From NCBI GenBank assembly GCA_020641055.1, contig CP067345.1:3713317-3777316 (forward strand): a stretch of DNA of 64,000 nt, written 5' to 3'. The stretch is from Clostridioides sp. ES-S-0010-02. GTDB taxonomy: Bacteria; Bacillota; Clostridia; Peptostreptococcales; Peptostreptococcaceae. Positions 1 through 64,000 of this stretch are shown one piece after another (positions within the stretch are counted from its first letter, which is position 1; each line of letters begins with the position of its first letter). The notes under the pieces are model-generated. The model ran no database searches and was not told where the DNA came from. It saw nothing but the letters and a program-made list of their open reading frames with translations. Position numbers and translations under genes: made by a program.

Positions 1-688
1 TCATAAACACTTGCTCACTTGTCATTTCTCTACTTATAAATAGAGTCTTTTTCCCTTGCTTGGCCGAATTTAACATTATTTGAAGAGCTAAAGCAGTCTT
101 TCCAACCCCTGATTTAGCTGCTATTGTCGTTAGCTCTCCTTTAAAAAGACCTCCTATAGTCGAATCAAGTAAACTTATCCCAAACTTAAATCCAACATCC
201 TTTTTACTTTCTAAAAAATCAAGGACTTTTTCTGCTATGCTATGTACATCATCATTTTCATAAGTATCTTTGTCCAAGATTTTTCTTATATTATTTTCAA
301 ATTTATAGATGCAAGTATCAATATTTTCTCCAAAGTTTATGCCTTCCAAGAGTCTTTGACAATTTTGATTTATGCTTCTTCTTGCTAAGTTTTCTTTTAA
401 AATTTTTATATAACCATCAATACCAAAAGTTTGACCCCATGTAATTACACTAGTTAAACTACTCATTTTAATTGCTAAAGATTTCTCATCTATCTTTGAT
501 TTTACAGTTGCTACATCAATTATTATATTTTCTTTTCTAAGTTCTTTCATGATTTTAAATATTTCAATGCATGTAGAATTCATAAACATATTTTCATTTA
601 AGTCATCTAGTTTGTAGTTTAATTTATTGTCTAAAATAATTGTGCCTAAAATAGCCTGCTCTATTTCAACAGCTTTTGATTTAACCAT
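1..688 (-). CDS. DnaB-like replicative helicase, C-terminus cut off by window edge
   Basis: Only the first 229 codons are inside the window; the frame is still open at base 1. The start ATG (688) follows a GAGGAAAG-like ribosome site about 15 bases upstream, which is a little far. The N-terminus carries the DnaB signature IEQAILGTIILD. After an alpha-helical N-terminal domain, a RecA-type core begins with a Walker A motif (KSGVGKTAL), followed by FISREMTSEQ, the counterpart of the SLEM segment of DnaB. DnaB-family helicases unwind DNA at forks. Its short N-terminal domain and position next to a DnaD-like gene fit a phage- or element-type replication module rather than the housekeeping dnaB, but this is inference. 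Confidence 0.85.
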   Translation of the reverse strand, partial: MVKSKAVEIEQAILGTIILDNKLNYKLDDLNENMFMNSTCIEIFKIMKELRKENIIIDVATVKSKIDEKSLAIKMSSLTSVITWGQTFGIDGYIKILKENLARRSINQNCQRLLEGINFGENIDTCIYKFENNIRKILDKDTYENDDVHSIAEKVLDFLESKKDVGFKFGISLLDSTIGGLFKGELTTIAAKSGVGKTALALQIMLNSAKQGKKTLFISREMTSEQVFM

Positions 689-763
689 ATAAATTAATCT
701 CGCTTTCCTCTTAAGTTTTATATTTTAATATTATTAAGTCTTTTATTTTTATATTAGATTGCA

Positions 764-883
764 ACGATATTGTCAGTTAGAAATATACTTTTAATTATAA
801 AAGATATAAATATATTACTAGTTAGAAATGCATTATCAGCTATAAAATATATAAATTCATTCCACCTATAAACGCATTATCAG
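764..883. repeat. Three iteron-like repeats between helicase and initiator-like gene
   Basis: The 200-base gap between the helicase start and the DnaD-like gene holds three related copies of an ACGCATTATCAG-like 12-mer at 764-776 (ACGATATTGTCAG), 828-839 and 872-883, with AGTTAGAAAT-type sequence beside the first two. Copies are imperfect and spaced about 64 and 44 bases. They could be initiator binding sites of a small replicon, or chance similarity in AT-rich DNA. Confidence 0.3.
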
Positions 884-888
884 ACTAA

Positions 889-2283
889 TTAAAATTCACA
901 GATTGGATTCCAATACCTTGCATTTTCATGTTTTTTTCTTTCACGATTGCTGTCGTCATACGTGGTATAGTCAGAATACATATAATTATTACTTCTATTA
1001 TTGTCGCTCTTTTTACACTGGTAAACATTACTTTGATTTTTTACAGATATGTTTTCATTAACATAGGATTCAAATTTATGGCTAAATAAGGTCTCTGGTC
1101 TTATATACATTTCCATTATGGTATCTTTCCACTTAGCTACTTTTACCTCAATAACTTTGTAGAAATCTTCTAAGACATAACCTTCCTTTAGTCTTTCGTT
1201 GATAAGTTTTATGCTCGTTGGAGAATTGATTTTAAAATTTTTTCCTGTTTTTTTATTTAGCATATTTATAATGCTTTGCTGTATATTTTTTTTATTAAAT
1301 TTATTTAAGGATTCTTTTTTATTTGTTACAAACTTATCTTCTTTTTGTGTATCATGAATATTATCAAAACCACTCTTTTTACCATCTCTATTCATGCTAC
1401 TAAATACTTTACTATTACTTAATTTTATAACATTTTTACTTTGATTATCTTCTATGTCATTTTTAGTTATTTTATCTATGTCATTACATGTTTCATTAAA
1501 TCTAACATTTGAAGACCTCGATTTTAAATTAGAGTTTTCGATTTTAAGTTCTTCTCCAATAAGTGTTTTTTTGGTATAATCTTTAATTTTATTAGTTACA
1601 TTAGTAAAATTAATAACAGATTTTTCAGAGTTGATATTTTCATTGTTGATATTTTCATTATTAGAGCTAGTATTTTTACCATGAGTTTTTATTCCACTAG
1701 AAGCTAAGTCATTGCTTTTTTTATTAGCAGAATTATTCTTACTACTTAATATACTACAGTCATCACAACTACTACATTCTGTATTATCATAAGCACTATT
1801 GTACTTTGACATTCCACCACCATAAATACAATCTTCATCAATACAACCTTTATTTTCAACATTTCCATAACTATACTCTAAATTACTGAATTCATAGTTC
1901 TCTACACTGTTATAGTTAAAATCTATAGTTTCATCACTATCAAGTAAATTCTCACTAGTACTATCAAATAAATCTTCACTAATTTCTGAACTGATATAGC
2001 TATATATAGAATGCATCTTCCCCCTTGTTCCCTTAGACACAAGCCTTATTACTCCTAAATCTGAAAACTCTCTTACAAGCCTACTTATAGTAGAAATAGA
2101 AAGTTGTAAATCTGTAGCAGTTCTTCTTACTGTCATATAAAATTGACCTCTTGGTAAAGTACCTTGCAATCTCTGTATATTTTCTTTTCTCATTATATAA
2201 TGATTAAATCTTATTTTATTAATATCATTTGTTATATCAAAGCCTAATACTACTGAATTCAATTTATAAAATCCATTATTCAT
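889..2283 (-). CDS. DnaD-like replication initiator with Phg_2220_C C-terminal domain
   Basis: About 464 residues from ATG 2283, chosen because AAGGGG lies 9 bases upstream; an upstream TTG at 2325 extends the frame by 14 residues but has no good ribosome site. Residues 25-95 look like a winged-helix DNA-binding domain (RTATDLQLSISTISRLVREF). A long linker (about 100-330) is rich in Asn, Ser, Asp and Glu and is probably disordered. Residues about 335-410 match the phage-associated TIGR02220/Phg_2220_C domain (LNKKTGKNFK... EDFYKVIEVKVAKW ... RPETLFSHKFESYVN). Proteins of this build act as replisome organisers that open an origin and load DnaB helicase, agreeing with the helicase gene just downstream. 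The linker is unusually long and low in complexity. Confidence 0.8.
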   Translation of the reverse strand: MNNGFYKLNSVVLGFDITNDINKIRFNHYIMRKENIQRLQGTLPRGQFYMTVRRTATDLQLSISTISRLVREFSDLGVIRLVSKGTRGKMHSIYSYISSEISEDLFDSTSENLLDSDETIDFNYNSVENYEFSNLEYSYGNVENKGCIDEDCIYGGGMSKYNSAYDNTECSSCDDCSILSSKNNSANKKSNDLASSGIKTHGKNTSSNNENINNENINSEKSVINFTNVTNKIKDYTKKTLIGEELKIENSNLKSRSSNVRFNETCNDIDKITKNDIEDNQSKNVIKLSNSKVFSSMNRDGKKSGFDNIHDTQKEDKFVTNKKESLNKFNKKNIQQSIINMLNKKTGKNFKINSPTSIKLINERLKEGYVLEDFYKVIEVKVAKWKDTIMEMYIRPETLFSHKFESYVNENISVKNQSNVYQCKKSDNNRSNNYMYSDYTTYDDSNRERKKHENARYWNPICEF

Positions 2284-2735
2284 ATCTACTAACCCCTTTT
2301 CTACTAATAAGTAATCATTTCTCAATAATTATTACTTTATATAGATAACATAAAGTTTAAATTTAAATATATATTTATTTTAATATATTTTAAATATACT
2401 TATTAATCCCTTAAAATCCCTATTTATATTCTTAAATATGCAAATATATTATGTCATATTTATTTATATTTTTTTATTTATATAGCTTATTTATTGTTTT
2501 TTCCCCTTTATACAAGCAATTGTATCATTTTGTTTATTTTTTATCCAACAAATATTTTCGACTATTTTTTTTGAATTCTCAATATATCTCCATTATTTAA
2601 CAGAATATTTTATAGAATATACAATCTATTTAAATTAATAGGCAATAAATTTAGTAATTTTGTCTAAAAAAAACTTTATAAAATGTCTTTTACCTACTTC
2701 ACACTTAATCTTTACAAAATACTTTGTATAACAAC
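2284..2735. other. AT-rich gap without recognisable gene
   Basis: About 450 bases between the DnaD-like gene and the Mor-type gene. I see homopolymeric A/T runs but no open frame with a ribosome site and no strong terminator hairpin. It presumably carries the promoter of the DnaD-like gene. Confidence 0.5.
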
Positions 2736-2993
2736 TTATATACTGTTTTCATTTATTATTCGCTTAATATTGCTTACACACATGTTATGTTTAATGGCGA
2801 GCTCCCCATAATTAACCCCATTAAATTGTCTCACTATCTCCCTATTTCTTGCATATCTAAAAATCCCCTTACATGTAGGTATATAAGTGTTTGTACCTCC
2901 ATACAATTTAGCAATCTCTACAAACTTATCAATACCCACTATTTCCACCATTGCATGAAACTGAACTGGTATATCTTCTAATTTTACTTTCAT
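2736..2993 (-). CDS. Mor transcription activator family protein
   Basis: 85 residues, ATG at 2993 with AAGGAG ten bases upstream. The sequence follows the Mor/C-protein layout of Mu-like phages: a short N-terminal helical part, then LYGGTNTYIPTC, then RNREIVRQFNGVNYGELA as first helix of a helix-turn-helix, then a recognition helix near CVSNIKRII. Family members activate middle or late phage promoters as dimers. Here the gene stands alone upstream of the DnaD-like gene on the same strand, so it may control that phage-type replication module. Target and function are inferred from family only. An opposite-strand open frame over the same DNA has no family features and is a shadow. Confidence 0.8.
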   Translation of the reverse strand: MKVKLEDIPVQFHAMVEIVGIDKFVEIAKLYGGTNTYIPTCKGIFRYARNREIVRQFNGVNYGELAIKHNMCVSNIKRIINENSI

Positions 2994-3230
2994 AAACTAC
3001 ACTCTCCTTTAAAATATTTTTAATAACTTTAGTAGCTTTAATAAAGATTTTAATGGTTTAAGAGTAAAATGTTAATATTGGACTTTTAACTTTTTTATTT
3101 ACAGATTAAATTTAATAATTTTTTTAACATAAACCTTAGACTAAAACGAACACTTTTAAAGCATTTTTAATATAATAATATTTTTCCAGAAGGAGCATAT
3201 AGCTATATATCACTTTTAAATTCAACAATA

Positions 3231-3264
3231 AAAAAAGCAGTAAACCTTAATCGATTTACTGCTT
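3231..3264 (-). terminator. Rho-independent terminator of the nucleoside phosphorylase gene
   Basis: Perfect 9-bp stem AGCAGTAAA/TTTACTGCT with a 10-base loop. Read on the minus strand it is followed by a run of seven T, immediately downstream of the phosphorylase stop codon. The rest of 2994-3307 shows no gene. Confidence 0.85.
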
Positions 3265-3307
3265 TGGTAATTTAAAATTAAAAAATACAAGTTAAAGCAC
3301 TTTAAAT

Positions 3308-4027
3308 TTACAACTTGATAGCACACTCCATTGCAAGCTCAAAGGTATGTACTTTTTGTGAAATAGGACGTATAGTTAATCCTCGTTGTTCCCATACATC
3401 TGAGTTTAGATTATCACAAGCATAAACAAACTGTGAAAATATAACATTTCTAAATTGTGCTGCGACAGCTACAGCAGCACATCCCATATCAACTGCAATA
3501 CACCCCTGTGTCTTCCGTGTAAGTATTTTATTAGGTGTTTCACTGTATGGAGCATCAGTAGTCCATATTTTACCTTTTATGTATGATAATCCTTTACTTT
3601 TAAATACAGATTCAATCACTTTAACTCCATGTGGGTTAAGTATAATTTCACCAGAGACTGGTTGATAATGATAACTTGTGCCCTCATCATGGATAGCTGA
3701 TGTTGGAATGATTAGATATGCATCATCAATAGAATTGTCTAACACACCACATTCTCCACAGATAAATATCTTCTTTGCTCCTAATTCAACTAATTCTTCA
3801 AAGTTGGTTACACATGCTGTTGCACCTACCATAACCTGACAAATTCCAATTCTTACATTCTTGAAAAATACTTCATAAATTGGTATATCTCTAGCAACAT
3901 TAATTAAACGACCTATTTTTTTACCATTATACTTTTCAACAATTGTTTGTATCATAGATTTTGAAAATTCACATACAATAGTCTCAGGAAAATGACAATC
4001 AGGTTTTTCTATTACATATTCTGACAT
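3308..4027 (-). CDS. Nucleoside phosphorylase family protein (PNP/UDP family)
   Basis: A 239-residue protein from ATG 4027 (GGGAGG seven bases upstream). A longer version from GTG 4078 also has a very good site (AGGAGG, spacing 7), and a TTG at 4096 has none; the ATG form gives the usual short N-terminus. The PNP_UDP_1 fold is suggested by VMVGATACVTNFEELVELGAKKIFICG (phosphate/ribose region), then KIWTTDAPYSET and the VDMGCAAV segment, where many members have a Glu-Met-Glu that contacts ribose; here it is VDMGCA, so substrate use may differ. Family members cleave purine or pyrimidine nucleosides with phosphate. The gene is monocistronic with its own terminator. Substrate cannot be assigned. 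Confidence 0.75.
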   Translation of the reverse strand: MSEYVIEKPDCHFPETIVCEFSKSMIQTIVEKYNGKKIGRLINVARDIPIYEVFFKNVRIGICQVMVGATACVTNFEELVELGAKKIFICGECGVLDNSIDDAYLIIPTSAIHDEGTSYHYQPVSGEIILNPHGVKVIESVFKSKGLSYIKGKIWTTDAPYSETPNKILTRKTQGCIAVDMGCAAVAVAAQFRNVIFSQFVYACDNLNSDVWEQRGLTIRPISQKVHTFELAMECAIKL

Positions 4028-4501
4028 CAAAATCCCTCCCAAATCAGAGTCAAACTGTTCCAACAGAATTTCACTCACAATATAACCTCCTCTCAAAATT
4101 TAGTATAGCATATTGTTGTTCAATATCGTGTTCCTGTTCAACATATGGAGTATATTATATCACGATGAACTAGCTAAAATAATTAAAGGTATATACTTAC
4201 AATCTAGCTACTGGACACAGATACTGGATACATCTAGATAGTTCATTCTAAACAAACATATTAAACATTTTATCCCCTCTAGAAAATATTCTAAGCAAAA
4301 TCAATAAAAAACTATTGCACATAGAGCATACAAACATTCAATCAATCATTAAAATATATATACTTATAAAGTGTTCTATAAAATTTTAACAAAAAATCTT
4401 AAGAAATTACGGTTTAACTCCTATATTATCTTATATGATACTATAGATTTAACAAAGAAAGTCGACAAATCTTTGAAATTAAATTTTTAGGAGGTAGTTT
4501 T
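4028..4501. promoter_or_regulatory. Divergent intergenic region upstream of phosphorylase and DUF1659 cassette
   Basis: About 420-470 bases that must drive genes in both directions. On the phosphorylase side TTGAAC occurs twice (4111-4146 area, minus strand) and ATCGTG/CACGAT arms are separated by about 33 bases, a possible operator. On the cassette side no clear TTGACA/TATAAT pair was found close to the DUF1659 start, so an alternative sigma factor is possible. No open frame with a ribosome site. Confidence 0.3.
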
Positions 4502-4723
4502 ATGGCAGTTGTTTCAACAAAAAATTTATCTAGTATAAAACTGAAATTGGATGCTGGTTTTGATGATAAGGGTAAGGCAGTTATTAAAAGTAAATCTTTC
4601 GCAAATGTAAAGGCAGAGGCATCAAACGATGATGTTTATGCAGTTGCAGAAGCAATCGCAAATCTTCAAGAAAATCCTATTGTAGATATTTTAAAACTAG
4701 ATAGCACATCACTATCTAAATAG
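4502..4723 (+). CDS. DUF1659 domain protein
   Basis: 73 residues; ATG preceded by AGGAGG with spacing 8. The sequence fits the DUF1659 family of Firmicutes: a beta-rich start (MAVVSTKNLSSIKLKLDAG), a central GKAVIKSKSFANVK and an acidic DDVYAVAEAIANLQ helix. Function of the family is unknown. It heads a plus-strand cassette with a DUF2922 gene and a YvrJ gene, an arrangement I recall as recurrent in Firmicutes chromosomes and mobile elements. No signal peptide or membrane segment. Confidence 0.85.
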   Translation: MAVVSTKNLSSIKLKLDAGFDDKGKAVIKSKSFANVKAEASNDDVYAVAEAIANLQENPIVDILKLDSTSLSK

Positions 4724-5032
4724 TAACTTTCAAATATAGTCTATACTAATGATTATAGTCTACATTAAAATTCATCAACTATTTATATATCATGTTCAAT
4801 ATATAATACACTTGATATTATATAAATTTAACAAATTATACACTTAATATATTGATACTTTAAGCAGTTTAATATCTTAAGTAATTTAAATATGTTCGTA
4901 AATTAAACATGTTAGTTATTTTAAATACTGCTTTGCTTTAAGTATAACAATACCAGAGTATTTTCTACCCTAACAATAATTAAAATACTTAAAGCAATTA
5001 AAAAAATAAATTATTATCGTGGAGGTAACTGT
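4724..5032 (+). other. Intercistronic gap with imperfect inverted repeat
   Basis: About 310 AT-rich bases between the DUF1659 and DUF2922 genes. Around 4858-4940 an AAGCAGT arm and an ACTGCTT arm enclose roughly 60 bases of AT-rich, partly self-complementary sequence (ATTTAAATATGTTCG...). It could be an attenuator or processing hairpin. No open frame seen. Confidence 0.3.
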
Positions 5033-5257
5033 ATGGAGATTAAGAAAAAATTAGTCATGAGTTTCAAGAATACAAAGGATAAACAAGTTTCTTTTTCTAT
5101 AGAAAATCCAAAGGAGGACTTAACTGAAGAAAATATAAAATCTGCTATGGATTTGATAGTATCTAAAAATGTTTTTTCAGTTGGAGGATTTGACCTTGCT
5201 TCTGCTGTTGAAGCTAAGATTGTAGAAACTAATACTACTCCTTATGACCTAGTTTAG
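5033..5257 (+). CDS. DUF2922 domain protein
   Basis: 74 residues, ATG preceded by GGAGG (spacing 8). The layout KLVMSFKNTKDKQVSFSIENPKEDLT, then an amphipathic helix EENIKSAMDLIVSKNVF and the end VEAKIVETNTTPYDLV fits the DUF2922 family, whose function is unknown. It is followed after 16 bases by a YvrJ gene, indicating an operon. It is the same size class as the DUF1659 protein and, like it, looks like a small soluble beta-alpha protein. Confidence 0.85.
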   Translation: MEIKKKLVMSFKNTKDKQVSFSIENPKEDLTEENIKSAMDLIVSKNVFSVGGFDLASAVEAKIVETNTTPYDLV

Positions 5258-5273
5258 GATGGGAGGTAATTTT

Positions 5274-5423
5274 ATGGATGATAGTTTACAATTGTTAATA
5301 ACTAATGTTGGTTTTCCTATAGCTCTATCCATGTATTTATTGGTTAGAATTGAGGGCAAATTGAACACACTATCTAACAGCATTGATGTACTATCTAAAA
5401 ATATTTTGACATTTGAGAAGTAA
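5274..5423 (+). CDS. YvrJ family small membrane protein
   Basis: 49 residues. ATG at 5274 has GGGAGG seven bases upstream, only 16 bases after the DUF2922 stop codon. The start MDDSLQLLITNVGFPIALSMYL is the typical YvrJ opening: a single membrane segment ending in YLLVRIEGKL, followed by a short amphipathic tail (LNTLSNSIDVLSKNI). YvrJ proteins have no known function. It completes the DUF1659-DUF2922-YvrJ cassette. A longer opposite-strand frame across this gene is a shadow. Confidence 0.85.
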   Translation: MDDSLQLLITNVGFPIALSMYLLVRIEGKLNTLSNSIDVLSKNILTFEK

Positions 5424-5490
5424 TTTGACAACATATGTAAGTCATAAGATAGGTCTATTTGTATAATAATTAGAGATATTCTATGAAAAG

Positions 5491-5536
5491 TACTACGATA
5501 TTTGGATAACATTTCCAAATAGTCGTAGTATTTTTT
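5491..5536 (+). terminator. Terminator of the DUF1659/DUF2922/YvrJ cassette
   Basis: Arms TACTACGATATTTGGA and TCCAAATAGTCGTAGTA pair over 16 bp with one bulged base, closed by a short loop and followed by TTTTTT on the plus strand. Confidence 0.9.
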
Positions 5537-5544
5537 CGAATTTT

Positions 5545-5607
5545 ACCACTTTAAATTTGAATTTTACTATTTTAAATTTGAATTTAACTGTACTTAATTT
5601 GAAATTT
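5545..5607 (+). promoter_or_regulatory. Three 21-bp direct repeats, candidate LytTR operator
   Basis: Three adjacent 21-base units (5545-5565, 5566-5586, 5587-5607) share the pattern AC-n4-TTAAATTTGAATTT; the third is more diverged. The period equals two helical turns, as expected for binding of a DNA-bending regulator on one face. They sit 70-130 bases before the stand-alone LytTR gene, upstream of a possible TTGGAC-17-TATTCT promoter, so autoregulation by that protein is the natural guess. Confidence 0.5.
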
Positions 5608-5679
5608 AGCACTCATCTAGTTGGACTCAATAAAATATAATGCTATTCTAATGACAGTAATAAAATGAGGTGATAATTA

Positions 5680-6117
5680 ATGAAAATACATGTCGAACAA
5701 TCCACTAATTTTGATGATATTGAAATAATTATAAAATGCTCTGCCATTGACAATAATATTGAAAAAATAATTTCACTACTAAATACACCATTACTAGATA
5801 TAAATGGTAAAAAAGCAGGAGAAATTTATAAGCTTAATATTTGCGATATTTTATACTTTGAGACAGTTGGCAATAAGACATTTGCTTACTATAAAGATGA
5901 TGTATTTGAAGTTGACCTAAAAATATATGAATTATCAAACCGATTACACAATACATCTTTTTTACGAATATCTAAATCTATGATTTTAAATATGGATTAC
6001 CTAGAAAGTATAAAAGTAATATCACATAATCGCATGCAAGCTACTTTATCAAATAATGAAAAAGTTATTATAAATCGCCGTTACATAAAAAATATTAGAG
6101 ATAAGCTAAATATTTAA
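5680..6117 (+). CDS. Stand-alone LytTR DNA-binding regulator
   Basis: 145 residues, ATG 5680 with GAGGTG upstream. Residues 1-45 form a short non-receiver N-terminus; residues about 48-145 are a LytTR domain (KLNICDILYFETVGNKTFAYY ... LHNTSFLRISKSMILNMDYLESI ... IINRRYIKNIRDKL). There is no phosphorylatable receiver domain, so it is not a classical response regulator. LytTR proteins bind direct repeats in promoters, and such repeats lie upstream. A CPBP-like membrane protein gene follows after 131 bases on the same strand, a pairing that resembles the LytTR-plus-membrane-inhibitor regulatory systems described in Gram-positive bacteria; that link is inferred. Confidence 0.85.
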   Translation: MKIHVEQSTNFDDIEIIIKCSAIDNNIEKIISLLNTPLLDINGKKAGEIYKLNICDILYFETVGNKTFAYYKDDVFEVDLKIYELSNRLHNTSFLRISKSMILNMDYLESIKVISHNRMQATLSNNEKVIINRRYIKNIRDKLNI

Positions 6118-6248
6118 TAAAAATTATAAAAATCGAAAATATTTTATTAATATCACTAATTATCTACTTATTAATCAACTTTATAGTCAAAATAAAATAA
6201 ATATAAATTAAACCACTATTAACAAAATGAAAGGATAGTGAACATAAG

Positions 6249-7142
6249 ATGCAATTATATAATCCCCATTTTAATTCAGATAAAAATTTAATTTTTTTCT
6301 TTACAAGCACTCTATTATGGACTTGGCTATTTAGCTTTACACCTGTATTATTAGGAGTTACAAATACCATGCTTGGAAAACTTCTTTTTTACTTCGCATA
6401 TACAGCCCCTTCTGTCATAGGGCTACTTTTTATTTTCACAATATATCCAAATAGCGCAAGAAAAGATTTTCTTTACAGGAGCTTTAGCTTCAAAGAAATA
6501 GGAGTAAAATGGCCATTATTAACAGTACTCTTTTTTGCTTTAATTGTAATTTGTTCTTTACTAATAGGAAAATATTTTCATCTAGAAATTAATGATGTGG
6601 ATTGGATGCACATAGCTATTTATACACCTTATAAAATACCAATTATGCTATTTATAAGCTTTATACTAAGTATACTTAGCCAAGGATTTGGATGGATAGG
6701 ATATTCTCTTGATAAATTATTAGTCAGATTTGGATTTACAGGTGCTTCAATTATTTTAGGTACTATTTGTGGAGTTTGGTATTTGGGATGGTATCTTACA
6801 CCTGGTCAAATCCCATATAATCTACTGCAATATTCTTTATTTGATGCACTTTTATTTATACCATCTACTATACTTCTAAACTTTGTTATTACATTTGTAT
6901 ATATTAATACACATAGAAGTATTTTAGCAGGTGGATTTGTACATATGATGTGTGACTTCTTTACCATTCAACTATATTCTTACTACCCTATTGAAGCCTA
7001 TGTAATGGCTCAATATGTAAAAATAATATTTTGCCTCATATTAATTATTTACATAATTTCTTCTGCTAAATTTAAACAGAAAATTAATTCTGAAATTGAG
7101 AAGATAAAATCAGACGAATTTGAATTTGAGTTAGACTGCTGA
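6249..7142 (+). CDS. CPBP (Abi)-family membrane protein lacking catalytic residues
   Basis: 297 residues with about eight hydrophobic segments. Its ribosome site (AAAGGA) is somewhat far from the ATG. The CPBP fold is recognisable: LSQGFGWIGYSLDKL at about 143-157 corresponds to the EExGWRGY motif, GVWYLGWYLTPG at 175-186 to the WxxWHxP motif, and THRSILAGGFVHMMCDF at 221-237 to the last motif. The two glutamates of motif 1 are replaced by Gln-Gly, the arginine by Ile, and the motif 2 histidine by Gly; only the C-terminal His232 remains. It should therefore not act as an intramembrane protease. It may be a partner or anti-regulator of the adjacent LytTR protein. Confidence 0.75.
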   Translation: MQLYNPHFNSDKNLIFFFTSTLLWTWLFSFTPVLLGVTNTMLGKLLFYFAYTAPSVIGLLFIFTIYPNSARKDFLYRSFSFKEIGVKWPLLTVLFFALIVICSLLIGKYFHLEINDVDWMHIAIYTPYKIPIMLFISFILSILSQGFGWIGYSLDKLLVRFGFTGASIILGTICGVWYLGWYLTPGQIPYNLLQYSLFDALLFIPSTILLNFVITFVYINTHRSILAGGFVHMMCDFFTIQLYSYYPIEAYVMAQYVKIIFCLILIIYIISSAKFKQKINSEIEKIKSDEFEFELDC

Positions 7143-7242
7143 TTATAGATTAAACTGATAATTAAATGCATTTTCCTAAACACTTGAAGTATACAAAAAC
7201 AAAATATATACTGATTATAAGTGAGAAGGGGGTCATATTTTC

Positions 7243-8070
7243 ATGTTTAAAATTGGAGAATTTTCAAAACTAACACAAGTCTCTATTCGAATGTTACGTT
7301 ATTATGATGAACTTGGTATTCTAAAACCAGCAAAGATAGATAAATACACAGGTTATCGCCTATACTCTGCTGACCAAATTTCAACTTTACAAAGAATTAT
7401 TTTACTAAGAGATTCAAAATTTACTGTTTCAGAGATATCAAATATTATTCATAATTGGAACGACGAACTTGTGATTAAAGAATTGAATCGAAAAAAAATT
7501 GAAATACAAGATGAAGTTAAAAAAGAACAACAAAGAATAAATAATATTAATAAATTGATTAAGGCTATAGATGACAATAAAGATGAGATTCATTACAATG
7601 TTATCTTTAAGGAAATTCCCAGTTATAAGATTATCTCGCTTAGAGAAATAATTCCAGACTATCACCATGAAGGTATACTGTGGGAAAAATTATATGAATT
7701 TATTAAAGAAGAACATATAGAAATATCCCACCAAGCAAGCAACAATATAGCACTTTATCATGATGAAGAACTGAAAGATTGTGGTGTAGATATAGAGGTT
7801 GGAACGGTTGTAAAGAAATTAGGAAAAAACAAATCTGGATTTATATATCGTGAGACAGAGGCAGTTGATATGATGGCATGTAGTATGGTATATGGCCCAT
7901 ATGAAAATATAGCTGGTGGGTATGAGTCATTTGCTTACTGGCTGGATAAAAATAGTGATTATAAAATGTCTGGTATCAATAGGCAAATTGGTCATAAAGG
8001 GGTTCATAATGAGGAAAATCCTGAAAACTATCTTACAGAAATTCAGATACCAGTAATAAAAGTTAAATAG
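7243..8070 (+). CDS. MerR-family regulator with GyrI-like effector domain
   Basis: 275 residues; ATG with GAAGGGGG about ten bases upstream. Residues 1-70 are a MerR winged helix (FKIGEFSKLTQVSIRMLRYYDELGILKPA ... YRLYSADQISTLQRI), followed by a dimerisation coiled coil (about 80-118) and a C-terminal AraC-effector/GyrI-like domain (about 122-275) that binds lipophilic or cationic drugs in relatives such as BmrR. Such proteins activate transporters on ligand binding. The gene is separated from the CPBP gene by about 100 bases and is followed by a strong terminator; no transporter is adjacent, so its target is unknown. Confidence 0.9.
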   Translation: MFKIGEFSKLTQVSIRMLRYYDELGILKPAKIDKYTGYRLYSADQISTLQRIILLRDSKFTVSEISNIIHNWNDELVIKELNRKKIEIQDEVKKEQQRINNINKLIKAIDDNKDEIHYNVIFKEIPSYKIISLREIIPDYHHEGILWEKLYEFIKEEHIEISHQASNNIALYHDEELKDCGVDIEVGTVVKKLGKNKSGFIYRETEAVDMMACSMVYGPYENIAGGYESFAYWLDKNSDYKMSGINRQIGHKGVHNEENPENYLTEIQIPVIKVK

Positions 8071-8093
8071 ATTTGTAATAAAAATACACAAAT

Positions 8094-8135
8094 AAAAATA
8101 GCTAACAGATTGATTCTGTTAGCTATTTTTATCCA
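8094..8135 (+). terminator. Terminator after the MerR gene
   Basis: A perfect 16-bp stem (AAAAATAGCTAACAGA at 8094-8109 with its complement at 8115-8130) and a 5-base loop, with T-rich ends on both strands, so it may work in both directions. Confidence 0.92.
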
Positions 8136-8151
8136 ATAATTCTTATCTATA

Positions 8152-8274
8152 TCATGTAAAACTTCTTATCACTATTATGTTATTTAAGAAGTTCTCTCTA
8201 AACTCACAAGCTACCTTACTAAATGTAAAGAAGCTATACATACCAATACCGATTAGATATATCGCTTTTTTCTC
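8152..8274 (-). other. Unassigned open stretch, possible gene remnant
   Basis: A 40-codon open stretch on the minus strand with no own ribosome site reads KKAIYLIGIGMYSFFTFSKVACEF, ending near 8152. It has protein-like composition (hydrophobic stretch, then charged residues) but no recognised family. It lies just downstream of the tiny ORF at 8330-8377 and could be the decayed remainder of a once longer small gene. Confidence 0.2.
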
Positions 8275-8329
8275 TTAGTCACTCTGTTTTTTATTTATAA
8301 CAACTATTTATGTAGCTTTTAGACACTTA

Positions 8330-8377
8330 TCAGAATACATTAATTATTGATTTACATTTGTCTAAAGAATCTATCAT
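8330..8377 (-). CDS. Candidate 15-residue peptide ORF
   Basis: ATG at 8377 is preceded by AAGGAGG at ideal spacing (8 bases). The peptide MIDSLDKCKSIINVF ends at TGA. It carries a single cysteine and a hydrophobic C-terminus. It lies downstream of the AgrC-like kinase gene on the same strand. It could be a peptide signal, a leader, or the front end of a frameshifted small gene; the perfect ribosome site is the only strong evidence. Confidence 0.25.
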   Translation of the reverse strand: MIDSLDKCKSIINVF

Positions 8378-8465
8378 AATTAAGACCTCCTTAAGTTAAT
8401 AAAATGTTTTCTTTCAATATTTTTTAATAAATATTTATTGCTAATATCAAGCCACTATCTATCAA

Positions 8466-8534
8466 TTACTCCTTTACTATTTTTATGTTACTCAATATAA
8501 GTTTTATTAATCTTATATTTTGAATTTTTTTCAT
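8466..8534 (-). CDS. Candidate 22-residue cationic amphipathic peptide
   Basis: ATG at 8534 follows GAGGGAG at spacing 6-7. The predicted peptide begins MKKIQNIRLIKLILSN and ends KIVKE: seven basic residues, isoleucine/leucine-rich, no cysteine. Such composition is seen in small membrane-active peptides. It lies downstream of the AgrA/AgrC-like pair but beyond the inverted repeat at 8643-8719. Too short for any family assignment. Confidence 0.3.
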   Translation of the reverse strand: MKKIQNIRLIKLILSNIKIVKE

Positions 8535-8642
8535 TTCTTACTCCCTCTTTGTTGCTGAATCATTCCAAATATTAATATTGTAATAATATATATAAATATA
8601 AATCATATTATTTTTGTTATATTATTTTATTTAAAATTAAAA

Positions 8643-8719
8643 AGGATGTTATCTTATTAACGCAAGATTCGATTATTTTTATTAACTCCAAATTTTCTAT
8701 GCTTAGCAGATAACATCCT
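8643..8719 (-). terminator. Long-loop hairpin after the AgrC-like kinase gene
   Basis: Perfect 12-bp arms AGGATGTTATCT (8643-8654) and AGATAACATCCT (8708-8719) flank a 53-base loop. On the minus strand a T-rich stretch (TTTTTAATTTTAAAT) follows. It probably terminates the kinase transcript, although the loop is unusually long. Confidence 0.55.
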
Positions 8720-8776
8720 CTATATTATTTTTCAATACTATTACTCCAACTAGGCACTTTAAATTTTCAACTGGAA

Positions 8777-10096
8777 TTATTTTCTAGATAATGGTATATA
8801 AATAGTAGTTGTAAACTTATTTTTATCTGAATATATTTCTACATTTCCATTATATTTTTCTACTGAACTTTTTATACTACTTATTCCTATTCCATGTAAA
8901 AATGAGTCTTTTTTATCTGTAATAATTTTATTATTCTTTAATATAATCTCATTTATTTTTGTATTTTCACATTTAATTACAAATAATCTATTTATAATAG
9001 TTCCTCTTAATTTAATCTTTTTTTGTATATTTGTATCGTAAATCTTATTACAAGCTTCTATTGCATTATCTATCATATTTGAAAATATGCTACACACATC
9101 CGCCATTTCTATAAAATTGCATTCTAAAAAATTAATATCTACTAAAAAATCTATGCCATTTATATCACAAATAGATTTTTTCTCACTTAAAATAACATCT
9201 AAAATCATACTTTGTGTATTAAATATAGTATTACATTCATTTATTTGCTTATTTATATCTTTAATATACTTCTCTGCAATCTCATTTTTACCATAAATAT
9301 TCTTAATACAAATAATATGATTGTTCATGTCATGGTATAGTTTTCTTATTTTCGACTGATATTCCTGTAAATTTAAATAGTATTTATATTGCATATTTAT
9401 CTTTTCTTTTGTAATTTCATGTTCCATCTTTAGGTTATTGTCTTTTATTATTCTACCTATAATACTTACTAACGAAATATTTGAAAGTAAAAATACAATT
9501 GATATAACAAGTATTGTCAAACTTTCGGTAGGATTAATACTCTTATCTTTAAAAATAAATCCAAATACAACTATTATGCTAACAATATTTGCTATTAAGG
9601 GGAAAAATAAATAGATACAATCCTTCTTGTTTATTTTTATTTTTAATCTAATAGCTTTAAGTAATGGTATTAATCCTATTAGTAGTGATTTAGATATAAT
9701 TATTAATTCTAGTTTTAATAAATTATTATTTAATAAATCACTCATCTCTTGTATAGAGTTAAGTGTGCCTACTATACTTAATCCAGTACTATCAAATCCG
9801 ATTAATAACATCCAATATAATAAACTTATAAACACACTTTTCCATTGGTCCACCACATAATTACTTCTATACAATAGATATGTAATAAATATACATATAA
9901 ATAACTTAACCTTTATATCAAATTCAATTATAGTCAAGGTAGTAATTATTATAATTGCAATTAGTAGACTACTATTTAAAACTGACTTGCTCTTTCTTAG
10001 CTCACTAAGTTCATCTAATATAAATTTTAATACAATCCATTCTATCATTGTAGAAAATAAAGTTAGAATAATCCCCCATACATCTATCCCTAACAT
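8777..10096 (-). CDS. AgrC-like sensor histidine kinase (GHKL ATPase)
   Basis: 439 residues. The first about 215 residues form six or seven membrane segments without an extracellular domain. A helical phosphoacceptor region contains KIRKLYHDMNNHI (His about 256), typical of HPK10/AgrC kinases. The C-terminal GHKL ATPase domain has the N box IFSNMIDNAIEACNK and G box LHGIGISSIKSSVEKY. It overlaps the upstream LytTR response regulator gene by 7 bases, so the pair is translationally coupled. Family members sense cyclic peptide signals through the membrane domain. No agrB or clear agrD neighbour is present. It is a paralogue of the orphan kinase at 49870-51207. Confidence 0.9.
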   Translation of the reverse strand: MLGIDVWGIILTLFSTMIEWIVLKFILDELSELRKSKSVLNSSLLIAIIIITTLTIIEFDIKVKLFICIFITYLLYRSNYVVDQWKSVFISLLYWMLLIGFDSTGLSIVGTLNSIQEMSDLLNNNLLKLELIIISKSLLIGLIPLLKAIRLKIKINKKDCIYLFFPLIANIVSIIVVFGFIFKDKSINPTESLTILVISIVFLLSNISLVSIIGRIIKDNNLKMEHEITKEKINMQYKYYLNLQEYQSKIRKLYHDMNNHIICIKNIYGKNEIAEKYIKDINKQINECNTIFNTQSMILDVILSEKKSICDINGIDFLVDINFLECNFIEMADVCSIFSNMIDNAIEACNKIYDTNIQKKIKLRGTIINRLFVIKCENTKINEIILKNNKIITDKKDSFLHGIGISSIKSSVEKYNGNVEIYSDKNKFTTTIYIPLSRK

Positions 10097-10800
10097 AATA
10101 CATCTCCCAATACATGTGTTAATTTTGTCTTTAAATCAGATATTCTATATTTACTGACTGGAATATTTTCATTATTAATAACTACAGTATTTTTACATAT
10201 AAGTTGAATATATTCCATGTTTATTAAATAGCTTTTATGACATCTAAAAAAATTATATTTTTCTAATTCTAACTCTATTTTATCCATACTATTATTAGTA
10301 TTATAAATACCATCTGTAGTATGTATAGTCAAAACCTTTTTCCTGACCTCTATATACATAATACTATTAATTAAAATTTTGTTGATTATACCTTTATTTT
10401 CTATCAGCATAAAGTTTTCTCTTTTTTTAATAATATCTGATATACAATTTAAAATATTTTCATTTAAATCCTCAAAATCTATAGGCTTTAATAAATATCT
10501 ATAAGCCCTTACCTTATAACCTTCTTGTATATAGTCGACTATTGAAGTTATAAATATTATTTCAGAAGTATCATTTGTTTCTCTAATTATTTTAGCTACA
10601 TCCATCCCTGTTAGTTGAAGCATTTGAATATCTAAAAAATATATATCAACTCCTTCTAAAGCAGACTCCAATAACTCTTCTCCTGAATTAAACTCTAATA
10701 GTTCAATTTGACTAGAAACTCCCTCTAAGGATTTTAGTATACACTCTCTTAAGAAAACCATTTGTGTAATATCATCCTCACAAATAACTATTCTATACAT
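10090..10800 (-). CDS. AgrA-like LytTR response regulator
   Basis: 236 residues; ATG 10800 with AAGGGGGG upstream. Residues 1-120 are a receiver domain (RIVICEDD, acceptor Asp in VDIYFLDIQML, FITSIVDY, conserved Lys in YLLKPIDF). Residues 135-236 are a LytTR DNA-binding domain (IMYIEVRKKVLTIHTTD ... FFRCHKSYLINMEYIQ). It is first gene of an operon with the AgrC-like kinase. Target promoters should contain paired LytTR repeats; none was obvious immediately upstream. Confidence 0.92.
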   Translation of the reverse strand: MYRIVICEDDITQMVFLRECILKSLEGVSSQIELLEFNSGEELLESALEGVDIYFLDIQMLQLTGMDVAKIIRETNDTSEIIFITSIVDYIQEGYKVRAYRYLLKPIDFEDLNENILNCISDIIKKRENFMLIENKGIINKILINSIMYIEVRKKVLTIHTTDGIYNTNNSMDKIELELEKYNFFRCHKSYLINMEYIQLICKNTVVINNENIPVSKYRISDLKTKLTHVLGDVLC

Positions 10801-11618
10801 AAAAATCCCCCCTTATCCCTTAGATAGAAAAACAGTTAAGGCTACACATTTATAAACTACAGTACCTCCTTACTATTCCTAAACTTAAAGAGTTGGCTAT
10901 CCTATTTTTGCTTAATCCTTATTCCTTTAACTTTTTATATTCTCTATCTCCTTTTTTATTCTATTACCCTCTTCATTAATCCATTTTCATTTTTTCTTTT
11001 CACGCTTCTTTTTTCATTACTTATAGAATGTTTTTAATAAGTATCTATGATAGTTTTCATACATTTTTATTATCTTGATGTTACACTGAGTCTAACATCA
11101 TATAAATGGTAACAAAACTTTGTCATTTACAACAAAAAATTCTCCTCTATTTTTAGCATGTTTGCACTAAAGATAAGGAGATTTTACAGATTTATTAATA
11201 ACAATCAATACTTAATATGGTTTAAGCTTATTGCCTCATTAATAATTTTGTATACTTTTTAAATATCGAAATTATTAATGTTTTATGATTGTTATGATAA
11301 TATTAAAAGATGATAACAATATAAAAAGCTCCCTAACTAGAGTACTCTCTTACCAAGAATGACTGTATAAAAAGCTAAGAGTAAGTCGCCAAACTTAAGA
11401 ACTCATGACTTTTTTTATTTATTTTTTATTTCATTATAATATAAATTTTAACATAATTCTATTTATTAGTATACAATCTTTAATAATTATATATATTAAT
11501 ACATGATTGATAGAACACATCTTAAACTTAGTATCATATAACCTTATTTATCATGTATTTAACAAGACAATTATAAAAAAACTTCCCCCTACTATCCTCC
11601 TTAAAAACTATCCCTCCA
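10801..11618. other. Large AT-rich intergenic region
   Basis: About 820 bases between the divergently transcribed response-regulator operon and the TetR gene. An orphan GGAGG at about 10862 (minus strand) has no suitably spaced ORF longer than nine codons. Apart from the hairpin pair listed at 11347-11418 nothing gene-like was recognised. Confidence 0.5.
11347..11418 (+). ncRNA. Candidate structured RNA ending in a terminator-like hairpin
   Basis: Two consecutive hairpins: CTCTTA/TAAGAG at 11347-11381 and a weaker AAGTC/GACTT hairpin at 11383-11410 followed by seven T. An AAAAAGCT direct repeat flanks the first one (near 11325 and 11368). The arrangement suggests a small RNA or a terminated leader read on the plus strand. 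It did not match any riboswitch consensus I know. Confidence 0.25.
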
Positions 11619-11671
11619 TTGACATATAAAAGCTTTCGTGATAGTATCTAAACGTGTATTAAACACGTTTA
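11619..11671 (+). promoter_or_regulatory. Promoter and operator of the TetR gene
   Basis: TTGACA (11619-11624) and TAGTAT (11642-11647) are separated by 17 bases. A perfect inverted repeat, TAAACGTGT-ATTAA-ACACGTTTA (11649-11671), lies over the expected transcription start. This is the classical layout for autorepression by the TetR protein encoded just downstream. Confidence 0.85.
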
Positions 11672-11704
11672 ATTTTTTTATGAGGAATTCTTAAGGGGAA
11701 AAAT

Positions 11705-12286
11705 ATGAAAATAGATTCAAAAAAAGAGCAACTAATTAACACAACAGTTCAGCTATTAACTTCAAATAGAGATATTTCAAGTATCACAGCTAGAGAAATC
11801 ATAGCTAAAGCAAATGTCAATTTGGCTATGATTAATTATTATTTTAAATCTAAAGAAGCACTAATTAATACTGCTATTAAGAGAATTTTAAAATGCCATA
11901 TGGATGAATATAAAACTACACATGATAAGCAAAATCTAACACCTAAGCAAGAGTTAAAAGAAATGTTAATGACATTTTGTGATGTTATAATTTTATATAG
12001 TCAATTTATAGAGATTTCTGTACCTTACATATTAGTTCAAGAAGACATTATTTATCCATTTGAAATATTGCCTTTGATTAGAGCTCATTATAAAAATCAC
12101 GACAACAATAAAACTGAAGAAGATTACAAGGTTATTGCATATCAAATAACTTCATTTATACAGTTAGTTCTTCTTCGTTCTAACGCCTTTTTAAGATACA
12201 GTGGTATTGATATTATGGATGCAGAGAAAAGAAGTGCTTTAATTGACTCTCAATTAGAGTTATTTTTAATAGACACCATAAAATAG
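11705..12286 (+). CDS. TetR-family transcriptional repressor
   Basis: 193 residues; ATG with AAGGGG upstream. The N-terminal helix-turn-helix reads ITAREIIAKANVNLAMINYYFKSKEALI (about residues 26-53). The C-terminal ligand-binding part is all-helical and unassigned. It most likely represses itself through the inverted repeat in its promoter and perhaps the ABC transporter and two-component genes that follow on the same strand, but intergenic repeats and gaps separate them. Confidence 0.9.
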   Translation: MKIDSKKEQLINTTVQLLTSNRDISSITAREIIAKANVNLAMINYYFKSKEALINTAIKRILKCHMDEYKTTHDKQNLTPKQELKEMLMTFCDVIILYSQFIEISVPYILVQEDIIYPFEILPLIRAHYKNHDNNKTEEDYKVIAYQITSFIQLVLLRSNAFLRYSGIDIMDAEKRSALIDSQLELFLIDTIK

Positions 12287-12397
12287 TACTATTTCAGTTT
12301 AGTATTTATATCTATTTAGTATTATGTCTATTTAATACTATTTCAGTTTAATTATATATCTATTTAGTACTATTTCAGTTTAATTATATGTCTTTTA
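12285..12397 (+). repeat. Imperfect tandem repeat of about 32 bp
   Basis: The core AGTACTATTTCAGTTTA occurs at about 12285, 12334 (AATACT variant) and 12366, with TATATCTATTT linkers; a partial extra unit separates the first two. The array starts at the TetR stop codon. No function is apparent. Confidence 0.75.
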
Positions 12398-12487
12398 GTT
12401 TTGATACATAACTCAGCCATACTCTGACAGAACTTAAAGATATTCTCATGGACTCAAATACTTACATTAAATAAAGGGGGAATTTTA

Positions 12488-12664
12488 ATGTTTTTTACAT
12501 TTATAGGGATAATATCAGCAGTTTTATTGATATGTACAATTATATGTGGACTTTGGATAAAACTTAATAATCGCAATAATGACTCAAATTCTCACTTTAC
12601 TTTTTCAATACTTTCAATTGTATTTTCGTTATTGATTGTGGTAGCTTTTTTAGTAAAAAAATAG
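12488..12664 (+). CDS. Small two-helix membrane protein
   Basis: 58 residues, ATG 12488 with AAAGGGGG seven bases upstream. Two hydrophobic segments (FIGIISAVLLICTIICGLWI and FSILSIVFSLLIVVAFLV) are joined by a short polar loop rich in Asn and Ser and the protein ends KK. No family recognised. It lies between the TetR gene and the BceAB-type transporter, all on one strand, and may be an accessory of that resistance locus. Confidence 0.75.
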   Translation: MFFTFIGIISAVLLICTIICGLWIKLNNRNNDSNSHFTFSILSIVFSLLIVVAFLVKK

Positions 12665-12892
12665 TGTTTTTATATTATAAAATAAAAATATATAATTATT
12701 TTACAAAAAAGACTACCATTTATACATCAACATATCTTTTATCTAAATAATCGTAACAATACCTTTTCAAAAATTTTTCTAACTCAAACATTACAAAAAA
12801 ACACCCAATTCTTACAACGAGACTTATATTCCCATACACCTTTCAAATGCTATCATTGACTTACAAGATAAATGAAAGCGAGGATGATATAT

Positions 12893-13645
12893 ATGCTTAA
12901 AGTAAACAATTTATGTAAATCATACAAGGCAGGTAATAAAACGTACCCTGTATTAAAAAATATTTCTTTTGAAATCAATAAAGGAGAATTCGTTGCAATC
13001 ATGGGTGCATCTGGAAGTGGAAAGACAACTCTCTTAAACTGCATTTCATGCTTTATACCAATTGATGAAGGTGAAATAACTCTTGGAAACAATAATATAA
13101 GAAACCTACAAGAAAAAGAACTTTCCGAAGTTAGAAATCAGCAGTTGGGCTTTGTATTCCAAGATTTTATGCTGTTTGATGGTCTTAGTGTCTTTGAAAA
13201 TATCTGTGTTCCACAAATTATCAAAGGTAGTAAAGTTATACAAATGGAAAACCGTGCTACTAGCCTATGCAAATTATTTGGTATTGAGCATATACGCAAA
13301 AAATACCCTGCTGAAATATCTGGTGGTGAAAAACAGCGTACAGCAGTAGCAAGAGCTCTTATGAATAATCCAGATTTGATATTAGCAGATGAGCCAACTG
13401 GTAATCTTGATAGCAAATCTTGTCGTACAGTAATTGACTCATTCCTAAAAGCCAAACAAGAGCTAGATGCCACTATATTCATGGTTACACATGATAGCTT
13501 TGCTGCAAGTTTTTGTGACCGTGTCATTGTCCTTAAAGATGGAATGGTCTACAAAGAAGTCGTAAAATCAAATTCAAGACGTGAATTCCTAGATGAATTA
13601 TTGGAACTTTTAAAAGAAATGGGAGGCAGTCAAGATGACAATTAA
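12893..13645 (+). CDS. ABC transporter ATP-binding protein, BceA type
   Basis: 250 residues from ATG 12893 (GAGG nine bases upstream); an in-frame extension to 12872 lacks a ribosome site. Contains Walker A GASGSGKTTLL, Q loop FQDFMLF, signature ISGGEKQRTAVARAL, Walker B LILADEPTGNLD and switch histidine in MVTHDSF. The sequence class is that of LolD/BceA/MacB ATPases that power FtsX-like permeases. It overlaps the permease gene by 11 bases. Together they resemble the BceAB-type peptide antibiotic detoxification transporters. Confidence 0.93.
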   Translation: MLKVNNLCKSYKAGNKTYPVLKNISFEINKGEFVAIMGASGSGKTTLLNCISCFIPIDEGEITLGNNNIRNLQEKELSEVRNQQLGFVFQDFMLFDGLSVFENICVPQIIKGSKVIQMENRATSLCKLFGIEHIRKKYPAEISGGEKQRTAVARALMNNPDLILADEPTGNLDSKSCRTVIDSFLKAKQELDATIFMVTHDSFAASFCDRVIVLKDGMVYKEVVKSNSRREFLDELLELLKEMGGSQDDN

Positions 13646-15755
13646 TAAATTATATGGAAAACTTCGAGCCTACAATTGGAAAAACTATACAACATTATTC
13701 TTTTGTATAATACTTTCTGTAGTCTTAGTAACTTCATATGCTTTAATTTATTTTAGTCCTACAGTGCAAACAATCCTTCCAACTGGAGGAGATAGTAGAA
13801 AACAAGCCATAATGATATTTGCAGTTGCTATATTAGGATGTGCTGTTTTTACTACTTATGCCTCTTCCCTATTTTTAAAATTTAAAAGTAGAGAAATTGG
13901 TATTTTTATGGCTCTAGGGACAGATAAGAAAAAATTGAAAAAAATTCTATTTTCAGAAATACTTCTTATTTCAATAGTCTGTTGTTTTTTAGGTCTTCTA
14001 TTGAGTATGCCTGTATCTTTTGGTATATGGAAGATATTCCAATTGGTAATTATTGATACAAGAGAAATGACATACCACTTTGGAACTCAAGGATTTATAT
14101 ATGGTTTCATATTTTGTATATTTGTAACTCTATGTATTTTCTTACTTTCAGTAAAATTCATCAATCGTACAAATATAATTGATATACTAAATGACCAAAG
14201 AATCTCTGAACCAGTGCATGAGGTAAAAAGTTGGTATGGTATATTGGGAACATTTTTTATGGTATTAGGACTTCTTCTAGGTTATGTAGTACCTTCAATA
14301 GTCATAAGTGAACTTAATTACATGATGCCATCTATATGGAACATTACGTATGTATTCTCTGCTATTGGAATTTACATGATTATGACATATGTAGTAGTAC
14401 ATGCAAAAAGAGGAAAACATCCAGAAAAATACTACAAAAATATTATATCTACTAGTATGATGAGATTTATGGGCAAGCAAACTGTAAAAAATATGTGTGT
14501 TATTGCATTTTTAATTGCAGGAGCCTTATTTGCTGTATTCTATATACCTAATGTGATTGCAGGAATTAATGAAAATACTAAAAAGAATCCTATAGATTAC
14601 ACATTCACTTATAACCAAAGAGTGAATCAAATATCTAAAAAAGAAATTGAACAGTTGGCAGATAAGCATAAAGTAAAAATCCAAAACTATATGGAACTTC
14701 CTTCTATTGAATTAATTGTAGATGGTACAGAATCAATATTTAATAAAGATAGAACTATTGATGATGTATATATGAAAAAACATTCTTTAGCCATGTTCTT
14801 TAATTCTAAGGATTTCTCTAAATTAATTGATAAACCTATCACTATAAAAAATGGTGAATATCTTGCTGTTGTAAGTAAAGAAAATAATAATAGAGATTAT
14901 GATTTTCCAAAATTTATATCAAGCCCAGCCACAGAAAAAGAAACTCCTTTTAAATATTCTGGAAACCTAATATTTAATGGTTCTTTCTTTCAAAATGCTC
15001 GTATGACTGCTTATGTCCTTAGTGAAGACGATTATAATGCATTTACTAAAGGTTTATCTATAAATAACTACAATAATTCTGTCCTATTTAATGTAGATAA
15101 AGCTACAGATACCTATGCTTTTGCTAATGATTTAAAGTCAGAGATTATAAAAAGAACACCTAAGGAAATGGGAACATACACTATGTATGATGAATATGTG
15201 AAAAAACGCAATGAATCAACTGGTCAAAAGTATTTTTTGGATGAAGAATATCCAAGTGGAGAAGGTTCTTTAAAATTAACTCCAGATAATAATCAATTAT
15301 ATCTCCAATGGAAGTACTATCCTAATTTTAAAACTTTGCAGAGTCAAGATATGATAAAAAATACAGCAGTATTCTTGATGTTATTTATCTATGTAGGTAT
15401 AATCTGCTTTACGGCTGTGGGAATCATTGCATATACAAGAGGTGTTACAATAGCAGTAAATCACAAACAGATTTTTATAGATTTGAGTCGATTAGGTGCT
15501 AACAACGACTATATAAAATTCTGTATTCGCAACCAATTAAAGAAAATCTTTTCATACCCTCTTATTACTGGAAGTTTTGTAATATATCTTTTTAACTTTA
15601 TGATTATGGTAAACAATGATGGTAGAATTGTTCATAGTGAAGTCAATGCTCTTTTGATAAATCTAGGTTTACTAGTGGTTTGTGGGGTTTATATGTACCT
15701 TATATATCTGTTGACTTACAAAAAATTTAAAGAAATTGTTGGAATTTCAAAATAA
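13635..15755 (+). CDS. FtsX-like permease, BceB type
   Basis: 706 residues; GGGAGG upstream within the ATPase gene. About ten membrane segments: one at the start (LFFCIILSVVLVTSYALIY), a cluster from 60 to 300, then a roughly 220-residue extracellular domain (about 310-560) and three terminal helices. The large domain between helices 7 and 8 is the hallmark of BceB-type permeases, which recognise lipid II-bound peptide antibiotics and signal to a histidine kinase. Unusually, the nearby two-component system is of LytTR/GHKL type rather than the usual BceRS type. Confidence 0.9.
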   Translation: MTINKLYGKLRAYNWKNYTTLFFCIILSVVLVTSYALIYFSPTVQTILPTGGDSRKQAIMIFAVAILGCAVFTTYASSLFLKFKSREIGIFMALGTDKKKLKKILFSEILLISIVCCFLGLLLSMPVSFGIWKIFQLVIIDTREMTYHFGTQGFIYGFIFCIFVTLCIFLLSVKFINRTNIIDILNDQRISEPVHEVKSWYGILGTFFMVLGLLLGYVVPSIVISELNYMMPSIWNITYVFSAIGIYMIMTYVVVHAKRGKHPEKYYKNIISTSMMRFMGKQTVKNMCVIAFLIAGALFAVFYIPNVIAGINENTKKNPIDYTFTYNQRVNQISKKEIEQLADKHKVKIQNYMELPSIELIVDGTESIFNKDRTIDDVYMKKHSLAMFFNSKDFSKLIDKPITIKNGEYLAVVSKENNNRDYDFPKFISSPATEKETPFKYSGNLIFNGSFFQNARMTAYVLSEDDYNAFTKGLSINNYNNSVLFNVDKATDTYAFANDLKSEIIKRTPKEMGTYTMYDEYVKKRNESTGQKYFLDEEYPSGEGSLKLTPDNNQLYLQWKYYPNFKTLQSQDMIKNTAVFLMLFIYVGIICFTAVGIIAYTRGVTIAVNHKQIFIDLSRLGANNDYIKFCIRNQLKKIFSYPLITGSFVIYLFNFMIMVNNDGRIVHSEVNALLINLGLLVVCGVYMYLIYLLTYKKFKEIVGISK

Positions 15756-15855
15756 GTTTGCTTAAATTATTTTAGATAAAACTTCTCTGAGTAAGTCTAT
15801 ATAATTCTTATCTGTACGATTTTAGTCAAAACTTATTTAAGTAAGACTCTACTTT

Positions 15856-15895
15856 GCTACCTAGACATATTTTCTCTTTTATGTATCTAGGTAGC
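15856..15895 (+). terminator. Hairpin between transporter and two-component genes
   Basis: GCTACCTAGA...TCTAGGTAGC pairs over 10 bp with additional CATA/TATG pairing inside. No strong T run follows, so it may be a partial terminator or a processing site rather than a full stop. Confidence 0.5.
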
Positions 15896-15950
15896 TCAAT
15901 TTATTATATACTTAATTATATAAATATAAAACTTGAAAGGAGAATAATCA

Positions 15951-16661
15951 TTGATTTCAATTTGTATTTGTGATGACGAAAAACAACAAAGAAGTATGCT
16001 AAATAAAATCATCACAAGAGAAATGGATTTATGGGGCTATCCCTGCCAGATAAAAGAATACTCAAATGGAGAAAGTCTAATATATAATCTAGAACATGAA
16101 AATTATTATATGGACATCATTTTTTTAGATATTGAACTTGGAGAAATTAATGGAGTTGATATAGCAAAAGTCATTCGAAAATACTCAAAAGATACTATAA
16201 TTATCTTTGTCACAGGTTTTTCTGACTATGTATTTCATGGATATGATGTAGGAGCTTTAAACTATATCTTAAAACCTTATAAAAGTGAAAAAATATGTGA
16301 AGTCTTAAAAGAAGCACTAAAAAAATTAGAACAATGGAAAGAACACTTTATTACGATTCAGATTGGAACTAACCTTTGTAAAATCAATACAAAAGACATT
16401 TTCTACTTTAAAAGTGAATTAAGAAAGCTGACTGTAGTAACCTCTGACAAATCTTTAGAGTATTATGGAAAACTAAATGATATGGAAGATATTCTTCCAT
16501 CTAATTTTATACGTACACATCAAAGATATATTGTCAATCTAAACTATGTAAACAGTATAAATCAAACATATGCTAAAGTACAAAATGAAAAAATTCCTAT
16601 AAGTCGTCAAAAATATCAAGAAGTTGTAGGAAAATTTACAAGACATATGCTAGAATCTTAA
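15951..16661 (+). CDS. LytTR response regulator
   Basis: 236 residues starting at TTG 15951, selected because AAGGAG lies 8 bases upstream. The receiver domain shows CICDDEKQQ, acceptor Asp in IIFLDIELG, VTGFSDY and LKPYKSEK; the LytTR domain covers about 135-236 (IFYFKSELRKLTVVTSD ... NFIRTHQRYIVNLNYV). It is followed after 19 bases by its kinase gene. Its position after a BceAB-type transporter suggests control of that transporter. Confidence 0.92.
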   Translation: MISICICDDEKQQRSMLNKIITREMDLWGYPCQIKEYSNGESLIYNLEHENYYMDIIFLDIELGEINGVDIAKVIRKYSKDTIIIFVTGFSDYVFHGYDVGALNYILKPYKSEKICEVLKEALKKLEQWKEHFITIQIGTNLCKINTKDIFYFKSELRKLTVVTSDKSLEYYGKLNDMEDILPSNFIRTHQRYIVNLNYVNSINQTYAKVQNEKIPISRQKYQEVVGKFTRHMLES

Positions 16662-16680
16662 TTTTTAGAAAGGTTTTCAA

Positions 16681-18018
16681 ATGGATACTTATTCAATAAT
16701 ATCAAAAGCTACAATTTATATTACAGTTTTACTTAGCATTTTTATGGCCTTTTTTCTTTATAAGCTAACATCTTATTTTATAGATTTTAGGAAACATTGG
16801 ATTTTTAAAATAATATTGATTTTGGGTTATTCTATTATTGGTCAAATGATAATATGGCTTTCTGACCCTGTAAATATACTTTTTACACTACTTGGATATT
16901 TTATACTCCTTATAGTCTGTAGTAAAAGTAGGTTGATTCCTATAATATCAGTTATAATGATACTCTATCCTATTATAGTTGGTGTTAATTTTCTTTTTAT
17001 AAACAATCCTCTATATAGAGAACTTGTAAGCTCAAGTGAGTATACTGTAGTACTTTCAATCTTTAAGATAGTTTCTGCCATAATTAAAGTATTTTTATGG
17101 TTTTTGATACATTTTTTCTTAAAAAATAGATTAGTTAATATAAAACAGTACCTTACAAATCGCATATGGATTTTTATTGATATAGTATGTATATCCTCAT
17201 TTTTATCAATATTAATTGCCATTATTTTGCCACCCACTAATTTAATTCCTATGGGTAGCGATTATAATATTATCTTAGGTAACTTACCTTATGGTACTTA
17301 TCTAATTATTTTATCTGCAATCATAGCTAATATTGGTGTGATACTTCTTTTAAATCCATTAATTGAAAATGTAAAGATGAAGTTAGAAAATCAATCGAAT
17401 CATATAAAAGAAGAATATTACGACTTACTAGAGAATCAACAGGTTCAGATACGCAAAATACGACATGATATAAATAACCACTTCCAAATGATTGAGTCTT
17501 ATTTAGAAGTTGAAGATATTGATGGAGCTAAAGATTATTTTACACAATTAAAACTTAGTTTTGGGACTTTAAGTGGTAAGCAATTTTGTAAAAACCCTGC
17601 CCTTAATTCAATTTTAAATCTTCGTCATACAGAATTGGAAGAAAATAGTGTTGATGTTCATTTTAATATAGATATAGACAATCACTTTGGTATAGAACCA
17701 ATGGATTTATGTACTATTTTTTCAAACTCTTTGGATAATGCTATAGAAGCATCCTTAAAGATTTCTGACTTATCAAATAGAAAAGTGGTGCTAAAAGCAC
17801 GTTGTGAAAATGAGTATTTTAGCTATTTATTAACAAATAACAAGGTAAATCCTATCATTAAAAAACATGGTTTATTTATTTCAGATAAAGATAATAGTAA
17901 ATCTCATGGATATGGTGTTGAAAATATCAAGGAAATTGTTGATAAGTATAGTGGAGAGTTGAATATTTCTTATACTGATACAGATTTTTCTTTATTTCTT
18001 TATATTAGGTTGTGTTAG
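16681..18018 (+). CDS. AgrC-like sensor histidine kinase (GHKL)
   Basis: 445 residues; six or more membrane helices in the first about 225 residues, then the phosphoacceptor helix with KIRHDINNHFQMIESYL (His about 263), and a GHKL ATPase domain with IFSNSLDNAIEAS and HGYGVENIKEIV. Forms an operon with the LytTR regulator. With almost no extracellular loops it is likely an intramembrane sensor, possibly driven by the BceB-like permease next door, as in Bce modules (inference). Confidence 0.92.
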   Translation: MDTYSIISKATIYITVLLSIFMAFFLYKLTSYFIDFRKHWIFKIILILGYSIIGQMIIWLSDPVNILFTLLGYFILLIVCSKSRLIPIISVIMILYPIIVGVNFLFINNPLYRELVSSSEYTVVLSIFKIVSAIIKVFLWFLIHFFLKNRLVNIKQYLTNRIWIFIDIVCISSFLSILIAIILPPTNLIPMGSDYNIILGNLPYGTYLIILSAIIANIGVILLLNPLIENVKMKLENQSNHIKEEYYDLLENQQVQIRKIRHDINNHFQMIESYLEVEDIDGAKDYFTQLKLSFGTLSGKQFCKNPALNSILNLRHTELEENSVDVHFNIDIDNHFGIEPMDLCTIFSNSLDNAIEASLKISDLSNRKVVLKARCENEYFSYLLTNNKVNPIIKKHGLFISDKDNSKSHGYGVENIKEIVDKYSGELNISYTDTDFSLFLYIRLC

Positions 18019-18058
18019 TATTAAGCTGAGAATCTTAATATATTTAAAAAACTCAAAA

Positions 18059-18084
18059 AAGGAAAGCCAGAAATGACTTTCCTT
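18059..18084. terminator. Bidirectional terminator between convergent operons
   Basis: AAGGAAAG/CTTTCCTT with a 10-base loop. Six A precede it on the plus strand, giving a T run for the minus-strand GrpB gene; it also ends the plus-strand kinase transcript. Confidence 0.75.
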
Positions 18085-18232
18085 AATTTATATTTTAATA
18101 ATAATATAAACACATATAAATTGTGAGCTTTTTCAACTGTCTCAAAGTGATTTTAATATTTCATTTTTAGTAAGCATTGATATATTAAACTTAAATTTAA
18201 ATGTATTAAACTTAAATATAGTAAATAACATC

Positions 18233-18802
18233 CTAACTGTATCTATTAGAATACAATTTCCTAGATTTTTCAGTTACCTTTTTAATAAAATCTGATTTAT
18301 TATCTGTATAAGCATCACGATTATGCTCATATTCCTTCCATAATTTCAACTTAAGATTCTCATATTCCTTCGCAACGCTTGGATTATCAATCAAATAATC
18401 TCTAAAAAATAATTCATCATTGTCTCCTGCATATCTTATATGTAAATGAAAAACTCGTTCTGCAAACCCATCTACTGTATATCCTTTATTAAATGAAATC
18501 CTATCACCACTTTCAGACATGCAAATATAGTCATCTGACTCAATTATCTCTTTAATCTCTTGCATATTACACTCAGGCTTTATCTCCATCAGTATATCAA
18601 CAATCGGTTTTGCATAAATTGTATTCACAGCAGTACTTCCAATATGACTTATTCTCACAATTTTTTGCATAGGAAGTAGTTCAGTTAGTCTAGATTCTTC
18701 TTCTTTAAACCAATCTTTCCAACATTCCCTATGATTAGTTAAAAATATAGGAAATAGCTTCCATAACTCTTCTAATGTCATATCTGACAGCTGTTTTCTC
18801 AT
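18233..18802 (-). CDS. GrpB-family (UPF0157) protein
   Basis: 189 residues; AAGGGGG upstream of ATG 18802. The segment RISHIGSTAVNTIYAKPIVDILMEI is the GrpB signature, a nucleotidyltransferase-like fold in which the conserved HIGST and the KPI-D-I motif line the active site. Downstream HLHIRYAGDNDELFFRDYLIDNPSVAKEYENLK is the conserved C-terminal helix region. The biochemical role is unknown. It lies 77 bases after the HEAT-repeat gene and is probably cotranscribed with it. Confidence 0.88.
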   Translation of the reverse strand: MRKQLSDMTLEELWKLFPIFLTNHRECWKDWFKEEESRLTELLPMQKIVRISHIGSTAVNTIYAKPIVDILMEIKPECNMQEIKEIIESDDYICMSESGDRISFNKGYTVDGFAERVFHLHIRYAGDNDELFFRDYLIDNPSVAKEYENLKLKLWKEYEHNRDAYTDNKSDFIKKVTEKSRKLYSNRYS

Positions 18803-18879
18803 AAACCAGTTTCCCCCTTTTAGATTAGCAAATTTGATTGTTCTTTATACAATTTTATTGCTTTTGATTTTATTTCCTT

Positions 18880-19608
18880 CTACAACTTTATCTCTTTTTT
18901 AATCTTACTTAGAGAACACTCAGCTTCATTTTTTATTAAATCATTTTTATCACTATATAAAACTTGCTCAAGAATATCTATACTTTCTTGAGTCTTAAAA
19001 GAAGAAAGGCACATTACGCATTTCCAAATAATTAAATCATCTTCCGAATACTTTTCCATTACACTTACAATCTTTTTAAAGTAATATTCACTAGCTACAC
19101 CTTGATTATAAAATATCATAAATCCTATAGCATCAATTACCTCAGAAATCTTAATCCTATCATCACTCTCTAAAACGTCAAACAATACAGGTAAAATCTC
19201 TACATTCATCCTTGCTAAACTTCTTGCAATTATATCCCTTGCTAATGGATAACTCTTCTTTTTAGAAACCCTGTCTGGCAAATATTTATGTTGATTATTT
19301 CCTATTGTTCCAAGATATTTAATCATCTGTTTTGCAGTATAAGTATTCCCATTTTCAAGGGCATTACAAAGCTCAATCTTCGTATATAGAGATTTTTCAA
19401 CGCAAAGCTTTCCTAACAAAAACTCTACAAATTCTTTATTTTCGACTCCATATCTTTTTGACATCAAATTTATATAAACTGACCTTTCAACTGCTTTTGA
19501 TGAACTTGCTAGTTCCAATAACTCTTCATCTGAATAAGATTGAAATTTATTGATATATTCTTCTGTAATAAAACCTCGCTTTATCAACTCTTCATTAGTA
19601 CTTTTCAT
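18880..19608 (-). CDS. HEAT-repeat-like helical protein
   Basis: 242 residues, ATG 19608 with GAGG upstream. The protein is nearly all alpha-helical with repeating helical pairs, for example ARDIIARSLARMNVEILPVLFDVLESDD, DAIGFMIFYNQGVASEYYFKKIVSVMEKY and SSFKTQESIDILEQVLYSDKNDLIKNEAECSLSKIKKE. This looks like HEAT/PBS-lyase type repeats used for protein binding. No catalytic motif is visible. Function unknown; likely operon with the GrpB-family gene. Confidence 0.7.
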   Translation of the reverse strand: MKSTNEELIKRGFITEEYINKFQSYSDEELLELASSSKAVERSVYINLMSKRYGVENKEFVEFLLGKLCVEKSLYTKIELCNALENGNTYTAKQMIKYLGTIGNNQHKYLPDRVSKKKSYPLARDIIARSLARMNVEILPVLFDVLESDDRIKISEVIDAIGFMIFYNQGVASEYYFKKIVSVMEKYSEDDLIIWKCVMCLSSFKTQESIDILEQVLYSDKNDLIKNEAECSLSKIKKEIKL

Positions 19609-19650
19609 AAATTAACCTCATACTATTATTTTTTATCAGACATAAAATAG

Positions 19651-19819
19651 TTAAACAAGACTAGTGATATAATAATTTATCATATCCATAGCATAAGGAA
19701 CTTCTTCTCTCCAAATCCCTTTTGCCACATTATTAAGACCCATCAAAAATTATTACAATCGCATATAAACTCATTTACAATGTGATTTCTACTGGACAAA
19801 CAGGTAAATATTTTTTCAT
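19651..19819 (-). pseudogene. Relic of an aminoglycoside 6-adenylyltransferase-like gene
   Basis: On the minus strand one frame reads VAKGIWREEVPYAMDMINYYI before a stop (19651-19734). This matches the C-terminal signature of AadE/ANT(6)-type streptomycin adenylyltransferases (YVAKG...R.E...A.D..N). The upstream sequence is frameshifted and the catalytic N-terminal half is absent; an ATG at 19819 with GGAG upstream opens only 14 codons. Clearly non-functional. The rest of 19820-20000 shows no gene. Confidence 0.6.
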
Positions 19820-20000
19820 ATTATTCTCCTTAACTAACTTAAAGTTATATATTTACTTTTAATTGGTACAGTTATATAATACTATATTTATTACATCAAG
19901 GTAACAGATTTTATTTGTAGAAAGTTTCTTTATTTATTGTAGAAACTTTCTATATTCATTTAAGAACTTATAAGATATTTTTTCAATACTCAAATACAAT

Positions 20001-20034
20001 AAGAGGTATCAACATATTGCTGATACCTCTTTTA
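20001..20034. terminator. Terminator after the OmpR/HisKA operon
   Basis: AAGAGGTATCA/TGATACCTCTT stem of 11 bp with a 9-base loop, TTTT on the plus strand side. It lies just downstream (minus strand) of the kinase stop codon. Confidence 0.8.
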
Positions 20035-20102
20035 TATACTTAACATAATCACTTATTAATATATTTACAATATCTACACAATAAAAAATTAAATATGAAT
20101 GA

Positions 20103-21554
20103 TTAGAGATTAAATATTTTATGCTGAAATATAACACATGCACCACCACATTCAGCATTTTTTATTCTGATTGAACCACCAAGCATCTCAACTAATTGCT
20201 TGACAATGTACAACCCCAAACCAGAATGCCCATCCTTAGTTTGTCTAGCCTCATCACCTCTATAAAATTTTTCAAAAACTTTATGCATATCTTTAGCACT
20301 AAATCCAGTACCAGAATCACAAACCTCATATGAGATATATTCTTTTTCTGCCTTTGCTGATATTTTGATTTTTCCGCCTTCTGGAGTATATTGAAGACTA
20401 TTGGATACGATATTATCAAAGATTCTTTCCAATTTCTCTATATCAATCAAAATAGATTCTTCTATATCACTTTGAATGTTTAAAGTGATAGATATTTCTT
20501 TTTTCCTAGCCTCTAATTCATAGTAGTATACTTTTTGCTCCAAAAACTCAGTCAGATTTATAGGAACTAACTGTAACTGAATACAAGATTTTTCAAGTTC
20601 AGAAGTATATTGCATTTGCTGAACTAGTGAGACACTTTTATCTACATTTGCTTCTATAACTGCAAGATATTGACGTTGTTCTTCACTAATCTCAGTATCA
20701 TCAATCAGAGCTTCTGAATATACCTTTACAATAGATAATGGTGATTTCAGGTCATGTGCCAATGCCTCTACCATTTCTACTCGTTCCTGTTCTATTTTCC
20801 ACTGTGCAGATAAGGATTTTTTTAATTCTTCTTTCATTTCTGAAAAAGCACTACATAGATTTCCTAGTTCATTATCCGCGTAATAATCTATTTCAAAATC
20901 AAGGTTCTTTTCTTTAATCTTCTGTGAACTATCCATCAGTAGTTTTAGTGGTCGATTGATATTTTTAGCAAGAATTCGAGAAAATAGTATTGTAAATCCT
21001 ATAATATATATAAAAGGAGATAACAAAACAAGAATAATAACCCTATCGTCTCTCCACAGCTCATTTTCATTTCCATTTGCATAAGTAAGTTTCAACTGAT
21101 AAGCAAGAAGGACAGCCCCTTTGATTTTTCCACTATCATCAATAACAGGAACAATCTTTACAAAATTTCCCGAATCTATAATTTTAGTATTTAGTTTATT
21201 AAATAATTGTTCCTTTGTTTCAAAAATTTGTTTCTTATATGTACCATATAAAAAGTTACTGTCATTATCTACAACCTGATAGAATAATCCGTCACCATGA
21301 ATCATATTGTTCAAATCTTCTGCATTTGAAGGAGATAGAATAGTTGTATTTTTTTTATGAATGTATTTTTCTATTTCTGGTATCTGCTGTTCATAATAAT
21401 TTTCGCCATATATGTCATTATTATTTAAAGCTCGAATAAACAACATAATTACTCCAGCATAAGTAATCAGTGACGCCAATATGCTGGTGATTATAATTAA
21501 AAAAAGTGTTCTGCGAAACTGTGCTGAAAGTGACCGATTCTTTATGCTTTTCAT
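20103..21554 (-). CDS. Sensor histidine kinase of lantibiotic-ABC locus
   Basis: 483 residues from ATG 21554, chosen for the upstream AAGGAG; an extension to 21626 would run into the regulator gene and lacks a site. Two membrane helices (about 17-45 and 175-200) flank a 120-residue extracytoplasmic sensor. A HAMP segment follows, then HisKA with EALAHDLKSPLSIVKVYSE (phospho-His) and an HATPase domain with N box NIVSNSLQYTP, DSGTGFS, F box and GHSGLGLYIV. It pairs with the OmpR regulator 19 bases upstream and with the ABC transporter of the same operon; such kinases respond to lantibiotics or other cationic peptides. Confidence 0.92.
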   Translation of the reverse strand: MKSIKNRSLSAQFRRTLFLIIITSILASLITYAGVIMLFIRALNNNDIYGENYYEQQIPEIEKYIHKKNTTILSPSNAEDLNNMIHGDGLFYQVVDNDSNFLYGTYKKQIFETKEQLFNKLNTKIIDSGNFVKIVPVIDDSGKIKGAVLLAYQLKLTYANGNENELWRDDRVIILVLLSPFIYIIGFTILFSRILAKNINRPLKLLMDSSQKIKEKNLDFEIDYYADNELGNLCSAFSEMKEELKKSLSAQWKIEQERVEMVEALAHDLKSPLSIVKVYSEALIDDTEISEEQRQYLAVIEANVDKSVSLVQQMQYTSELEKSCIQLQLVPINLTEFLEQKVYYYELEARKKEISITLNIQSDIEESILIDIEKLERIFDNIVSNSLQYTPEGGKIKISAKAEKEYISYEVCDSGTGFSAKDMHKVFEKFYRGDEARQTKDGHSGLGLYIVKQLVEMLGGSIRIKNAECGGACVIFQHKIFNL

Positions 21555-21573
21555 TATATGAAAATCTCCTTCT

Positions 21574-22266
21574 CTAAAATTTATTCCATTTATACCCAAT
21601 CCCCCAAACAGTAGAAATATATTCAATTTTAGGTGTTACCACAGAAAATTTAGCACGAATCTTCTTAACACGCTCAACAACTGTTGAATCTTCACCTTCT
21701 GAATCATATCCCCAGACTTTTTCATAGATTTGTTCTCTAGAAAAAACCTGTCCTGCATGCAATGCAAGTAATTCTACAATATCATATTCTCTCTTTGTCA
21801 AGTGAACATCCTTGCCATCAATTTTAACTGCACGCTCTTGTATATCTAAACATAGTTTTCCAAAATACATTTTTGGACGTTTATTCTCCATATTGATATA
21901 TTGTGACCTCTTTTCACGGCGTAGATTAGCTTCAATACGTGCCATCAATTCTCGTAACCCAAAAGGTTTCACTATATAGTCATCTCCACCAAGAGTTAAT
22001 CCCTTTATTTTATCTGTTTCTGATTGCTTTGCACTTAGAAAAATGATAGGGCAAACTACATCATCTCGTATGGTACTACAAACTTCAAAGCCATCAGCCC
22101 CAGGCATCATAATATCAAGTATAATAAGGTCTGGCTGTTTCTTTGCTAATTCAATTCCATCATTTCCATTATATGCGATAAGTACTTCATGCCCTTTTGA
22201 CTTCAGTTTTTTTTCTAATAATGTCACCAATTCTCTTTCATCATCAACAATCAATATTTTGCTCAA
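21574..22266 (-). CDS. OmpR-family response regulator of lantibiotic-ABC locus
   Basis: 230 residues beginning at TTG 22266 (GGAGG ten bases upstream). Receiver domain with ILIVDDE, acceptor Asp in LIILDIMMPG, FLSAK and conserved Lys in IVKPFGLREL; winged-helix OmpR output domain from about 130 (LTKREYDIVELLALHAGQVFSREQIYEKVWGYDSEGEDSTVVERVKKIR). Same strand as the three ABC genes, 113 bases downstream of the last permease. The combination resembles the Cpr antimicrobial-peptide resistance system of C. difficile. Confidence 0.93.
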   Translation of the reverse strand: MSKILIVDDERELVTLLEKKLKSKGHEVLIAYNGNDGIELAKKQPDLIILDIMMPGADGFEVCSTIRDDVVCPIIFLSAKQSETDKIKGLTLGGDDYIVKPFGLRELMARIEANLRREKRSQYINMENKRPKMYFGKLCLDIQERAVKIDGKDVHLTKREYDIVELLALHAGQVFSREQIYEKVWGYDSEGEDSTVVERVKKIRAKFSVVTPKIEYISTVWGIGYKWNKF

Positions 22267-22379
22267 TTTTAATTATCCTCCAATACTTATGCATTATTAA
22301 CAAGCCTGTATTGTGACCTGCTCATATATTATCTGATAATTTTTCTCATTGGTCAAGTTTATAAAAATGTCCATAGTCA

Positions 22380-23147
22380 TTACTCATTGCATGCTCTACC
22401 TTCCCATCTGTTAAACCATATAATTCCACCAACTAGAAAAATGATAAGTCCAATTACTGTTAAATTAAGTGCATTTATTAGCTGTGACTCTGCTCCTGAA
22501 GAAATTGCAGTTGATAAGGTAGTCTGAAAATAAATAGATGGAAACATTGACATCTTTACTGGCCAAGCCCAAGGAACAAACACCCAGATTTTACCCCCAA
22601 GACTTGTTCCTCCAATCAAAGCAGCCATTAAAATACCACCCATGCTTATTCCGATGGATGCTCCCATCCCCCATAAAAAACTGACCCACAAGTGAATAGA
22701 TAGAATTGGAAGTGTCCCTATTACTGCAAGTAAGGATGCCATCATAAATAGAGAAATGCTACCTCCATCAGGTATTATAATATTCATTCCGACACATATT
22801 ATAAGTGATGAAATAAAAGTGCTGACTGCCATACAAAACATCAATATAAAAAATTTTCCTAAGTATAACTTAATTCGGGAAACTCCTGTATTTAAAAAAC
22901 CATTGAACTCTCCAGCAAGTTCCTCCTCATGTATAATAAAGCTTGATAGAAGACTTATTCCTACTGGAATGATAATTGCTGTCCATACTATAAAATAACC
23001 TTCAAAAACAAATTTATATGTAACTTCAGACCTAATTGCCAGATAAGCAACAACACAAAGTGCAATGACTACAGGCATAAAGAATGTAAGCCAACGAATT
23101 GCTGTACGTTTTGTTTTTAGCCACTCTGATGATAATACTCCTATCAT
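22380..23147 (-). CDS. Lantibiotic immunity ABC transporter permease (MutG/EpiG-like)
   Basis: 255 residues with six membrane segments; starts MIGVLSSEWLKTKRTAIRWLTFFMPV, typical for LanG-type permeases (short cytoplasmic helix with EWLKTKR then first membrane helix). The start overlaps the stop of the preceding permease by four bases (ATGA). Together with the ATPase and second permease it forms a LanFEG-type exporter that expels cationic peptides from the membrane. Confidence 0.88.
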   Translation of the reverse strand: MIGVLSSEWLKTKRTAIRWLTFFMPVVIALCVVAYLAIRSEVTYKFVFEGYFIVWTAIIIPVGISLLSSFIIHEEELAGEFNGFLNTGVSRIKLYLGKFFILMFCMAVSTFISSLIICVGMNIIIPDGGSISLFMMASLLAVIGTLPILSIHLWVSFLWGMGASIGISMGGILMAALIGGTSLGGKIWVFVPWAWPVKMSMFPSIYFQTTLSTAISSGAESQLINALNLTVIGLIIFLVGGIIWFNRWEGRACNE

Positions 23148-23914
23148 TTTACTTCCCTCCTATTAAACCAAATACCTGTAATTACTGTGATTACAACAAA
23201 TATAACCAAGGATACGATAATCCCAACAGGAATCACAGATGAATCTAAAAGTGGATTTCCAGTCTCCAAAATAGCTCCATTTGGATGCACACCAGCAATA
23301 GGACACATCAGTCTCATAGCCCAACTCCACGGTACTGCAAACCATAAAGATTTTATTGCTGTAAGAACACCTATCATCATACCTACAAGTGCAATTCCCA
23401 TACTTAAGAATGTTCCTTTCCATGTAGCTGCCCACAGCTGAATAGGGATAAGTGAAAGAGAAACAAGCCAACAAACAAAACCTCCAGCAATAATCTTACC
23501 AAATGGGATTGCTCCTTCTGATAAAAACAAACCAGTCATAATTGTTGAAACTATCAAAACTAGTGTTGATAGCAGAGTGTAAACTGCCATAGCCATAACC
23601 TTATCAGTCCAAAGAATCATAGGTGAAACATTATATGCACGCAAAGTGCGATAATTCCCAGCTTTTCTTTCCTGACTAGCTACCAAAGTAGCAAACAATC
23701 CCATACCAAGAGGTAAAAATACAAATGGCCACGAATTAAAAACCAAGGCTAGAAGGCTGTCCCATGACCAAGAGCTACTTTGAGATAATGGGTTTTTCAT
23801 GATTGTTGATTGTGTTATCCCTGCATATAATGCAAAGAATATTGGAATAAAAACAATCAATTTCCCCATAAATGTTCTTTTGTATTTTAAAAGTTCAGAT
23901 TTAAGTCCATTCAT
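23144..23914 (-). CDS. Lantibiotic immunity ABC transporter permease (MutE/EpiE-like)
   Basis: 256 residues, GGAGG upstream of ATG 23914, one base after the ATPase stop. N-terminus MNGLKSELLKYKRTFMGKLIVFIPI has the same build as its neighbour permease. Six membrane segments and the conserved PWSWAMRLMCP, aligned with PWAWPVKMSMF of the partner, show that the two are paralogous halves of one transporter. Confidence 0.88.
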   Translation of the reverse strand: MNGLKSELLKYKRTFMGKLIVFIPIFFALYAGITQSTIMKNPLSQSSSWSWDSLLALVFNSWPFVFLPLGMGLFATLVASQERKAGNYRTLRAYNVSPMILWTDKVMAMAVYTLLSTLVLIVSTIMTGLFLSEGAIPFGKIIAGGFVCWLVSLSLIPIQLWAATWKGTFLSMGIALVGMMIGVLTAIKSLWFAVPWSWAMRLMCPIAGVHPNGAILETGNPLLDSSVIPVGIIVSLVIFVVITVITGIWFNRREVK

Positions 23915-23915
23915 T

Positions 23916-24614
23916 TTACTTTCCTCCTTTTAAGATTACATCAGAGAAGAATTCCTCTAGATTTTCATTTGGATCTGGTATACCTTGAAATAATAGCCTT
24001 CCTCCACTAATAATTCCTATTTTATCAACTACCTGAGCAACCTCTGATAATATATGACTTGAGAGAATTACTGTAATTCCCTTTTCAGGAAAAGATGCAA
24101 TCAACTCACGTAGTTCTTGAATTCCAAATGGGTCAAGCCCGTTGGTTGGTTCATCTAAAATCAATAGTTCTGGATTATTCAAAAGTGCAATAGCGATTCC
24201 AAGTCGTTGTTTCATTCCCATAGAAAATTGTGAGGCTTTCTTTTTTCCAGTATTTTTTAAATCAACTGTGTCTAATACTTCATGAATTTTTTCATGTGGA
24301 ATGCCTAGAAGTCTTGTGTGAACTAGTAGATTTTCCTCTGCTGTAAGGTTTCCATATAAAGCAGGTGATTCGATTAAAGAACCGATTTTTGTAAGAGACT
24401 CTCGTTGCCAAGGCTTTCCATTAAAAAAAATATGTCCTCCTGTTGGATGAAGAAGTCCAACAATCATTTTAAGTGTTGTTGACTTACCTGCACCATTTGG
24501 TCCAAGAAGTCCATATATAATATTACGTTCAATTTGAAGTGAAATATGGTTGGCTGCCATCTGCTCTCCATATCTTTTTGATAAATTTTTTGTTTCAAGA
24601 ATTAAGTCTTTCAT
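23916..24614 (-). CDS. Lantibiotic-type ABC transporter ATPase
   Basis: 232 residues with Walker A LLGPNGAGKSTTLKM, Q loop LIESPALYGNLTAEENL, signature FSMGMKQRLGIAIALL, Walker B LLILDEPTNGLDPFG and switch His in ILSSHILSEV. The class is BcrA/LanF. First gene of the operon ATPase-permease-permease-regulator-kinase, all on the minus strand. Sites upstream of 24614 should carry the regulator's binding sequence; none was pinned down by eye. Confidence 0.93.
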   Translation of the reverse strand: MKDLILETKNLSKRYGEQMAANHISLQIERNIIYGLLGPNGAGKSTTLKMIVGLLHPTGGHIFFNGKPWQRESLTKIGSLIESPALYGNLTAEENLLVHTRLLGIPHEKIHEVLDTVDLKNTGKKKASQFSMGMKQRLGIAIALLNNPELLILDEPTNGLDPFGIQELRELIASFPEKGITVILSSHILSEVAQVVDKIGIISGGRLLFQGIPDPNENLEEFFSDVILKGGK

Positions 24615-24754
24615 GTCTATTCATCCTTTCTTGTAATAATCTAAATTCATTTTCTATAAGAAGATTAACATGAAAAAATAACAATTCTATAACACTTATA
24701 ATTTTTTTATTAAAATATACTATTTATTCATAAATGAAAAAAGTTAATCAGTAC

Positions 24755-24802
24755 TAACAAAGAAAAAGAGCAGGATATCCTCCTACTCTTTTTTCTTTGT
24801 TA
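24755..24802. terminator. Terminator between Ibr-like operon and ABC operon
   Basis: TAACAAAGAAAAAGAG pairs with CTCTTTTTTCTTTGTTA (one extra T) around a 15-base loop. It ends the minus-strand Ibr-like transcript; A/T-rich on both sides. Confidence 0.8.
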
Positions 24803-24879
24803 ATATTATGTAATTTATATCTTACACTACTCTATTCTCAATACTTGTATTTATTCAAAAGCTTTAAACTCAAGTATAT

Positions 24880-24969
24880 TTTCTTTAATATACTGCTTCA
24901 TATTTCTTTAATATACTGCCTCATATTTCTTTAAAACACTTCTTCATAGTTCTTTAAAACACTGCTCCA
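24880..24969. repeat. Tandem repeat, four 23-bp units
   Basis: Units begin at 24880, 24903, 24926 and 24949 with the pattern TTTCTTTAATATACTGCTTC; units 3 and 4 carry AAACACT in place of ATATACT. It lies in the 3-prime region of the Ibr-like operon. No function apparent. Confidence 0.85.
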
Positions 24970-25017
24970 AAAAGGTTAATAGTATTTCTATAGTGTTTAT
25001 ACTAAAAACATATCTTT

Positions 25018-25554
25018 TTAATTATCTTGTTTAGTATCAGAATCAAAAGGAATCCATGCACGTCCAAACTCTTTATCTTTAAATAAATAGGATAATCCAG
25101 TTATTTGCTTTAATCTAAGAATCTCCTCAATATCCATCCCTAAGTGCTTTGATATCCATTTATCAGATTTTCCAATATCACAAAGTTCCTTTATAATATT
25201 GCTCATTAAATCCACATTATGTGAACCTCTTGCACGATTGTGACGAATAGTACTTGCCATTCTCTCATCAAGTGATTTATCAATTACTGAAACAGGAAGT
25301 ACTCCACCTTCTCTATCATATATATCCTTATTTTCAAGCATTATTCGATATCTATGAAAACCATCTACAATAACATATTTGTCATTTTCTGGATTATAAT
25401 AACAGACAATCGGCATTGTATATCCATCTTCTTTTATACTTTTATACAGCAACTGCATTTCTGGTGGAGCTACTGCATTTGGATTATAGTCGTTAGATTC
25501 TATCTTTTCAATTGGGACAGCGATGATTTCATATACAGGACTTTTATACTTCAT
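25018..25554 (-). CDS. ParB/Srx-like nuclease-domain protein, IbrB-like
   Basis: 178 residues. Residues 8-115 form a ParB N-terminal domain: VPIEKIESNDYNPN, then LYKSIKEDGYTMPIVCYY and VIVDGFHRYRIMLE (the DGxHR motif), then ERMASTIRHNRARGSHN. A helix-turn-helix-like region follows (GKSDKWISKHLGMDIEEILRLKQITG). The ATG overlaps the stop of the PAPS-reductase-like gene by four bases. This pair matches IbrA/IbrB, named in E. coli for activating expression of phage-borne eib genes. ParB-fold domains of this type can have NTPase or nuclease activity; which applies is unknown. Confidence 0.82.
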   Translation of the reverse strand: MKYKSPVYEIIAVPIEKIESNDYNPNAVAPPEMQLLYKSIKEDGYTMPIVCYYNPENDKYVIVDGFHRYRIMLENKDIYDREGGVLPVSVIDKSLDERMASTIRHNRARGSHNVDLMSNIIKELCDIGKSDKWISKHLGMDIEEILRLKQITGLSYLFKDKEFGRAWIPFDSDTKQDN

Positions 25555-26885
25555 AGCATCTTAACTCCTATCTTAGAAAATTTTTCATACTTTTTCTTAA
25601 TGTATTCTGTTTTCATTCTTTGCTCTTTTGTAGGACCAAATCCCATAAACTTACACATATGGTCATTTTTTAAAATACAATAACACATTCTTTTCCAACT
25701 TGGTATATCTTTAGTAAATTTAATATCATCTGTGTCATCAGGTATATCTCCTAAGAATACGACTCTACTTTTTTTATCTTTTGTATGATTAGAAATTCCA
25801 TTTATTTCTATATTATACCCTTTTCTTATCAACTCACATATAGCGATTTCTGGCAAACCACCACCCTTTTTATGCCAAAAGTCGATAGATGTTGAAAATT
25901 TTTTAATATAATTATTTCTTATATCTTCAGGTAGTGTATCAAGCAGAAAATAAGTGAAACTTTTCCATGTATGTCCTTCTGGCAACTTTACACTACGATA
26001 CCCCATAGCTTTTGTTTTTCCATAAATAGAAGTAAAATTAGCCCCTTGTACTCTAGCAACCAATTTCACCCATACTTCTGGGTCCAATATCTTATATAAG
26101 TTTAAACTCTCTTTTGCTGAATCATTGAAAGGAGATGCTACTCTCATTTTTCTTGGAGGCAATCCAGCTTTATAGAACAAATCATAGATTTTATTGTACT
26201 CATAGTCGAATTTATAATTGGCTACCCAAACATCTTCTAGTCCCCAGTCATATAAAGGAGATGCTGTCCATACATTTTTAAACTCCTTTGTTATCCAACA
26301 CTTGCCTTTATATCCATGCTGTTTATTCACAATAGCACAATAACGTTGTAAGGATTCTGAAGCTCTTGTTCCAAGTAAACAAGCAACTTTTGCACCCTTA
26401 TGCTTGTTTCTCATCCACCTACCAAATTGCTTTGCCAAACTTTCCTGCTTCATCTTATACTTATAGTAGGTAAAAAGATTATTTTCTTGATTTATTACGT
26501 ATTCTTTGTCTGGCATTTTTCTTACCCATAATTCTTCTTTCTCATCATCCCATGGATACCAAAACATTTCATGATTACCTACAGCTGTTCTCGTAGCCAT
26601 TGGCAGACATACCCAATATGGTTCAATATCTTCAAGATTGTCTTCAAACATTTTTTCAACATATTCTGTTGTCATACTATATTGAGCCTCAAAATCTTGA
26701 TGAAATACTCCTATTTTGGATTTTATATTATATTTTCTTTTATAATCCAAAACTAAATTCAATAATAGACCACTATCTTTTCCTCCACTGAAAGATACAT
26801 AGATATAATCAAATTCACTGAAAACATAAGAAAGTCTGTCTTGAAAAGCTTCAAATACACTGGATTCCAAATATCTTTTATCCAT
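25551..26885 (-). CDS. PAPS reductase-like (DUF3440) protein, IbrA-like
   Basis: 444 residues; AAAGGGG upstream of ATG 26885. An adenine nucleotide alpha-hydrolase fold with the PP-loop SFSGGKDSGLLLNL (about 32-45) defines the PAPS reductase/ATP-sulfurylase-like superfamily. ACLLGTRASESLQR at about 160 and WTASPLYDWGLEDVW at about 200 are the next conserved blocks; the C-terminal part corresponds to DUF3440 with Cys residues (RMCYCILKNDHMC). Partner of the ParB-like gene. Related PP-loop enzymes include DndC/SspD of DNA phosphorothioation, so a nucleic-acid-modifying or defence role is possible. Confidence 0.83.
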   Translation of the reverse strand: MDKRYLESSVFEAFQDRLSYVFSEFDYIYVSFSGGKDSGLLLNLVLDYKRKYNIKSKIGVFHQDFEAQYSMTTEYVEKMFEDNLEDIEPYWVCLPMATRTAVGNHEMFWYPWDDEKEELWVRKMPDKEYVINQENNLFTYYKYKMKQESLAKQFGRWMRNKHKGAKVACLLGTRASESLQRYCAIVNKQHGYKGKCWITKEFKNVWTASPLYDWGLEDVWVANYKFDYEYNKIYDLFYKAGLPPRKMRVASPFNDSAKESLNLYKILDPEVWVKLVARVQGANFTSIYGKTKAMGYRSVKLPEGHTWKSFTYFLLDTLPEDIRNNYIKKFSTSIDFWHKKGGGLPEIAICELIRKGYNIEINGISNHTKDKKSRVVFLGDIPDDTDDIKFTKDIPSWKRMCYCILKNDHMCKFMGFGPTKEQRMKTEYIKKKYEKFSKIGVKML

Positions 26886-27415
26886 TTGTAATCTCCCCTT
26901 TCAAATAGAAGTTCATGAAAGCTTATAACATAATATTATATATGCACTTTTAGTAGTAATCAGCATAAATTATGAATCCTCTAAGTGCATAAATCCAAAA
27001 AAATAAATATAATTATAATATAAATCAATTTTTCTATTATAAACTATATTTTACCATTATTTTACATAATTTTCCAACAGCATAATTATCATTATTTCTT
27101 CAGTATTTAGCTCAATATTTTGTATTTTACATATGTTTTAAAATCAAACTCTTATTTTTCAAGTTCATGACTTTTTAAGTTATAAATTTCTTTTATATAT
27201 TTCTTAGGTAAATTTTAAAAATGTCTTTTCTTTTTTTATTGTTTTATAAGAAAAATAATATAAACATATATAATATTTAAAATAATATAGACATGTATAA
27301 TGTTTAAATATACTATTAACTTATAAGATAGTAATTTTATACATCAATAATTTTTATAAAAATCAACTATTTTTAGTTAAATTGGGTAATAAAAAATAAA
27401 AGGATGGTGATTTGA
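26886..27415. other. AT-rich intergenic region with a 27-bp duplication
   Basis: No gene seen. TATAAT-like boxes near 26935 (minus strand) can serve the Ibr-like operon. At 27254-27280 and 27281-27307 two adjacent 27-base units starting AATAATATA and ending TTTAA differ at only a few positions. Confidence 0.6.
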
Positions 27416-27571
27416 TTGAAACTTAATAAAGGTATCAAATTTACAATAGGATTGCTTATTGATATAGGAATCAGCTTAGTTTTAGGTCTTAACCCCCTAT
27501 TAACAACTTTATTTGCTCTACTATATATAACACTTTATATTCCAGATATTTGTAATATTATAAAAAAATAA
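27416..27571 (+). CDS. Small two-helix membrane protein
   Basis: 51 residues starting at TTG 27416, preceded by AAAGGATGGTG. After a basic start (KLNKGIK) there are two hydrophobic segments, IGLLIDIGISLVLGL and LTTLFALLYITLYI, and a basic end IIKK. No family recognised. It lies directly before a row of decayed genes and may itself be a fragment, though its start and stop are intact. Confidence 0.5.
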   Translation: MKLNKGIKFTIGLLIDIGISLVLGLNPLLTTLFALLYITLYIPDICNIIKK

Positions 27572-27572
27572 A

Positions 27573-27794
27573 TATTCATCTGAAATAGACGATATGGAAA
27601 AAACTCCCTACTTAAAGGACTACTCTAGTTTAAATTCAATTGATTTTTATGTAGTACCACATTCCCAAAATTGGGAATTTGGAAAAGCTGTAGAAAAAAT
27701 AGTAAATGCGTATTCTAAAACTTTATAATTAAAAGCTATTAATGATAATCAAGCAATATTAATTGAAAACGACAGTGTTAGAATTTTAAAATAA
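27573..27794 (+). pseudogene. Relic of a peptidase S51 (dipeptidase E-like) gene
   Basis: One frame reads MEKTPYLKDYSSLNSIDFYV then VPHSQNWEFGKAVEKIV, an in-frame TAA near 27727, then AINDNQAILIENDSVRIL. This matches the C-terminal half of peptidase S51/PepE-like proteins (DY.GL..V.F...PH...  and INDNQA). The N-terminal part with the catalytic serine is missing and a stop codon interrupts the remainder. Confidence 0.65.
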
Positions 27795-27807
27795 TTTAAT
27801 ATAAATA

Positions 27808-27855
27808 GCACCAGAAAATGATAAACACTACATTGTCATATCTCTGGTGTTTTTC
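27808..27855 (+). terminator. Terminator of the former peptidase gene
   Basis: CACCAGA/TCTGGTG arms with further ATGA/TCAT pairing inside the loop and TTTTT after the stem on the plus strand. It survives downstream of the peptidase relic. Confidence 0.7.
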
Positions 27856-27861
27856 TATGCA

Positions 27862-28182
27862 ATAAGTTTTAAAATAGCCCTCGATGAAATCAACATTGAC
27901 TTTGAAAATACAGACTACCCACCTGGGGAAAAAGAAACCTTCCGTGTTGGTGAAGAAATCAATGAAAAAATAAAACAGTTACTAAATACTGGTATCTTAT
28001 CAGGTGAGCTTAGAGAAGATATTGAAATTATGCCTACTATATTTTCACTGTTGGGAATGTTATCTGGCATTATACAGACAGCACCAAATAAAGAAGCTTA
28101 TATCAAACAAGAAGTAAAACTTTCTAAACAGGAATTTCTTAAACACGGATTTGATATGCTTTATCGCTCTATTTCCAAATAG
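27862..28182 (+). pseudogene. C-terminal remnant of a TetR-family regulator
   Basis: The open frame (readable from 27847, inside the terminator) encodes about 105 residues resembling the ligand-binding half of a TetR protein (REDIEIMPTIFSLLGMLSGI ... VKLSKQEFLKHGFDMLYRSI). The helix-turn-helix half is absent and there is no ribosome site. TetR genes often precede FMN-binding-domain genes in related bacteria, as the next relic here. Confidence 0.6.
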
Positions 28183-28247
28183 ATAAGATAAATCTACAAA
28201 TATACAACTATACAATTTTTTATAATAGACATTATTACTTTATATAT

Positions 28248-28609
28248 TTGAATATATCTGAAATTAAATTAAAACAAAAGATATTCAAAACAATTACCAA
28301 ATACAATTACAAACAAACAGTGGAAAATATGACCTTTAAAAAAGTAAATATCTCTGACATTGCTGATGGAACCTATGTTGGAGAATGTAATATAAATATC
28401 ATATCTGCTAAAGTAGAAGTCACTGTAAAAAGTGGTAAAATTTTAAACATTAATCTTTTGGAACATAAAAATGAACGAGGAAAAAAACAGAAAAAGTTAT
28501 TGATAAAGTACTTAACAAGCAAAAAGTAGATGTAGATGCTGTATCAGGTGCAACAAATTCAAGTAAAGTTATAAAAAAAGCAATCGAAAATGCACTCATA
28601 AAAGGATAA
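28248..28609 (+). pseudogene. FMN-binding domain protein, frameshifted
   Basis: First frame: KVNISDIADGTYVGECNINI ... AKVEVTVKSGKILNINLLEHKNERGK. At an A7 run (28481-28487) the family sequence jumps to another frame: KVIDKVLNKQKVDVDAVSGA, then TNSSKVIKKAIENALIKG and a stop at 28609. This is a complete FMN_bind domain, with the SGAT motif that receives covalent FMN, split by one missing base. The expected N-terminal membrane anchor is also lost. Polymerase slippage on A7 could in principle rejoin the frames, but the missing anchor and ribosome site favour a pseudogene. Confidence 0.75.
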
Positions 28610-28649
28610 CTATACTTAACAAATTTCTATAAGAGTAAAAATATTGTTT

Positions 28650-28679
28650 TTGAATATCTGTACCAATTTGTGGTATAAT
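28650..28679 (+). promoter_or_regulatory. Promoter of the antitoxin RNA
   Basis: TTGAAT (28650-28655) and TATAAT (28674-28679) with 18-base spacing on the plus strand; start expected near 28686. Confidence 0.7.
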
Positions 28680-28685
28680 AAAAGC

Positions 28686-28820
28686 AAGAAGAACTACAAT
28701 CTATTTCGTCGTAGAGTGAAGTTCATAATTAAATGAAGCTATTTGAACTTATGGAACTTGATTTTAAAATCAAATTCCCAGCCACTTTTACTCTTGCCAC
28801 GAGTTGAGTGGCTTTTTACT
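28686..28820 (+). ncRNA. Antisense antitoxin RNA of type I toxin-antitoxin system
   Basis: A roughly 135-base transcript is predicted from the promoter at 28650-28679 to a terminator at 28780-28820 (AGCCACT/AGTGGCT stem, then TTTTT). It runs antisense to the 3-prime half of the toxin gene and would form a long perfect duplex with the toxin mRNA. Organisation and position correspond to the RCd-type antitoxins described in C. difficile. Ends are predictions from sequence only. Confidence 0.75.
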
Positions 28821-28900
28821 TTCGTAAATACTTTACAAATTAAGTAAAATATTAAACTAGCAACAACGCCAGCTATTACATTAAGTAAAAAGTTATTCAT
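28739..28900 (-). CDS. Type I toxin, small membrane protein
   Basis: 53 residues; ATG 28900 with a very strong AAGGAGGTGG site. MNNFLLNVIAGVVASLIFYL begins with a single membrane helix (ending LIFYLICKVF), followed by a basic stretch KVKSHSTRGKSKSGW and the end EFDFKIKFHKFK. This matches the layout I recall for C. difficile type I toxins (hydrophobic start, lysine-rich end, SKSGWE-like motif), proteins that inhibit growth by acting at the membrane. The 3-prime half is covered by the antisense RNA. The 80-base leader contains sequence similar to the antitoxin RNA 5-prime end in inverted orientation. Confidence 0.85.
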   Translation of the reverse strand: MNNFLLNVIAGVVASLIFYLICKVFTKVKSHSTRGKSKSGWEFDFKIKFHKFK

Positions 28901-28980
28901 ACTTCCCACCTCCTTTCATTAGGAAGTAGGTTTTATCCTAGTATGAACTCCACTCTTAAATTATAGGTTACATCTTCTTG

Positions 28981-29017
28981 CTATAAATATTATAACATAT
29001 ACTTTCCCATATTTTAC
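28981..29017 (-). promoter_or_regulatory. Promoter of the toxin mRNA
   Basis: TATAAT at 28994-28989 (minus strand) in the context TATGTTATAAT; no good TTGACA partner 17 bases upstream. Transcription would start near 28981 with AGCAAGAAGA, the same opening as the antitoxin RNA. Confidence 0.55.
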
Positions 29018-29633
29018 CTGTGTTTTTATTCTAATAACTCCCTTTTCTTTTCAGCATCATATCTACCTACTATCATCAAATATTGTTTAAAAATTAGATT
29101 TAATATAATAAAATCAACTATAAACAAGAATAAGTTTGTTTCTCTAAGCAATGTAATGCTTATAGGAATGTGTTATCAATAATTGAGCCTTGAGTAGTGA
29201 TAAAATAATATTTTTCATAAAATAAGCCAATTAATTGATATAAATTATCATTTTCTGTTGAAAGTTACATTCATGCGTGCTATACTTAATTGCATAAATG
29301 GTAATAAATGTCATATGATTTTACAATTCTATTAATAACAATTATTATTAACTTTTTAATTTTCGAAATAAATATCAAGAATTTTCTAGAATACATGATA
29401 ATTCTTTAAAATATAAGAGAATTATTAAAATGTAAAAGAATTATATAGACTATATAAAAAACACATAAAACTATACAAAAATATATAGGATTATACAAAA
29501 GCGTATAGGACTCTCGAAACATAATAGAACTATATAATACTACTTTTGTAAAATCGCGCTCTATTTTTAACATTTATTACTTTATACATAAGATATATAA
29601 ATAAAATTTAACTTAATGAAGGGATATGATAAA
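29018..29633. other. AT-rich gap between toxin-antitoxin locus and membrane gene
   Basis: About 600 bases. From 29440 to 29545 short AACTATA/GGATTATAC-type motifs recur at irregular spacing (ACTATACAAAA, ATTATACAAAA, GTATAGGACT). No gene or strong hairpin recognised. Confidence 0.4.
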
Positions 29634-30032
29634 ATGAATATTTTAAAAATGAAAAAAACAGGGATATTTTTAGGAGGAGTACTTTTAGGTACTGTAGGTG
29701 TCAAAATACTTTCAAGTGATTGTGTAAAAAAGTCTTGTACTAAAGCAACTGCTGGAGCGTTGAAAGTTAAGGATTCTGTTCTTGAAACAACTACTAAAAT
29801 CCAAGAAAATATGGAAGATATTTTAGCTGAGGCAAAAGAAATCAATGAACTAGAAGAATTATCTTCATCTAAAACAAAAAATGTACAGGAAGATACTAAA
29901 GTTGTACAAGAAACTATTAAAGATGAAAATGTACAAACTGTAGAAAAAAATACTGATTCTGATAGCATTAAATGTGAAGACATCAAGGAAAATACTACTG
30001 TAGAAAAAAATAGTACTTGCACAGCAGAATAA
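29634..30032 (+). CDS. Membrane-anchored acidic protein before P-type ATPase
   Basis: 132 residues from ATG 29634 (AAGGGA upstream; the frame extends to 29616 without a site). MNILKMKKTGIFLGGVLLGT begins one membrane helix; the rest is a hydrophilic, glutamate- and lysine-rich tail with predicted helix (KVKDSVLETTTKIQENMEDI) and a disordered end. Similar short proteins (DUF6110-like, from memory) precede metal P-type ATPases in clostridia. It is 86 bases upstream of the ATPase gene and probably cotranscribed. Role unknown. Confidence 0.7.
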   Translation: MNILKMKKTGIFLGGVLLGTVGVKILSSDCVKKSCTKATAGALKVKDSVLETTTKIQENMEDILAEAKEINELEELSSSKTKNVQEDTKVVQETIKDENVQTVEKNTDSDSIKCEDIKENTTVEKNSTCTAE

Positions 30033-30118
30033 ATTTAACGATTATTATGGTTAATAATATCAGGTGTTATGATTAATAATATCAAGTATTATGATTAATA
30101 GTATCAGGAGGAAGTAAA

Positions 30119-32218
30119 TTGAATCTTTATATAAAGCATGAAATCAGAGGTCGTATACGTTTTGATTTACAACTTGGTAAATTGAATAACAAACAGGCAG
30201 ATACTCTACTATATTATTTGACTTCTATAAATGGTGTTACCAAAGCAAAGGTTTATGATAGAACTGGTGACGCTGTTATTTATTACACAGGTGAAAGAGA
30301 CTATATAATAAAAGAAATCACTAAGTTCAGTTTCAACAATAGCGAAATAGAAAAACTAGTCCCTGAACACACTGGTAGAGAGTTAAATAATTACTACAGA
30401 GATAAATTAGTAAATAAGCTATTTATAAAGAGTGTATCTAAGATATTTTTCCCAAAATATTTAAGATTTTTTTTTATAGGACTTCACTCTATAAAATATT
30501 TCAAAAAAGGTATATCTTCTTTACTAAATAAAAAGATAGAAATTTCTGTTTTGGATGCAACTGCAATAGGTATCTCCATTTTTAGGAAAGACATAAATAC
30601 AGCTGGGTCAGTGATGTTTCTTCTTGGTATAGGCGAATTACTAGAAGAATGGACTAGAAAAAAATCTATAGATGATTTAGCTCAAAGCATGTCATTAAAT
30701 ATTGAAAAAGTATGGTTAAAAAAGGATGATAATGAAATTTTAGTCCCAATTTCAGAAATAAAAGAAAACGATTTAGTTAGTGTAAATATGGGAAATATGA
30801 TTCCATTAGATGGAATTATTGAATCTGGTGAAGCAATGATTAATCAGGCCTCTCTTACAGGTGAATCTCTTGCAGTTAATAAAAAAGAAGGCTCTTACAT
30901 CTATGCTGGAACTGTAATAGAACAAGGTAATATTGTAATGTGTGTCAAAGAAAAAGCTGGTACTACAAGATTTCAAAAAATTGTAACTATGATTGAAGAA
31001 TCTGAGAAACTTAAGTCTTCTGTAGAAGGAAAATTTGAACATCTAGCAGATACCTTGGTTCCATATAGTTTTTTAGGAACGCTATTTACTTATGCAGTTA
31101 CTAGAAATCCTATAAAAGCACTTTCTATTTTGATGGTAGATTTTTCTTGTGCATTAAAGCTATCTATTCCTATTTCTGTATTATCAGCTATGAGAGAATG
31201 TAACAATTATAATATTGCTGTAAAAGGTGGGAAATTCCTTGAAAATGTTGCCTATGCAGATACTATTGTATTTGATAAAACAGGCACATTGACAAAAGCT
31301 CAACCAACAGTTGCAGATATAATTACCTTCCAAGATTATAATAAAAAAGATATGTTAAGACTAGCTGCTTGTCTAGAGGAACATTTCCCACATTCTATAG
31401 CTAATGCAGTAGTTCATGAAGCTGAAAAACAAGGTCTCAGTCATAAGGAAATGCATACAGAAGTAGAATATATTATTGCACATGGTATTTCAACAAAAGT
31501 CGATAATAAAAAGGTTATAATAGGTAGTAAACACTTCGTATTTGAAGATGAAAAATGTATTATACCAGATGGCGAGGAGTATAAATATAATAATCTTTCA
31601 GACGAATATTCTCACCTATTTATGGCAATATCAGGAAAATTATCAGCTGTTATTTGTATTAATGACCCTTTACGAAAAGAAGCTAAAGATGTAATTTCAA
31701 ACTTAAGAGAATATGGACTCAAAAAAATTGTAATGATGACTGGTGATAGTGAAAAAACAGCTAGGTCTATAGCTAGTAAAATTGGAGTGGATGAGTATTA
31801 TTCAGAAGTTCTACCAGAAGACAAAGCCAATTTTATTAAAGATGAAAAACTAAAAGGTCGTAAAGTTATTATGATTGGAGACGGAATCAATGATTCCCCT
31901 GCTATATCTGAGTCAGATGTTGGAATTGCAATGAGTGAAGGTGCTGAAATAGCAAGAGAAATTTCAGATATTACTATATCAGCAGATAATTTAAATAATT
32001 TAATTACTTTAAAACAGATTAGCAATAAACTTATGAAAAGAATTGGTTTAAGTTCTAAGTTTATTATTGCTTTCAACTTAGGTTTGATTTTTCTTGGTGT
32101 AGGTGGATTTATTAGACCAAGTACATCCGCGTTTTTGCATAATGCTTCTACTGTTGGAATAAGTTTAAACAGTATGACAAATTTATTAGATAAACCTAAT
32201 ACTTATAACTACAATTAA
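30119..32218 (+). CDS. Heavy-metal P1B-type ATPase
   Basis: 699 residues from TTG 30119 with AGGAGG seven bases upstream. An N-terminal HMA-like fold (GRIRFDLQLGK..., residues 1-75) lacks the CxxC metal site. Then come the actuator motif SLTGES (about 247), the phosphorylation site FDKTGTLTKAQ (Asp about 386), MTGDSEKTA and GDGINDSPA (about 590). The metal-selecting motif of helix 6 is DFSCALKLS in place of the usual CPC; this, and the HN...NS motif in the last helix (LHNASTVGISLNS), recall the CtpC/manganese-exporter branch. Metal identity is inferred only. Confidence 0.88.
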   Translation: MNLYIKHEIRGRIRFDLQLGKLNNKQADTLLYYLTSINGVTKAKVYDRTGDAVIYYTGERDYIIKEITKFSFNNSEIEKLVPEHTGRELNNYYRDKLVNKLFIKSVSKIFFPKYLRFFFIGLHSIKYFKKGISSLLNKKIEISVLDATAIGISIFRKDINTAGSVMFLLGIGELLEEWTRKKSIDDLAQSMSLNIEKVWLKKDDNEILVPISEIKENDLVSVNMGNMIPLDGIIESGEAMINQASLTGESLAVNKKEGSYIYAGTVIEQGNIVMCVKEKAGTTRFQKIVTMIEESEKLKSSVEGKFEHLADTLVPYSFLGTLFTYAVTRNPIKALSILMVDFSCALKLSIPISVLSAMRECNNYNIAVKGGKFLENVAYADTIVFDKTGTLTKAQPTVADIITFQDYNKKDMLRLAACLEEHFPHSIANAVVHEAEKQGLSHKEMHTEVEYIIAHGISTKVDNKKVIIGSKHFVFEDEKCIIPDGEEYKYNNLSDEYSHLFMAISGKLSAVICINDPLRKEAKDVISNLREYGLKKIVMMTGDSEKTARSIASKIGVDEYYSEVLPEDKANFIKDEKLKGRKVIMIGDGINDSPAISESDVGIAMSEGAEIAREISDITISADNLNNLITLKQISNKLMKRIGLSSKFIIAFNLGLIFLGVGGFIRPSTSAFLHNASTVGISLNSMTNLLDKPNTYNYN

Positions 32219-32266
32219 CCCCCCTTGTATAACACATTTATACATAAAAAATTTATAATTCATATT

Positions 32267-32317
32267 AAAAAAAGCACTTTTAAACAATTAAACAGTAATA
32301 TTTAAAAGTGCTTTTTT
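32267..32317. terminator. Bidirectional terminator between ATPase and giant GTPase genes
   Basis: AAAAGCACTTTTAAA pairs perfectly with TTTAAAAGTGCTTTT; T run on the plus strand and A run (T on minus) on the other side, serving both convergent genes. Confidence 0.88.
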
Positions 32318-32385
32318 GACTAAATTTCCATAATATTTCTACTTAACTACTAAAAACACCCTTCCTTAAACCTCACTTAAAACCG

Positions 32386-35300
32386 CTATATTTCAATTAA
32401 TCTCTGTTCATAGCATTTTAGTTCATTTTGTTTTAGATAGTTAAATTCAGACTCTACATAGATACCACAACCAATAAACTCAATTGTCAGATTTGGTATA
32501 TTCTCTTTCAGTATACTCATCTGCTCATATATAATTTTTTCCCACAAATCAGCCTGTAATATAGAGAAATACTTCATAATTTCTCCATTGTTATCCATAT
32601 CCTTTTTAATTTCAGACCAGTTTTTTAACAAAACGCCTCTTTTATCAATGTATCCAAGTTTTTTAAAGCTCTCTATACTCTGATTCCATGCATCTTTGCT
32701 ACTCTTCTCAAAATATGACTCTAGCTTTTTATTCTGCTCACTTGTCAATAGGTCATAAGAAAGCTTCTTATTAAAATGTGCTTTCAAAGAAAGCTTAGCC
32801 ATAGAATATGGGCTTCTACCAGAATTTAATCCCGCATTTTTAAACTTTTCTATTCCTTTATCTTCTATTGAAGACCAGATAGAGTTTACTGAATCTGAAT
32901 CATCATCTTTTTTATATTTAACATCCAAGCCATGTGTAATATCGATATAATTTTGTGGAAATACATATTGATAGTGCATATCTTTGTTATCATCATATAG
33001 AGAAAAATATCCTTTATCATATAAATGCATATGTACATTTATTTTTAAACTATCATCTAAAATATTTCGTCTAAGATTAGGTATATTTGCATAAATAGTC
33101 ACATATTTCATTGCATCATAGTTTTGATTTAGTGGAATTTCAAAGCTAATTTCTTCTCCTGTCAAAAGCTTTTTCACTTCTTCTTCATTACAATCATATA
33201 AAGAAAATGTATTTTCAAATCCCACACGTGATTTTCCTGCTAAACTTCCTGCTAATGGTATTTTCAAAATATGATTATCTGTCTTTTGCCATTGATAAGT
33301 ATCTTGAACTAAAAACTCTTTAATTTGTCTATTCTGTTCCTTTGCCTGCTTTAGCACCTCATCTTCATTTTCTGTTATCCCTACATGACATCTATTTAAG
33401 ATATTTACTATATTGCTTCCAAATGGAAATGTCCATAATTGAAAAGCTGCTGCCTCCAATTGGCACAAATATCTAATCTGATTCAATTCAATTTGATGAA
33501 TAAGCTTTTTCTGATACTCATTCATCTGGTTACCACTGTCTGACATTTGATAAATCAGTTCTCCCATTGCAAGATTATCTTTTTTCTTGTCAATCTTATC
33601 AGTAATAATAATCTGAGCATCCATCATATCCTGTACTTTTTTGAAAATCCCAGAAATATCCTCTGAATTTTCCATTTTCAAGATTTCAAACTTCTTAATT
33701 AATTCAGTTAGGACATCTTTCATTTTTAGTCTGCTTATTTCATTTTCAAAAATATCCTGATTTTTAACTGTAGTATCAAATCCGTCTACAAATGGTATAA
33801 TAGATTCTTTCAATGTTTTATTTTTGAACTCTTCCATCTGAATATTTAAATTATCTAGTTTTTTAATATTATCCTCTTTTGACTTAATCGCATCTTTAAC
33901 TACTTTTATTTTATCTTCAAAGCTAGCTTTTACATTTAGACAATTATTAACACTACTAATTGCTGTATTAATAAAAGAACAACTTGCACTACCAATGCTT
34001 AATACATTTTTAATAGTTGCTGTTTTTTGCTGTCTTTCAATAGATGCTTTACACTTCTCTAGTGCAACCAATTTATCTTTTTGTTGTTTATTACTATAAT
34101 TTGCTTCCAACATACCCATTTCTTTTTTCTGAATGCTTTTGTATATCTTTTCATATTCGCCTTCATCCAAGCCATTTTTTGCTACTGCAATGTCATTTTC
34201 TTTCCCTTGGTAGTCATTATTATCTAAGGACTTAGTCATAATCTCTTTAATTTTATTAAAATTTTCTCTCTTTCCATCATCAACACCGACTAGTTTATTT
34301 GTCATTGCTCCTAAAGCATTCTTTCTATCTTCATTTAACTGAGTTCCAAGGACAAAACTCATACCTTCAGAATCTATTTTGAAATCTGAAAAATTAACCA
34401 TTCTGTTAGTCCATTGATACTCTTCTTCCTTAGCTGAAAGATTTTCTTTTAAAGATTTTGCACTATCAAAAGCTCCTAAGCACGCTTGACCAATACCACT
34501 TAATGATGATAGTAAACTCAATGCACTCTGTATTCCAGAAAGAATTAGTTGTATTTTCATCTGTTCTTGAAGTTTTTCCTTCTTTTCTTCTAGTTTCTTT
34601 ATATCTTCTTTTTCATCTTCTTTTATCTTTAGAATTTCTTGAATCAAAAGATTCATTTTTGCTCCAACAGAAAGCATTTTATTTTCAAGCTCTTTTTTCA
34701 AAACTTCTATCTGTTGATTTCCTGAGTTAATTTGAGTTAGAACACTTTCCTTATAGGTATTGAAATATGATTCTTTTAATTCATCTTTCTTTCCTTGTTC
34801 CAATTCTTTTAAAGTCTTCTCTAGATAATCTGTCAGAGTTCGAATATCTGTAACACGATTTCCTCCAATTTCATCTTCCTCTATCATCTGCATGTAAAAT
34901 GCTGCCTTCTGTTCTAATGCAAATAAAATCATACTCCATTCACTAAAACTCTGATTTTCTTTTACAAAAGCTTCTATTCTATTAGACTGCATCAATTTAT
35001 TTATAAGGTAGTCATAAATCTCTTTTGCTTCTTGGTAAAACGCTTTCTTAATATGCATATCATCTAAAGAAATTACTTCTTTATTTTTCTTATCAAATTT
35101 ATAATACTTCTGAAGAATTTCTCTATTTAACTGCATTTCCACTTTCTCAACTGCATTAAAAATCTCATAAATATGCGAAATTTCTAAAATATCAGCTTCT
35201 AAAATTCCTACTGCACATAAAAGTTTAAGATTTCTATATCCTTTACTTCCAGAAAAACCAAATCTTTCAAAGAATTGATAGAAAAATGTATCCATTGATA

Positions 35301-37590
35301 GAGAATACTCTTGCTTTAACAATTCGTTTTCTACTAATGACTTTCCAGGATTTCCTTCTTTTCCCTGTGCTCCATCTAGACCTGAGTCTGCAAGCTTTTT
35401 AATTGTCCAGTCCTTGTGTTTTGTATAAAGATCATCTAATGCCTTTCCATCATCTGCTGTTTCCTCACTATCTGAACCACTCCCTATCACATATCTATCA
35501 AAATAGTAATAGTTTATGTCACTATAACCCGTTTTACCAGAAATTCCTGTATACATTCTTGCTTCTTCAAAAATTCCGCGGATTCCTCCAAGACCCCCAG
35601 CTCCACCTTTTCCTCCAGAACCGCCTTTTCCAGCTAAGCCATGTCTTCCGTCTATTTGGCTTATAGAACTTTTTAGAACTGTTGCTTCTCCAAGGAGATA
35701 AATCTGTCCAGCCTTACTTCCAAGACCAGCATTTCCACCATCTCCACCTGTTCCTCCAGTATTTCCTTGTTTTCCTTTTTCTGCTTCTATTATATAGTAT
35801 TTTGCACCTTTTTCCTCAGCAAACTCTTTTTTCTCTGGTTTAGAGCCTAGTTTTGCATTTGCTCCAGCTACTCCAGATGCTCCTGTTTCTCCTACTTTTC
35901 CATCTTGACCATTTCCACCTTGTCCACCGTCAGCATAAAGCTTAAGTTCGCCTTCTTTTTGTATATGTTTAAAAGATATTAAAATATCGCCTGAGGTTCC
36001 TGCATTATTTCCGACTCTTCCATTCATTCCGTTATAAATAGAACTTTCTCCATCCAATTTTTTTGCGTCATTTCCAGAAACATTAATTGAATAAGAACCT
36101 TTTGGTATACATAATCTTTCAACTAATAGAACTATATTTTTACCTGAGAAAACATCCTTCTTCATATCACAATCTATTTTTAGCTCACACTCTCCATACA
36201 TATATATAGATGATAATTCATTAAGTTTATAGCCAGATATTATTTTAGTTAAATCTGATAAATTCACTTTAGGTACAGGAATATATATAGAAAGCACTTT
36301 ATCTTTTTCATATGATTTTATATATGTACAATTTTGGATTTTTTCTCTTCTGTATTCTGCATCTAGAAGCTTCTCAGCTTCTTCTTGTTCCAATTCCTTC
36401 TCTGCTATCCAGTATTTAATACATTTTAATGTATCTTCCAGTGTTGTATTTAATAATGACTTTAATAATTCACTTAGACCGACAATATTAGTTTCTTTGC
36501 AGTAACTATTTAGCTCTAGAACAAGGTGTATTTTTTCTAATATATTTACTTTTTGCACTCCATCACCATAGAAAAGCCCTTGTACAAACTCCATAAGTTC
36601 TTCAATACTATTTGTTTTACATAAACTCTGATACATTTGTTCCAACTGAGATTTTTTTTCTTTTAGATTTTCTATAGAAGATAAAATGGAAATAGAATCT
36701 TCTAATGCCTTTTTTACACTTTCTATATAAGGAGCTAGAAGTTTTTCTAGTTCTTTATATGTTGTGTCAACAGCTTTTTGTATCTCCATTTTACAAGAAG
36801 CAGTAAGCATTAATCCCATATCAGTTTTCTTGAAAGTAGTTGGAAGTTTTTCTAATTCTCTCAATAGATTTTCTGGCTTTGTGTCTAGTGGATTACACAA
36901 TTCTATAGAAACATTATCTGCTAGTACCACATTTAACAGATATACCAGTTCCTTATAACCTTCATAATATTTTTCTTGGCTATCTAGGTCTTCTTTTACT
37001 TTTTTCAGTATATTTCTAACTTTCTCTTTTGTCACGCTACCACTAAGTGGCTTAGGTATTTTATTGATAAGAAAGAAAAAATTTTCCTTATACTGTGTAT
37101 ATTCATTAAACATATCTTTTAAGTTTTTAGCTGTATCAATTAACAGTGTATGTCTAGAGTCCAGTAAAGACTGGTAGTCTAAAATGACTACTATACCTTT
37201 TACTTTTAAAGATGCAGATATAGTTTCTCTTACAAGCATTGCTCCTGCAATCATATACTCTGCTCCACGATTATCAAAAAATCCAGGACAATCGCATAAA
37301 GAAAATGCTTTATTTTCAATATCTACAACTTCTGGGCATAAAGTCTTAGAATATACACCATTACCAATATCAACTGCTGAATCTTTAGCTGTGATGTACA
37401 CTTGTCCAGTTTCCGCATCTGTTTTTTCTTCCATATCACAACCTTTTAAATAGTTGATACAAGTGCTTTTTCCAACCCCTGAAGCACCCAGGAATAACAA
37501 AATCGATTTTTCTTTTAAATTGTATCTTTCCAGTTCATTCCTTCCATTTTCCAAAAGATTTATGATTCCATTATACAATTCATTTGACAT
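32386..37590 (-). CDS. Giant GTPase with collagen-like and coiled-coil regions
   Basis: 1734 residues without signal peptide. The N-terminal G domain has P-loop LGASGVGKST (about 34-43), the G3 motif DCPGF (100-104) and NKIP at about 176 in place of NKxD. Residues 260-480 are helical. Residues about 545-690 are glycine-rich, with GxxGxx periodicity (GGQGGNGQDGKVGETGASG; GGTGGDGGNAGLGS; GLAGKGGSGGKGGAGGLGG), and a shorter piece DGAQGKEGNPGK follows at about 747. A long helical/coiled-coil section (about 940-1330) has KLEEKKEKLQEQMK-type heptads, and a globular C-terminus ends it. The gene is 14 bases downstream of a paralogous GTPase gene. No known family covers the whole protein; a membrane-remodelling or defence GTPase is possible. 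Confidence 0.75.
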   Translation of the reverse strand: MSNELYNGIINLLENGRNELERYNLKEKSILLFLGASGVGKSTCINYLKGCDMEEKTDAETGQVYITAKDSAVDIGNGVYSKTLCPEVVDIENKAFSLCDCPGFFDNRGAEYMIAGAMLVRETISASLKVKGIVVILDYQSLLDSRHTLLIDTAKNLKDMFNEYTQYKENFFFLINKIPKPLSGSVTKEKVRNILKKVKEDLDSQEKYYEGYKELVYLLNVVLADNVSIELCNPLDTKPENLLRELEKLPTTFKKTDMGLMLTASCKMEIQKAVDTTYKELEKLLAPYIESVKKALEDSISILSSIENLKEKKSQLEQMYQSLCKTNSIEELMEFVQGLFYGDGVQKVNILEKIHLVLELNSYCKETNIVGLSELLKSLLNTTLEDTLKCIKYWIAEKELEQEEAEKLLDAEYRREKIQNCTYIKSYEKDKVLSIYIPVPKVNLSDLTKIISGYKLNELSSIYMYGECELKIDCDMKKDVFSGKNIVLLVERLCIPKGSYSINVSGNDAKKLDGESSIYNGMNGRVGNNAGTSGDILISFKHIQKEGELKLYADGGQGGNGQDGKVGETGASGVAGANAKLGSKPEKKEFAEEKGAKYYIIEAEKGKQGNTGGTGGDGGNAGLGSKAGQIYLLGEATVLKSSISQIDGRHGLAGKGGSGGKGGAGGLGGIRGIFEEARMYTGISGKTGYSDINYYYFDRYVIGSGSDSEETADDGKALDDLYTKHKDWTIKKLADSGLDGAQGKEGNPGKSLVENELLKQEYSLSMDTFFYQFFERFGFSGSKGYRNLKLLCAVGILEADILEISHIYEIFNAVEKVEMQLNREILQKYYKFDKKNKEVISLDDMHIKKAFYQEAKEIYDYLINKLMQSNRIEAFVKENQSFSEWSMILFALEQKAAFYMQMIEEDEIGGNRVTDIRTLTDYLEKTLKELEQGKKDELKESYFNTYKESVLTQINSGNQQIEVLKKELENKMLSVGAKMNLLIQEILKIKEDEKEDIKKLEEKKEKLQEQMKIQLILSGIQSALSLLSSLSGIGQACLGAFDSAKSLKENLSAKEEEYQWTNRMVNFSDFKIDSEGMSFVLGTQLNEDRKNALGAMTNKLVGVDDGKRENFNKIKEIMTKSLDNNDYQGKENDIAVAKNGLDEGEYEKIYKSIQKKEMGMLEANYSNKQQKDKLVALEKCKASIERQQKTATIKNVLSIGSASCSFINTAISSVNNCLNVKASFEDKIKVVKDAIKSKEDNIKKLDNLNIQMEEFKNKTLKESIIPFVDGFDTTVKNQDIFENEISRLKMKDVLTELIKKFEILKMENSEDISGIFKKVQDMMDAQIIITDKIDKKKDNLAMGELIYQMSDSGNQMNEYQKKLIHQIELNQIRYLCQLEAAAFQLWTFPFGSNIVNILNRCHVGITENEDEVLKQAKEQNRQIKEFLVQDTYQWQKTDNHILKIPLAGSLAGKSRVGFENTFSLYDCNEEEVKKLLTGEEISFEIPLNQNYDAMKYVTIYANIPNLRRNILDDSLKINVHMHLYDKGYFSLYDDNKDMHYQYVFPQNYIDITHGLDVKYKKDDDSDSVNSIWSSIEDKGIEKFKNAGLNSGRSPYSMAKLSLKAHFNKKLSYDLLTSEQNKKLESYFEKSSKDAWNQSIESFKKLGYIDKRGVLLKNWSEIKKDMDNNGEIMKYFSILQADLWEKIIYEQMSILKENIPNLTIEFIGCGIYVESEFNYLKQNELKCYEQRLIEI

Positions 37591-37604
37591 ATATCCATCC
37601 CTTT

Positions 37605-40106
37605 CTATACTTCAGCACAATAGTTTTGATATTTCTCTTTAACAAAGCTTTCTTCAACTTTTAAAACTGCTGTTGATTTTTTATAATTTGGATTATTATA
37701 TCCTCCAGATTCTCCTCTATCTCCATAATCAGCATACTCTCTTGATGGACCTTCTTTTCCTTTTTCCCAACTTCCACCTTCAAGAGTTATACGATAACTA
37801 GTAATACTAGTTAGTTTATAATCCCAACTTTTAAAATATCCTGTATAGTATACAGTAGAATCTATAGCACTTGGAGAGAATGAAAGTGTATTATAACCAT
37901 GATGACCACCTTTTCCTCCACTTCCACCAAATCCTGGTCTTCCATCTGGACCTCTTTCTCCATCTCTTACTGTTATATCACAACAACTGATTAACTTCTC
38001 TCTCTTTTTATCTGAATCTGCCAAGAAGTAAATATTTCCTTTACTTCCTCCATTTCCACCTCTTCCAGCATTTCCTCCTTTTTCTCCTTTTCCTCCTTTT
38101 GCACCACTTGTTCCTTCTGCAAAATAACCTTTAAACATTTGTCCATAGAAATAACTTGTATATCCTGCATCACTTCCATTTCTACCTGTGCTTCCAGCCA
38201 CACCATCTTTACCATCTGTTCCTCTTGAACCATTTCCTCCATTTGCTATTAGTGTAAGGCGATAGTTTCTAATTTCTTCTTTAATGTACAAATAAATATT
38301 TCCTGCATCTCTACCATCTTCACCATTGATTCCATATATAGAATTATCTATAAGATTTCCACTCTTTCCACTTACATTAATCTTAGAATTACTACTTACA
38401 TCAAGATTCTCACAAGAAATAATGATATTTTTTTCTGATGCAAAATCCATTCCAAGATTAATATCCATATAGATAGTGTCTTTAGCTAAAAACATAATTG
38501 TAGAGACATCATCTCCCACATTTCTATTTCTAAAAGCTTCTAAAACACTGCTAATTACCAAGTTTTTAATTAATGCTTTAACTTCTATTACCGTCTTTTC
38601 TTTAAGTATAAATGATTTTATTATAAATGGATTTAAAATATATTTACTTACAAGATTTCTAATTATTTCATTTCCTTTTTCTCCATATGCATTTAATCTT
38701 GTTATATTTGCTTCTAATTCTTCACTATTTCTATCTGTAAGATTCTTTAAAATAGGCTCAAAATCACGTTTACTATATATGTAGTCTGTTTTATTTGCAA
38801 CTTCCATCAATTTATCTCTATTTGATAATGTCCATACCTGTTTTTGTACCTCATAAGAAACTAAAATCTCTTCTATTTTCTTTCTTATAATAATAAATTT
38901 TTGTTCCATTATACTTTTACTTGTTTTTTCTATAATAGATTCCATATATACAGAAGATAGTGAAATTTCAGCATTTCCATGGTCTGTATATTTATTTAAA
39001 TCTTTAATTATATCTAAGTTTCTTCTTATCTCATTTTGTAATTTTATACATGTGTCTTCCAAGAATAATCCACTTTCTCCTGACAATAAATTGATAAATT
39101 TATCTAAAGTAATACTCTCTGCATTAACTGAACTTTCTAACCAGTTTTTAAATATGTCTACTACTCTTTCATATTTTGACATTTCTTGAATCATTGTTAC
39201 TCTTTCAACCTTCTTAATAAAGTCTTCTGTATATTCCTTGACATAAACTTCTAGTCTAGATACTACACTACTTTGAATATCTTTTATTAATGTATCTAAA
39301 ACTAATCTTGCATCTGCACTGATTGGATATTGGAATGCTGATGTTTTATCTTTTACTTCTTCTAATTTTATTACTTCTTTTAATAATCCTTCTCTTTGCT
39401 CTGCTTCAAGTGGTTTACAAAGATGAATATTTTTTCCTTCTCCTTTTAGCAATTCTTCAAATAACCAAGCTTTATCTTTTATATTATTTTCTGGACTTTC
39501 ACACAATTGTTCGTATTTTTTTCTAATCACATTATATATTTGTTTTTCTGTTCTTCCTAAAAAGCTTTTAGAAATAAAGAAAGTAATACTTCCTCTAAAA
39601 TTCTCTTTATGAAGACACATATTTAATTGTTGAAATAAATCAAGTACTTTTGTAAGTCTAGCCTCTAATATATCTGCTTCTGGTATTAGTACAACTACTC
39701 CACATATAGATGCAGAATTTCTAAACACCTCTCCTAACGAAACTGCTGCACTAATGTCATGTGCTACTCCTCTGTTATCACTAAATCCTGCAGTATCACA
39801 TAATTTTGCATCCATTCCTTCTACTTCTCTTCTCATATCTACAATATTTGGATACAAAGTTTGTGAAACAGCTCCTGAGCCAATTTCTGCAACAGGGTCT
39901 ACACATTCAATATAGGAGATACCAGTATCTTCATCTTCTACTTCCTTCATTTCACATCCTGCAAGATAATTAATTGCTGTACTTTTCCCACAACCTGTGC
40001 CTCCAAGAATCAAAATTAGATTCTTATTTATAGCTTTATCTATTGCTACTTTTCCTTCATCTAGTAGGATTTTGATTTCTTCTAAAAGCTTATTTTTTTC
40101 TCCCAT
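37605..40106 (-). CDS. Paralogous large GTPase with collagen-like segment
   Basis: About 833 residues from ATG 40106 (AAGGGAG seven bases upstream; the 25-residue upstream extension has no site). G domain: P-loop LGGTGCGKSTAINYLAG (34-50), G3 DTAGF (104-108); no clear NKxD, FFISKSFLG lies at its place. It shares INYL-GC-M-E...TG--YI...IG-G--S-TL-P--VD with the 1734-residue neighbour, so both come from one ancestor. A helical middle (280-560) is followed by GGNGSRGTDGKDGVAGSTG and GGKGEKGGNAGRGGNGGSKG repeats (about 600-740) and a tyrosine-rich beta-like tail. It lacks the long coiled-coil section. Cotranscribed with the larger partner. Confidence 0.78.
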   Translation of the reverse strand: MGEKNKLLEEIKILLDEGKVAIDKAINKNLILILGGTGCGKSTAINYLAGCEMKEVEDEDTGISYIECVDPVAEIGSGAVSQTLYPNIVDMRREVEGMDAKLCDTAGFSDNRGVAHDISAAVSLGEVFRNSASICGVVVLIPEADILEARLTKVLDLFQQLNMCLHKENFRGSITFFISKSFLGRTEKQIYNVIRKKYEQLCESPENNIKDKAWLFEELLKGEGKNIHLCKPLEAEQREGLLKEVIKLEEVKDKTSAFQYPISADARLVLDTLIKDIQSSVVSRLEVYVKEYTEDFIKKVERVTMIQEMSKYERVVDIFKNWLESSVNAESITLDKFINLLSGESGLFLEDTCIKLQNEIRRNLDIIKDLNKYTDHGNAEISLSSVYMESIIEKTSKSIMEQKFIIIRKKIEEILVSYEVQKQVWTLSNRDKLMEVANKTDYIYSKRDFEPILKNLTDRNSEELEANITRLNAYGEKGNEIIRNLVSKYILNPFIIKSFILKEKTVIEVKALIKNLVISSVLEAFRNRNVGDDVSTIMFLAKDTIYMDINLGMDFASEKNIIISCENLDVSSNSKINVSGKSGNLIDNSIYGINGEDGRDAGNIYLYIKEEIRNYRLTLIANGGNGSRGTDGKDGVAGSTGRNGSDAGYTSYFYGQMFKGYFAEGTSGAKGGKGEKGGNAGRGGNGGSKGNIYFLADSDKKREKLISCCDITVRDGERGPDGRPGFGGSGGKGGHHGYNTLSFSPSAIDSTVYYTGYFKSWDYKLTSITSYRITLEGGSWEKGKEGPSREYADYGDRGESGGYNNPNYKKSTAVLKVEESFVKEKYQNYCAEV

Positions 40107-40227
40107 GTATTTTCTCCCTTTTTTATAAAATTTTTTAATATTAAAATAACTGTGCTTGTAAAATAAAGCCTTTACTAACACAGTTATTTTATTTTATATA
40201 TCTAATTATATTTTTTATTTTATATAT

Positions 40228-40500
40228 CTAATTACATGTTCTACTTTTTTCTTCACAAAGAAGAGCTTTGAAAATCATAATTTCTGCTAAATAATCCTTA
40301 GGTGCCTTTGTAATTGCAGTAGCATTACAAATAAATTTTAAATTTGTACCTGCTACAACTTAAGTAGCAACGATAAGTGTTTCATAATCAACATCTTTTA
40401 ACATTTCTACAGCTTAATTGAATATTTCTACTTCTTATTTTTCTACTTCTTATTTTTTTACTGGTCTAAATTTTGACCATCCTCCACAATAAATATTCAT
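40228..40500 (-). pseudogene. Stefin-like cystatin gene with four in-frame stop codons
   Basis: From ATG 40500 (GGAGG upstream, intact) a 91-codon frame reads MNIYCGGWSKFRPVKK, stop, EVEK, stop, EVEIFN, stop, AVEMLKDVDYETLIVAT, stop, VVAGTNLKFICNATAITK and on to ACATGTAATTAG at 40228. GGWS near the start and (Q)VVAGTN are the two hallmark contact regions of stefin-type cysteine protease inhibitors. All four stops are TAA. The stop at codon 47 replaces the Gln of QVVAG. Codons 17 and 22 lie in a 15-base tandem duplication. Apart from the stops the frame is uninterrupted, so inactivation seems recent. Confidence 0.65.
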
Positions 40501-40736
40501 ATAACAAACCTCCTTATATGCTTAAATTTATTTATATAATAGTACGAATTTTCTAAACATTCAACGCAAACTGTGTAACTAGTCGATAAAAGTGCATAAC
40601 TGGACACATAGTCATCATAAAAAACTTTTAAAGTCAAATTTATCTAATTAAAAATAATATAATACAAAAAAACAGTCAATCTATTAAAATCAACTGCTCC
40701 ATAAAGTGAATTTTTACTTATTATATTTTACAAAGT

Positions 40737-41972
40737 TTACACATTTACATGTGTCCCTTTATACAAAACTAATGTTGCCACTCCTATAAGTATCATGCCC
40801 ATAAAAGCAGGTGTCGCATGACCAAGAAATACATAGATTTGACCTCCAATGATAGGTCCAATTATTCTTGCTAAAGATTGAATGGATTGACTACCACCTT
40901 GAATCCTCCCTTGCTCACTAGAATCGACAGACTTGGATAGCATCCCATTGAATGAAGGTCCAAAGATAGAATCGCCAAAACCAAATATAAACATTCCAAC
41001 AATAAAAATAGGATAGAACGAAAACAAGGCTGATGCTGCAATAAAACTGTAACCTATAATCTCTGAAACCATTCCAAGAATTGCTATCTGTACATCACTA
41101 AGTTTTTTCAAAAGCTTTGGCATTATAAAACCTTGTGAAATGATGTCTTGTATACCCATAATTGAAAATACAAGTCCAATTAGTGCGGGTTTCCAATTGA
41201 AAGTGTCTATTGTAAATTGTGAAAAAACTGACTGTAAAGACCCATTTGGTATCCAAAGTAAGAATGCTGATAAAAGTAGCCTTTTTAAGTTTTTTACAGA
41301 AAGTACATTTGCAAGCTGTATAAATGGATTTAGCCTTGCAAGTGTAATCGACTTTAATCTATTCTTCTTATCAAGGCTCTCAGGCATATACAGAAATCCA
41401 TAAATAACATTAAGTAAAGTTATTATTGCTCCAAAATACATGGGTACAGAATAACCAAACTTAGCAAGTAATCCACCTACAGTTGGACCAATAACACAGC
41501 CTACACCTGAAAATGCACTCACCCATCCAAAGTATTTACTTCTATGTTCTCTAGGAGTAATATCTGCAAAATATGCGAAGATAGTGCTTATGCTCCCACC
41601 TGTTACACCTTCTATTATACGTCCAACAAATAATACCCATAGAGCTCCTCCTATTCCAAAAACTAAGTACCCTATTGCAGAACCCAAAAGGCATAATAAG
41701 AGTAATGGACGACGTCCATATCGGTCACTCAAAGCTCCAAGCCCAGGAGCTGCAAAAAACACACAGATTGCATAAACAGAAGTTAGCATTGTAACAACTA
41801 TAGCTTGTTCTTCTGGACTATTTGTATAAGGTTGCACTAAGAATGGAACGACAGGTGCTATGATAGTGAATCCGATTCCGCAAAGAAACGCAGATATAAG
41901 ACCAAATATCAAAGCCTTTTTATCTACAATTTGTTCTGTATTCTGTTCATTGTTTGATTTAAATATAAACAC
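40737..41972 (-). CDS. MFS drug efflux transporter (DHA1/TetA-like)
   Basis: 411 residues with twelve predicted membrane segments. The MFS loop 2-3 motif is GLGALSDRYGRRPLLL; motif C-like GVGCVIGPTVGGLLAKFG in helix 5 indicates a drug/proton antiporter. Substrate unknown. It follows a MarR gene on the same strand, but has its own promoter with a palindromic element, so MarR control is likely. Confidence 0.9.
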   Translation of the reverse strand: MFIFKSNNEQNTEQIVDKKALIFGLISAFLCGIGFTIIAPVVPFLVQPYTNSPEEQAIVVTMLTSVYAICVFFAAPGLGALSDRYGRRPLLLLCLLGSAIGYLVFGIGGALWVLFVGRIIEGVTGGSISTIFAYFADITPREHRSKYFGWVSAFSGVGCVIGPTVGGLLAKFGYSVPMYFGAIITLLNVIYGFLYMPESLDKKNRLKSITLARLNPFIQLANVLSVKNLKRLLLSAFLLWIPNGSLQSVFSQFTIDTFNWKPALIGLVFSIMGIQDIISQGFIMPKLLKKLSDVQIAILGMVSEIIGYSFIAASALFSFYPIFIVGMFIFGFGDSIFGPSFNGMLSKSVDSSEQGRIQGGSQSIQSLARIIGPIIGGQIYVFLGHATPAFMGMILIGVATLVLYKGTHVNV

Positions 41973-42166
41973 TTAAATTCTCCTCTCAAAAATTATAATT
42001 TTGTTTCCTTTAGAAACATATTTATTTATTTCTTTTTTACTTTTTTACCTTTTTACGTCTTTACCTCTTTACTTTTTTCATTATTTTATTTCCCTAGTAG
42101 CATGTTCATCTTTTATCATTTCGCCTCATTTGGGGGTATATTCCTATATTCGTTTTTTGATTCCTT

Positions 42167-42207
42167 GGAAACATATTTATAGTATCATTTTTTTGTTTCC
42201 TTGTCAA
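42167..42207 (-). promoter_or_regulatory. Promoter and candidate operator of the MFS gene
   Basis: On the minus strand TTGACA (42207-42202) and TACTAT (42184-42179) are spaced by 17 bases. The arms GGAAACA (42167-42173) and TGTTTCC (42194-42200) bracket the -10 box; a further GAAACATATTTAT copy occurs at about 42013. A likely MarR or other repressor site. The remaining leader of about 200 bases has no gene. Confidence 0.7.
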
Positions 42208-42227
42208 CAAAATAGGTAACAATAAAA

Positions 42228-42260
42228 ATACAGCCTATTCTCAATAGAGTTAGGCTGTAT
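42228..42260 (-). terminator. Terminator of the MarR gene
   Basis: ATACAGCCTA/TAGGCTGTAT stem of 10 bp, followed on the minus strand by TTTTTATTG. Confidence 0.82.
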
Positions 42261-42290
42261 ATGATTTCATTTTCATTATTCTGATTTATT

Positions 42291-42758
42291 CTACTTTAAT
42301 ATTATCCCCTGTTTTTTTATTTCTTCATCCAAATGTCGGTTATAATTTTCGACAAAGCTAATCATACTGTCAAATTGTTCATCAGTTACCTGCTCAAATA
42401 CAACTTTATCACGTTCTTGAAACTCTTTATGAAGTTCCTCATGGATATTATAAACTGTTTTACCTTGCTCAGTAAGTCTAAAATAGATTTCTTTTTTATT
42501 ATCAGGCTTCTGGTAACTTTCAATAACACCTTTTTTTATTAACTTTTTAGTTACTTTACTTATGGCGCCTCTAGTCATATAAAAGTATTCTGCCAGTTTT
42601 GTCACATTGCAGTCTACATTTCTTCCAATGTATTCAATGCAATGTACTTCAGAAGACTTATAACCCTTGAGACTCTCTTCCATCTTAAATTTATTAAGCC
42701 AAACAGTCTTATTTAGTAAATCTCTAAAACCCATCATGACCTGTTCTTCTTTATTCAT
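42291..42758 (-). CDS. MarR-family transcriptional regulator
   Basis: 155 residues; GGGAGG upstream of ATG 42758. Winged helix with NVTKLAEYFYMTRGAISKVTKKLIKKGVIESYQKPDNKKEIYFRLTEQG, the classical MarR DNA-binding and wing sequence, flanked by dimerisation helices. It probably represses itself through the palindrome at 42778-42791 and the MFS exporter downstream. Confidence 0.9.
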   Translation of the reverse strand: MNKEEQVMMGFRDLLNKTVWLNKFKMEESLKGYKSSEVHCIEYIGRNVDCNVTKLAEYFYMTRGAISKVTKKLIKKGVIESYQKPDNKKEIYFRLTEQGKTVYNIHEELHKEFQERDKVVFEQVTDEQFDSMISFVENYNRHLDEEIKKQGIILK

Positions 42759-42777
42759 GGTATATATCCTCCCACCC

Positions 42778-42791
42778 GTTAGTGCATTAAC
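42778..42791 (-). promoter_or_regulatory. Candidate MarR operator
   Basis: GTTAGTGCATTAAC is nearly perfectly palindromic and lies between a TATAAT-like -10 box (minus strand, about 42800) and the MarR ribosome site. The following 42792-43104 region shows no gene. Confidence 0.55.
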
Positions 42792-43104
42792 AATATTATA
42801 TTAAACTTTTGTTTCTATTTCAACAATGTTAAAATAATTCTTTTAGGAATCGAACTATATAAAATAAAGAGATAGAATCATCTAATTTAGACCTACATTT
42901 AATTTTATACTCTGCACCATACTTAGATATTAAATTTTTCTTAAATTCATAACTTTAAGTTACTTTATTGAATAATAAAACTTATATGAAATACTTGCTG
43001 TTACAAGGATGCAACTCAACATTGACAAAAACATAGTGAGATTAATAGTATGTAACCTGTATATTTGTTAAAATTTTAGAATAAAGATTGAGGAGGAAAA
43101 TAAA

Positions 43105-43242
43105 ATGGATATATCTACAATAAGAAATCATTATATTAAATTATTTATATGTATTTTTTTATTTTTCAGTGATATAGTTTTATTTTTTCCGATATACTAC
43201 TTATATAGAATAAAATTCATTAAATTACCACTCTTAAATTAA
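43105..43242 (+). CDS. Small membrane protein
   Basis: 45 residues, ATG 43105 with GAGGAGG seven bases upstream. A polar start MDISTIRNHYIK is followed by one or two hydrophobic segments rich in Phe, Ile and Tyr (LFICIFLFFSDIVLFFPIYY) and a basic end (RIKFIKLPLLN). No family recognised; the excellent ribosome site argues that it is translated. Confidence 0.6.
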   Translation: MDISTIRNHYIKLFICIFLFFSDIVLFFPIYYLYRIKFIKLPLLN

Positions 43243-43365
43243 TCATCTAATCTTTTTATATAACTCTTATTCGAATCATAATAGCACAGATAAAAACATT
43301 GAATTCTAGTTATAATTTCAAGAATTTTATAACTTTAATTAAATATATTTTTAGGTGGAAAACAA

Positions 43366-43491
43366 ATGAAAAAAACTAAATCAAAGGTATTAAGTTTAAC
43401 ACTAGCAACTACTTTTTTTGTAGCAACAACAGCAAATTCATATGATATGTGTGCAAAATCTTCAGATATGGACATGGGTAAGAAGTCATAG
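43366..43491 (+). CDS. Short secreted peptide precursor
   Basis: 41 residues; ATG 43366 with AGGTGG eight bases upstream. MKKTKSKVLSLTLATTFFVA is a good signal peptide start, with a plausible cleavage after TTANS or ATTA. The mature part would be a 16-18 residue peptide, YDMCAKSSDMDMGKKS, with one cysteine and three methionines. It is three bases from the next gene. It could be a signal peptide-type pheromone or a metal-binding peptide; no known family. Confidence 0.6.
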   Translation: MKKTKSKVLSLTLATTFFVATTANSYDMCAKSSDMDMGKKS

Positions 43492-43494
43492 CTT

Positions 43495-43776
43495 ATGTAT
43501 TGCAAAAACTGTGATTTAGAGTTTGACGATACTACAACTATATGCCCCAAGTGTAACCACACTCTAACATCTCATAGACAAAATTTATCACAGATATCTA
43601 TGAAAAATAAAGTTGATGAATTCAAGCTAAATAAAAAAGTTAGAAATGGAAATATACTAACAAATATAATTATTTTGACATTAATAATTCATATAATACT
43701 TATTCTTTTCATGCAAATCCATATTGAAGATTATTATGATATTTATATTAAATATTGCCCTACTGCAATATCTTGA
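43495..43776 (+). CDS. Zinc-ribbon single-pass membrane protein
   Basis: 93 residues. MYCKNCDLEFDDTTTICPKC is a C4 zinc ribbon (CxxC-15-CxxC). A basic linker leads to one membrane helix (NIIILTLIIHIILILFM) and a short outer tail with a cysteine. It begins three bases after the secreted-peptide stop; its ribosome site is weak, so translation may be coupled. Zinc-ribbon membrane proteins of this build are common in Firmicutes, without known function. Confidence 0.7.
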   Translation: MYCKNCDLEFDDTTTICPKCNHTLTSHRQNLSQISMKNKVDEFKLNKKVRNGNILTNIIILTLIIHIILILFMQIHIEDYYDIYIKYCPTAIS

Positions 43777-43807
43777 TTAGTTTTAGTTCTTTCTCTAAAA
43801 AGAGGAG

Positions 43808-43843
43808 AAAAAAGGTTCACCCTAATTAGAGTGAACCTTTTTT
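43808..43843. terminator. Bidirectional terminator between zinc-ribbon gene and gapN
   Basis: AAAAAAGGTTCAC/GTGAACCTTTTTT, 13 bp with a 10-base loop, T runs on both strands. Confidence 0.9.
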
Positions 43844-43980
43844 ATATCTATATAATTTATACAAAATCTATATCCTGATTAAAACTTCATTATTTTCTAG
43901 AGCTATATAAAGCTTTAAAAATCAAAATATAAAGTGGAAAAAATTAATTTCTCCACTCTATCCAATATTACTAGTATAAT

Positions 43981-45441
43981 CTACAGACCCTTAACATTTA
44001 CTACTACTGCCTTAGGTCTAGTCATAGCCTCAATTGAATACTTAACGCCTTGAGTTCCCATTCCAGATGCCTTTACCCCTAAAAATGGGAAGTGGTCTGG
44101 TCCCCTCTCAGTCTTATTATTTATTTGAACAGTACCAACCTCAAGCTTATCAGCTATATAAAAAGCCTTATCAATATCACTTGTAAATACTGATGATTGA
44201 AGCCCATACTCTGATTGATTAGCAATCTCAATTGCTTCATTTATATCTTTAATTCTTATAATTGGAAGTACTGGTCCAAAAGGTTCCTCCCAAGCAATTT
44301 TCATATCAACACTTACATTATCCAATAATGTTGGATAAAATAAATTATTTTTTCTAACATTACCTGTTATTAATTTAGCCCCTTTATGCAATGCATCATC
44401 CACTAATCCTTGAACAAAATCAGTTGATTTGTTATCTATAAGAGGTGTAATAACTACTTCATCCATTGGATTCCCAACTGTTAACTTCTCTACTAACGGT
44501 TTTATTTTTTCAACTAGCTTATCAGCCACACTATCTTGAACCAAAATTCTCTTTACTGCCGTACATCTTTGACCTGAATATGAGTAAGCTCCAGCTACTA
44601 TGTTTTTAGCTGCAAAATCCAAGTCGGCATCTTCTAATACAATAGCAGCATCTTTTCCACCAAGTTCCAATAATAACGGAACCATTTTAGATATTTTAGA
44701 TATATGTTGACCAACTTCAGTACTACCAGTGAAATTTATAAAGTTGATTCCCTTATGAGTTACAACATAATCTCCTATTTCACTACCTCTACCTGTAATT
44801 GTGTTGAGTACACCATCTGGTATACCAGCCTTTCTCATAATTTCTACTAAATGAAGTGCACTAATAGCTCCTTGTGTAGCAGGTTTTAGGACAACTGCAT
44901 TTCCACCAATAAGTGCTGGTGCAATTTTTGACATTGATAAATTTACAGGATAATTAAATGGAGATATAGCTAAAACAGTACCCAACGGAACTCTTGAAAC
45001 ATAAGACATCTTATTACGTGTTCCACCAGGGAAATTGTCACCACTAATAGCCTCACCTTCCATATTCTTTCCTACATCTGCTGTGTATCTCAAAAAATCT
45101 GCTGTTCTTTCAACTTCTGCTCTTGCAGATTTTATATCTTTAGCTATTTCAAGTACCAATATATTAGCTATTTCATCCATATTTTCTAGCAATAAGTCAG
45201 CTGCTTTATGAAATATATTAGCCCTCTTGTATACAGGCATATCAGCCCATACCTTTATACTTTCTTTTGTATTTTTAATAGCTTCATCTACTTCATGCTT
45301 TGTCATAGATTGTACTTTTCCAACAAGTGAGTTATCTATTGGTGAGTAAATTTCTATTGGTTTTTTTGAATTGGATTCTACCCATTTCCCATTTATTAAA
45401 TTTTTATATACATTTTCTTCGGTTTTAAGTTCATTAAACAT
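43981..45441 (-). CDS. gapN: NADP-dependent glyceraldehyde-3-phosphate dehydrogenase
   Basis: 486 residues, an aldehyde dehydrogenase superfamily protein. Catalytic glutamate in LLLELGGKDAA, catalytic cysteine in YSYSGQRCTAVKRI (about 290), and cofactor region NFTGSTEVGQ. The sequence style (LINGKWVES, SPIDNSLVGKVQSMTK, GGTRNKMSYVSRVPLGTVLAISPFNYPVNL, FPFLGVKASGMGTQGVKYSIEAMTR) is that of GapN, which oxidises glyceraldehyde 3-phosphate directly to 3-phosphoglycerate with NADP and without phosphate, bypassing ATP formation and giving NADPH. Monocistronic. Confidence 0.9.
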   Translation of the reverse strand: MFNELKTEENVYKNLINGKWVESNSKKPIEIYSPIDNSLVGKVQSMTKHEVDEAIKNTKESIKVWADMPVYKRANIFHKAADLLLENMDEIANILVLEIAKDIKSARAEVERTADFLRYTADVGKNMEGEAISGDNFPGGTRNKMSYVSRVPLGTVLAISPFNYPVNLSMSKIAPALIGGNAVVLKPATQGAISALHLVEIMRKAGIPDGVLNTITGRGSEIGDYVVTHKGINFINFTGSTEVGQHISKISKMVPLLLELGGKDAAIVLEDADLDFAAKNIVAGAYSYSGQRCTAVKRILVQDSVADKLVEKIKPLVEKLTVGNPMDEVVITPLIDNKSTDFVQGLVDDALHKGAKLITGNVRKNNLFYPTLLDNVSVDMKIAWEEPFGPVLPIIRIKDINEAIEIANQSEYGLQSSVFTSDIDKAFYIADKLEVGTVQINNKTERGPDHFPFLGVKASGMGTQGVKYSIEAMTRPKAVVVNVKGL

Positions 45442-45522
45442 ATTTTTATTCCTCTCTCTGATATAACATTATGTATTTAAATTATAGCCATTTATTTGTT
45501 ATGTAAACATTTCTTTTTCTCA

Positions 45523-45532
45523 TAAACGTTTA
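45523..45532 (-). promoter_or_regulatory. Palindromic element upstream of gapN, possible cre site
   Basis: TAAACGTTTA, extended to GGTAAACGTTTATG on the minus strand, with TGTAAACA 20 bases nearer the gene. It resembles catabolite-response elements bound by CcpA. By eye only. Confidence 0.4.
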
Positions 45533-45916
45533 CCTTTAAAAAAAAATTTGTAATCCTTATTTTTTGTATTTTAAATACCGTTTTAATTAGAAGTAGCTTT
45601 TTAATTTAAATATCTATTTTTTAATATGTCTCTGTAGTTTAAGTACTTATTTTAATGTATTTTTATTTTAAATAATTCCTCATCATTTCATGCTTGAGTT
45701 TCTTGCAAGATATAATTACACATATCATAATGTCAACCATAATAGAACATATTACACAATTAAAAGAACATTATTTGGTTAATTATTGACCCTAATCTAC
45801 CTATGTGATATAATTTAAACAGAACACTATTCTGTTTTAAAAAAGAAACATCACGAAAAAAAATAAAAAGCTATCCAAAATCCAATTTTTTAGTAAACAC
45901 ACTTTTTCATAAAATA

Positions 45917-46072
45917 ATGGAGCGTTATATAAAGAACTGTCCAGGCAATGATAAATATTTTACAGTTTGGGATGATTGTATTTCTTGCGGATTATGTGCT
46001 AAAGTATGCCCCTGTAAAACAATTAAATATGCCAGTTATCAAATGCACATACATAGAACCAATAACCTATAA
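45917..46072 (+). pseudogene. 4Fe-4S ferredoxin domain fragment (EFR1-like)
   Basis: A 51-codon frame from ATG 45917, with no ribosome site, reads KNCPGNDKYFTVWDDCISCG then LCAKVCPCKTIKYASYQMH. The CxxCGxCxxxCP cluster motif is intact, but the flavodoxin-like N-terminal part and second cluster expected for EFR1-type ferredoxins are missing, and the following sequence is out of frame. Probably a gene relic. The surrounding 45533-46170 holds nothing else recognisable. Confidence 0.55.
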
Positions 46073-46174
46073 GGGCATTCCTTATGGCTATTGGCTCTTT
46101 TCATATAATTGCCTCTACTATAATACTACTTGCAGATTGTAGCAAAAAACCGTTGTTTGTTAACAAAGTCATAC

Positions 46175-46242
46175 TTGACAAATTCATAAATGGACAATAC
46201 TATATATGTATGACTAAAAAAATATTTTAAGTCATACATATA
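46175..46242 (+). promoter_or_regulatory. Promoter and perfect operator of the second TetR gene
   Basis: TTGACA (46175-46180) and TACTAT (46198-46203), spacing 17. A perfect inverted repeat with 13-base arms TATATGTATGACT (46203-46215) and AGTCATACATATA (46230-46242) covers the transcription start, 27 bases before the TetR start codon. Confidence 0.88.
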
Positions 46243-46268
46243 CATACTTATGGAAAGGATTGATAAAT

Positions 46269-46847
46269 ATGGCTAAAAGCTTTACAGAAGTTGAAAAAAA
46301 CAATATAAGAGAAAGATTAATTTTAGAATGTGAAAACCACTGGTCTAAATATGGATATAAAAAAACTAATATTGATGAGCTTTGTTCAAAGGCAGGAATT
46401 GCAAAAGGCTCTTTCTACACATTTTTTGATTCAAAAGAAAAGTTATTTTTTGAAGTATTAAATGGAATTCAAAATAGACTTATATCATCACTATACGAAA
46501 TCTTGAATAGTATGCCTACAAAAGAAGGATTTGTAGCATCTTTAAAGATGTTATATCGCTTATATGATAAAAATCCATTTTTATATGCTCCCAGAGATCA
46601 TGATTCTATTGCTTTTTTAAACAAATTACCTAAAGACATGGTTTCAAAGCTTGAACATAACAATATACAAAGCTTCTATGATTTAATTGAAAAGTATGAT
46701 TTTAAACTAAAAATAGATAAAGAAAAAGCCTTTGGTGTTTGTAATGCTCTATTATCAAGTCTATTGTTAAAAGAAGATATTGGATATAACTATTTTGAAG
46801 TATTCGATTTCATGATAGAGAATCTTGTAGATGATATATTTGAATAA
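46269..46847 (+). CDS. TetR-family regulator
   Basis: 192 residues from ATG 46269 (AAAGGA upstream; an in-frame TTG at 46260 is too close to that site). Helix-turn-helix YKKTNIDELCSKAGIAKGSFYTFFDSKEKLFF (about 28-60). The C-terminal domain is helical and unassigned. It very likely represses itself through the 13-base palindrome and may also regulate the small membrane protein and MFS genes that follow on the same strand. Confidence 0.9.
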   Translation: MAKSFTEVEKNNIRERLILECENHWSKYGYKKTNIDELCSKAGIAKGSFYTFFDSKEKLFFEVLNGIQNRLISSLYEILNSMPTKEGFVASLKMLYRLYDKNPFLYAPRDHDSIAFLNKLPKDMVSKLEHNNIQSFYDLIEKYDFKLKIDKEKAFGVCNALLSSLLLKEDIGYNYFEVFDFMIENLVDDIFE

Positions 46848-47028
46848 TATGATGTGCTAATTTTACTAGATTATATAAGTAAAATAAATGATTATGTAGA
46901 ATATGTAACTAGTAGAATAGTTAACTATAAAATAAATTAAATAGACAAATTAAGTGAATTACACAGCAAAAATAATAAATTTTGTTTTTCTGCTAAAATT
47001 CCTTTAAAATTCTTTTGGGAGAGTCCAT

Positions 47029-47262
47029 ATGATTGAACTAATACAAAAACTAAACGATATTATATATAAAATAAATGAAAAATTAAACATACATACAAAA
47101 CTTGTAGACCCTAGTAGTGAACTTATGCCTTTCTACTCTACTCTATCTATAATGTTTGCTATATTTTTAATAGTGTTAGGAATTAAAATAAAAAGAAAAC
47201 TTCTAGTAGTAATTGCTGTTATAACAATTATTATAAATGTTTTAATAATCTTAGATAGGTAG
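47029..47262 (+). CDS. Small membrane protein before MFS transporter
   Basis: 77 residues, GGGAGA upstream of the ATG. An amphipathic N-terminal helix (MIELIQKLNDIIYKINEKLN) is followed by two membrane helices (TLSIMFAIFLIVLGI and LLVVIAVITIIINVLIIL). It lies 8 bases before the MFS gene, so it is probably translated from the same mRNA. No family recognised. Confidence 0.7.
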   Translation: MIELIQKLNDIIYKINEKLNIHTKLVDPSSELMPFYSTLSIMFAIFLIVLGIKIKRKLLVVIAVITIIINVLIILDR

Positions 47263-47270
47263 GTGTATAT

Positions 47271-48533
47271 ATGACAAAATCACTAAATACTTTCAACAAA
47301 AACTTCAACTTAATGGTATTAGGTCAAATAATTTCGCTGTTTGGTGCCTCAATACTTAAATTCGCTTTATCCTTGTACATACTTGATATGACAGGAAAAG
47401 CAGGAATATTTGCTACGATACTTGCAGTATCTTCAATTCCAATTATAATATGTTCCCCTATTGGTGGAGCTATTGCAGATAAATTTAATAAAAGAAATTT
47501 AATGGTTATTTTTGATTTTTCAAGTAGTTTAACTGTTCTAGTCTTAGCATTATTTTTATTTAACAATAAAGGTTCAATACTGATTGTAGGAATTATCATG
47601 ACTATACTTTCAATAATAAGTACGATGTATCAACCCACTGTTCAGTCGAGTACACCTATCCTAGTTGATAGTAAAAATTTAATGAATGCAAATGGTGTCG
47701 TAGCTGGAGTTGCATCTCTTACAAATATCGCTGGACCTGTACTAGGTGGTGTTTTATATGGAATTCTTGGAGTTAATGCTATTGTAATTATCAGTTGTAT
47801 AAGCTTCTTTTTATCAGCTATTATGGAAATGTTTATTCAGATGCCTTTTGTTAAACAAGAACAGTCTGATAATATCATAAAGTCTATCTTTAATGATATA
47901 AAAGATGGTGTTGTCCATATATGTAAAGAAAATCCTACTCTATTAAAAATATTGTTTATAGCAATGGCATTAAACCTCTTTTTAACTTCAATGATAATTG
48001 TAGGTATACCATATATAATAAAAATAACAATGGGTGCTAATGATACCTTATATGGTACTGCACAGGGAGCAATATCATTTAGTTCACTAGTAGCTGCTAT
48101 AAGTATTGGCATGTTCTCTAAACATATAAAAATTAGTAATTTATATATATACCTTTGTGTATGTGCACTAATGTTTATTCCAATGGCATTTTCGGTATAT
48201 CCATCTATACTACAAACAGGGTTGGTAGCACCATTTTTAATTCTTGTAATATCCTCTATGTTAATATTTTTCATGACAACAATTATTTCAATATTTGCCA
48301 TAACAATAACTCAATTAGAAACTCCAAATGAACTGTTAGGAAAAGTAATGGCGATACTTTTTGCAGGAACAGCTGCTGCAATGCCTCTTGGTCAGGTCAT
48401 ATATGGTAAACTTTTTGATTTATTATCAGATAGAGTTTACATTATTATCATAGGAGTTGGTATAGTTATATTCTTTATAGCAATTATTTCAAAAATAATA
48501 TTAAAAGACAAAAGTGCTAAGTACAGCAAATAG
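47271..48533 (+). CDS. MFS transporter (MFS_3, macrolide-efflux-like)
   Basis: 420 residues, twelve membrane segments. ISPIGGA-type loop: SPIGGAIADKFNKRNLMVIFD is the loop 2-3 motif; NANGVVAGVASLTNIAGPVLGGVLYGILG is the helix 5 motif of the MFS_3/MefA-like branch. Substrate unknown; possibly a macrolide or other amphiphile. TetR gene upstream on the same strand suggests inducible efflux. Confidence 0.9.
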   Translation: MTKSLNTFNKNFNLMVLGQIISLFGASILKFALSLYILDMTGKAGIFATILAVSSIPIIICSPIGGAIADKFNKRNLMVIFDFSSSLTVLVLALFLFNNKGSILIVGIIMTILSIISTMYQPTVQSSTPILVDSKNLMNANGVVAGVASLTNIAGPVLGGVLYGILGVNAIVIISCISFFLSAIMEMFIQMPFVKQEQSDNIIKSIFNDIKDGVVHICKENPTLLKILFIAMALNLFLTSMIIVGIPYIIKITMGANDTLYGTAQGAISFSSLVAAISIGMFSKHIKISNLYIYLCVCALMFIPMAFSVYPSILQTGLVAPFLILVISSMLIFFMTTIISIFAITITQLETPNELLGKVMAILFAGTAAAMPLGQVIYGKLFDLLSDRVYIIIIGVGIVIFFIAIISKIILKDKSAKYSK

Positions 48534-48747
48534 AGATTTTATTATATTCTAATTGTATTTTTTACAAATAATATAAGCAGAATATTTATATTCATAGATA
48601 CATTATGATGTTTGATTTTAGTCTTAATTTTACAAAATATACAAAACTATACGACTGTAGCATAATATATGAATGTGTCATATATACTGATAAAATTTTA
48701 ATTTTCACTAATTTCTGAATTTAAATGCAAAATTATGCATTAGTGTG

Positions 48748-48776
48748 TTGACGTATTGGAAATTGATTGATATAAT
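48748..48776 (+). promoter_or_regulatory. Promoter of the HD-domain gene
   Basis: TTGACG (48748-48753) and TATAAT (48771-48776), spacing 17, about 57 bases before the start codon. Confidence 0.8.
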
Positions 48777-48832
48777 CAATGAAAAATAAGCTTTATAAAA
48801 ATTCAAAATATTCAGCTAGAGGAGTGATAGTA

Positions 48833-49402
48833 ATGAGTTACATGCCAAATTTAGAGCAAGCATGGGAAATCTTAAAAAAATACAATAAGGAAGAATTTCA
48901 TATAAGACACGCTCAAATTGTATCTGGTGTTATGAGATATTATGCAAAAGAATACGACCCTGAAAGAGTAGAATTTTGGGAAATCGTTGGACTTTTACAT
49001 GACTTAGACTTTGAGATGTATCCTGAAGAACATTGTGTTAAGCAAAGAGAATTAATGACTGAACTTGATTTAGATAAATCAATAATTGATTCTACTGTAA
49101 GTCATGGATATGGATTGACTGGCTCAGACGTTAAACCAGAGCAATTTATGGAAAAAGTTTTATTTGCTGTAGATGAACTTACTGGATTAATTGGTGCTGC
49201 TGCAATAATGCGTCCTTCAAAAAGTGTATCTGATTTAGAATTAAAGTCTGTTAAAAAGAAATTTAAAGATAAATCTTTTGCTGCTGGCTGTTCTAGAGAT
49301 GTTATAAGAAGTGGTGCAGAAATGCTTGATTGGGAACTTGACAAACTTATACAAACAACTATAGAGGCTATGAGAAGCCTAATTCCAGAAATGGAAATAT
49401 AG
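48833..49402 (+). CDS. HD-domain phosphohydrolase-like protein
   Basis: 189 residues from ATG 48833 (AGAGGAG nine bases upstream; the 18-residue extension to 48779 has none). HIRHAQIVSGVMRYYA contributes the first His, VGLLHDLDFEMYPEEH carries the HD pair, and SHGYG, AVDELTGLIGAAAIMRP complete a minimal HD domain. Such proteins hydrolyse phosphomonoesters or nucleotides, substrate unknown. Monocistronic with own promoter and terminator. Confidence 0.88.
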   Translation: MSYMPNLEQAWEILKKYNKEEFHIRHAQIVSGVMRYYAKEYDPERVEFWEIVGLLHDLDFEMYPEEHCVKQRELMTELDLDKSIIDSTVSHGYGLTGSDVKPEQFMEKVLFAVDELTGLIGAAAIMRPSKSVSDLELKSVKKKFKDKSFAAGCSRDVIRSGAEMLDWELDKLIQTTIEAMRSLIPEMEI

Positions 49403-49575
49403 GCTATCATACATATAAAGTAAGTATAATAAAACCAAATTAAATACTAGAACAACTTTATTTATATAGAGTATCTGATTATGTATTTATCAATTTAATA
49501 GTTTCACTAATAAGCAGTTACGTTGATACAAATGTTTTGTTGATTTTATCAATATAACATAACTTTAGTTGCAAT

Positions 49576-49626
49576 AGAAGTTACATCTCTAAAGAGTTTT
49601 TCTCCTTTCGATGCAACTTCTTTTTT
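49576..49626 (+). terminator. Terminator after the HD-domain gene
   Basis: AGAAGTTACATC pairs with GATGCAACTTCT (one mismatch), followed by TTTTTT. About 170 bases lie between the stop codon and this hairpin. Confidence 0.75.
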
Positions 49627-49707
49627 ATGTTATTTTGTCTACTGATTCCACCCCTGTTATCTACTTCCAGCCACATTACCTCTAAATCTCAGACTTTATA
49701 TTTTAAA

Positions 49708-49790
49708 ACTCATTCTATGTACGACTCACTATATGTACAACACACTATATGCATAGCTCACTATATGTATGATTTACTATATAACACACT
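49708..49790. repeat. Degenerate tandem repeat, period about 17 bp
   Basis: Four to five units of the type ACTCACTATATGTACAA (ACTCATTCTATGTACG, ACTCACTATATGTACAAC, ACACTATATGCATAGCT, CACTATATGTATGATTT, ACTATATAAC). Downstream of the orphan kinase gene. Period equals that of the array at 61501-61636, but the sequence differs. Confidence 0.75.
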
Positions 49791-49869
49791 AATTTAAATA
49801 GATTCTTATAGGTAATAATTAAGTCTATTATCTTTATAAAATTATATTATTTACTCATGACACATCAAA

Positions 49870-51207
49870 TTATATATTAATTGCTTTTTTTACATTCCTA
49901 AGTGGTATAGCAATCTTAACTACAAATTTTTTATCATCATATTCAATTACAACGTTTCCTCCATATTTATTTACAGAATTTTTTATACTTTTTATTCCTA
50001 GACCATGAAGTGCATCTTTTTTATCTGTTACAATTTGTCCGTTCTTTGTGATAATTTCATTTACTTTAGTGTTTTCCACTCTTATAAGATAAAAATTTTG
50101 TAAAACATCACCTTTAACACAAATTACTTTACTCCCCTCCTCAATTTTTTTACATGCTTCAATTGCATTATCTAAGATATTTGAAAATATATGACATACA
50201 TCTATTAATTCAATAGCTTCACAGTGACCAAAATTTATTCCTATTTTAAGTTCTATATTATTTTTATCACAAACTTCTTTCTTCTCACTCAATATAGCAT
50301 CTAAGATAAAATTACCAGTATTAAATAAAATATCATTACTTTGAATCTCCATCTGTAAGTCATCTAAATATGAAGTAACATCAATACCTTTTTTAACCAT
50401 AGTTTTTATACATAAGATATGATTTTTCATATCATGACTTAATAATCTAGTTTTTAAATGTTTCTTTTCTATATCCTCATAATATTCATTTTTATTATGT
50501 AAAACGTTTTTAATCATATTATTTTCTGCTATTAATGCATTATACTCTTGTAATTTTTTAGCAACTAAAATCAAGATAATACTTGATAGAAGTAACATGA
50601 TAGAGATTATAAGTAATTGATAATTATGTATTAAACTACCACTAGTTTTAGGATTAAATATGTATTCAAAAATAGCAAAGAAAGACGCTATATTGGCAAT
50701 TATAGGTATAATTACATATGTTAATGTCTTTTTATTTATTTCTATATTCAATTTTATTTTTAATGTCTTATATAAAAATAAAATTAAAAGCAAAATTGTC
50801 TTTCCAGATACAATTGACTCAATTCTATATATATTTTCTGTTAACATTTGGCTCATATCATCTATTGAATTAATCCAAATTGTTAAAGACATGCTCAAAG
50901 CATCTATACCCATTAACAACATCCAATACATTAAAGATATTAGTATAGCTTTTGTAAGCCTTACTCTATATGAAATTTTGTAAAATGCAATCATAATCAT
51001 CACAGATATAATTACTCTTATATTTGGAATTACGTCAAAGAAATAAAATATATTAGCAAAAATAATAATACCTATCATGTAAAGATTTATTCTTTTATTG
51101 GAAATTTTTTGTATACTTGTGTAATCTAGTATTTTTTTACAAACAAACCATTCTATGATAAAAGACATAGCAATGAAAATATTCCAAAACAAATTTGACT
51201 TTATCAT
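49870..51207 (-). CDS. Orphan AgrC-like sensor histidine kinase
   Basis: 445 residues: six or seven membrane helices in residues 1-215, phosphoacceptor helix with RLLSHDMKNHILCIK (His about 254), GHKL ATPase with IFSNILDNAIEACKK and LHGLGIKSIKNSVNKYGG. Close in layout and wording to the kinase at 8777-10096 (shared LMYWMLLMG, ILDAILSEKK, HIFSN-LDNAIEAC). No response regulator gene adjoins it. The 360 bases upstream hold no small peptide gene I could support. It may use a distant LytTR regulator. Confidence 0.9.
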   Translation of the reverse strand: MIKSNLFWNIFIAMSFIIEWFVCKKILDYTSIQKISNKRINLYMIGIIIFANIFYFFDVIPNIRVIISVMIMIAFYKISYRVRLTKAILISLMYWMLLMGIDALSMSLTIWINSIDDMSQMLTENIYRIESIVSGKTILLLILFLYKTLKIKLNIEINKKTLTYVIIPIIANIASFFAIFEYIFNPKTSGSLIHNYQLLIISIMLLLSSIILILVAKKLQEYNALIAENNMIKNVLHNKNEYYEDIEKKHLKTRLLSHDMKNHILCIKTMVKKGIDVTSYLDDLQMEIQSNDILFNTGNFILDAILSEKKEVCDKNNIELKIGINFGHCEAIELIDVCHIFSNILDNAIEACKKIEEGSKVICVKGDVLQNFYLIRVENTKVNEIITKNGQIVTDKKDALHGLGIKSIKNSVNKYGGNVVIEYDDKKFVVKIAIPLRNVKKAINI

Positions 51208-51525
51208 AATATTTTCTCCTAGTGTATTAATAATTTAATTTTTAAAATTTTCCATATAACTTAATTATATACGACTCTACACCTGTAGTAAATACCTTGA
51301 TAGAATTATCCTAAATAAATTGAATTTTATTTTATTTTTTAATAATATCATTACATATGCTAATATATTTAAGCATTCTTCCTTCTTCCAATTTAATAAC
51401 AACATCATTTCTCTATAAATAACTATAAAAGTACGTTTTTCATATGATTTAGTATGTAATTCTCTCCTAAAACGATATAAAACTGTAAGAATTATAATAA
51501 AATAAATTTTATCACACGAAATACA

Positions 51526-51558
51526 TTGACAGGCGAGGTATATAAAAGTATTATATAC
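51526..51558 (+). promoter_or_regulatory. Promoter and operator of the PadR gene
   Basis: TTGACA (51526-51531), 17-base spacer, TATTAT (51549-51554). A perfect inverted repeat GTATATAA-AAGTA-TTATATAC (51538-51558) overlaps the -10 box: the expected place for PadR autorepression. The preceding 51208-51525 shows no gene. Confidence 0.82.
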
Positions 51559-51577
51559 TTAAACGGAGGTGATGTTT

Positions 51578-51898
51578 ATGAAAATCGCATCTGATATGAT
51601 AAGAGGTCATACAGAAACAATTATCTTAAAGCATTTACTTGAAAAAGATAGCTATGGTTATGAGATTAATAAATCTATATTAGAAAAAACACAAGGCTTG
51701 TATGAGTTAAAAGAAGCAACTTTATACACAGCCTTTCGTAGACTTGAACAATCTGGTGCAATAACATCTTATTGGGGTGATGAGGCTACTGGTGCTAGAA
51801 GAAAATATTATTCTATAACAAGCGAAGGTAGAGAAAAATATAAAAAAAGCCGTGAAGAATGGGATAATACAAAATTGTTAATAGACACATTAATTTAG
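51578..51898 (+). CDS. PadR-family transcriptional regulator
   Basis: 106 residues from ATG 51578 (GGAGG eight bases upstream). Winged helix: GHTETIILKHLLEKDSYGYEINKSI, KEATLYTAFRRLEQSGAITSYWGDEATGARRKYYSITSEG. Short C-terminal helix for dimerisation, typical of the PadR s2 subfamily. It precedes a permease-prefix/DUF1700-like gene and a DUF4097 gene; this trio is a common Firmicutes envelope-stress module. Confidence 0.92.
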   Translation: MKIASDMIRGHTETIILKHLLEKDSYGYEINKSILEKTQGLYELKEATLYTAFRRLEQSGAITSYWGDEATGARRKYYSITSEGREKYKKSREEWDNTKLLIDTLI

Positions 51899-51909
51899 GA
51901 GGTGAAAAT

Positions 51910-52587
51910 ATGTTAGATAAAATACATGATTATATTGAACAAAGCTTTACAGAAGTTAAAGAAACAAGAAAGGTCAAAGAACTTAAAGATGAACTATTCG
52001 AAAATCTAAAAGAAAAATACAGCGACCAAATACAAAATGGTAAGTCAAAGCAAGAAGCATATAATTCAGTAATATCTGGGATTGGAGATTTATCTGAATT
52101 AATTGAAAGTGTTAAAGAACCATATTTTATGTCTTCTGAATTAATTGAAGAAAGAAAAAAAAGAGCTTTGAGAGTATCAATAGCAATTGCTCTTTTTATA
52201 ATAAGTCCATTTTTAACTGCTGTTTTAATTGTAAACTTGGGTATCCAACCAACTCTGGCTAGTCTTCCAATGTTTATATTAATATCAGTTGGAACAGGTC
52301 TATTAGTATACAATGGAATGACAAAGCAAAACTATAGTCCATCTGATGATACTATTGTAGAAGAATTCAAAGAATGGAGAGTAAAAACTAAAAGTACAAA
52401 TCTTGCTTATAAATCATTTATGAGTGCATATTGGATGATAATAGTTGGCATTTTTTTAATTGTTAATATATGTTTTGATGCTTGGAGCTTTTCATGGATA
52501 ATATTCATAATAGGTGCTGCGGGAATTCATATAGTCGAAGGTGTACTACAATTAAAAGACGCGGAGGATGATGATAAATATGAATAA
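51910..52587 (+). CDS. Permease prefix domain 1 / DUF1700-like membrane protein
   Basis: 225 residues; GGAGGTG upstream. The N-terminal cytoplasmic domain (DKIHDYIEQSFTEVKETRKVKELKDELFENLKEKYSDQIQNGKSKQEAYNSVISGIGDLSEL) is the permease-prefix fold; then four membrane segments (about 90-145 and 175-215). It starts 11 bases after the PadR gene and overlaps the DUF4097 gene by 8 bases, so the three are one operon. Function unknown. Confidence 0.85.
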   Translation: MLDKIHDYIEQSFTEVKETRKVKELKDELFENLKEKYSDQIQNGKSKQEAYNSVISGIGDLSELIESVKEPYFMSSELIEERKKRALRVSIAIALFIISPFLTAVLIVNLGIQPTLASLPMFILISVGTGLLVYNGMTKQNYSPSDDTIVEEFKEWRVKTKSTNLAYKSFMSAYWMIIVGIFLIVNICFDAWSFSWIIFIIGAAGIHIVEGVLQLKDAEDDDKYE

Positions 52588-53641
52588 AAAATTTTTAAAA
52601 ATAAAAATTATTGTTTGGAGTATTGTGGCTATAGTATTTTCTATAATATTTATTATTTTCCTTACAAATACTATTACTTCATCTAAATATGATGTCAAAG
52701 ATTTGATTAAAGGTTCAGTTAAAAATGAAAGTTTTTTATCCTCTAATAAAAATTATGATAAGTATATAACTGTTAAAAGTGAGAGTTTTTCAAATAAAAT
52801 AAATAATATTGATGTTGACTGGATTTCAGGTGAAGTTAGAGTTTTAAAGAGTGATTCTAATAAAATCAAATTAATTCAAAAAGCTCCTTCTAATTTTTCA
52901 AGGAAAAAGATTGCAAAAATAAAGGTTGATGGTAATACCCTTTCTATCATTGATAATTCTGCAAAAAAATTCTTCATTGGAATTGGACTTCCAAAATCAA
53001 CAGTACTTGAACTATATTTACCTGAAAAATTATATAACAATATAAATGTATCTACTACTTCAGCAGATATATATAGTACTTATCTTAAAAGTAACATGGC
53101 GTATATTGAATCAGTTTCAGGTAATATAGAAATGTATGGTAAGATTGACAAAATGACTTTAGAGACAACTAGTAGCAATATCAACATAAAAAAACTTGAT
53201 AGTAAAAGTGTTACCTGTAATTCAGTATCTGGTAAAATTCAACTTTCTGGTAAAACTGACGATTTGAAGATAAATACAACAAGTGGAGATATAGATTTAG
53301 AAAATATGGACAATAAGAATCTTATATGCGAATCAACTTCTGGTAAAGTTAATATAGAGGGTAAATTTTCCAATATCAAATCTGAGACAACTAGTGGAGA
53401 TATAAAAATTAATTCAAGTGCAATGTTGTCTTCTTTCAAATGTGATACTACTTCTGGTGATATTGATTTGTATATTCCTGAGAATTCAGGATTTACCTTA
53501 GATTTTAGTAAGGTCTCTGGTAATTTAAATAGTAGTTTTAAATTACTTCAGGATGGCGATTCATATGTTTATAAAAATGGGACTGCAAAGATGTATGTGG
53601 ATACTACAAGTGCCGATTTAAATATTATAAAAAATAACTAA
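52580..53641 (+). CDS. DUF4097 beta-repeat surface protein
   Basis: 353 residues from ATG 52580 (GGAGG 12 bases upstream). One N-terminal membrane anchor (IIVWSIVAIVFSIIFIIFL), then an extracytoplasmic right-handed beta-helix: repeats with TTSADIYS, TTSSNINI, TTSGDIDL, TTSGDIKI, TTSGDIDLYI, TTSADLNI about every 18-20 residues. This is the adhesin-like DUF4097 fold. Function unknown; its company with PadR and a permease-prefix protein suggests regulated envelope response. Confidence 0.88.
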   Translation: MNKKFLKIKIIVWSIVAIVFSIIFIIFLTNTITSSKYDVKDLIKGSVKNESFLSSNKNYDKYITVKSESFSNKINNIDVDWISGEVRVLKSDSNKIKLIQKAPSNFSRKKIAKIKVDGNTLSIIDNSAKKFFIGIGLPKSTVLELYLPEKLYNNINVSTTSADIYSTYLKSNMAYIESVSGNIEMYGKIDKMTLETTSSNINIKKLDSKSVTCNSVSGKIQLSGKTDDLKINTTSGDIDLENMDNKNLICESTSGKVNIEGKFSNIKSETTSGDIKINSSAMLSSFKCDTTSGDIDLYIPENSGFTLDFSKVSGNLNSSFKLLQDGDSYVYKNGTAKMYVDTTSADLNIIKNN

Positions 53642-53746
53642 CAAAAAATAGCGATATTAAAGCTTTGTATAAACTACATAAAGATAATATACATTAAAAA
53701 GTTATATAAATTACACAAAGATAAATCTTTATATCTTATAAGCAAA

Positions 53747-53795
53747 AATTAGAGGCACATTATCATAAAAAATATGACTAAATGTGCCTCTAATT
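53747..53795. terminator. Bidirectional terminator between DUF4097 gene and thrS
   Basis: AATTAGAGGCACATT/AATGTGCCTCTAATT, a perfect 15-bp stem with a 19-base loop between convergent genes. Confidence 0.9.
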
Positions 53796-53889
53796 ATAAT
53801 TATTTATTCACAAGATACTTATCTATACAGAAAATATCTATCTATACACAAGTTAACATTTTATATATCAATTAACTTTATTTTATATA

Positions 53890-55809
53890 TTAGTTTTGAA
53901 TAACACTTTCTCTTGACTCAATTTCTTTTGAAATACTAGCTATAAACTCATCTAATTTAATACTGCCTATTTCACCTTTATCTCTTGATCTTACAGAAAC
54001 ATTATTTTCAGCTACTTCTTTTTCACCTACTACTAACATATAAGGAACTTTTTCAAGTTGAGCTTCTCTTATTTTAAATCCAATTTTTTCAGCTCTATCA
54101 TCTAATTCAACTCTTATACCTTTATCAAATAATACTTTTTTAACTTCATTAGCATAATCCATAAACTTATCAGATATAGGAAGTATCTTAACTTGAGTTG
54201 GAGATAACCAAACTGGGAATTTGCCAGCATAATGTTCAATTAATATACCTATAAATCTCTCTATACTACCAAAAGCAACTCTATGAATCATAACTGGTCT
54301 ATGTTTCTCACCATCTTGTCCAATATAAGTATTATCAAATTGTCTTGGAAGTTGCATATCTAATTGGATAGTACCACATTGCCAAGTTCTTCCTAAACAG
54401 TCTCTTAAATGGAAGTCTATCTTAGGACCATAGAATGCCCCATCACCTTCATTTATAGTATATGGTAGACCTAACTCTTCTAAAGCTTCTCTTAATCCAT
54501 TTTCAGCTGCTTCCCACTCTTCTTCGCTTCCCATAGAATTTTCTGGTCTTGTAGATAATTCTAGATTGTATTCAAATCCAAAAGTCTTGTAAATACCATC
54601 TATTAGATTAGCTACACCTTTTATTTCATCTTTGATTTGTTCTGGTAACATGAATATATGTGAATCATCTTGAGTAAATGCTCTAACTCTCATTAATCCT
54701 TGTAATGCTCCAGATAACTCATGTCTATGAACTCTACCAAGTTCTGCAACTCTCATTGGGAAATCTCTATATGAGTGTAATTGAGAATTGTAGTAAATTA
54801 ATCCACCAGGACAGTTCATAGGTTTTATAGCATAATCCTCGTCATCTATTTTAACTGTATACATATTCTCTTTGTAATGATACCAGTGACCTGAAGTCTC
54901 CCATAATTTTCTGTTTAATATAATTGGAGATTCTATTTCAATATATCCAGCTTTTCTGTGTATTTCTCTCCAGAATTTTAATAATTCATTTTTAAGTTCC
55001 ATTCCTTTTGGTAAGAACATAGGGAATCCAGGACCTTCATCAGGTATCATAAATAAACCTAATTCTTTACCTAATTTTCTATGGTCTCTTTTTTTAGCTT
55101 CTTCTAATAAGTGTAGGTACTCTTCTAAATCTTTATTTTTTTCAAAAGAAGTTCCATAGATTCTTTGAAGCATTTTATTTTTTTCGTCACCACGCCAGTA
55201 TGCACCTGCTACACTTTGTAATTTAACAGCTTTAACCTTTTTAGTAGATGGTAAATGTGGTCCTCTACATAAATCAGTAAAATCACCTTGTTTGTAGAAA
55301 GATATTATTTCACTTTCAGGTAAATCAGATATAAGCTCTACCTTATAATCTTCTCCTTGTTCTTTCATAAGTTCTAAAGCTTCATTTCTAGGAAGTTCAA
55401 ATCTTTCTATTTTTAAATCTTCTTTAGCTATTTTTTTCATTTCAGCTTCTATTTTTTCCAAGTCTTCTGGAACTAATCTATGTTCTAAATCTATATCATA
55501 ATAGAATCCATTCTCTATACTTGGCCCTATAGCAAGTTTTGCTTCTGGGTAAAGTCTCTTTATAGCTTGAGCTAACATATGTGCTGATGTATGTCTAAAA
55601 ACGTCTTTTCCTTCTTTATCTTCAAATTTAAATAAGTTTAAATCACAATCACTATCTATCATGTGGTCCAGACCTACAACCTCTCCGTTCACAGATGCTG
55701 CTACCACATTTCTAGCTAATCCTTCACTAATGGATTTAGCCACATCCATAACAGAAAGAGCATTTTCAAATTCTTTTATTGAACCATCTTTTAAAGCAAC
55801 TTTAATCAT
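53890..55809 (-). CDS. thrS: Threonine-tRNA ligase
   Basis: 639 residues from ATG 55809 (AAGGAGG upstream); the longer open frame runs into the T-box leader. Domains in order: TGS (1-60, MIKVALKDGSIKEFENALSV), editing/SAD domain (about 65-240, HTSAHMLAQAIKRLYP), class II catalytic core (about 245-535) with zinc ligands in MNCPGG, RVHRHELSGAL and HRVAFGSIERF, and the anticodon-binding domain (about 540-639). Charges tRNA(Thr) with threonine in the cytoplasm. Controlled by a threonine T-box upstream. Confidence 0.98.
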   Translation of the reverse strand: MIKVALKDGSIKEFENALSVMDVAKSISEGLARNVVAASVNGEVVGLDHMIDSDCDLNLFKFEDKEGKDVFRHTSAHMLAQAIKRLYPEAKLAIGPSIENGFYYDIDLEHRLVPEDLEKIEAEMKKIAKEDLKIERFELPRNEALELMKEQGEDYKVELISDLPESEIISFYKQGDFTDLCRGPHLPSTKKVKAVKLQSVAGAYWRGDEKNKMLQRIYGTSFEKNKDLEEYLHLLEEAKKRDHRKLGKELGLFMIPDEGPGFPMFLPKGMELKNELLKFWREIHRKAGYIEIESPIILNRKLWETSGHWYHYKENMYTVKIDDEDYAIKPMNCPGGLIYYNSQLHSYRDFPMRVAELGRVHRHELSGALQGLMRVRAFTQDDSHIFMLPEQIKDEIKGVANLIDGIYKTFGFEYNLELSTRPENSMGSEEEWEAAENGLREALEELGLPYTINEGDGAFYGPKIDFHLRDCLGRTWQCGTIQLDMQLPRQFDNTYIGQDGEKHRPVMIHRVAFGSIERFIGILIEHYAGKFPVWLSPTQVKILPISDKFMDYANEVKKVLFDKGIRVELDDRAEKIGFKIREAQLEKVPYMLVVGEKEVAENNVSVRSRDKGEIGSIKLDEFIASISKEIESRESVIQN

Positions 55810-55856
55810 TGTTTTTTCCTCCTTATTGAGATAATTTTTAAATTTTTTGTAATAAA

Positions 55857-56118
55857 AAATCGCCCCAAATATATTTGGGACGATATTAATTCGCGGTTCC
55901 ACCCAAGTTGGTGTATACAAATATATACAACCCTCTTGATGACTATAAGGTAGTCACCCGAGCACTTTCACAAATCGTGTAAAACAAATATTGCTAATAA
56001 GCTCAGCTCCAAGGTAGTTTTCAAATAGACCTATTACATGGGTTTTCAGCCATAGACCCAGATTCTCTGTGAATGGTTTCCACTCTACTCTTCCTCTTCA
56101 ACACTATAATTTTTGATA
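55857..56118 (-). promoter_or_regulatory. T-box leader of thrS
   Basis: On the minus strand the conserved T-box GGGTGGAACCGCG (55904-55892) precedes the terminator ATCGTCCCAAATATATTTGGGGCGAT (gap-free 9-bp stem, then TTTTTT, 55886-55857). Upstream, Stem I elements GAGAATCTGGG and GAAAACTACCTTGGAGC are present; ACC in the latter is the likely threonine specifier codon. Uncharged tRNA(Thr) should stabilise the antiterminator and switch on thrS. Confidence 0.93.
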
Positions 56119-56125
56119 TATTTTC

Positions 56126-56154
56126 ATTATAACAGATAGTCATACATCAATCAA
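56126..56154 (-). promoter_or_regulatory. Promoter of the thrS T-box transcript
   Basis: TTGATT (56154-56149) and TATAAT (56131-56126) on the minus strand, 17-base spacing. Confidence 0.8.
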
Positions 56155-56317
56155 CATTAATGTAATATATTAATTACCCATTATTTTTCATCTCAATCAA
56201 TTTTAAACTAATATTCTTATATTTTATATTAATTTAATCTTTTGATTTATAGTAATATTATAATATTTTCACTAATTTTAAATTTTTAAAGCATATCTAC
56301 ATGCATGATAGATATAA

Positions 56318-56920
56318 CTAGATAAATATAGTCACTAATCCTTGAACTATACCTATTAAGAAACCTAATACAAGACCTAAGATTTCTATATGTTTTAATT
56401 CATTTTTAGCTATTCTTATGATTATTTCTTCTAGTTCATATAAATCTAGTTCATTAATCTTATCTTCGACCATTTTTTGTATATCTATACGCTCATTTGC
56501 TTTATTTATTATATTTTTGCTCAATTCATCTATGCTCTGTTTCACTTCAGATTCAATTATATCTCCTAAATAGTCCTGAATCATGTTCTTTATACTGCTT
56601 GGTATAAATGAAACTTTCTCATGTATGATAATTTTCACCCTTGCTTTTATGTATCTTACAACTTCTTCCTTATCTTCGTCAGTAATGATATTTGCAAGTA
56701 TTTCGTCCATTGAAAGAAATTCGTTTTGAATTATTTCACCTACATTTGCTGCTATTTCTGCTCTTCTCTTTGGTATAAGACCTACTATCTCTATATTTAA
56801 AATAGGTATCTTAATAGGTACTATTGGTCTAAATATCAGTCTTATAGCAACTACATTTGTGACATAACCTATAAATCCACCAATAACAGCTAATATTAGT
56901 ATCCTAATTAAATTATCCAT
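56318..56920 (-). CDS. DUF445 family membrane protein
   Basis: 200 residues from ATG 56920 (AAGGAG ten bases upstream; in-frame extension to 56941 not supported). Membrane helix at the start (LIRILILAVIGGFIGYVTNVVAIRLIF, with the typical GYxTNxxAI-L-F motif of DUF445), amphipathic helices in the middle, and a C-terminal membrane helix (LGLVLGFLIGIVQGLV). Shorter than many DUF445 proteins (YheB-like). Function unknown. Confidence 0.85.
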   Translation of the reverse strand: MDNLIRILILAVIGGFIGYVTNVVAIRLIFRPIVPIKIPILNIEIVGLIPKRRAEIAANVGEIIQNEFLSMDEILANIITDEDKEEVVRYIKARVKIIIHEKVSFIPSSIKNMIQDYLGDIIESEVKQSIDELSKNIINKANERIDIQKMVEDKINELDLYELEEIIIRIAKNELKHIEILGLVLGFLIGIVQGLVTIFI

Positions 56921-57168
56921 TATAAAACTTCTCCTTATCAATTGTATATTTGTTAGCTATATTTTATCTTTAATAACTCTAGTTATATTATAGCTTTATA
57001 TACAATTATAAGTCTTTCGTGTCGATTTCAAAAGAATTTTTTGATTTCTAATTTTTATTTTTATTATTTTAGTTGTATTTTACTATCTTTTAACTCTGAT
57101 TCATCTGTAATTTGAGTATATTTTTATTTTTAACTATCTTTTCAAATCTTAAATTATATCTTTCAATT

Positions 57169-57987
57169 CTAATTTTCCATAATTATACTAACTTTATTTT
57201 CAAAAATTGCTTCTACTGTATCTATGATTTCCTTTGAGCAATTGTTATTTAATAAATCTAATATTTCTATCTTCTTAGGGCATAAAGTTAATAAGGTACT
57301 TATTAAAAAGTCCTCATAATTTAAATTTTCTCTTATGACCATATTTATAATTTCTTCATCATCTATACTGTCTATTTTATTTCCATTTTTATCGTATAAA
57401 ATAAATGTATTATCTTCCATTATATGAACTTTAAGTAAATCTATCTTTTCTTCTTGAGTATCTATAAAATATTTTAAAACTCTTATAAACTCATCTTGGT
57501 CTCTTTTTATTAAATACTCTTCAACTGCAATATCACCTATAGCAGAAATATATTTCATAAATTCTCTCATTCTAAATCTAATAAAACCTTCGACATTTAT
57601 AAAATCATTTTCCTCTATATAGTTCCTAACCCTTGTAAATACTGTTTCTCTCATAAAAATCTCTTTTTTAGCAAATATGTTTAGTGAATATATGTATATA
57701 TTATTTTTATCTTCAGGATATGTACGCCCATAGCATTTTAGAATGTATTCTTTTAAAAGTTTCTCTTTCATTATACTTATTATCATACTAGTTATTTCTG
57801 TAGATATTTCATCAATATTTAGAGCTCTTTGTTCAGTTTTAGTACCATTAAGTATCTTCTTATTTAATACTTCTTGCTTTGCAGAATCAATTACGACTTC
57901 TACAATGTCATTTGTATATATTAATCTATCGTTTACATTATTATTCCTCAAAAATTTCATAGAAGAAATATTATCCTTCTCAACCAA
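57169..57987 (-). CDS. ytxC: Sporulation protein YtxC-like
   Basis: 272 residues beginning at TTG 57987, with AAGGAG eight bases before it. RVRNYIEENDFINVEGFIRFRMREFMKYISAIGDIAVEEYLIKRDQDEFIRVLKYFIDTQEEKID is the characteristic YtxC core; the end YEDFLISTLLTLCPKKIEIL is also conserved. YtxC proteins are encoded by endospore formers and have a poorly defined sporulation role. In B. subtilis ytxC lies near thrS, and the same neighbourhood is seen here. Two bases separate it from the upstream gene. Confidence 0.85.
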   Translation of the reverse strand: MVEKDNISSMKFLRNNNVNDRLIYTNDIVEVVIDSAKQEVLNKKILNGTKTEQRALNIDEISTEITSMIISIMKEKLLKEYILKCYGRTYPEDKNNIYIYSLNIFAKKEIFMRETVFTRVRNYIEENDFINVEGFIRFRMREFMKYISAIGDIAVEEYLIKRDQDEFIRVLKYFIDTQEEKIDLLKVHIMEDNTFILYDKNGNKIDSIDDEEIINMVIRENLNYEDFLISTLLTLCPKKIEILDLLNNNCSKEIIDTVEAIFENKVSIIMEN

Positions 57988-57989
57988 AG

Positions 57990-58751
57990 TTATCGCTCCT
58001 TTCTCGTCATGAGAGGAACTATAGAACCTATATCGAGTAAATTTTCACTACTAAGTGTAACTATCTCCTTGTTTTTACTTTCTATAAAACTTTTTATACG
58101 TTCATAGTCAGGATGTTTTTTAACATCTCCACAAAAAGCTAGTTTATCCTTAGAAATTAACCCTGTACATCCACCTATAAATCCATAATTCATCTCAAAT
58201 AAATTTATATGACCTTTTTCTATTAATAAACACTCTATTTCTGTATTCTTCATGCTTTTCCAAATACCTTTATCTGATGTTATTATAGATGTTCTATCTA
58301 CTATACAGATTGAGCATTTAGAATAGCCCTGCTCTATATTTATCTTTTTAAGTTTATTATTTTCAATATAATCTAATATCGCTCTGTCAGTGTACTTAAA
58401 ATTGTGTATGGCATAATCACCAACTATAGCAATATTGTAAGGTATATCATAAGGATATTTATTTGATAAATTAGCTTCTCCCTTAATTATATTAAATTTA
58501 TGTTTACTTAATAACTCTTTGTATTGATTATATACATTCGGCGCAACAATTATATCTCCTTTTCCTAAATTACAAATACATATATCTGGGTGATATTTTA
58601 TACTTTCATATAATTCTTTACATTCTATTGTTTTTATTATTTCTATATTTCTTAATTTTAATTCATTTTCCATTAGATAACTAATTCTTTTGTCCACCAA
58701 AGCTAGACACAAATCGTCATCTAGTATAAATGGCTCTCTTGTAAATTCCAT
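57990..58751 (-). CDS. Conserved protein, possible GME-fold (DUF6873-like)
   Basis: 253 residues. The protein shows repeated alpha/beta units (KYHPDICICNLGKGDIIVAPNVY; CSICIVDRTSIITSDKGIWKSM; GHINLFEMNYGFIGGCTGLI) reminiscent of guanidino-group-modifying enzymes such as dimethylarginine hydrolases, and I recall a clostridial family DUF6873 of this type. The GGCTGLIS segment could hold a nucleophilic cysteine. It is tightly linked to the ytxC gene. Assignment is tentative. Confidence 0.6.
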   Translation of the reverse strand: MEFTREPFILDDDLCLALVDKRISYLMENELKLRNIEIIKTIECKELYESIKYHPDICICNLGKGDIIVAPNVYNQYKELLSKHKFNIIKGEANLSNKYPYDIPYNIAIVGDYAIHNFKYTDRAILDYIENNKLKKINIEQGYSKCSICIVDRTSIITSDKGIWKSMKNTEIECLLIEKGHINLFEMNYGFIGGCTGLISKDKLAFCGDVKKHPDYERIKSFIESKNKEIVTLSSENLLDIGSIVPLMTRKER

Positions 58752-58802
58752 TTTTTACTCCTTTTTATTTTTTTTGATAAATTTTTTATTTGAATATAAA
58801 TA

Positions 58803-58836
58803 AAGTGTGCAGTAGATTTTTTCTACTTACACACTT
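58803..58836 (-). terminator. Terminator after the coiled-coil gene
   Basis: AAGTGTG-CAGTAGA pairs with TCTACTT-ACACACTT; on the minus strand followed by TATTTATATT. Very similar in sequence to the hairpin at 61698-61732. Confidence 0.75.
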
Positions 58837-58912
58837 ATTATTGGACTTTTATGTAATTAATCTAAATTAATTAATGTTTTTTTTGATAAATTTTTATAAA
58901 AACTCTACTCTA

Positions 58913-59248
58913 TCATCTAATTGATTTTAATTTAGCTATATCGTTCCAATTGCTTGCTGTTACTATTTCAATTTTATTTAAGTCTCTTTTTATCTCTTGT
59001 GTGTCTCCTTTAACAGCTACAACATGTTTTTCTGTATATTCTAATTCTACCTTTGTGTCTTTTAAATCTTTTTTAATTTCTACTAGATTATTTTCTATCT
59101 TATCTAATCTAGAGTCTATTCCATTAAATCTAGCATCTACTTTATCTAGTCTTGTATCCACCTTATCTAATCTGTTTTCTAATTTATCAAATCTGTCGTT
59201 AATACTGTTTTGCATTTTGTCTAGAAATTGCAAAATTTTGTCTTCCAT
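58913..59248 (-). CDS. Coiled-coil heptad-repeat protein
   Basis: 111 residues from ATG 59248 (GAGGAG nine bases upstream). Heptads FDKLENRLDKVDTRLDKVDA, RFNGIDSRLDKIENNLVEIK and on give a continuous parallel coiled coil over residues 15-85. No signal peptide, no membrane helix. Proteins of this build are common and diverse; function unknown. Near-identical seven-residue units point to expansion by slippage. Confidence 0.8.
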   Translation of the reverse strand: MEDKILQFLDKMQNSINDRFDKLENRLDKVDTRLDKVDARFNGIDSRLDKIENNLVEIKKDLKDTKVELEYTEKHVVAVKGDTQEIKRDLNKIEIVTASNWNDIAKLKSIR

Positions 59249-59315
59249 ATGTATCAACTCCTCTATAGATAATTATAACATTCTACACAAATACTATATA
59301 TATCTTCAGCAATAA

Positions 59316-60425
59316 TTAGTATGTACTTTTCACCTTATTGTACTCTTTTTTTACATATTCCAAAACATCTGGTGGTATGTTTCTATTGCTATTTGGAGTA
59401 AGTCCAATTTCTCCATCTTTTATCTTAAACTCTATGACTTTACTTCCCTTAAAACCATCCTTTACAACATTCTGTATCAATTCATAAACAGGTTGTTCTA
59501 CATCCTTTACAATCGAACTTATTACATTATCTGGAGCCATATCATATTGGTCTTTATTAATAGCTATAACTTTACCACCATTTTCTCTAGCTACCTGAAT
59601 AGCTCTTTTCCCATCATCCTCTGTGGCTGAAAATACAACATCTCTATCAGAATCTCTCATTTCTTTTGCAATAGTTCTAGCTGACTCAGGATTTTCAAAT
59701 ACATTTGCATACTTTACCAATAAATCAGCATTTTTATTTGAAGTTTTAAGACCTTTTCTAAATCCAGATTCATATTTGTCTCTACTAGAGCCTTCAACCC
59801 CTCCTATAAATCCTACTTTACCAGTGTCAGTCATTTTTCCTGCAATAAGACCTGCCAAATATCCAGTGGAATTATCTTGAAATGATACAGAAATTACATT
59901 AGCTGGTTGAACCTTATAATTATAATCAACTATTGCAAATTGCTGTTTTGGATATTTTGTAGCAGCTTGTTTAATCGTTTCTGCAAATCTAGCTCCAACT
60001 GCTATTATCAAGTCTGGTTCATATTTATATAATTTTTCTATGCTATTTGCAAAGTCATTAAAAGTCTTTGGTCTTTCAATCTTCTCTCTAATATCAAAAT
60101 CCTCATCAGCTCTTTTTAAAGCTGACAGTACATTATTATTATACGATTCATTACCTAAATTTTCAGTATCTAACAATACTCCAACAGTTTTTCTTACATA
60201 AGAATCATCTTCCAATTCATCCTCATCATTGCTACTTTCACTATTTGACTTATCTTTATCAGACAAAGTTGACACATTCTTAGATTCACTTTGTTTAGAC
60301 TTATTATTATTTATATTAGAATTATTATTTACTCTATTAAATCCAAAATCAAAATTACAGATAAATAGTATAAAAACTGTAAAGAGCATGACAAAACAAA
60401 ACATCAATATCCTTTTTATTTTCAC
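59316..60425 (-). CDS. BMP/PnrA-type substrate-binding protein with N-terminal anchor
   Basis: 369 residues from GTG 60425 (GGGAG eight bases upstream). N-terminal hydrophobic helix (ILMFCFVMLFTVFILFICNF) without a lipobox at the usual place, then an Asn/Ser/Glu-rich linker (about 32-78), then a BMP domain (about 80-369): DLIIAVGARFAETIKQAATKYPKQQFAIVDY, GYLAGLIAGKMTDTGKVGFIGGVEG, VIAINKDQYDMAP. Such proteins bind nucleosides for ABC import. No ABC genes adjoin. It is a tandem duplicate of the next gene upstream. Confidence 0.85.
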   Translation of the reverse strand: MKIKRILMFCFVMLFTVFILFICNFDFGFNRVNNNSNINNNKSKQSESKNVSTLSDKDKSNSESSNDEDELEDDSYVRKTVGVLLDTENLGNESYNNNVLSALKRADEDFDIREKIERPKTFNDFANSIEKLYKYEPDLIIAVGARFAETIKQAATKYPKQQFAIVDYNYKVQPANVISVSFQDNSTGYLAGLIAGKMTDTGKVGFIGGVEGSSRDKYESGFRKGLKTSNKNADLLVKYANVFENPESARTIAKEMRDSDRDVVFSATEDDGKRAIQVARENGGKVIAINKDQYDMAPDNVISSIVKDVEQPVYELIQNVVKDGFKGSKVIEFKIKDGEIGLTPNSNRNIPPDVLEYVKKEYNKVKSTY

Positions 60426-60465
60426 AAAACTCACTCCCTGACATAGAACATGAAGTCTCTATAAA

Positions 60466-61470
60466 TTATTTATTGTTCTTATTTACATATTCTAACACAT
60501 CAGGAGGAATATTTTGAGAACTATTTTGAGCAAGTCCAGTACTTCCAGACTTCATTGTATTTTCTATAACTTTACCACCCTTATAATCTCCTTTTACAAA
60601 GCTTTGTATTAAGTCATAAGTAGGTTTTTCAAAGTCCTTTACAATAGAACTTATAACATTTTCTGGAGCCAACTCATGCTGATCTTTATTAATTGCTATC
60701 ACTTTTTTATTCTTTGCTCTAACCATATTTATTACACTCTTTGAATCATCTTCAGTATTAGAAAAAATAATATCTACTCCACTATCCATCATTTTTTTAG
60801 CAACAGATTCAGCAGATTTACTATCTTTAAAAATATCTACATACTCAACTGAAATATCTTTTATATTGCTATTAGAAAATTTAACACCTTCTTTAAAGCC
60901 AGATTCAAATTTATTTCTACTAGAACCCTCTACTCCACCTATAAAACCAACCTTATCTGTTTCTGTCATCTTTCCAGCAACTAATCCAGCCAAATATCCA
61001 GTCTTATTATCCTCAAAAGAAATTGAAGTTATATTAGATGGTTGTTTGTCATACTCATAATCTACAATGGCAAACTGTTGCTTTGGGTATTTCTTGGCTA
61101 TCTTTTCTAGAGGCTTTGCAAATCTAGAACCAACAGCTATAATCAAGTCAGTATTATCATTACATAAAATATCTATGCTATTAGAAAAAGTTGATGAATC
61201 CTCTGATTCCACTTTATTTGTATCTATGTTAAGATTTTTTTGTGCAGTATCTAACGCTAACAAAGCTGAATTATTCATGACTCCATTATTTGACCCTTCA
61301 ATATCTAATATCATAGATACAGATTTTTTTGAATTTTCTTTGTTACTTAGCTTATTTTTATTATCTTGATTAGAATTAGAATTATTACTTGAATTACTGC
61401 TACATCCAACTAACATTCCAGCAGTCATTGCTACAGTTAACATTAATACCAACAATTTTTTTAAACGCAT
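60466..61470 (-). CDS. BMP/PnrA-type substrate-binding lipoprotein
   Basis: 334 residues from ATG 61470 (AAGGAG upstream). Signal peptide MRLKKLLVLMLTVAMTAGML with lipobox LVGC, so the mature protein is lipid-anchored at Cys24. Ser/Asn-rich linker, then a BMP domain with the same motifs as its neighbour (LIIAVGSRFAKPLEKIAKKYPKQQFAIVDY; GYLAGLVAGKMTETDKVGFIGGVEGSSR; VIAINKDQHELAPENVISSIVKD). The two genes are separated by 40 bases and are clear duplicates. Upstream lies the 17-bp repeat array. Confidence 0.9.
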   Translation of the reverse strand: MRLKKLLVLMLTVAMTAGMLVGCSSNSSNNSNSNQDNKNKLSNKENSKKSVSMILDIEGSNNGVMNNSALLALDTAQKNLNIDTNKVESEDSSTFSNSIDILCNDNTDLIIAVGSRFAKPLEKIAKKYPKQQFAIVDYEYDKQPSNITSISFEDNKTGYLAGLVAGKMTETDKVGFIGGVEGSSRNKFESGFKEGVKFSNSNIKDISVEYVDIFKDSKSAESVAKKMMDSGVDIIFSNTEDDSKSVINMVRAKNKKVIAINKDQHELAPENVISSIVKDFEKPTYDLIQSFVKGDYKGGKVIENTMKSGSTGLAQNSSQNIPPDVLEYVNKNNK

Positions 61471-61500
61471 CAAAATCCACTCCTTATATTTTTGTGACAT

Positions 61501-61636
61501 TTTTACATACTATTTACTTTTACATACTATTTACTTTTACATACTATTTACTTTTACATACTATTTACTTTTACATACTATTTACTTTTACATACTATTT
61601 ACTTTTACATACTATTTACTTTTACATACTATTTAC
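61501..61636. repeat. Perfect 17-bp tandem repeat, eight copies
   Basis: TTTTACATACTATTTAC is repeated eight times without a single mismatch from 61501 to 61636, between the promoter side and the ribosome site of the BMP lipoprotein gene. On the minus strand each unit contains TAGTATG, resembling half of a -10 box. Perfect identity suggests active expansion and contraction. Confidence 0.98.
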
Positions 61637-61697
61637 TGATTTGTTATACCTCATTTGCAAGTATTTATTTAATTTTTTCAATAAACTTACCATAAAA

Positions 61698-61732
61698 AAG
61701 TGTGTAATAGATTTCTATCTATTTACACACTT
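61698..61732 (-). terminator. Terminator of the TrmL-DegV operon
   Basis: AAGTGTGTAATAGA/TCTATTTACACACTT hairpin; TTTTTT follows on the minus strand. Confidence 0.85.
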
Positions 61733-61860
61733 CCCTAAAAACTAAACTTAATATATCAACACTTAATTCTATCTAAAACAAATCATATCTAGTGTATCAA
61801 TGTTTAACATATCTTATCATAAATTAATAAAAAAATAAATAATCCCAATATAAAAAATTG

Positions 61861-62709
61861 TTATTTATTTTTTAGACATATAATTCCAGTTACACCAGGA
61901 CCAGCATGTGCACCTATACACACACCAATTTGGAAAAATTTAATTTCCTTAGGTCTCAATTCATCCTCTATAACTTTAGACAATTGTTCTTTTTCCTTAA
62001 TGTCATCACTATATCCTATATATATAACTTGGTCTGATAAATCATCCCCACAATTCGATTTTATCAAGTCCATCATCTTAGAAATTACATTCTTCTTACC
62101 TCTTACTTGAGATAATTGTGAGACTAACCCTCCTTTTATTTCAAGAATAGGTTTTATATTTAATATACTTCCTATTGCCGCCTTAGTAGATGATATTCTT
62201 CCTCCCTTTTGTAAGTACTCCAATGTATCCACTGAAAATATAACAAAAGCTTTTTCTTTTAATTCATCTAAAACAGGTAATATTTCATTAATAGATTTTC
62301 CTTCACTTGCAAGCTCTCCTGCTTTTATTACAAGCAGACCAGTTCCCATACAAAGTAAGTTAGAATCATATGTATATATTTCACCTTCTACATCATTCTT
62401 CGCCATTACAGCACTTTGATATGTTCCTGTAGCTGTAGCCGAACCAGCTATATAAAGTATTGCTCTACCTTCACTCGTGTATTTTTCAAAAACTTCCTTA
62501 AATTGGGCATAAGTAGCTTGAGAAGTTTTTGGATATGCATTTTCTTCTCTAAGTTTTTTATAAAATTCATCTCCAGATATATCAATCCTATCCTTGTATT
62601 CTTTTTCTTCTAATATAACTGTTAATGAAACAATATCTATATCATATTTATCTAACAAATCTTTTGGCACGTCCGATAAACTGTCACAGATTATCTTTAG
62701 ATTTTTCAT
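61861..62709 (-). CDS. DegV family fatty-acid-binding protein
   Basis: 282 residues. KIICDSLSDVPKDLLDKYDIDIVSLTVILEEKEYKD, TSQATYAQFKEVFEKY and YLQKGGRISSTKAAIGSILNIKPIL are diagnostic of DegV/FakB proteins, which hold a fatty acid for phosphorylation by the FakA kinase. The second domain ends with GPGVTGIICL. Located 35 bases after the TrmL gene, likely one operon. Confidence 0.95.
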   Translation of the reverse strand: MKNLKIICDSLSDVPKDLLDKYDIDIVSLTVILEEKEYKDRIDISGDEFYKKLREENAYPKTSQATYAQFKEVFEKYTSEGRAILYIAGSATATGTYQSAVMAKNDVEGEIYTYDSNLLCMGTGLLVIKAGELASEGKSINEILPVLDELKEKAFVIFSVDTLEYLQKGGRISSTKAAIGSILNIKPILEIKGGLVSQLSQVRGKKNVISKMMDLIKSNCGDDLSDQVIYIGYSDDIKEKEQLSKVIEDELRPKEIKFFQIGVCIGAHAGPGVTGIICLKNK

Positions 62710-62744
62710 TAAGTATGCTCCTTTCTAATTTAGGATTATTTAAA

Positions 62745-63215
62745 CTACCTCATATTAGGGTATCCTATTTGTCTTAAAGCCTCATATACTACTATAGCTA
62801 CTGAATTTGATAAATTTAATGACCTAGCTTTTTCAACATCTAACATAGGTACTCTAATACAAGTATCCATATTTGCTTTCAACAAAGACTCTGGTAATCC
62901 CTTTGTTTCTTTCCCAAATACTATAAAACAATTTTCTTCATATTTTACATCTGAATGCGATTGTTTAGCCTTTGTTGTAGAAAAAAAGTATCTACTGTTT
63001 GGATATTTTTCTTGTAATTCTTCAAAGCTATCGTAATATTGTATATCAGCTATATCCCAATAGTCAAGACCACATCTTTTTAAGTGCTTATCATCCAATG
63101 AAAAACCTAATGGTTTTACTAAATGCAAAGTTGAACCTGTTGCTGCACAAGTTCTTATTATATTTCCTGTATTTTGAGGTATTTCTGGTTCTACTAATAC
63201 TATATTTAATGACAT
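62745..63215 (-). CDS. trmL: tRNA (cytidine/uridine-34 2-prime-O)-methyltransferase
   Basis: 156 residues, the full length of TrmL. SPOUT-fold motifs: IVLVEPEIPQNTGNIIRTCAATG (motif 1), IVFGKETKGLP (motif 2) and CIRVPMLDVEKARSLNLSNSVAIVVYEALRQ (motif 3 with the knot and SAM-binding LNLSNS). It methylates the wobble ribose of tRNA(Leu). AGGAGG lies upstream of ATG 63215. Confidence 0.93.
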   Translation of the reverse strand: MSLNIVLVEPEIPQNTGNIIRTCAATGSTLHLVKPLGFSLDDKHLKRCGLDYWDIADIQYYDSFEELQEKYPNSRYFFSTTKAKQSHSDVKYEENCFIVFGKETKGLPESLLKANMDTCIRVPMLDVEKARSLNLSNSVAIVVYEALRQIGYPNMR

Positions 63216-63408
63216 TTTTATCCTCCTAAATATCGTTCTTGTTTACTAAACTTTATTTTATAAACAGAATAACAATAATATTATACTATCATATATAATA
63301 ATGTTAATAATAATTTTTATTTTATTATATATAATAGTTTTCTATCTAACATTTTCATAAGTATTATTATATCAGAAAATCACTCTTGTACAACTTACTT
63401 TAGAAAAG

Positions 63409-64000
63409 TTATTTCATTCCTTTAAGTTCTTGATAATAATTACAATCATCTTTTATTGGACAGTTTTCACACTCTGGATTTCTAGCTTTACACATTCTTC
63501 TTCCATGAAAAATTAATACATGATGTGAGTGTGACCATCTTTCTTTTGGTATGGCTTCCATAAGTGCAAATTCTGTTTTTTGAGGGTTTGGCTCATCTAC
63601 TATTCCAATTCTATTACTGACTCTAAATACATGTGTATCTACTGCTATTGCTGGATGATTAAAGGCATTACTAAGAACAACGCCTGCTGTCTTTCTCCCA
63701 ACACCAGGAAGTTTTACAAGCTTTTCTAAAGTATCTGGTACCTCACCATTATATAATTCACACAACTGTTCAGATGTAGCTTTTATTTTTTGAGCCTTAC
63801 TTTTATAAAGACCACAACTTTTTATCTCTTTACTAATTTCTTCAATACTTAAATCTGCAAAATCTCTTGCTGTATTGTACTTCTTAAACAATTCCGCTGT
63901 AACTTTATTTACTCTTACATCAGTACATTGAGCGGATAATATAGTTGCTATTAAAAGTTCAAAGGCTGTCCCATAATTTAGTTCACATGTAGCATCTGGA
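63409..64000 (-). CDS. nth: Endonuclease III, N-terminus cut off by window edge
   Basis: At least 196 residues are inside the window; the frame stays open through base 64000 (FELLIATILSAQCTDVRVNK is the usual Nth N-terminal region). Helix-hairpin-helix LPGVGRKTAGVVLSNAF with the catalytic lysine, catalytic aspartate in IAVDTHVFRVSNR, and C-terminal 4Fe-4S ligands C-6-C-2-C-5-C in CKARNPECENCPIKDDC. A DNA glycosylase/AP lyase that removes oxidised pyrimidines. A downstream internal ATG at 63891 is not the start. Confidence 0.96.
   Translation of the reverse strand, partial: PDATCELNYGTAFELLIATILSAQCTDVRVNKVTAELFKKYNTARDFADLSIEEISKEIKSCGLYKSKAQKIKATSEQLCELYNGEVPDTLEKLVKLPGVGRKTAGVVLSNAFNHPAIAVDTHVFRVSNRIGIVDEPNPQKTEFALMEAIPKERWSHSHHVLIFHGRRMCKARNPECENCPIKDDCNYYQELKGMK

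What the first reader, a model, noticed from the sequence alone, without database searches (positions are those of the whole stretch)
32386..40106. Tandem giant GTPases with internal collagen-like segments
Two adjacent paralogous genes encode cytoplasmic-looking proteins of 1734 and about 833 residues. Seen: P-loop G domains, DxxG motifs, degenerate or absent NKxD, long helical parts and an internal GxxGxx glycine-rich block; only the larger one has an added coiled-coil arm. Collagen-like repeats are normally in secreted proteins, yet no signal peptide is present. Family knowledge: large paired GTPases with helical arms (dynamin-like) remodel membranes and some protect against phage. Inference: a previously undescribed two-protein GTPase machine whose glycine block forms a polyproline-II-type bundle or gel that links units.
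Basis: partly seen in the sequence, partly recalled or inferred. Interest (0 to 1): 0.85.

Follow-up and report, generated by a model that had tools for sequence, protein, structure and literature searches.

The report
Paired GTPases with glycine-helix blocks
Clostridioides bacteria carry two adjacent, related genes for very large GTP-binding proteins that each hold a glycine-repeat module, and the same unusual layout turns up on plasmids of bacteria that live inside protists and algae, so this looks like an unnamed protein machine whose job is still unknown.

Summary
Two paralogous genes lie 14 nt apart on the minus strand: P2 (37605-40106, 833 aa) and P1 (32386-37590, 1734 aa). Both have an N-terminal GTPase domain with intact G1 and G3 and a degenerate G4, a probably helical stretch, then a glycine block. 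P1 adds about 970 residues. Both are under purifying selection. They lie side by side in 7 of 8 genomes of the genus (Clostridioides); 92 relatives from other genera gave one marginal P-loop match. Four profile searches over wider Bacillota draws found only the own genome.

Two additions. The glycine block is not collagen: short GXX runs, almost no proline, as expected of a polyglycine-II bundle. And the layout G domain - helices - glycine block recurs on plasmids of Rickettsiales endosymbionts ('Candidatus Megaera/Megaira'), whose blocks align beyond the glycine register. One of those proteins carries two peptidase domains; another stands in its own tandem GTPase pair.

Dynamin and Obg membership were tested and not met. 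Neighbours show no defence island. Structure predictions failed, so fold and mechanism are inferred. I favour a GTP-controlled two-protein assembly acting inside the cell.

The parts
37605..40106 (-). P2: 833-aa GTPase with glycine block
   Evidence: MMR_HSR1 on the isolated G domain 22.7 bits, cut-off 21.9; dN/dS 0.27-0.36 in 5 comparisons
39552..40106 (-). P2 G domain (residues 1-185): GGTGCGKST, IG...S.T, DTAGFSDNRG, SKS in place of NKxD
   Evidence: lowest dN/dS of the four P2 regions, 0.08-0.16 in 3 comparisons
38517..39536 (-). P2 middle part (residues 191-530), probably helical
   Evidence: Composition: G 2%, P 1%, KRDE 32%; inference
37872..38336 (-). P2 glycine block (residues 591-745), GXX runs separated by strand-like stretches
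   Evidence: profile match to the Megaera/Megaira blocks
32386..37590 (-). P1: 1734-aa GTPase with glycine block and long C-terminal arm
   Evidence: MMR_HSR1 25.7 bits; dN/dS 0.17-0.19 in 5 comparisons
37036..37590 (-). P1 G domain (residues 1-185): GASGVGKST, IG...S.T, DCPGFFDNRG, NKIP
   Evidence: dN/dS 0.09-0.15 in 3 comparisons
36301..37035 (-). P1 first probably helical part (residues 186-430)
   Evidence: Composition; inference
35521..36045 (-). P1 glycine block (residues 516-690)
32389..35310 (-). P1 C-terminal arm (residues 761-1734), absent from P2
   Evidence: One Pfam match up to E 5, at E 1.8; one solved chain up to E 10, at E 0.063; profile found in 1 of 391 Clostridia genomes, its own; these searches used residues 770-1734
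34492..34548 (-). first hydrophobic stretch of the arm (residues 1015-1033)
   Evidence: Kyte-Doolittle mean 1.53
33949..34005 (-). second hydrophobic stretch of the arm (residues 1196-1214)
   Evidence: Kyte-Doolittle mean 1.33
37591..37604 (-). 14-nt gap with the P1 ribosome-binding site (AAAGGGATG), almost unchanged in 6 of 6 loci looked at
40143..40190 (-). 12-bp hairpin (AAAATAACTGTG / CACAGTTATTTT) upstream of P2; both arms seen in 6 of 7 loci (one with a mismatch), one arm in the seventh because the stretch printed ended there
   Evidence: read by eye
32268..32317 (.). inverted repeat after P1, probable terminator shared with the convergent P-type ATPase gene; same repeat in 4 of 5 loci looked at
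   Evidence: read by eye; not listed by the consensus scan, whose loop limit is 8 bases

Best explanation
P2 and P1 are the two subunits of one intracellular GTP-controlled assembly, made from one two-gene transcript. The G domains are TRAFAC-type and lean towards the septin/GIMAP/IRG kind, which pair through their G domains and polymerise (recalled). GTP binding would let P1 and P2 pair; the helical parts behind the G domains would carry the change to the glycine block. The block would be a folded bundle of short polyglycine-II helices, working as a flat docking or stacking face that joins subunits to each other or to a target. The P1 arm, with two hydrophobic stretches, would touch the target or a membrane.

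Shown: the two genes, the motifs, the conserved pairing, purifying selection, and the same domain order in unrelated bacteria. Inferred: the transcript (spacing, ribosome-binding sites, terminator-like repeat), the fold of the glycine block, pairing, assembly and membrane contact. The physiological job (defence, stress, or interaction with a eukaryotic host) is not known.
For: - Adjacent, same order, in 7 of 7 carriers among 8 genus genomes (one carrier has broken copies); 14-nt gap with a near-invariant ribosome-binding site in 6 of 6 loci looked at.
- Purifying selection on both genes in all 5 comparisons made.
- G1 and G3 intact in all 8 rows of the G-domain alignment from Clostridioides, Megaera/Megaira and Neochlamydia.
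- The G-domain profile matches septin-3, septin-9 and GIMAP4 chains over stretches that reach past the P-loop, E about 2e-5 to 6e-5.
- The glycine blocks of the two lineages align with hhalign score 82.6 over 186 columns; 60 controls that keep every glycine-holding column of the Megaera/Megaira alignment and permute the rest give mean 32.0, maximum 49.2.
- A second tandem G-domain pair exists on a Megaera plasmid: a P2-like protein next to a G-TPR protein with a nearly identical G domain, so it arose separately.
- Glycine-rich PPII bundles are known in a GTPase (Obg), and that review speculates that bundles may combine at their ends (PMC8409303, passages read).
Against: - No structure: both prediction jobs failed, so neither the bundle nor pairing is shown.
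- In one search P-loop-only chains (Midasin 1.5e-8, ABC transporters about 1.5e-5) and GTPase Der (7.7e-6) score as well as or better than septins, so the septin/GIMAP placement is weak. In one search Dynamin_N matches more rows (6 of 8) than AIG1 (5), IIGP (3) or Septin (2); that listing does not show cut-offs.
- G4 is degenerate in both proteins, so GTP specificity and hydrolysis are uncertain.
- The two hydrophobic stretches are moderate (1.53 and 1.33), not clear transmembrane helices.
- Paralogous neighbours can arise by plain tandem duplication without forming a complex.
- The P2 tail (746-833) and the P1 linker (691-760) are weakly constrained (dN/dS 0.46-0.90 and 0.40-0.74).
Confidence: 0.42

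Rival explanations
1. The pair is an anti-phage or conflict system: one GTPase senses, the large one executes by acting on the membrane, like bacterial dynamin-like or GIMAP-type defence proteins.
For: Faster protein evolution than some neighbours: against G005, P1 79% and P2 75% identity, P-type ATPase 92%, aldehyde dehydrogenase 96%. Absent from 1 of 8 genus genomes. Paired paralogous GTPases are described in bacterial conflict systems (DO-GTPases, PMC7159879, passages read).
Against: No PADLOC model beyond a P-loop match. Annotated neighbours are transport, metabolism and regulator genes. G3 is DCPG / DTAG without the Walker-B glutamate reported for DO-GTPases, and no GAP1 was named among nine window proteins scanned. 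Present in 7 of 8 genus genomes, unlike most defence genes (recalled).
Confidence: 0.18
2. The proteins derive from, and act on, eukaryotic cells: a GTPase family shared between protists and the bacteria that live with them, acquired by horizontal transfer, released or delivered into host cells.
For: The distant relatives found lie on plasmids of Megaira, Megaera and Neochlamydia, bacteria of protists and algae (records name an alga and a ciliate; the Neochlamydia record names no host, amoebae recalled). One carries RickCE_cat and Peptidase_C48 domains, above Pfam cut-offs. The G-domain profile has eukaryotic septin and GIMAP chains among its matches. Not found in the other Clostridia and Bacillota genomes drawn.
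Against: Only plasmid, phage and viral collections, Bacillota draws and one close-relative scan were searched, so other bacterial hosts may have been missed; eukaryotic genomes could not be searched. No signal peptide seen in P1 or P2, no secretion genes among the annotated neighbours, no peptidase domain in the Clostridioides pair.
Confidence: 0.2
3. An Obg-like translation GTPase: the glycine bundle docks on the ribosome.
For: Obg also joins a glycine-rich PPII bundle to a GTPase (PMC8409303, passages); the best Pfam model for P1 is named a ribosome-binding GTPase model.
Against: PF01018 matches one place in this genome, elsewhere; domain order is reversed; block-versus-Obg scores are not decisive (7 to 59 of 500 keep-glycine shuffles reach them, with an Obg start that my script cut short).
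Confidence: 0.08
4. Secreted collagen-like adhesin or spore-surface protein.
For: Glycine repeats; C. difficile has collagen-like spore proteins (recalled).
Against: Almost no proline, short runs, no signal peptide seen, GTPase domain in front; no collagen model matched at E up to 1.
Confidence: 0.04

Closest known systems
'Candidatus Megaera polyxenophila' plasmid GTPases WPX99759.1 / WPX99760.1 (CP113869.1)
   Same: Tandem pair; the first has G domain - helices - glycine block like P2.
   Different: The partner carries TPR repeats, not a glycine block and arm; its G domain is a near-identical copy of the first, so the pairing arose separately.
'Candidatus Megaira' UCM94756.1 (CP084577.1)
   Same: G domain - long middle part - glycine block.
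   Different: Flanked by Peptidase_C48 and RickCE-like catalytic domains; no second gene annotated as a GTPase among the nine features shown around it.
Obg/CgtA GTPase
   Same: GTPase with a glycine-rich PPII bundle (PMC8409303, passages).
   Different: Bundle is N-terminal (recalled) and a different Pfam family (PF01018), not matched by the pair.
Septin / GIMAP / IRG GTPases
   Same: Weak profile similarity of the G domain.
   Different: No Pfam Septin, AIG1 or IIGP match for P1 or P2 as whole proteins at E up to 1; G4 differs; no glycine block in those families (recalled).
Bacterial dynamin-like proteins
   Same: Large tandem GTPases with helical parts (recalled); Dynamin_N matches 6 of 8 isolated G domains of the wider family at E up to 0.1.
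   Different: Dynamin_N and GED not met by the pair.
DO-GTPase / GAP1 conflict systems (PMC7159879, passages)
   Same: Paralogous TRAFAC GTPase pairs in an operon.
   Different: No Walker-B glutamate at G3 and no GAP1 or effector gene named among nine window proteins scanned.

Membership tests
TRAFAC-type P-loop GTPases (Pfam MMR_HSR1) | G1 GxxxxGK[ST], G3 DxxG, curated model passed | tested here: met
   P1 25.7 bits as a whole; P2 22.7 bits only as an isolated domain, 17.6 as a whole (cut-off 21.9)
TRAFAC-type P-loop GTPases (Pfam MMR_HSR1) | G4 NKxD for guanine specificity | tested here: not met
   NKIP in P1, SKS in P2
Dynamin-like GTPases | Dynamin_N G domain (PF00350) | tested here: not met
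   Absent at E up to 1 for both whole proteins; 12 matches in the own genome, none at the pair; isolated G domains of the wider family match in 6 of 8 rows at E up to 0.1, best 4.2e-5, cut-offs and row names not shown
Dynamin-like GTPases | GTPase effector domain (PF02212) | tested here: not met
   1 of 11 arms (that of P1), 18.6 bits against cut-off 21.4
Dynamin-like GTPases | Membrane binding and tubulation | not testable with these tools
   Needs biochemistry
Obg/CgtA | Obg domain (PF01018) | tested here: not met
   Single match in the genome at 3193639-3194103, not at the pair
Septin/GIMAP GTPases | G-domain profile similarity beyond the P-loop | tested here: inconclusive
   Septin-3 E 2.5e-5 over columns 9-105 and GIMAP4 E 2.4e-5 over columns 74-160, but P-loop-only chains score as well or better
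Collagen or collagen-like secreted proteins | Long Pro-rich GXY repeats, secretion signal | tested here: not met
   1 and 3 prolines in the two blocks, runs of 3-9 triplets, no signal-peptide-like stretch
Glycine-rich PPII-bundle proteins | Solved or confidently predicted bundle of PPII helices | not testable with these tools
Known anti-phage systems (PADLOC) | Match to a defence model beyond the P-loop | tested here: not met
   P1 none at E up to 1; P2 mad8 17.6 bits over 36 P-loop residues
DO-GTPase conflict systems | Walker-B glutamate and a GAP1 partner gene | tested here: not met
   DCPG / DTAG at G3; no GAP1 named among the nine window proteins scanned with Pfam at E up to 0.001

The most novel reading that the evidence does not exclude
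A previously unnamed family of GTPases in which a septin/GIMAP-like G domain drives the assembly of polyglycine-II bundles: the bundle is the polymerising or docking face. The module moves between protist-associated bacteria (and possibly protists) and Clostridioides by horizontal transfer, fused to different working ends (peptidases, TPR, a long arm), and pairs in tandem more than once because it works as a two-subunit switch.
Probability: 0.25. Interest if true: 0.8.

Novelty: new variant of a known kind. Interest (0 to 1): 0.55.

Why it matters
A glycine-helix bundle coupled to a GTPase is known, to my knowledge, only from Obg, where it docks on the ribosome. A second, unrelated coupling, in proteins of up to 1734 residues and shared by a gut bacterium genus and endosymbionts of protists and algae, would be a new way to build a GTP-switched assembly. 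It would also give large conserved Clostridioides genes a testable function.

Tried and rejected
Dynamin GED in the P1 arm: subthreshold in P1 (E 0.0043) and in only 1 of 11 arms when relatives were scanned; dropped as chance.

Homology of the strand in front of the glycine block between the two lineages, taken alone: not significant (44 to 129 of 500 shuffles reach the score in the four cross-lineage pairs). For the whole block, 3 of 4 cross-lineage pairs beat all 500 keep-glycine shuffles; P1 against P0007 does not (12 of 500 reach it). The profile test is the stronger evidence.

Solved-structure relatives of the arm and of the glycine block (best E 0.038): nothing credible. PHROGs: weak matches of the P2 block to two tail-fibre families (E 3.4e-4 and 2.1e-3), taken as the same glycine pattern, not kinship.

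Relatives in IMG/VR: five scans, no relative. Phage records: none.

Profile searches outside the genus: only the own genome in each (the listed handles suggest that searches used one draw and another). In the rows shown for at most two candidates per genome were scored, so a distant relative could have been missed.

A resemblance of the P1 arm to TcA-type or alpha-pore-forming toxins was considered from general appearance only; no Pfam or solved-structure match supports it, so it is dropped.

Full report
What is there. Two genes lie on the minus strand, 14 nt apart: P2 (37605-40106, 833 aa) and then P1 (32386-37590, 1734 aa). Each has its own ribosome-binding site. In the six loci compared, the gap and the P1 site are almost unchanged. 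An inverted repeat follows P1 and meets the convergent P-type ATPase gene; the same repeat is present in 4 of the 5 loci looked at. It was read by eye and is not in the consensus scan's list, whose loop limit it exceeds. A two-gene transcript is the natural reading; transcription was not tested.

GTPase domains. Both proteins begin with a P-loop GTPase domain. G1 is canonical. A conserved S-x-T follows, then G3 (DCPGFFDNRG in P1, DTAGFSDNRG in P2). The G4 motif is NKIP in P1 and SKS in P2. P1 passes the Pfam MMR_HSR1 cut-off as a whole protein; P2 passes only as an isolated domain. A profile of eight G domains finds septin-3, septin-9 and GIMAP4 chains over long stretches at E around 2e-5 to 6e-5. 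P-loop-only chains score as well or better (Midasin 1.5e-8), so the septin/GIMAP leaning is only a lead. Among isolated G domains, Dynamin_N matches 6 of 8 rows, AIG1 5, IIGP 3 and Septin 2, cut-offs not shown. For the pair itself, the Dynamin_N, GED and Obg tests were not met.

Glycine blocks. Glycines recur at every third position about three times more often than composition predicts. Each block holds five GXX runs of 3-9 triplets, with 1 (P1) and 3 (P2) prolines, separated by strand-like stretches. That is unlike collagen and like the glycine-rich PPII bundles reviewed in PMC8409303 (passages read), which names Obg, acetophenone carboxylase, snow-flea antifreeze proteins and a phage spike tip.

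P1 arm. Residues 770-1734 gave one Pfam match at E up to 5, at E 1.8, and one solved chain at E up to 10, at E 0.063. The arm holds two moderately hydrophobic stretches in a proline-poor, charged background. A profile of the arm found only its own genome among 391 Clostridia genomes.

Distribution. In a set of 100 relatives, 7 of 8 genomes of the same genus carry both genes side by side. One (G004) lacks both. Of 92 genomes from other genera, one gave a marginal P-loop match (E 9e-4) and 91 gave nothing. The one locus with a public title is Clostridioides difficile strain 173070, which gives the genus; the window's own species name was not given. In G003 both genes are broken in the assembly: P2 carries in-frame stops and P1 is cut short. 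Wider profile searches found only the own genome: full profile 1 of 391, glycine block 1 of 398, G domain 1 of 398. There was no relative in phage records or in five scans of IMG/VR. Chromosomes of other phyla were not searched by profile.

Selection and place. dN/dS against five genomes is 0.17-0.19 for P1 and 0.27-0.36 for P2. In the three genomes split by region, the G domains give 0.08-0.16 and the glycine blocks with the strand before them 0.28-0.38. The G domain is the slowest part of P2; in P1 residues 1261-1480 of the arm are similarly slow (0.07-0.12, against 0.09-0.15 for the P1 G domain). The P2 tail (0.46-0.90) and the P1 linker 691-760 (0.40-0.74) are weakly constrained. For neighbours the values are 0.05-0.08 (P-type ATPase, four genomes), 0.03 (aldehyde dehydrogenase, two; MarR regulator, one) and about 0.15 (each of two MFS transporters, one genome each). 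So the pair is under selection; P1 evolves about like the transporters, P2 faster, both faster than the other neighbours. The ATPase lies next to the pair in five genomes (window, G001, G002, G005, G006). Only distant homologues of it were found in G007 and G004; G007 is a draft in which the pair sits near a contig end, so absence there is unsure. The other flank differs between genomes. Annotated neighbours are transport, metabolism and regulator genes; the only defence-model hit among ten neighbours is a distant DndC-like one.

Relatives in endosymbionts. tblastn against plasmids found G-domain relatives on plasmids of Rickettsiales and Chlamydiae. Two are informative. The Megaira protein P0003 has the order G domain - middle part - glycine block and adds Peptidase_C48 and RickCE-like domains at its ends, both above Pfam cut-offs. 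The Megaera protein P0007 has the P2 layout and stands directly before P0008, which has a nearly identical G domain followed by TPR repeats. A tree joins P0007 with P0008 (support 81/77) and places P1 and P2, with the Neochlamydia row, on the other side of a 98/97 split; whether P1 and P2 are each other's closest relatives is not resolved. It has nine rows and several long branches. The near-identity of P0007 and P0008 is the plainer evidence that the two tandem pairs formed separately. The glycine blocks of the two lineages align with hhalign score 82.6 over 186 columns; sixty controls that keep the glycine-holding columns and permute the others reach 49.2 at most. Pairwise tests agree in 3 of 4 cross-lineage pairs. 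This is the best evidence that the block is a real, shared domain and not just a composition effect.

Reading. I think the pair is a GTP-controlled two-subunit assembly with a polyglycine-II bundle as the joining or docking face. The recurring layout, the pairing and the selection are shown. The fold, the contact between the proteins and the purpose are inferred. Defence and action on eukaryotic cells remain open rivals; Obg-like ribosome work and a collagen-like adhesin are unlikely.

Literature. Eight searches of the held library were made; two searches returned nothing. In the lists (15 of 17 papers shown; 20 of 966; 1), judged by titles and abstract starts, I saw no paper that I could tie to these genes. 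That covers only the open-access library held here and, a small part of the hits. Passages of two papers were read (PMC8409303, PMC7159879); all others were seen as search listings only.

Noticed in passing
window 40143-40190 (-): A 12-bp hairpin ends 36 nt before the P2 start codon, leaving little room for a promoter in between; both arms are kept in 6 of 7 genus loci at varying distance. It may be a leader attenuator or the terminator of an upstream gene.
   Followed up: partly
window 25018-26885 (-): ParB_N-like gene (just under the Pfam cut-off) and a PAPS-reductase/DUF3440 gene side by side, an arrangement I recall as IbrB/IbrA; the second gives a weak DndC match.
   Followed up: no
window 40737-42758 (-): MFS transporter resembling Tet(42)-type efflux pumps but far below their curated cut-offs, with a MarR-family regulator next to it.
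   Followed up: no
L033:3219-8280 (Megaera polyxenophila plasmid, CP113869.1): Separate tandem pair of GTPases with nearly identical G domains, one with a glycine block, one with TPR repeats.
   Followed up: yes
L022:5260-10494 (Megaira plasmid, CP084577.1): 1744-aa protein combining Peptidase_C48 and RickCE-like domains, a G domain and the glycine block.
   Followed up: partly
L023:5958-12295 (Neochlamydia plasmid pS13): Distant G-domain relative of 1458 aa followed by a 641-aa protein that passed no Pfam cut-off; no glycine block seen by eye.
   Followed up: no
L027 (G003): Both genes are broken in this genome's assembly, while the aldehyde dehydrogenase, TetR and MFS neighbours match over nearly their full length.
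   Followed up: no
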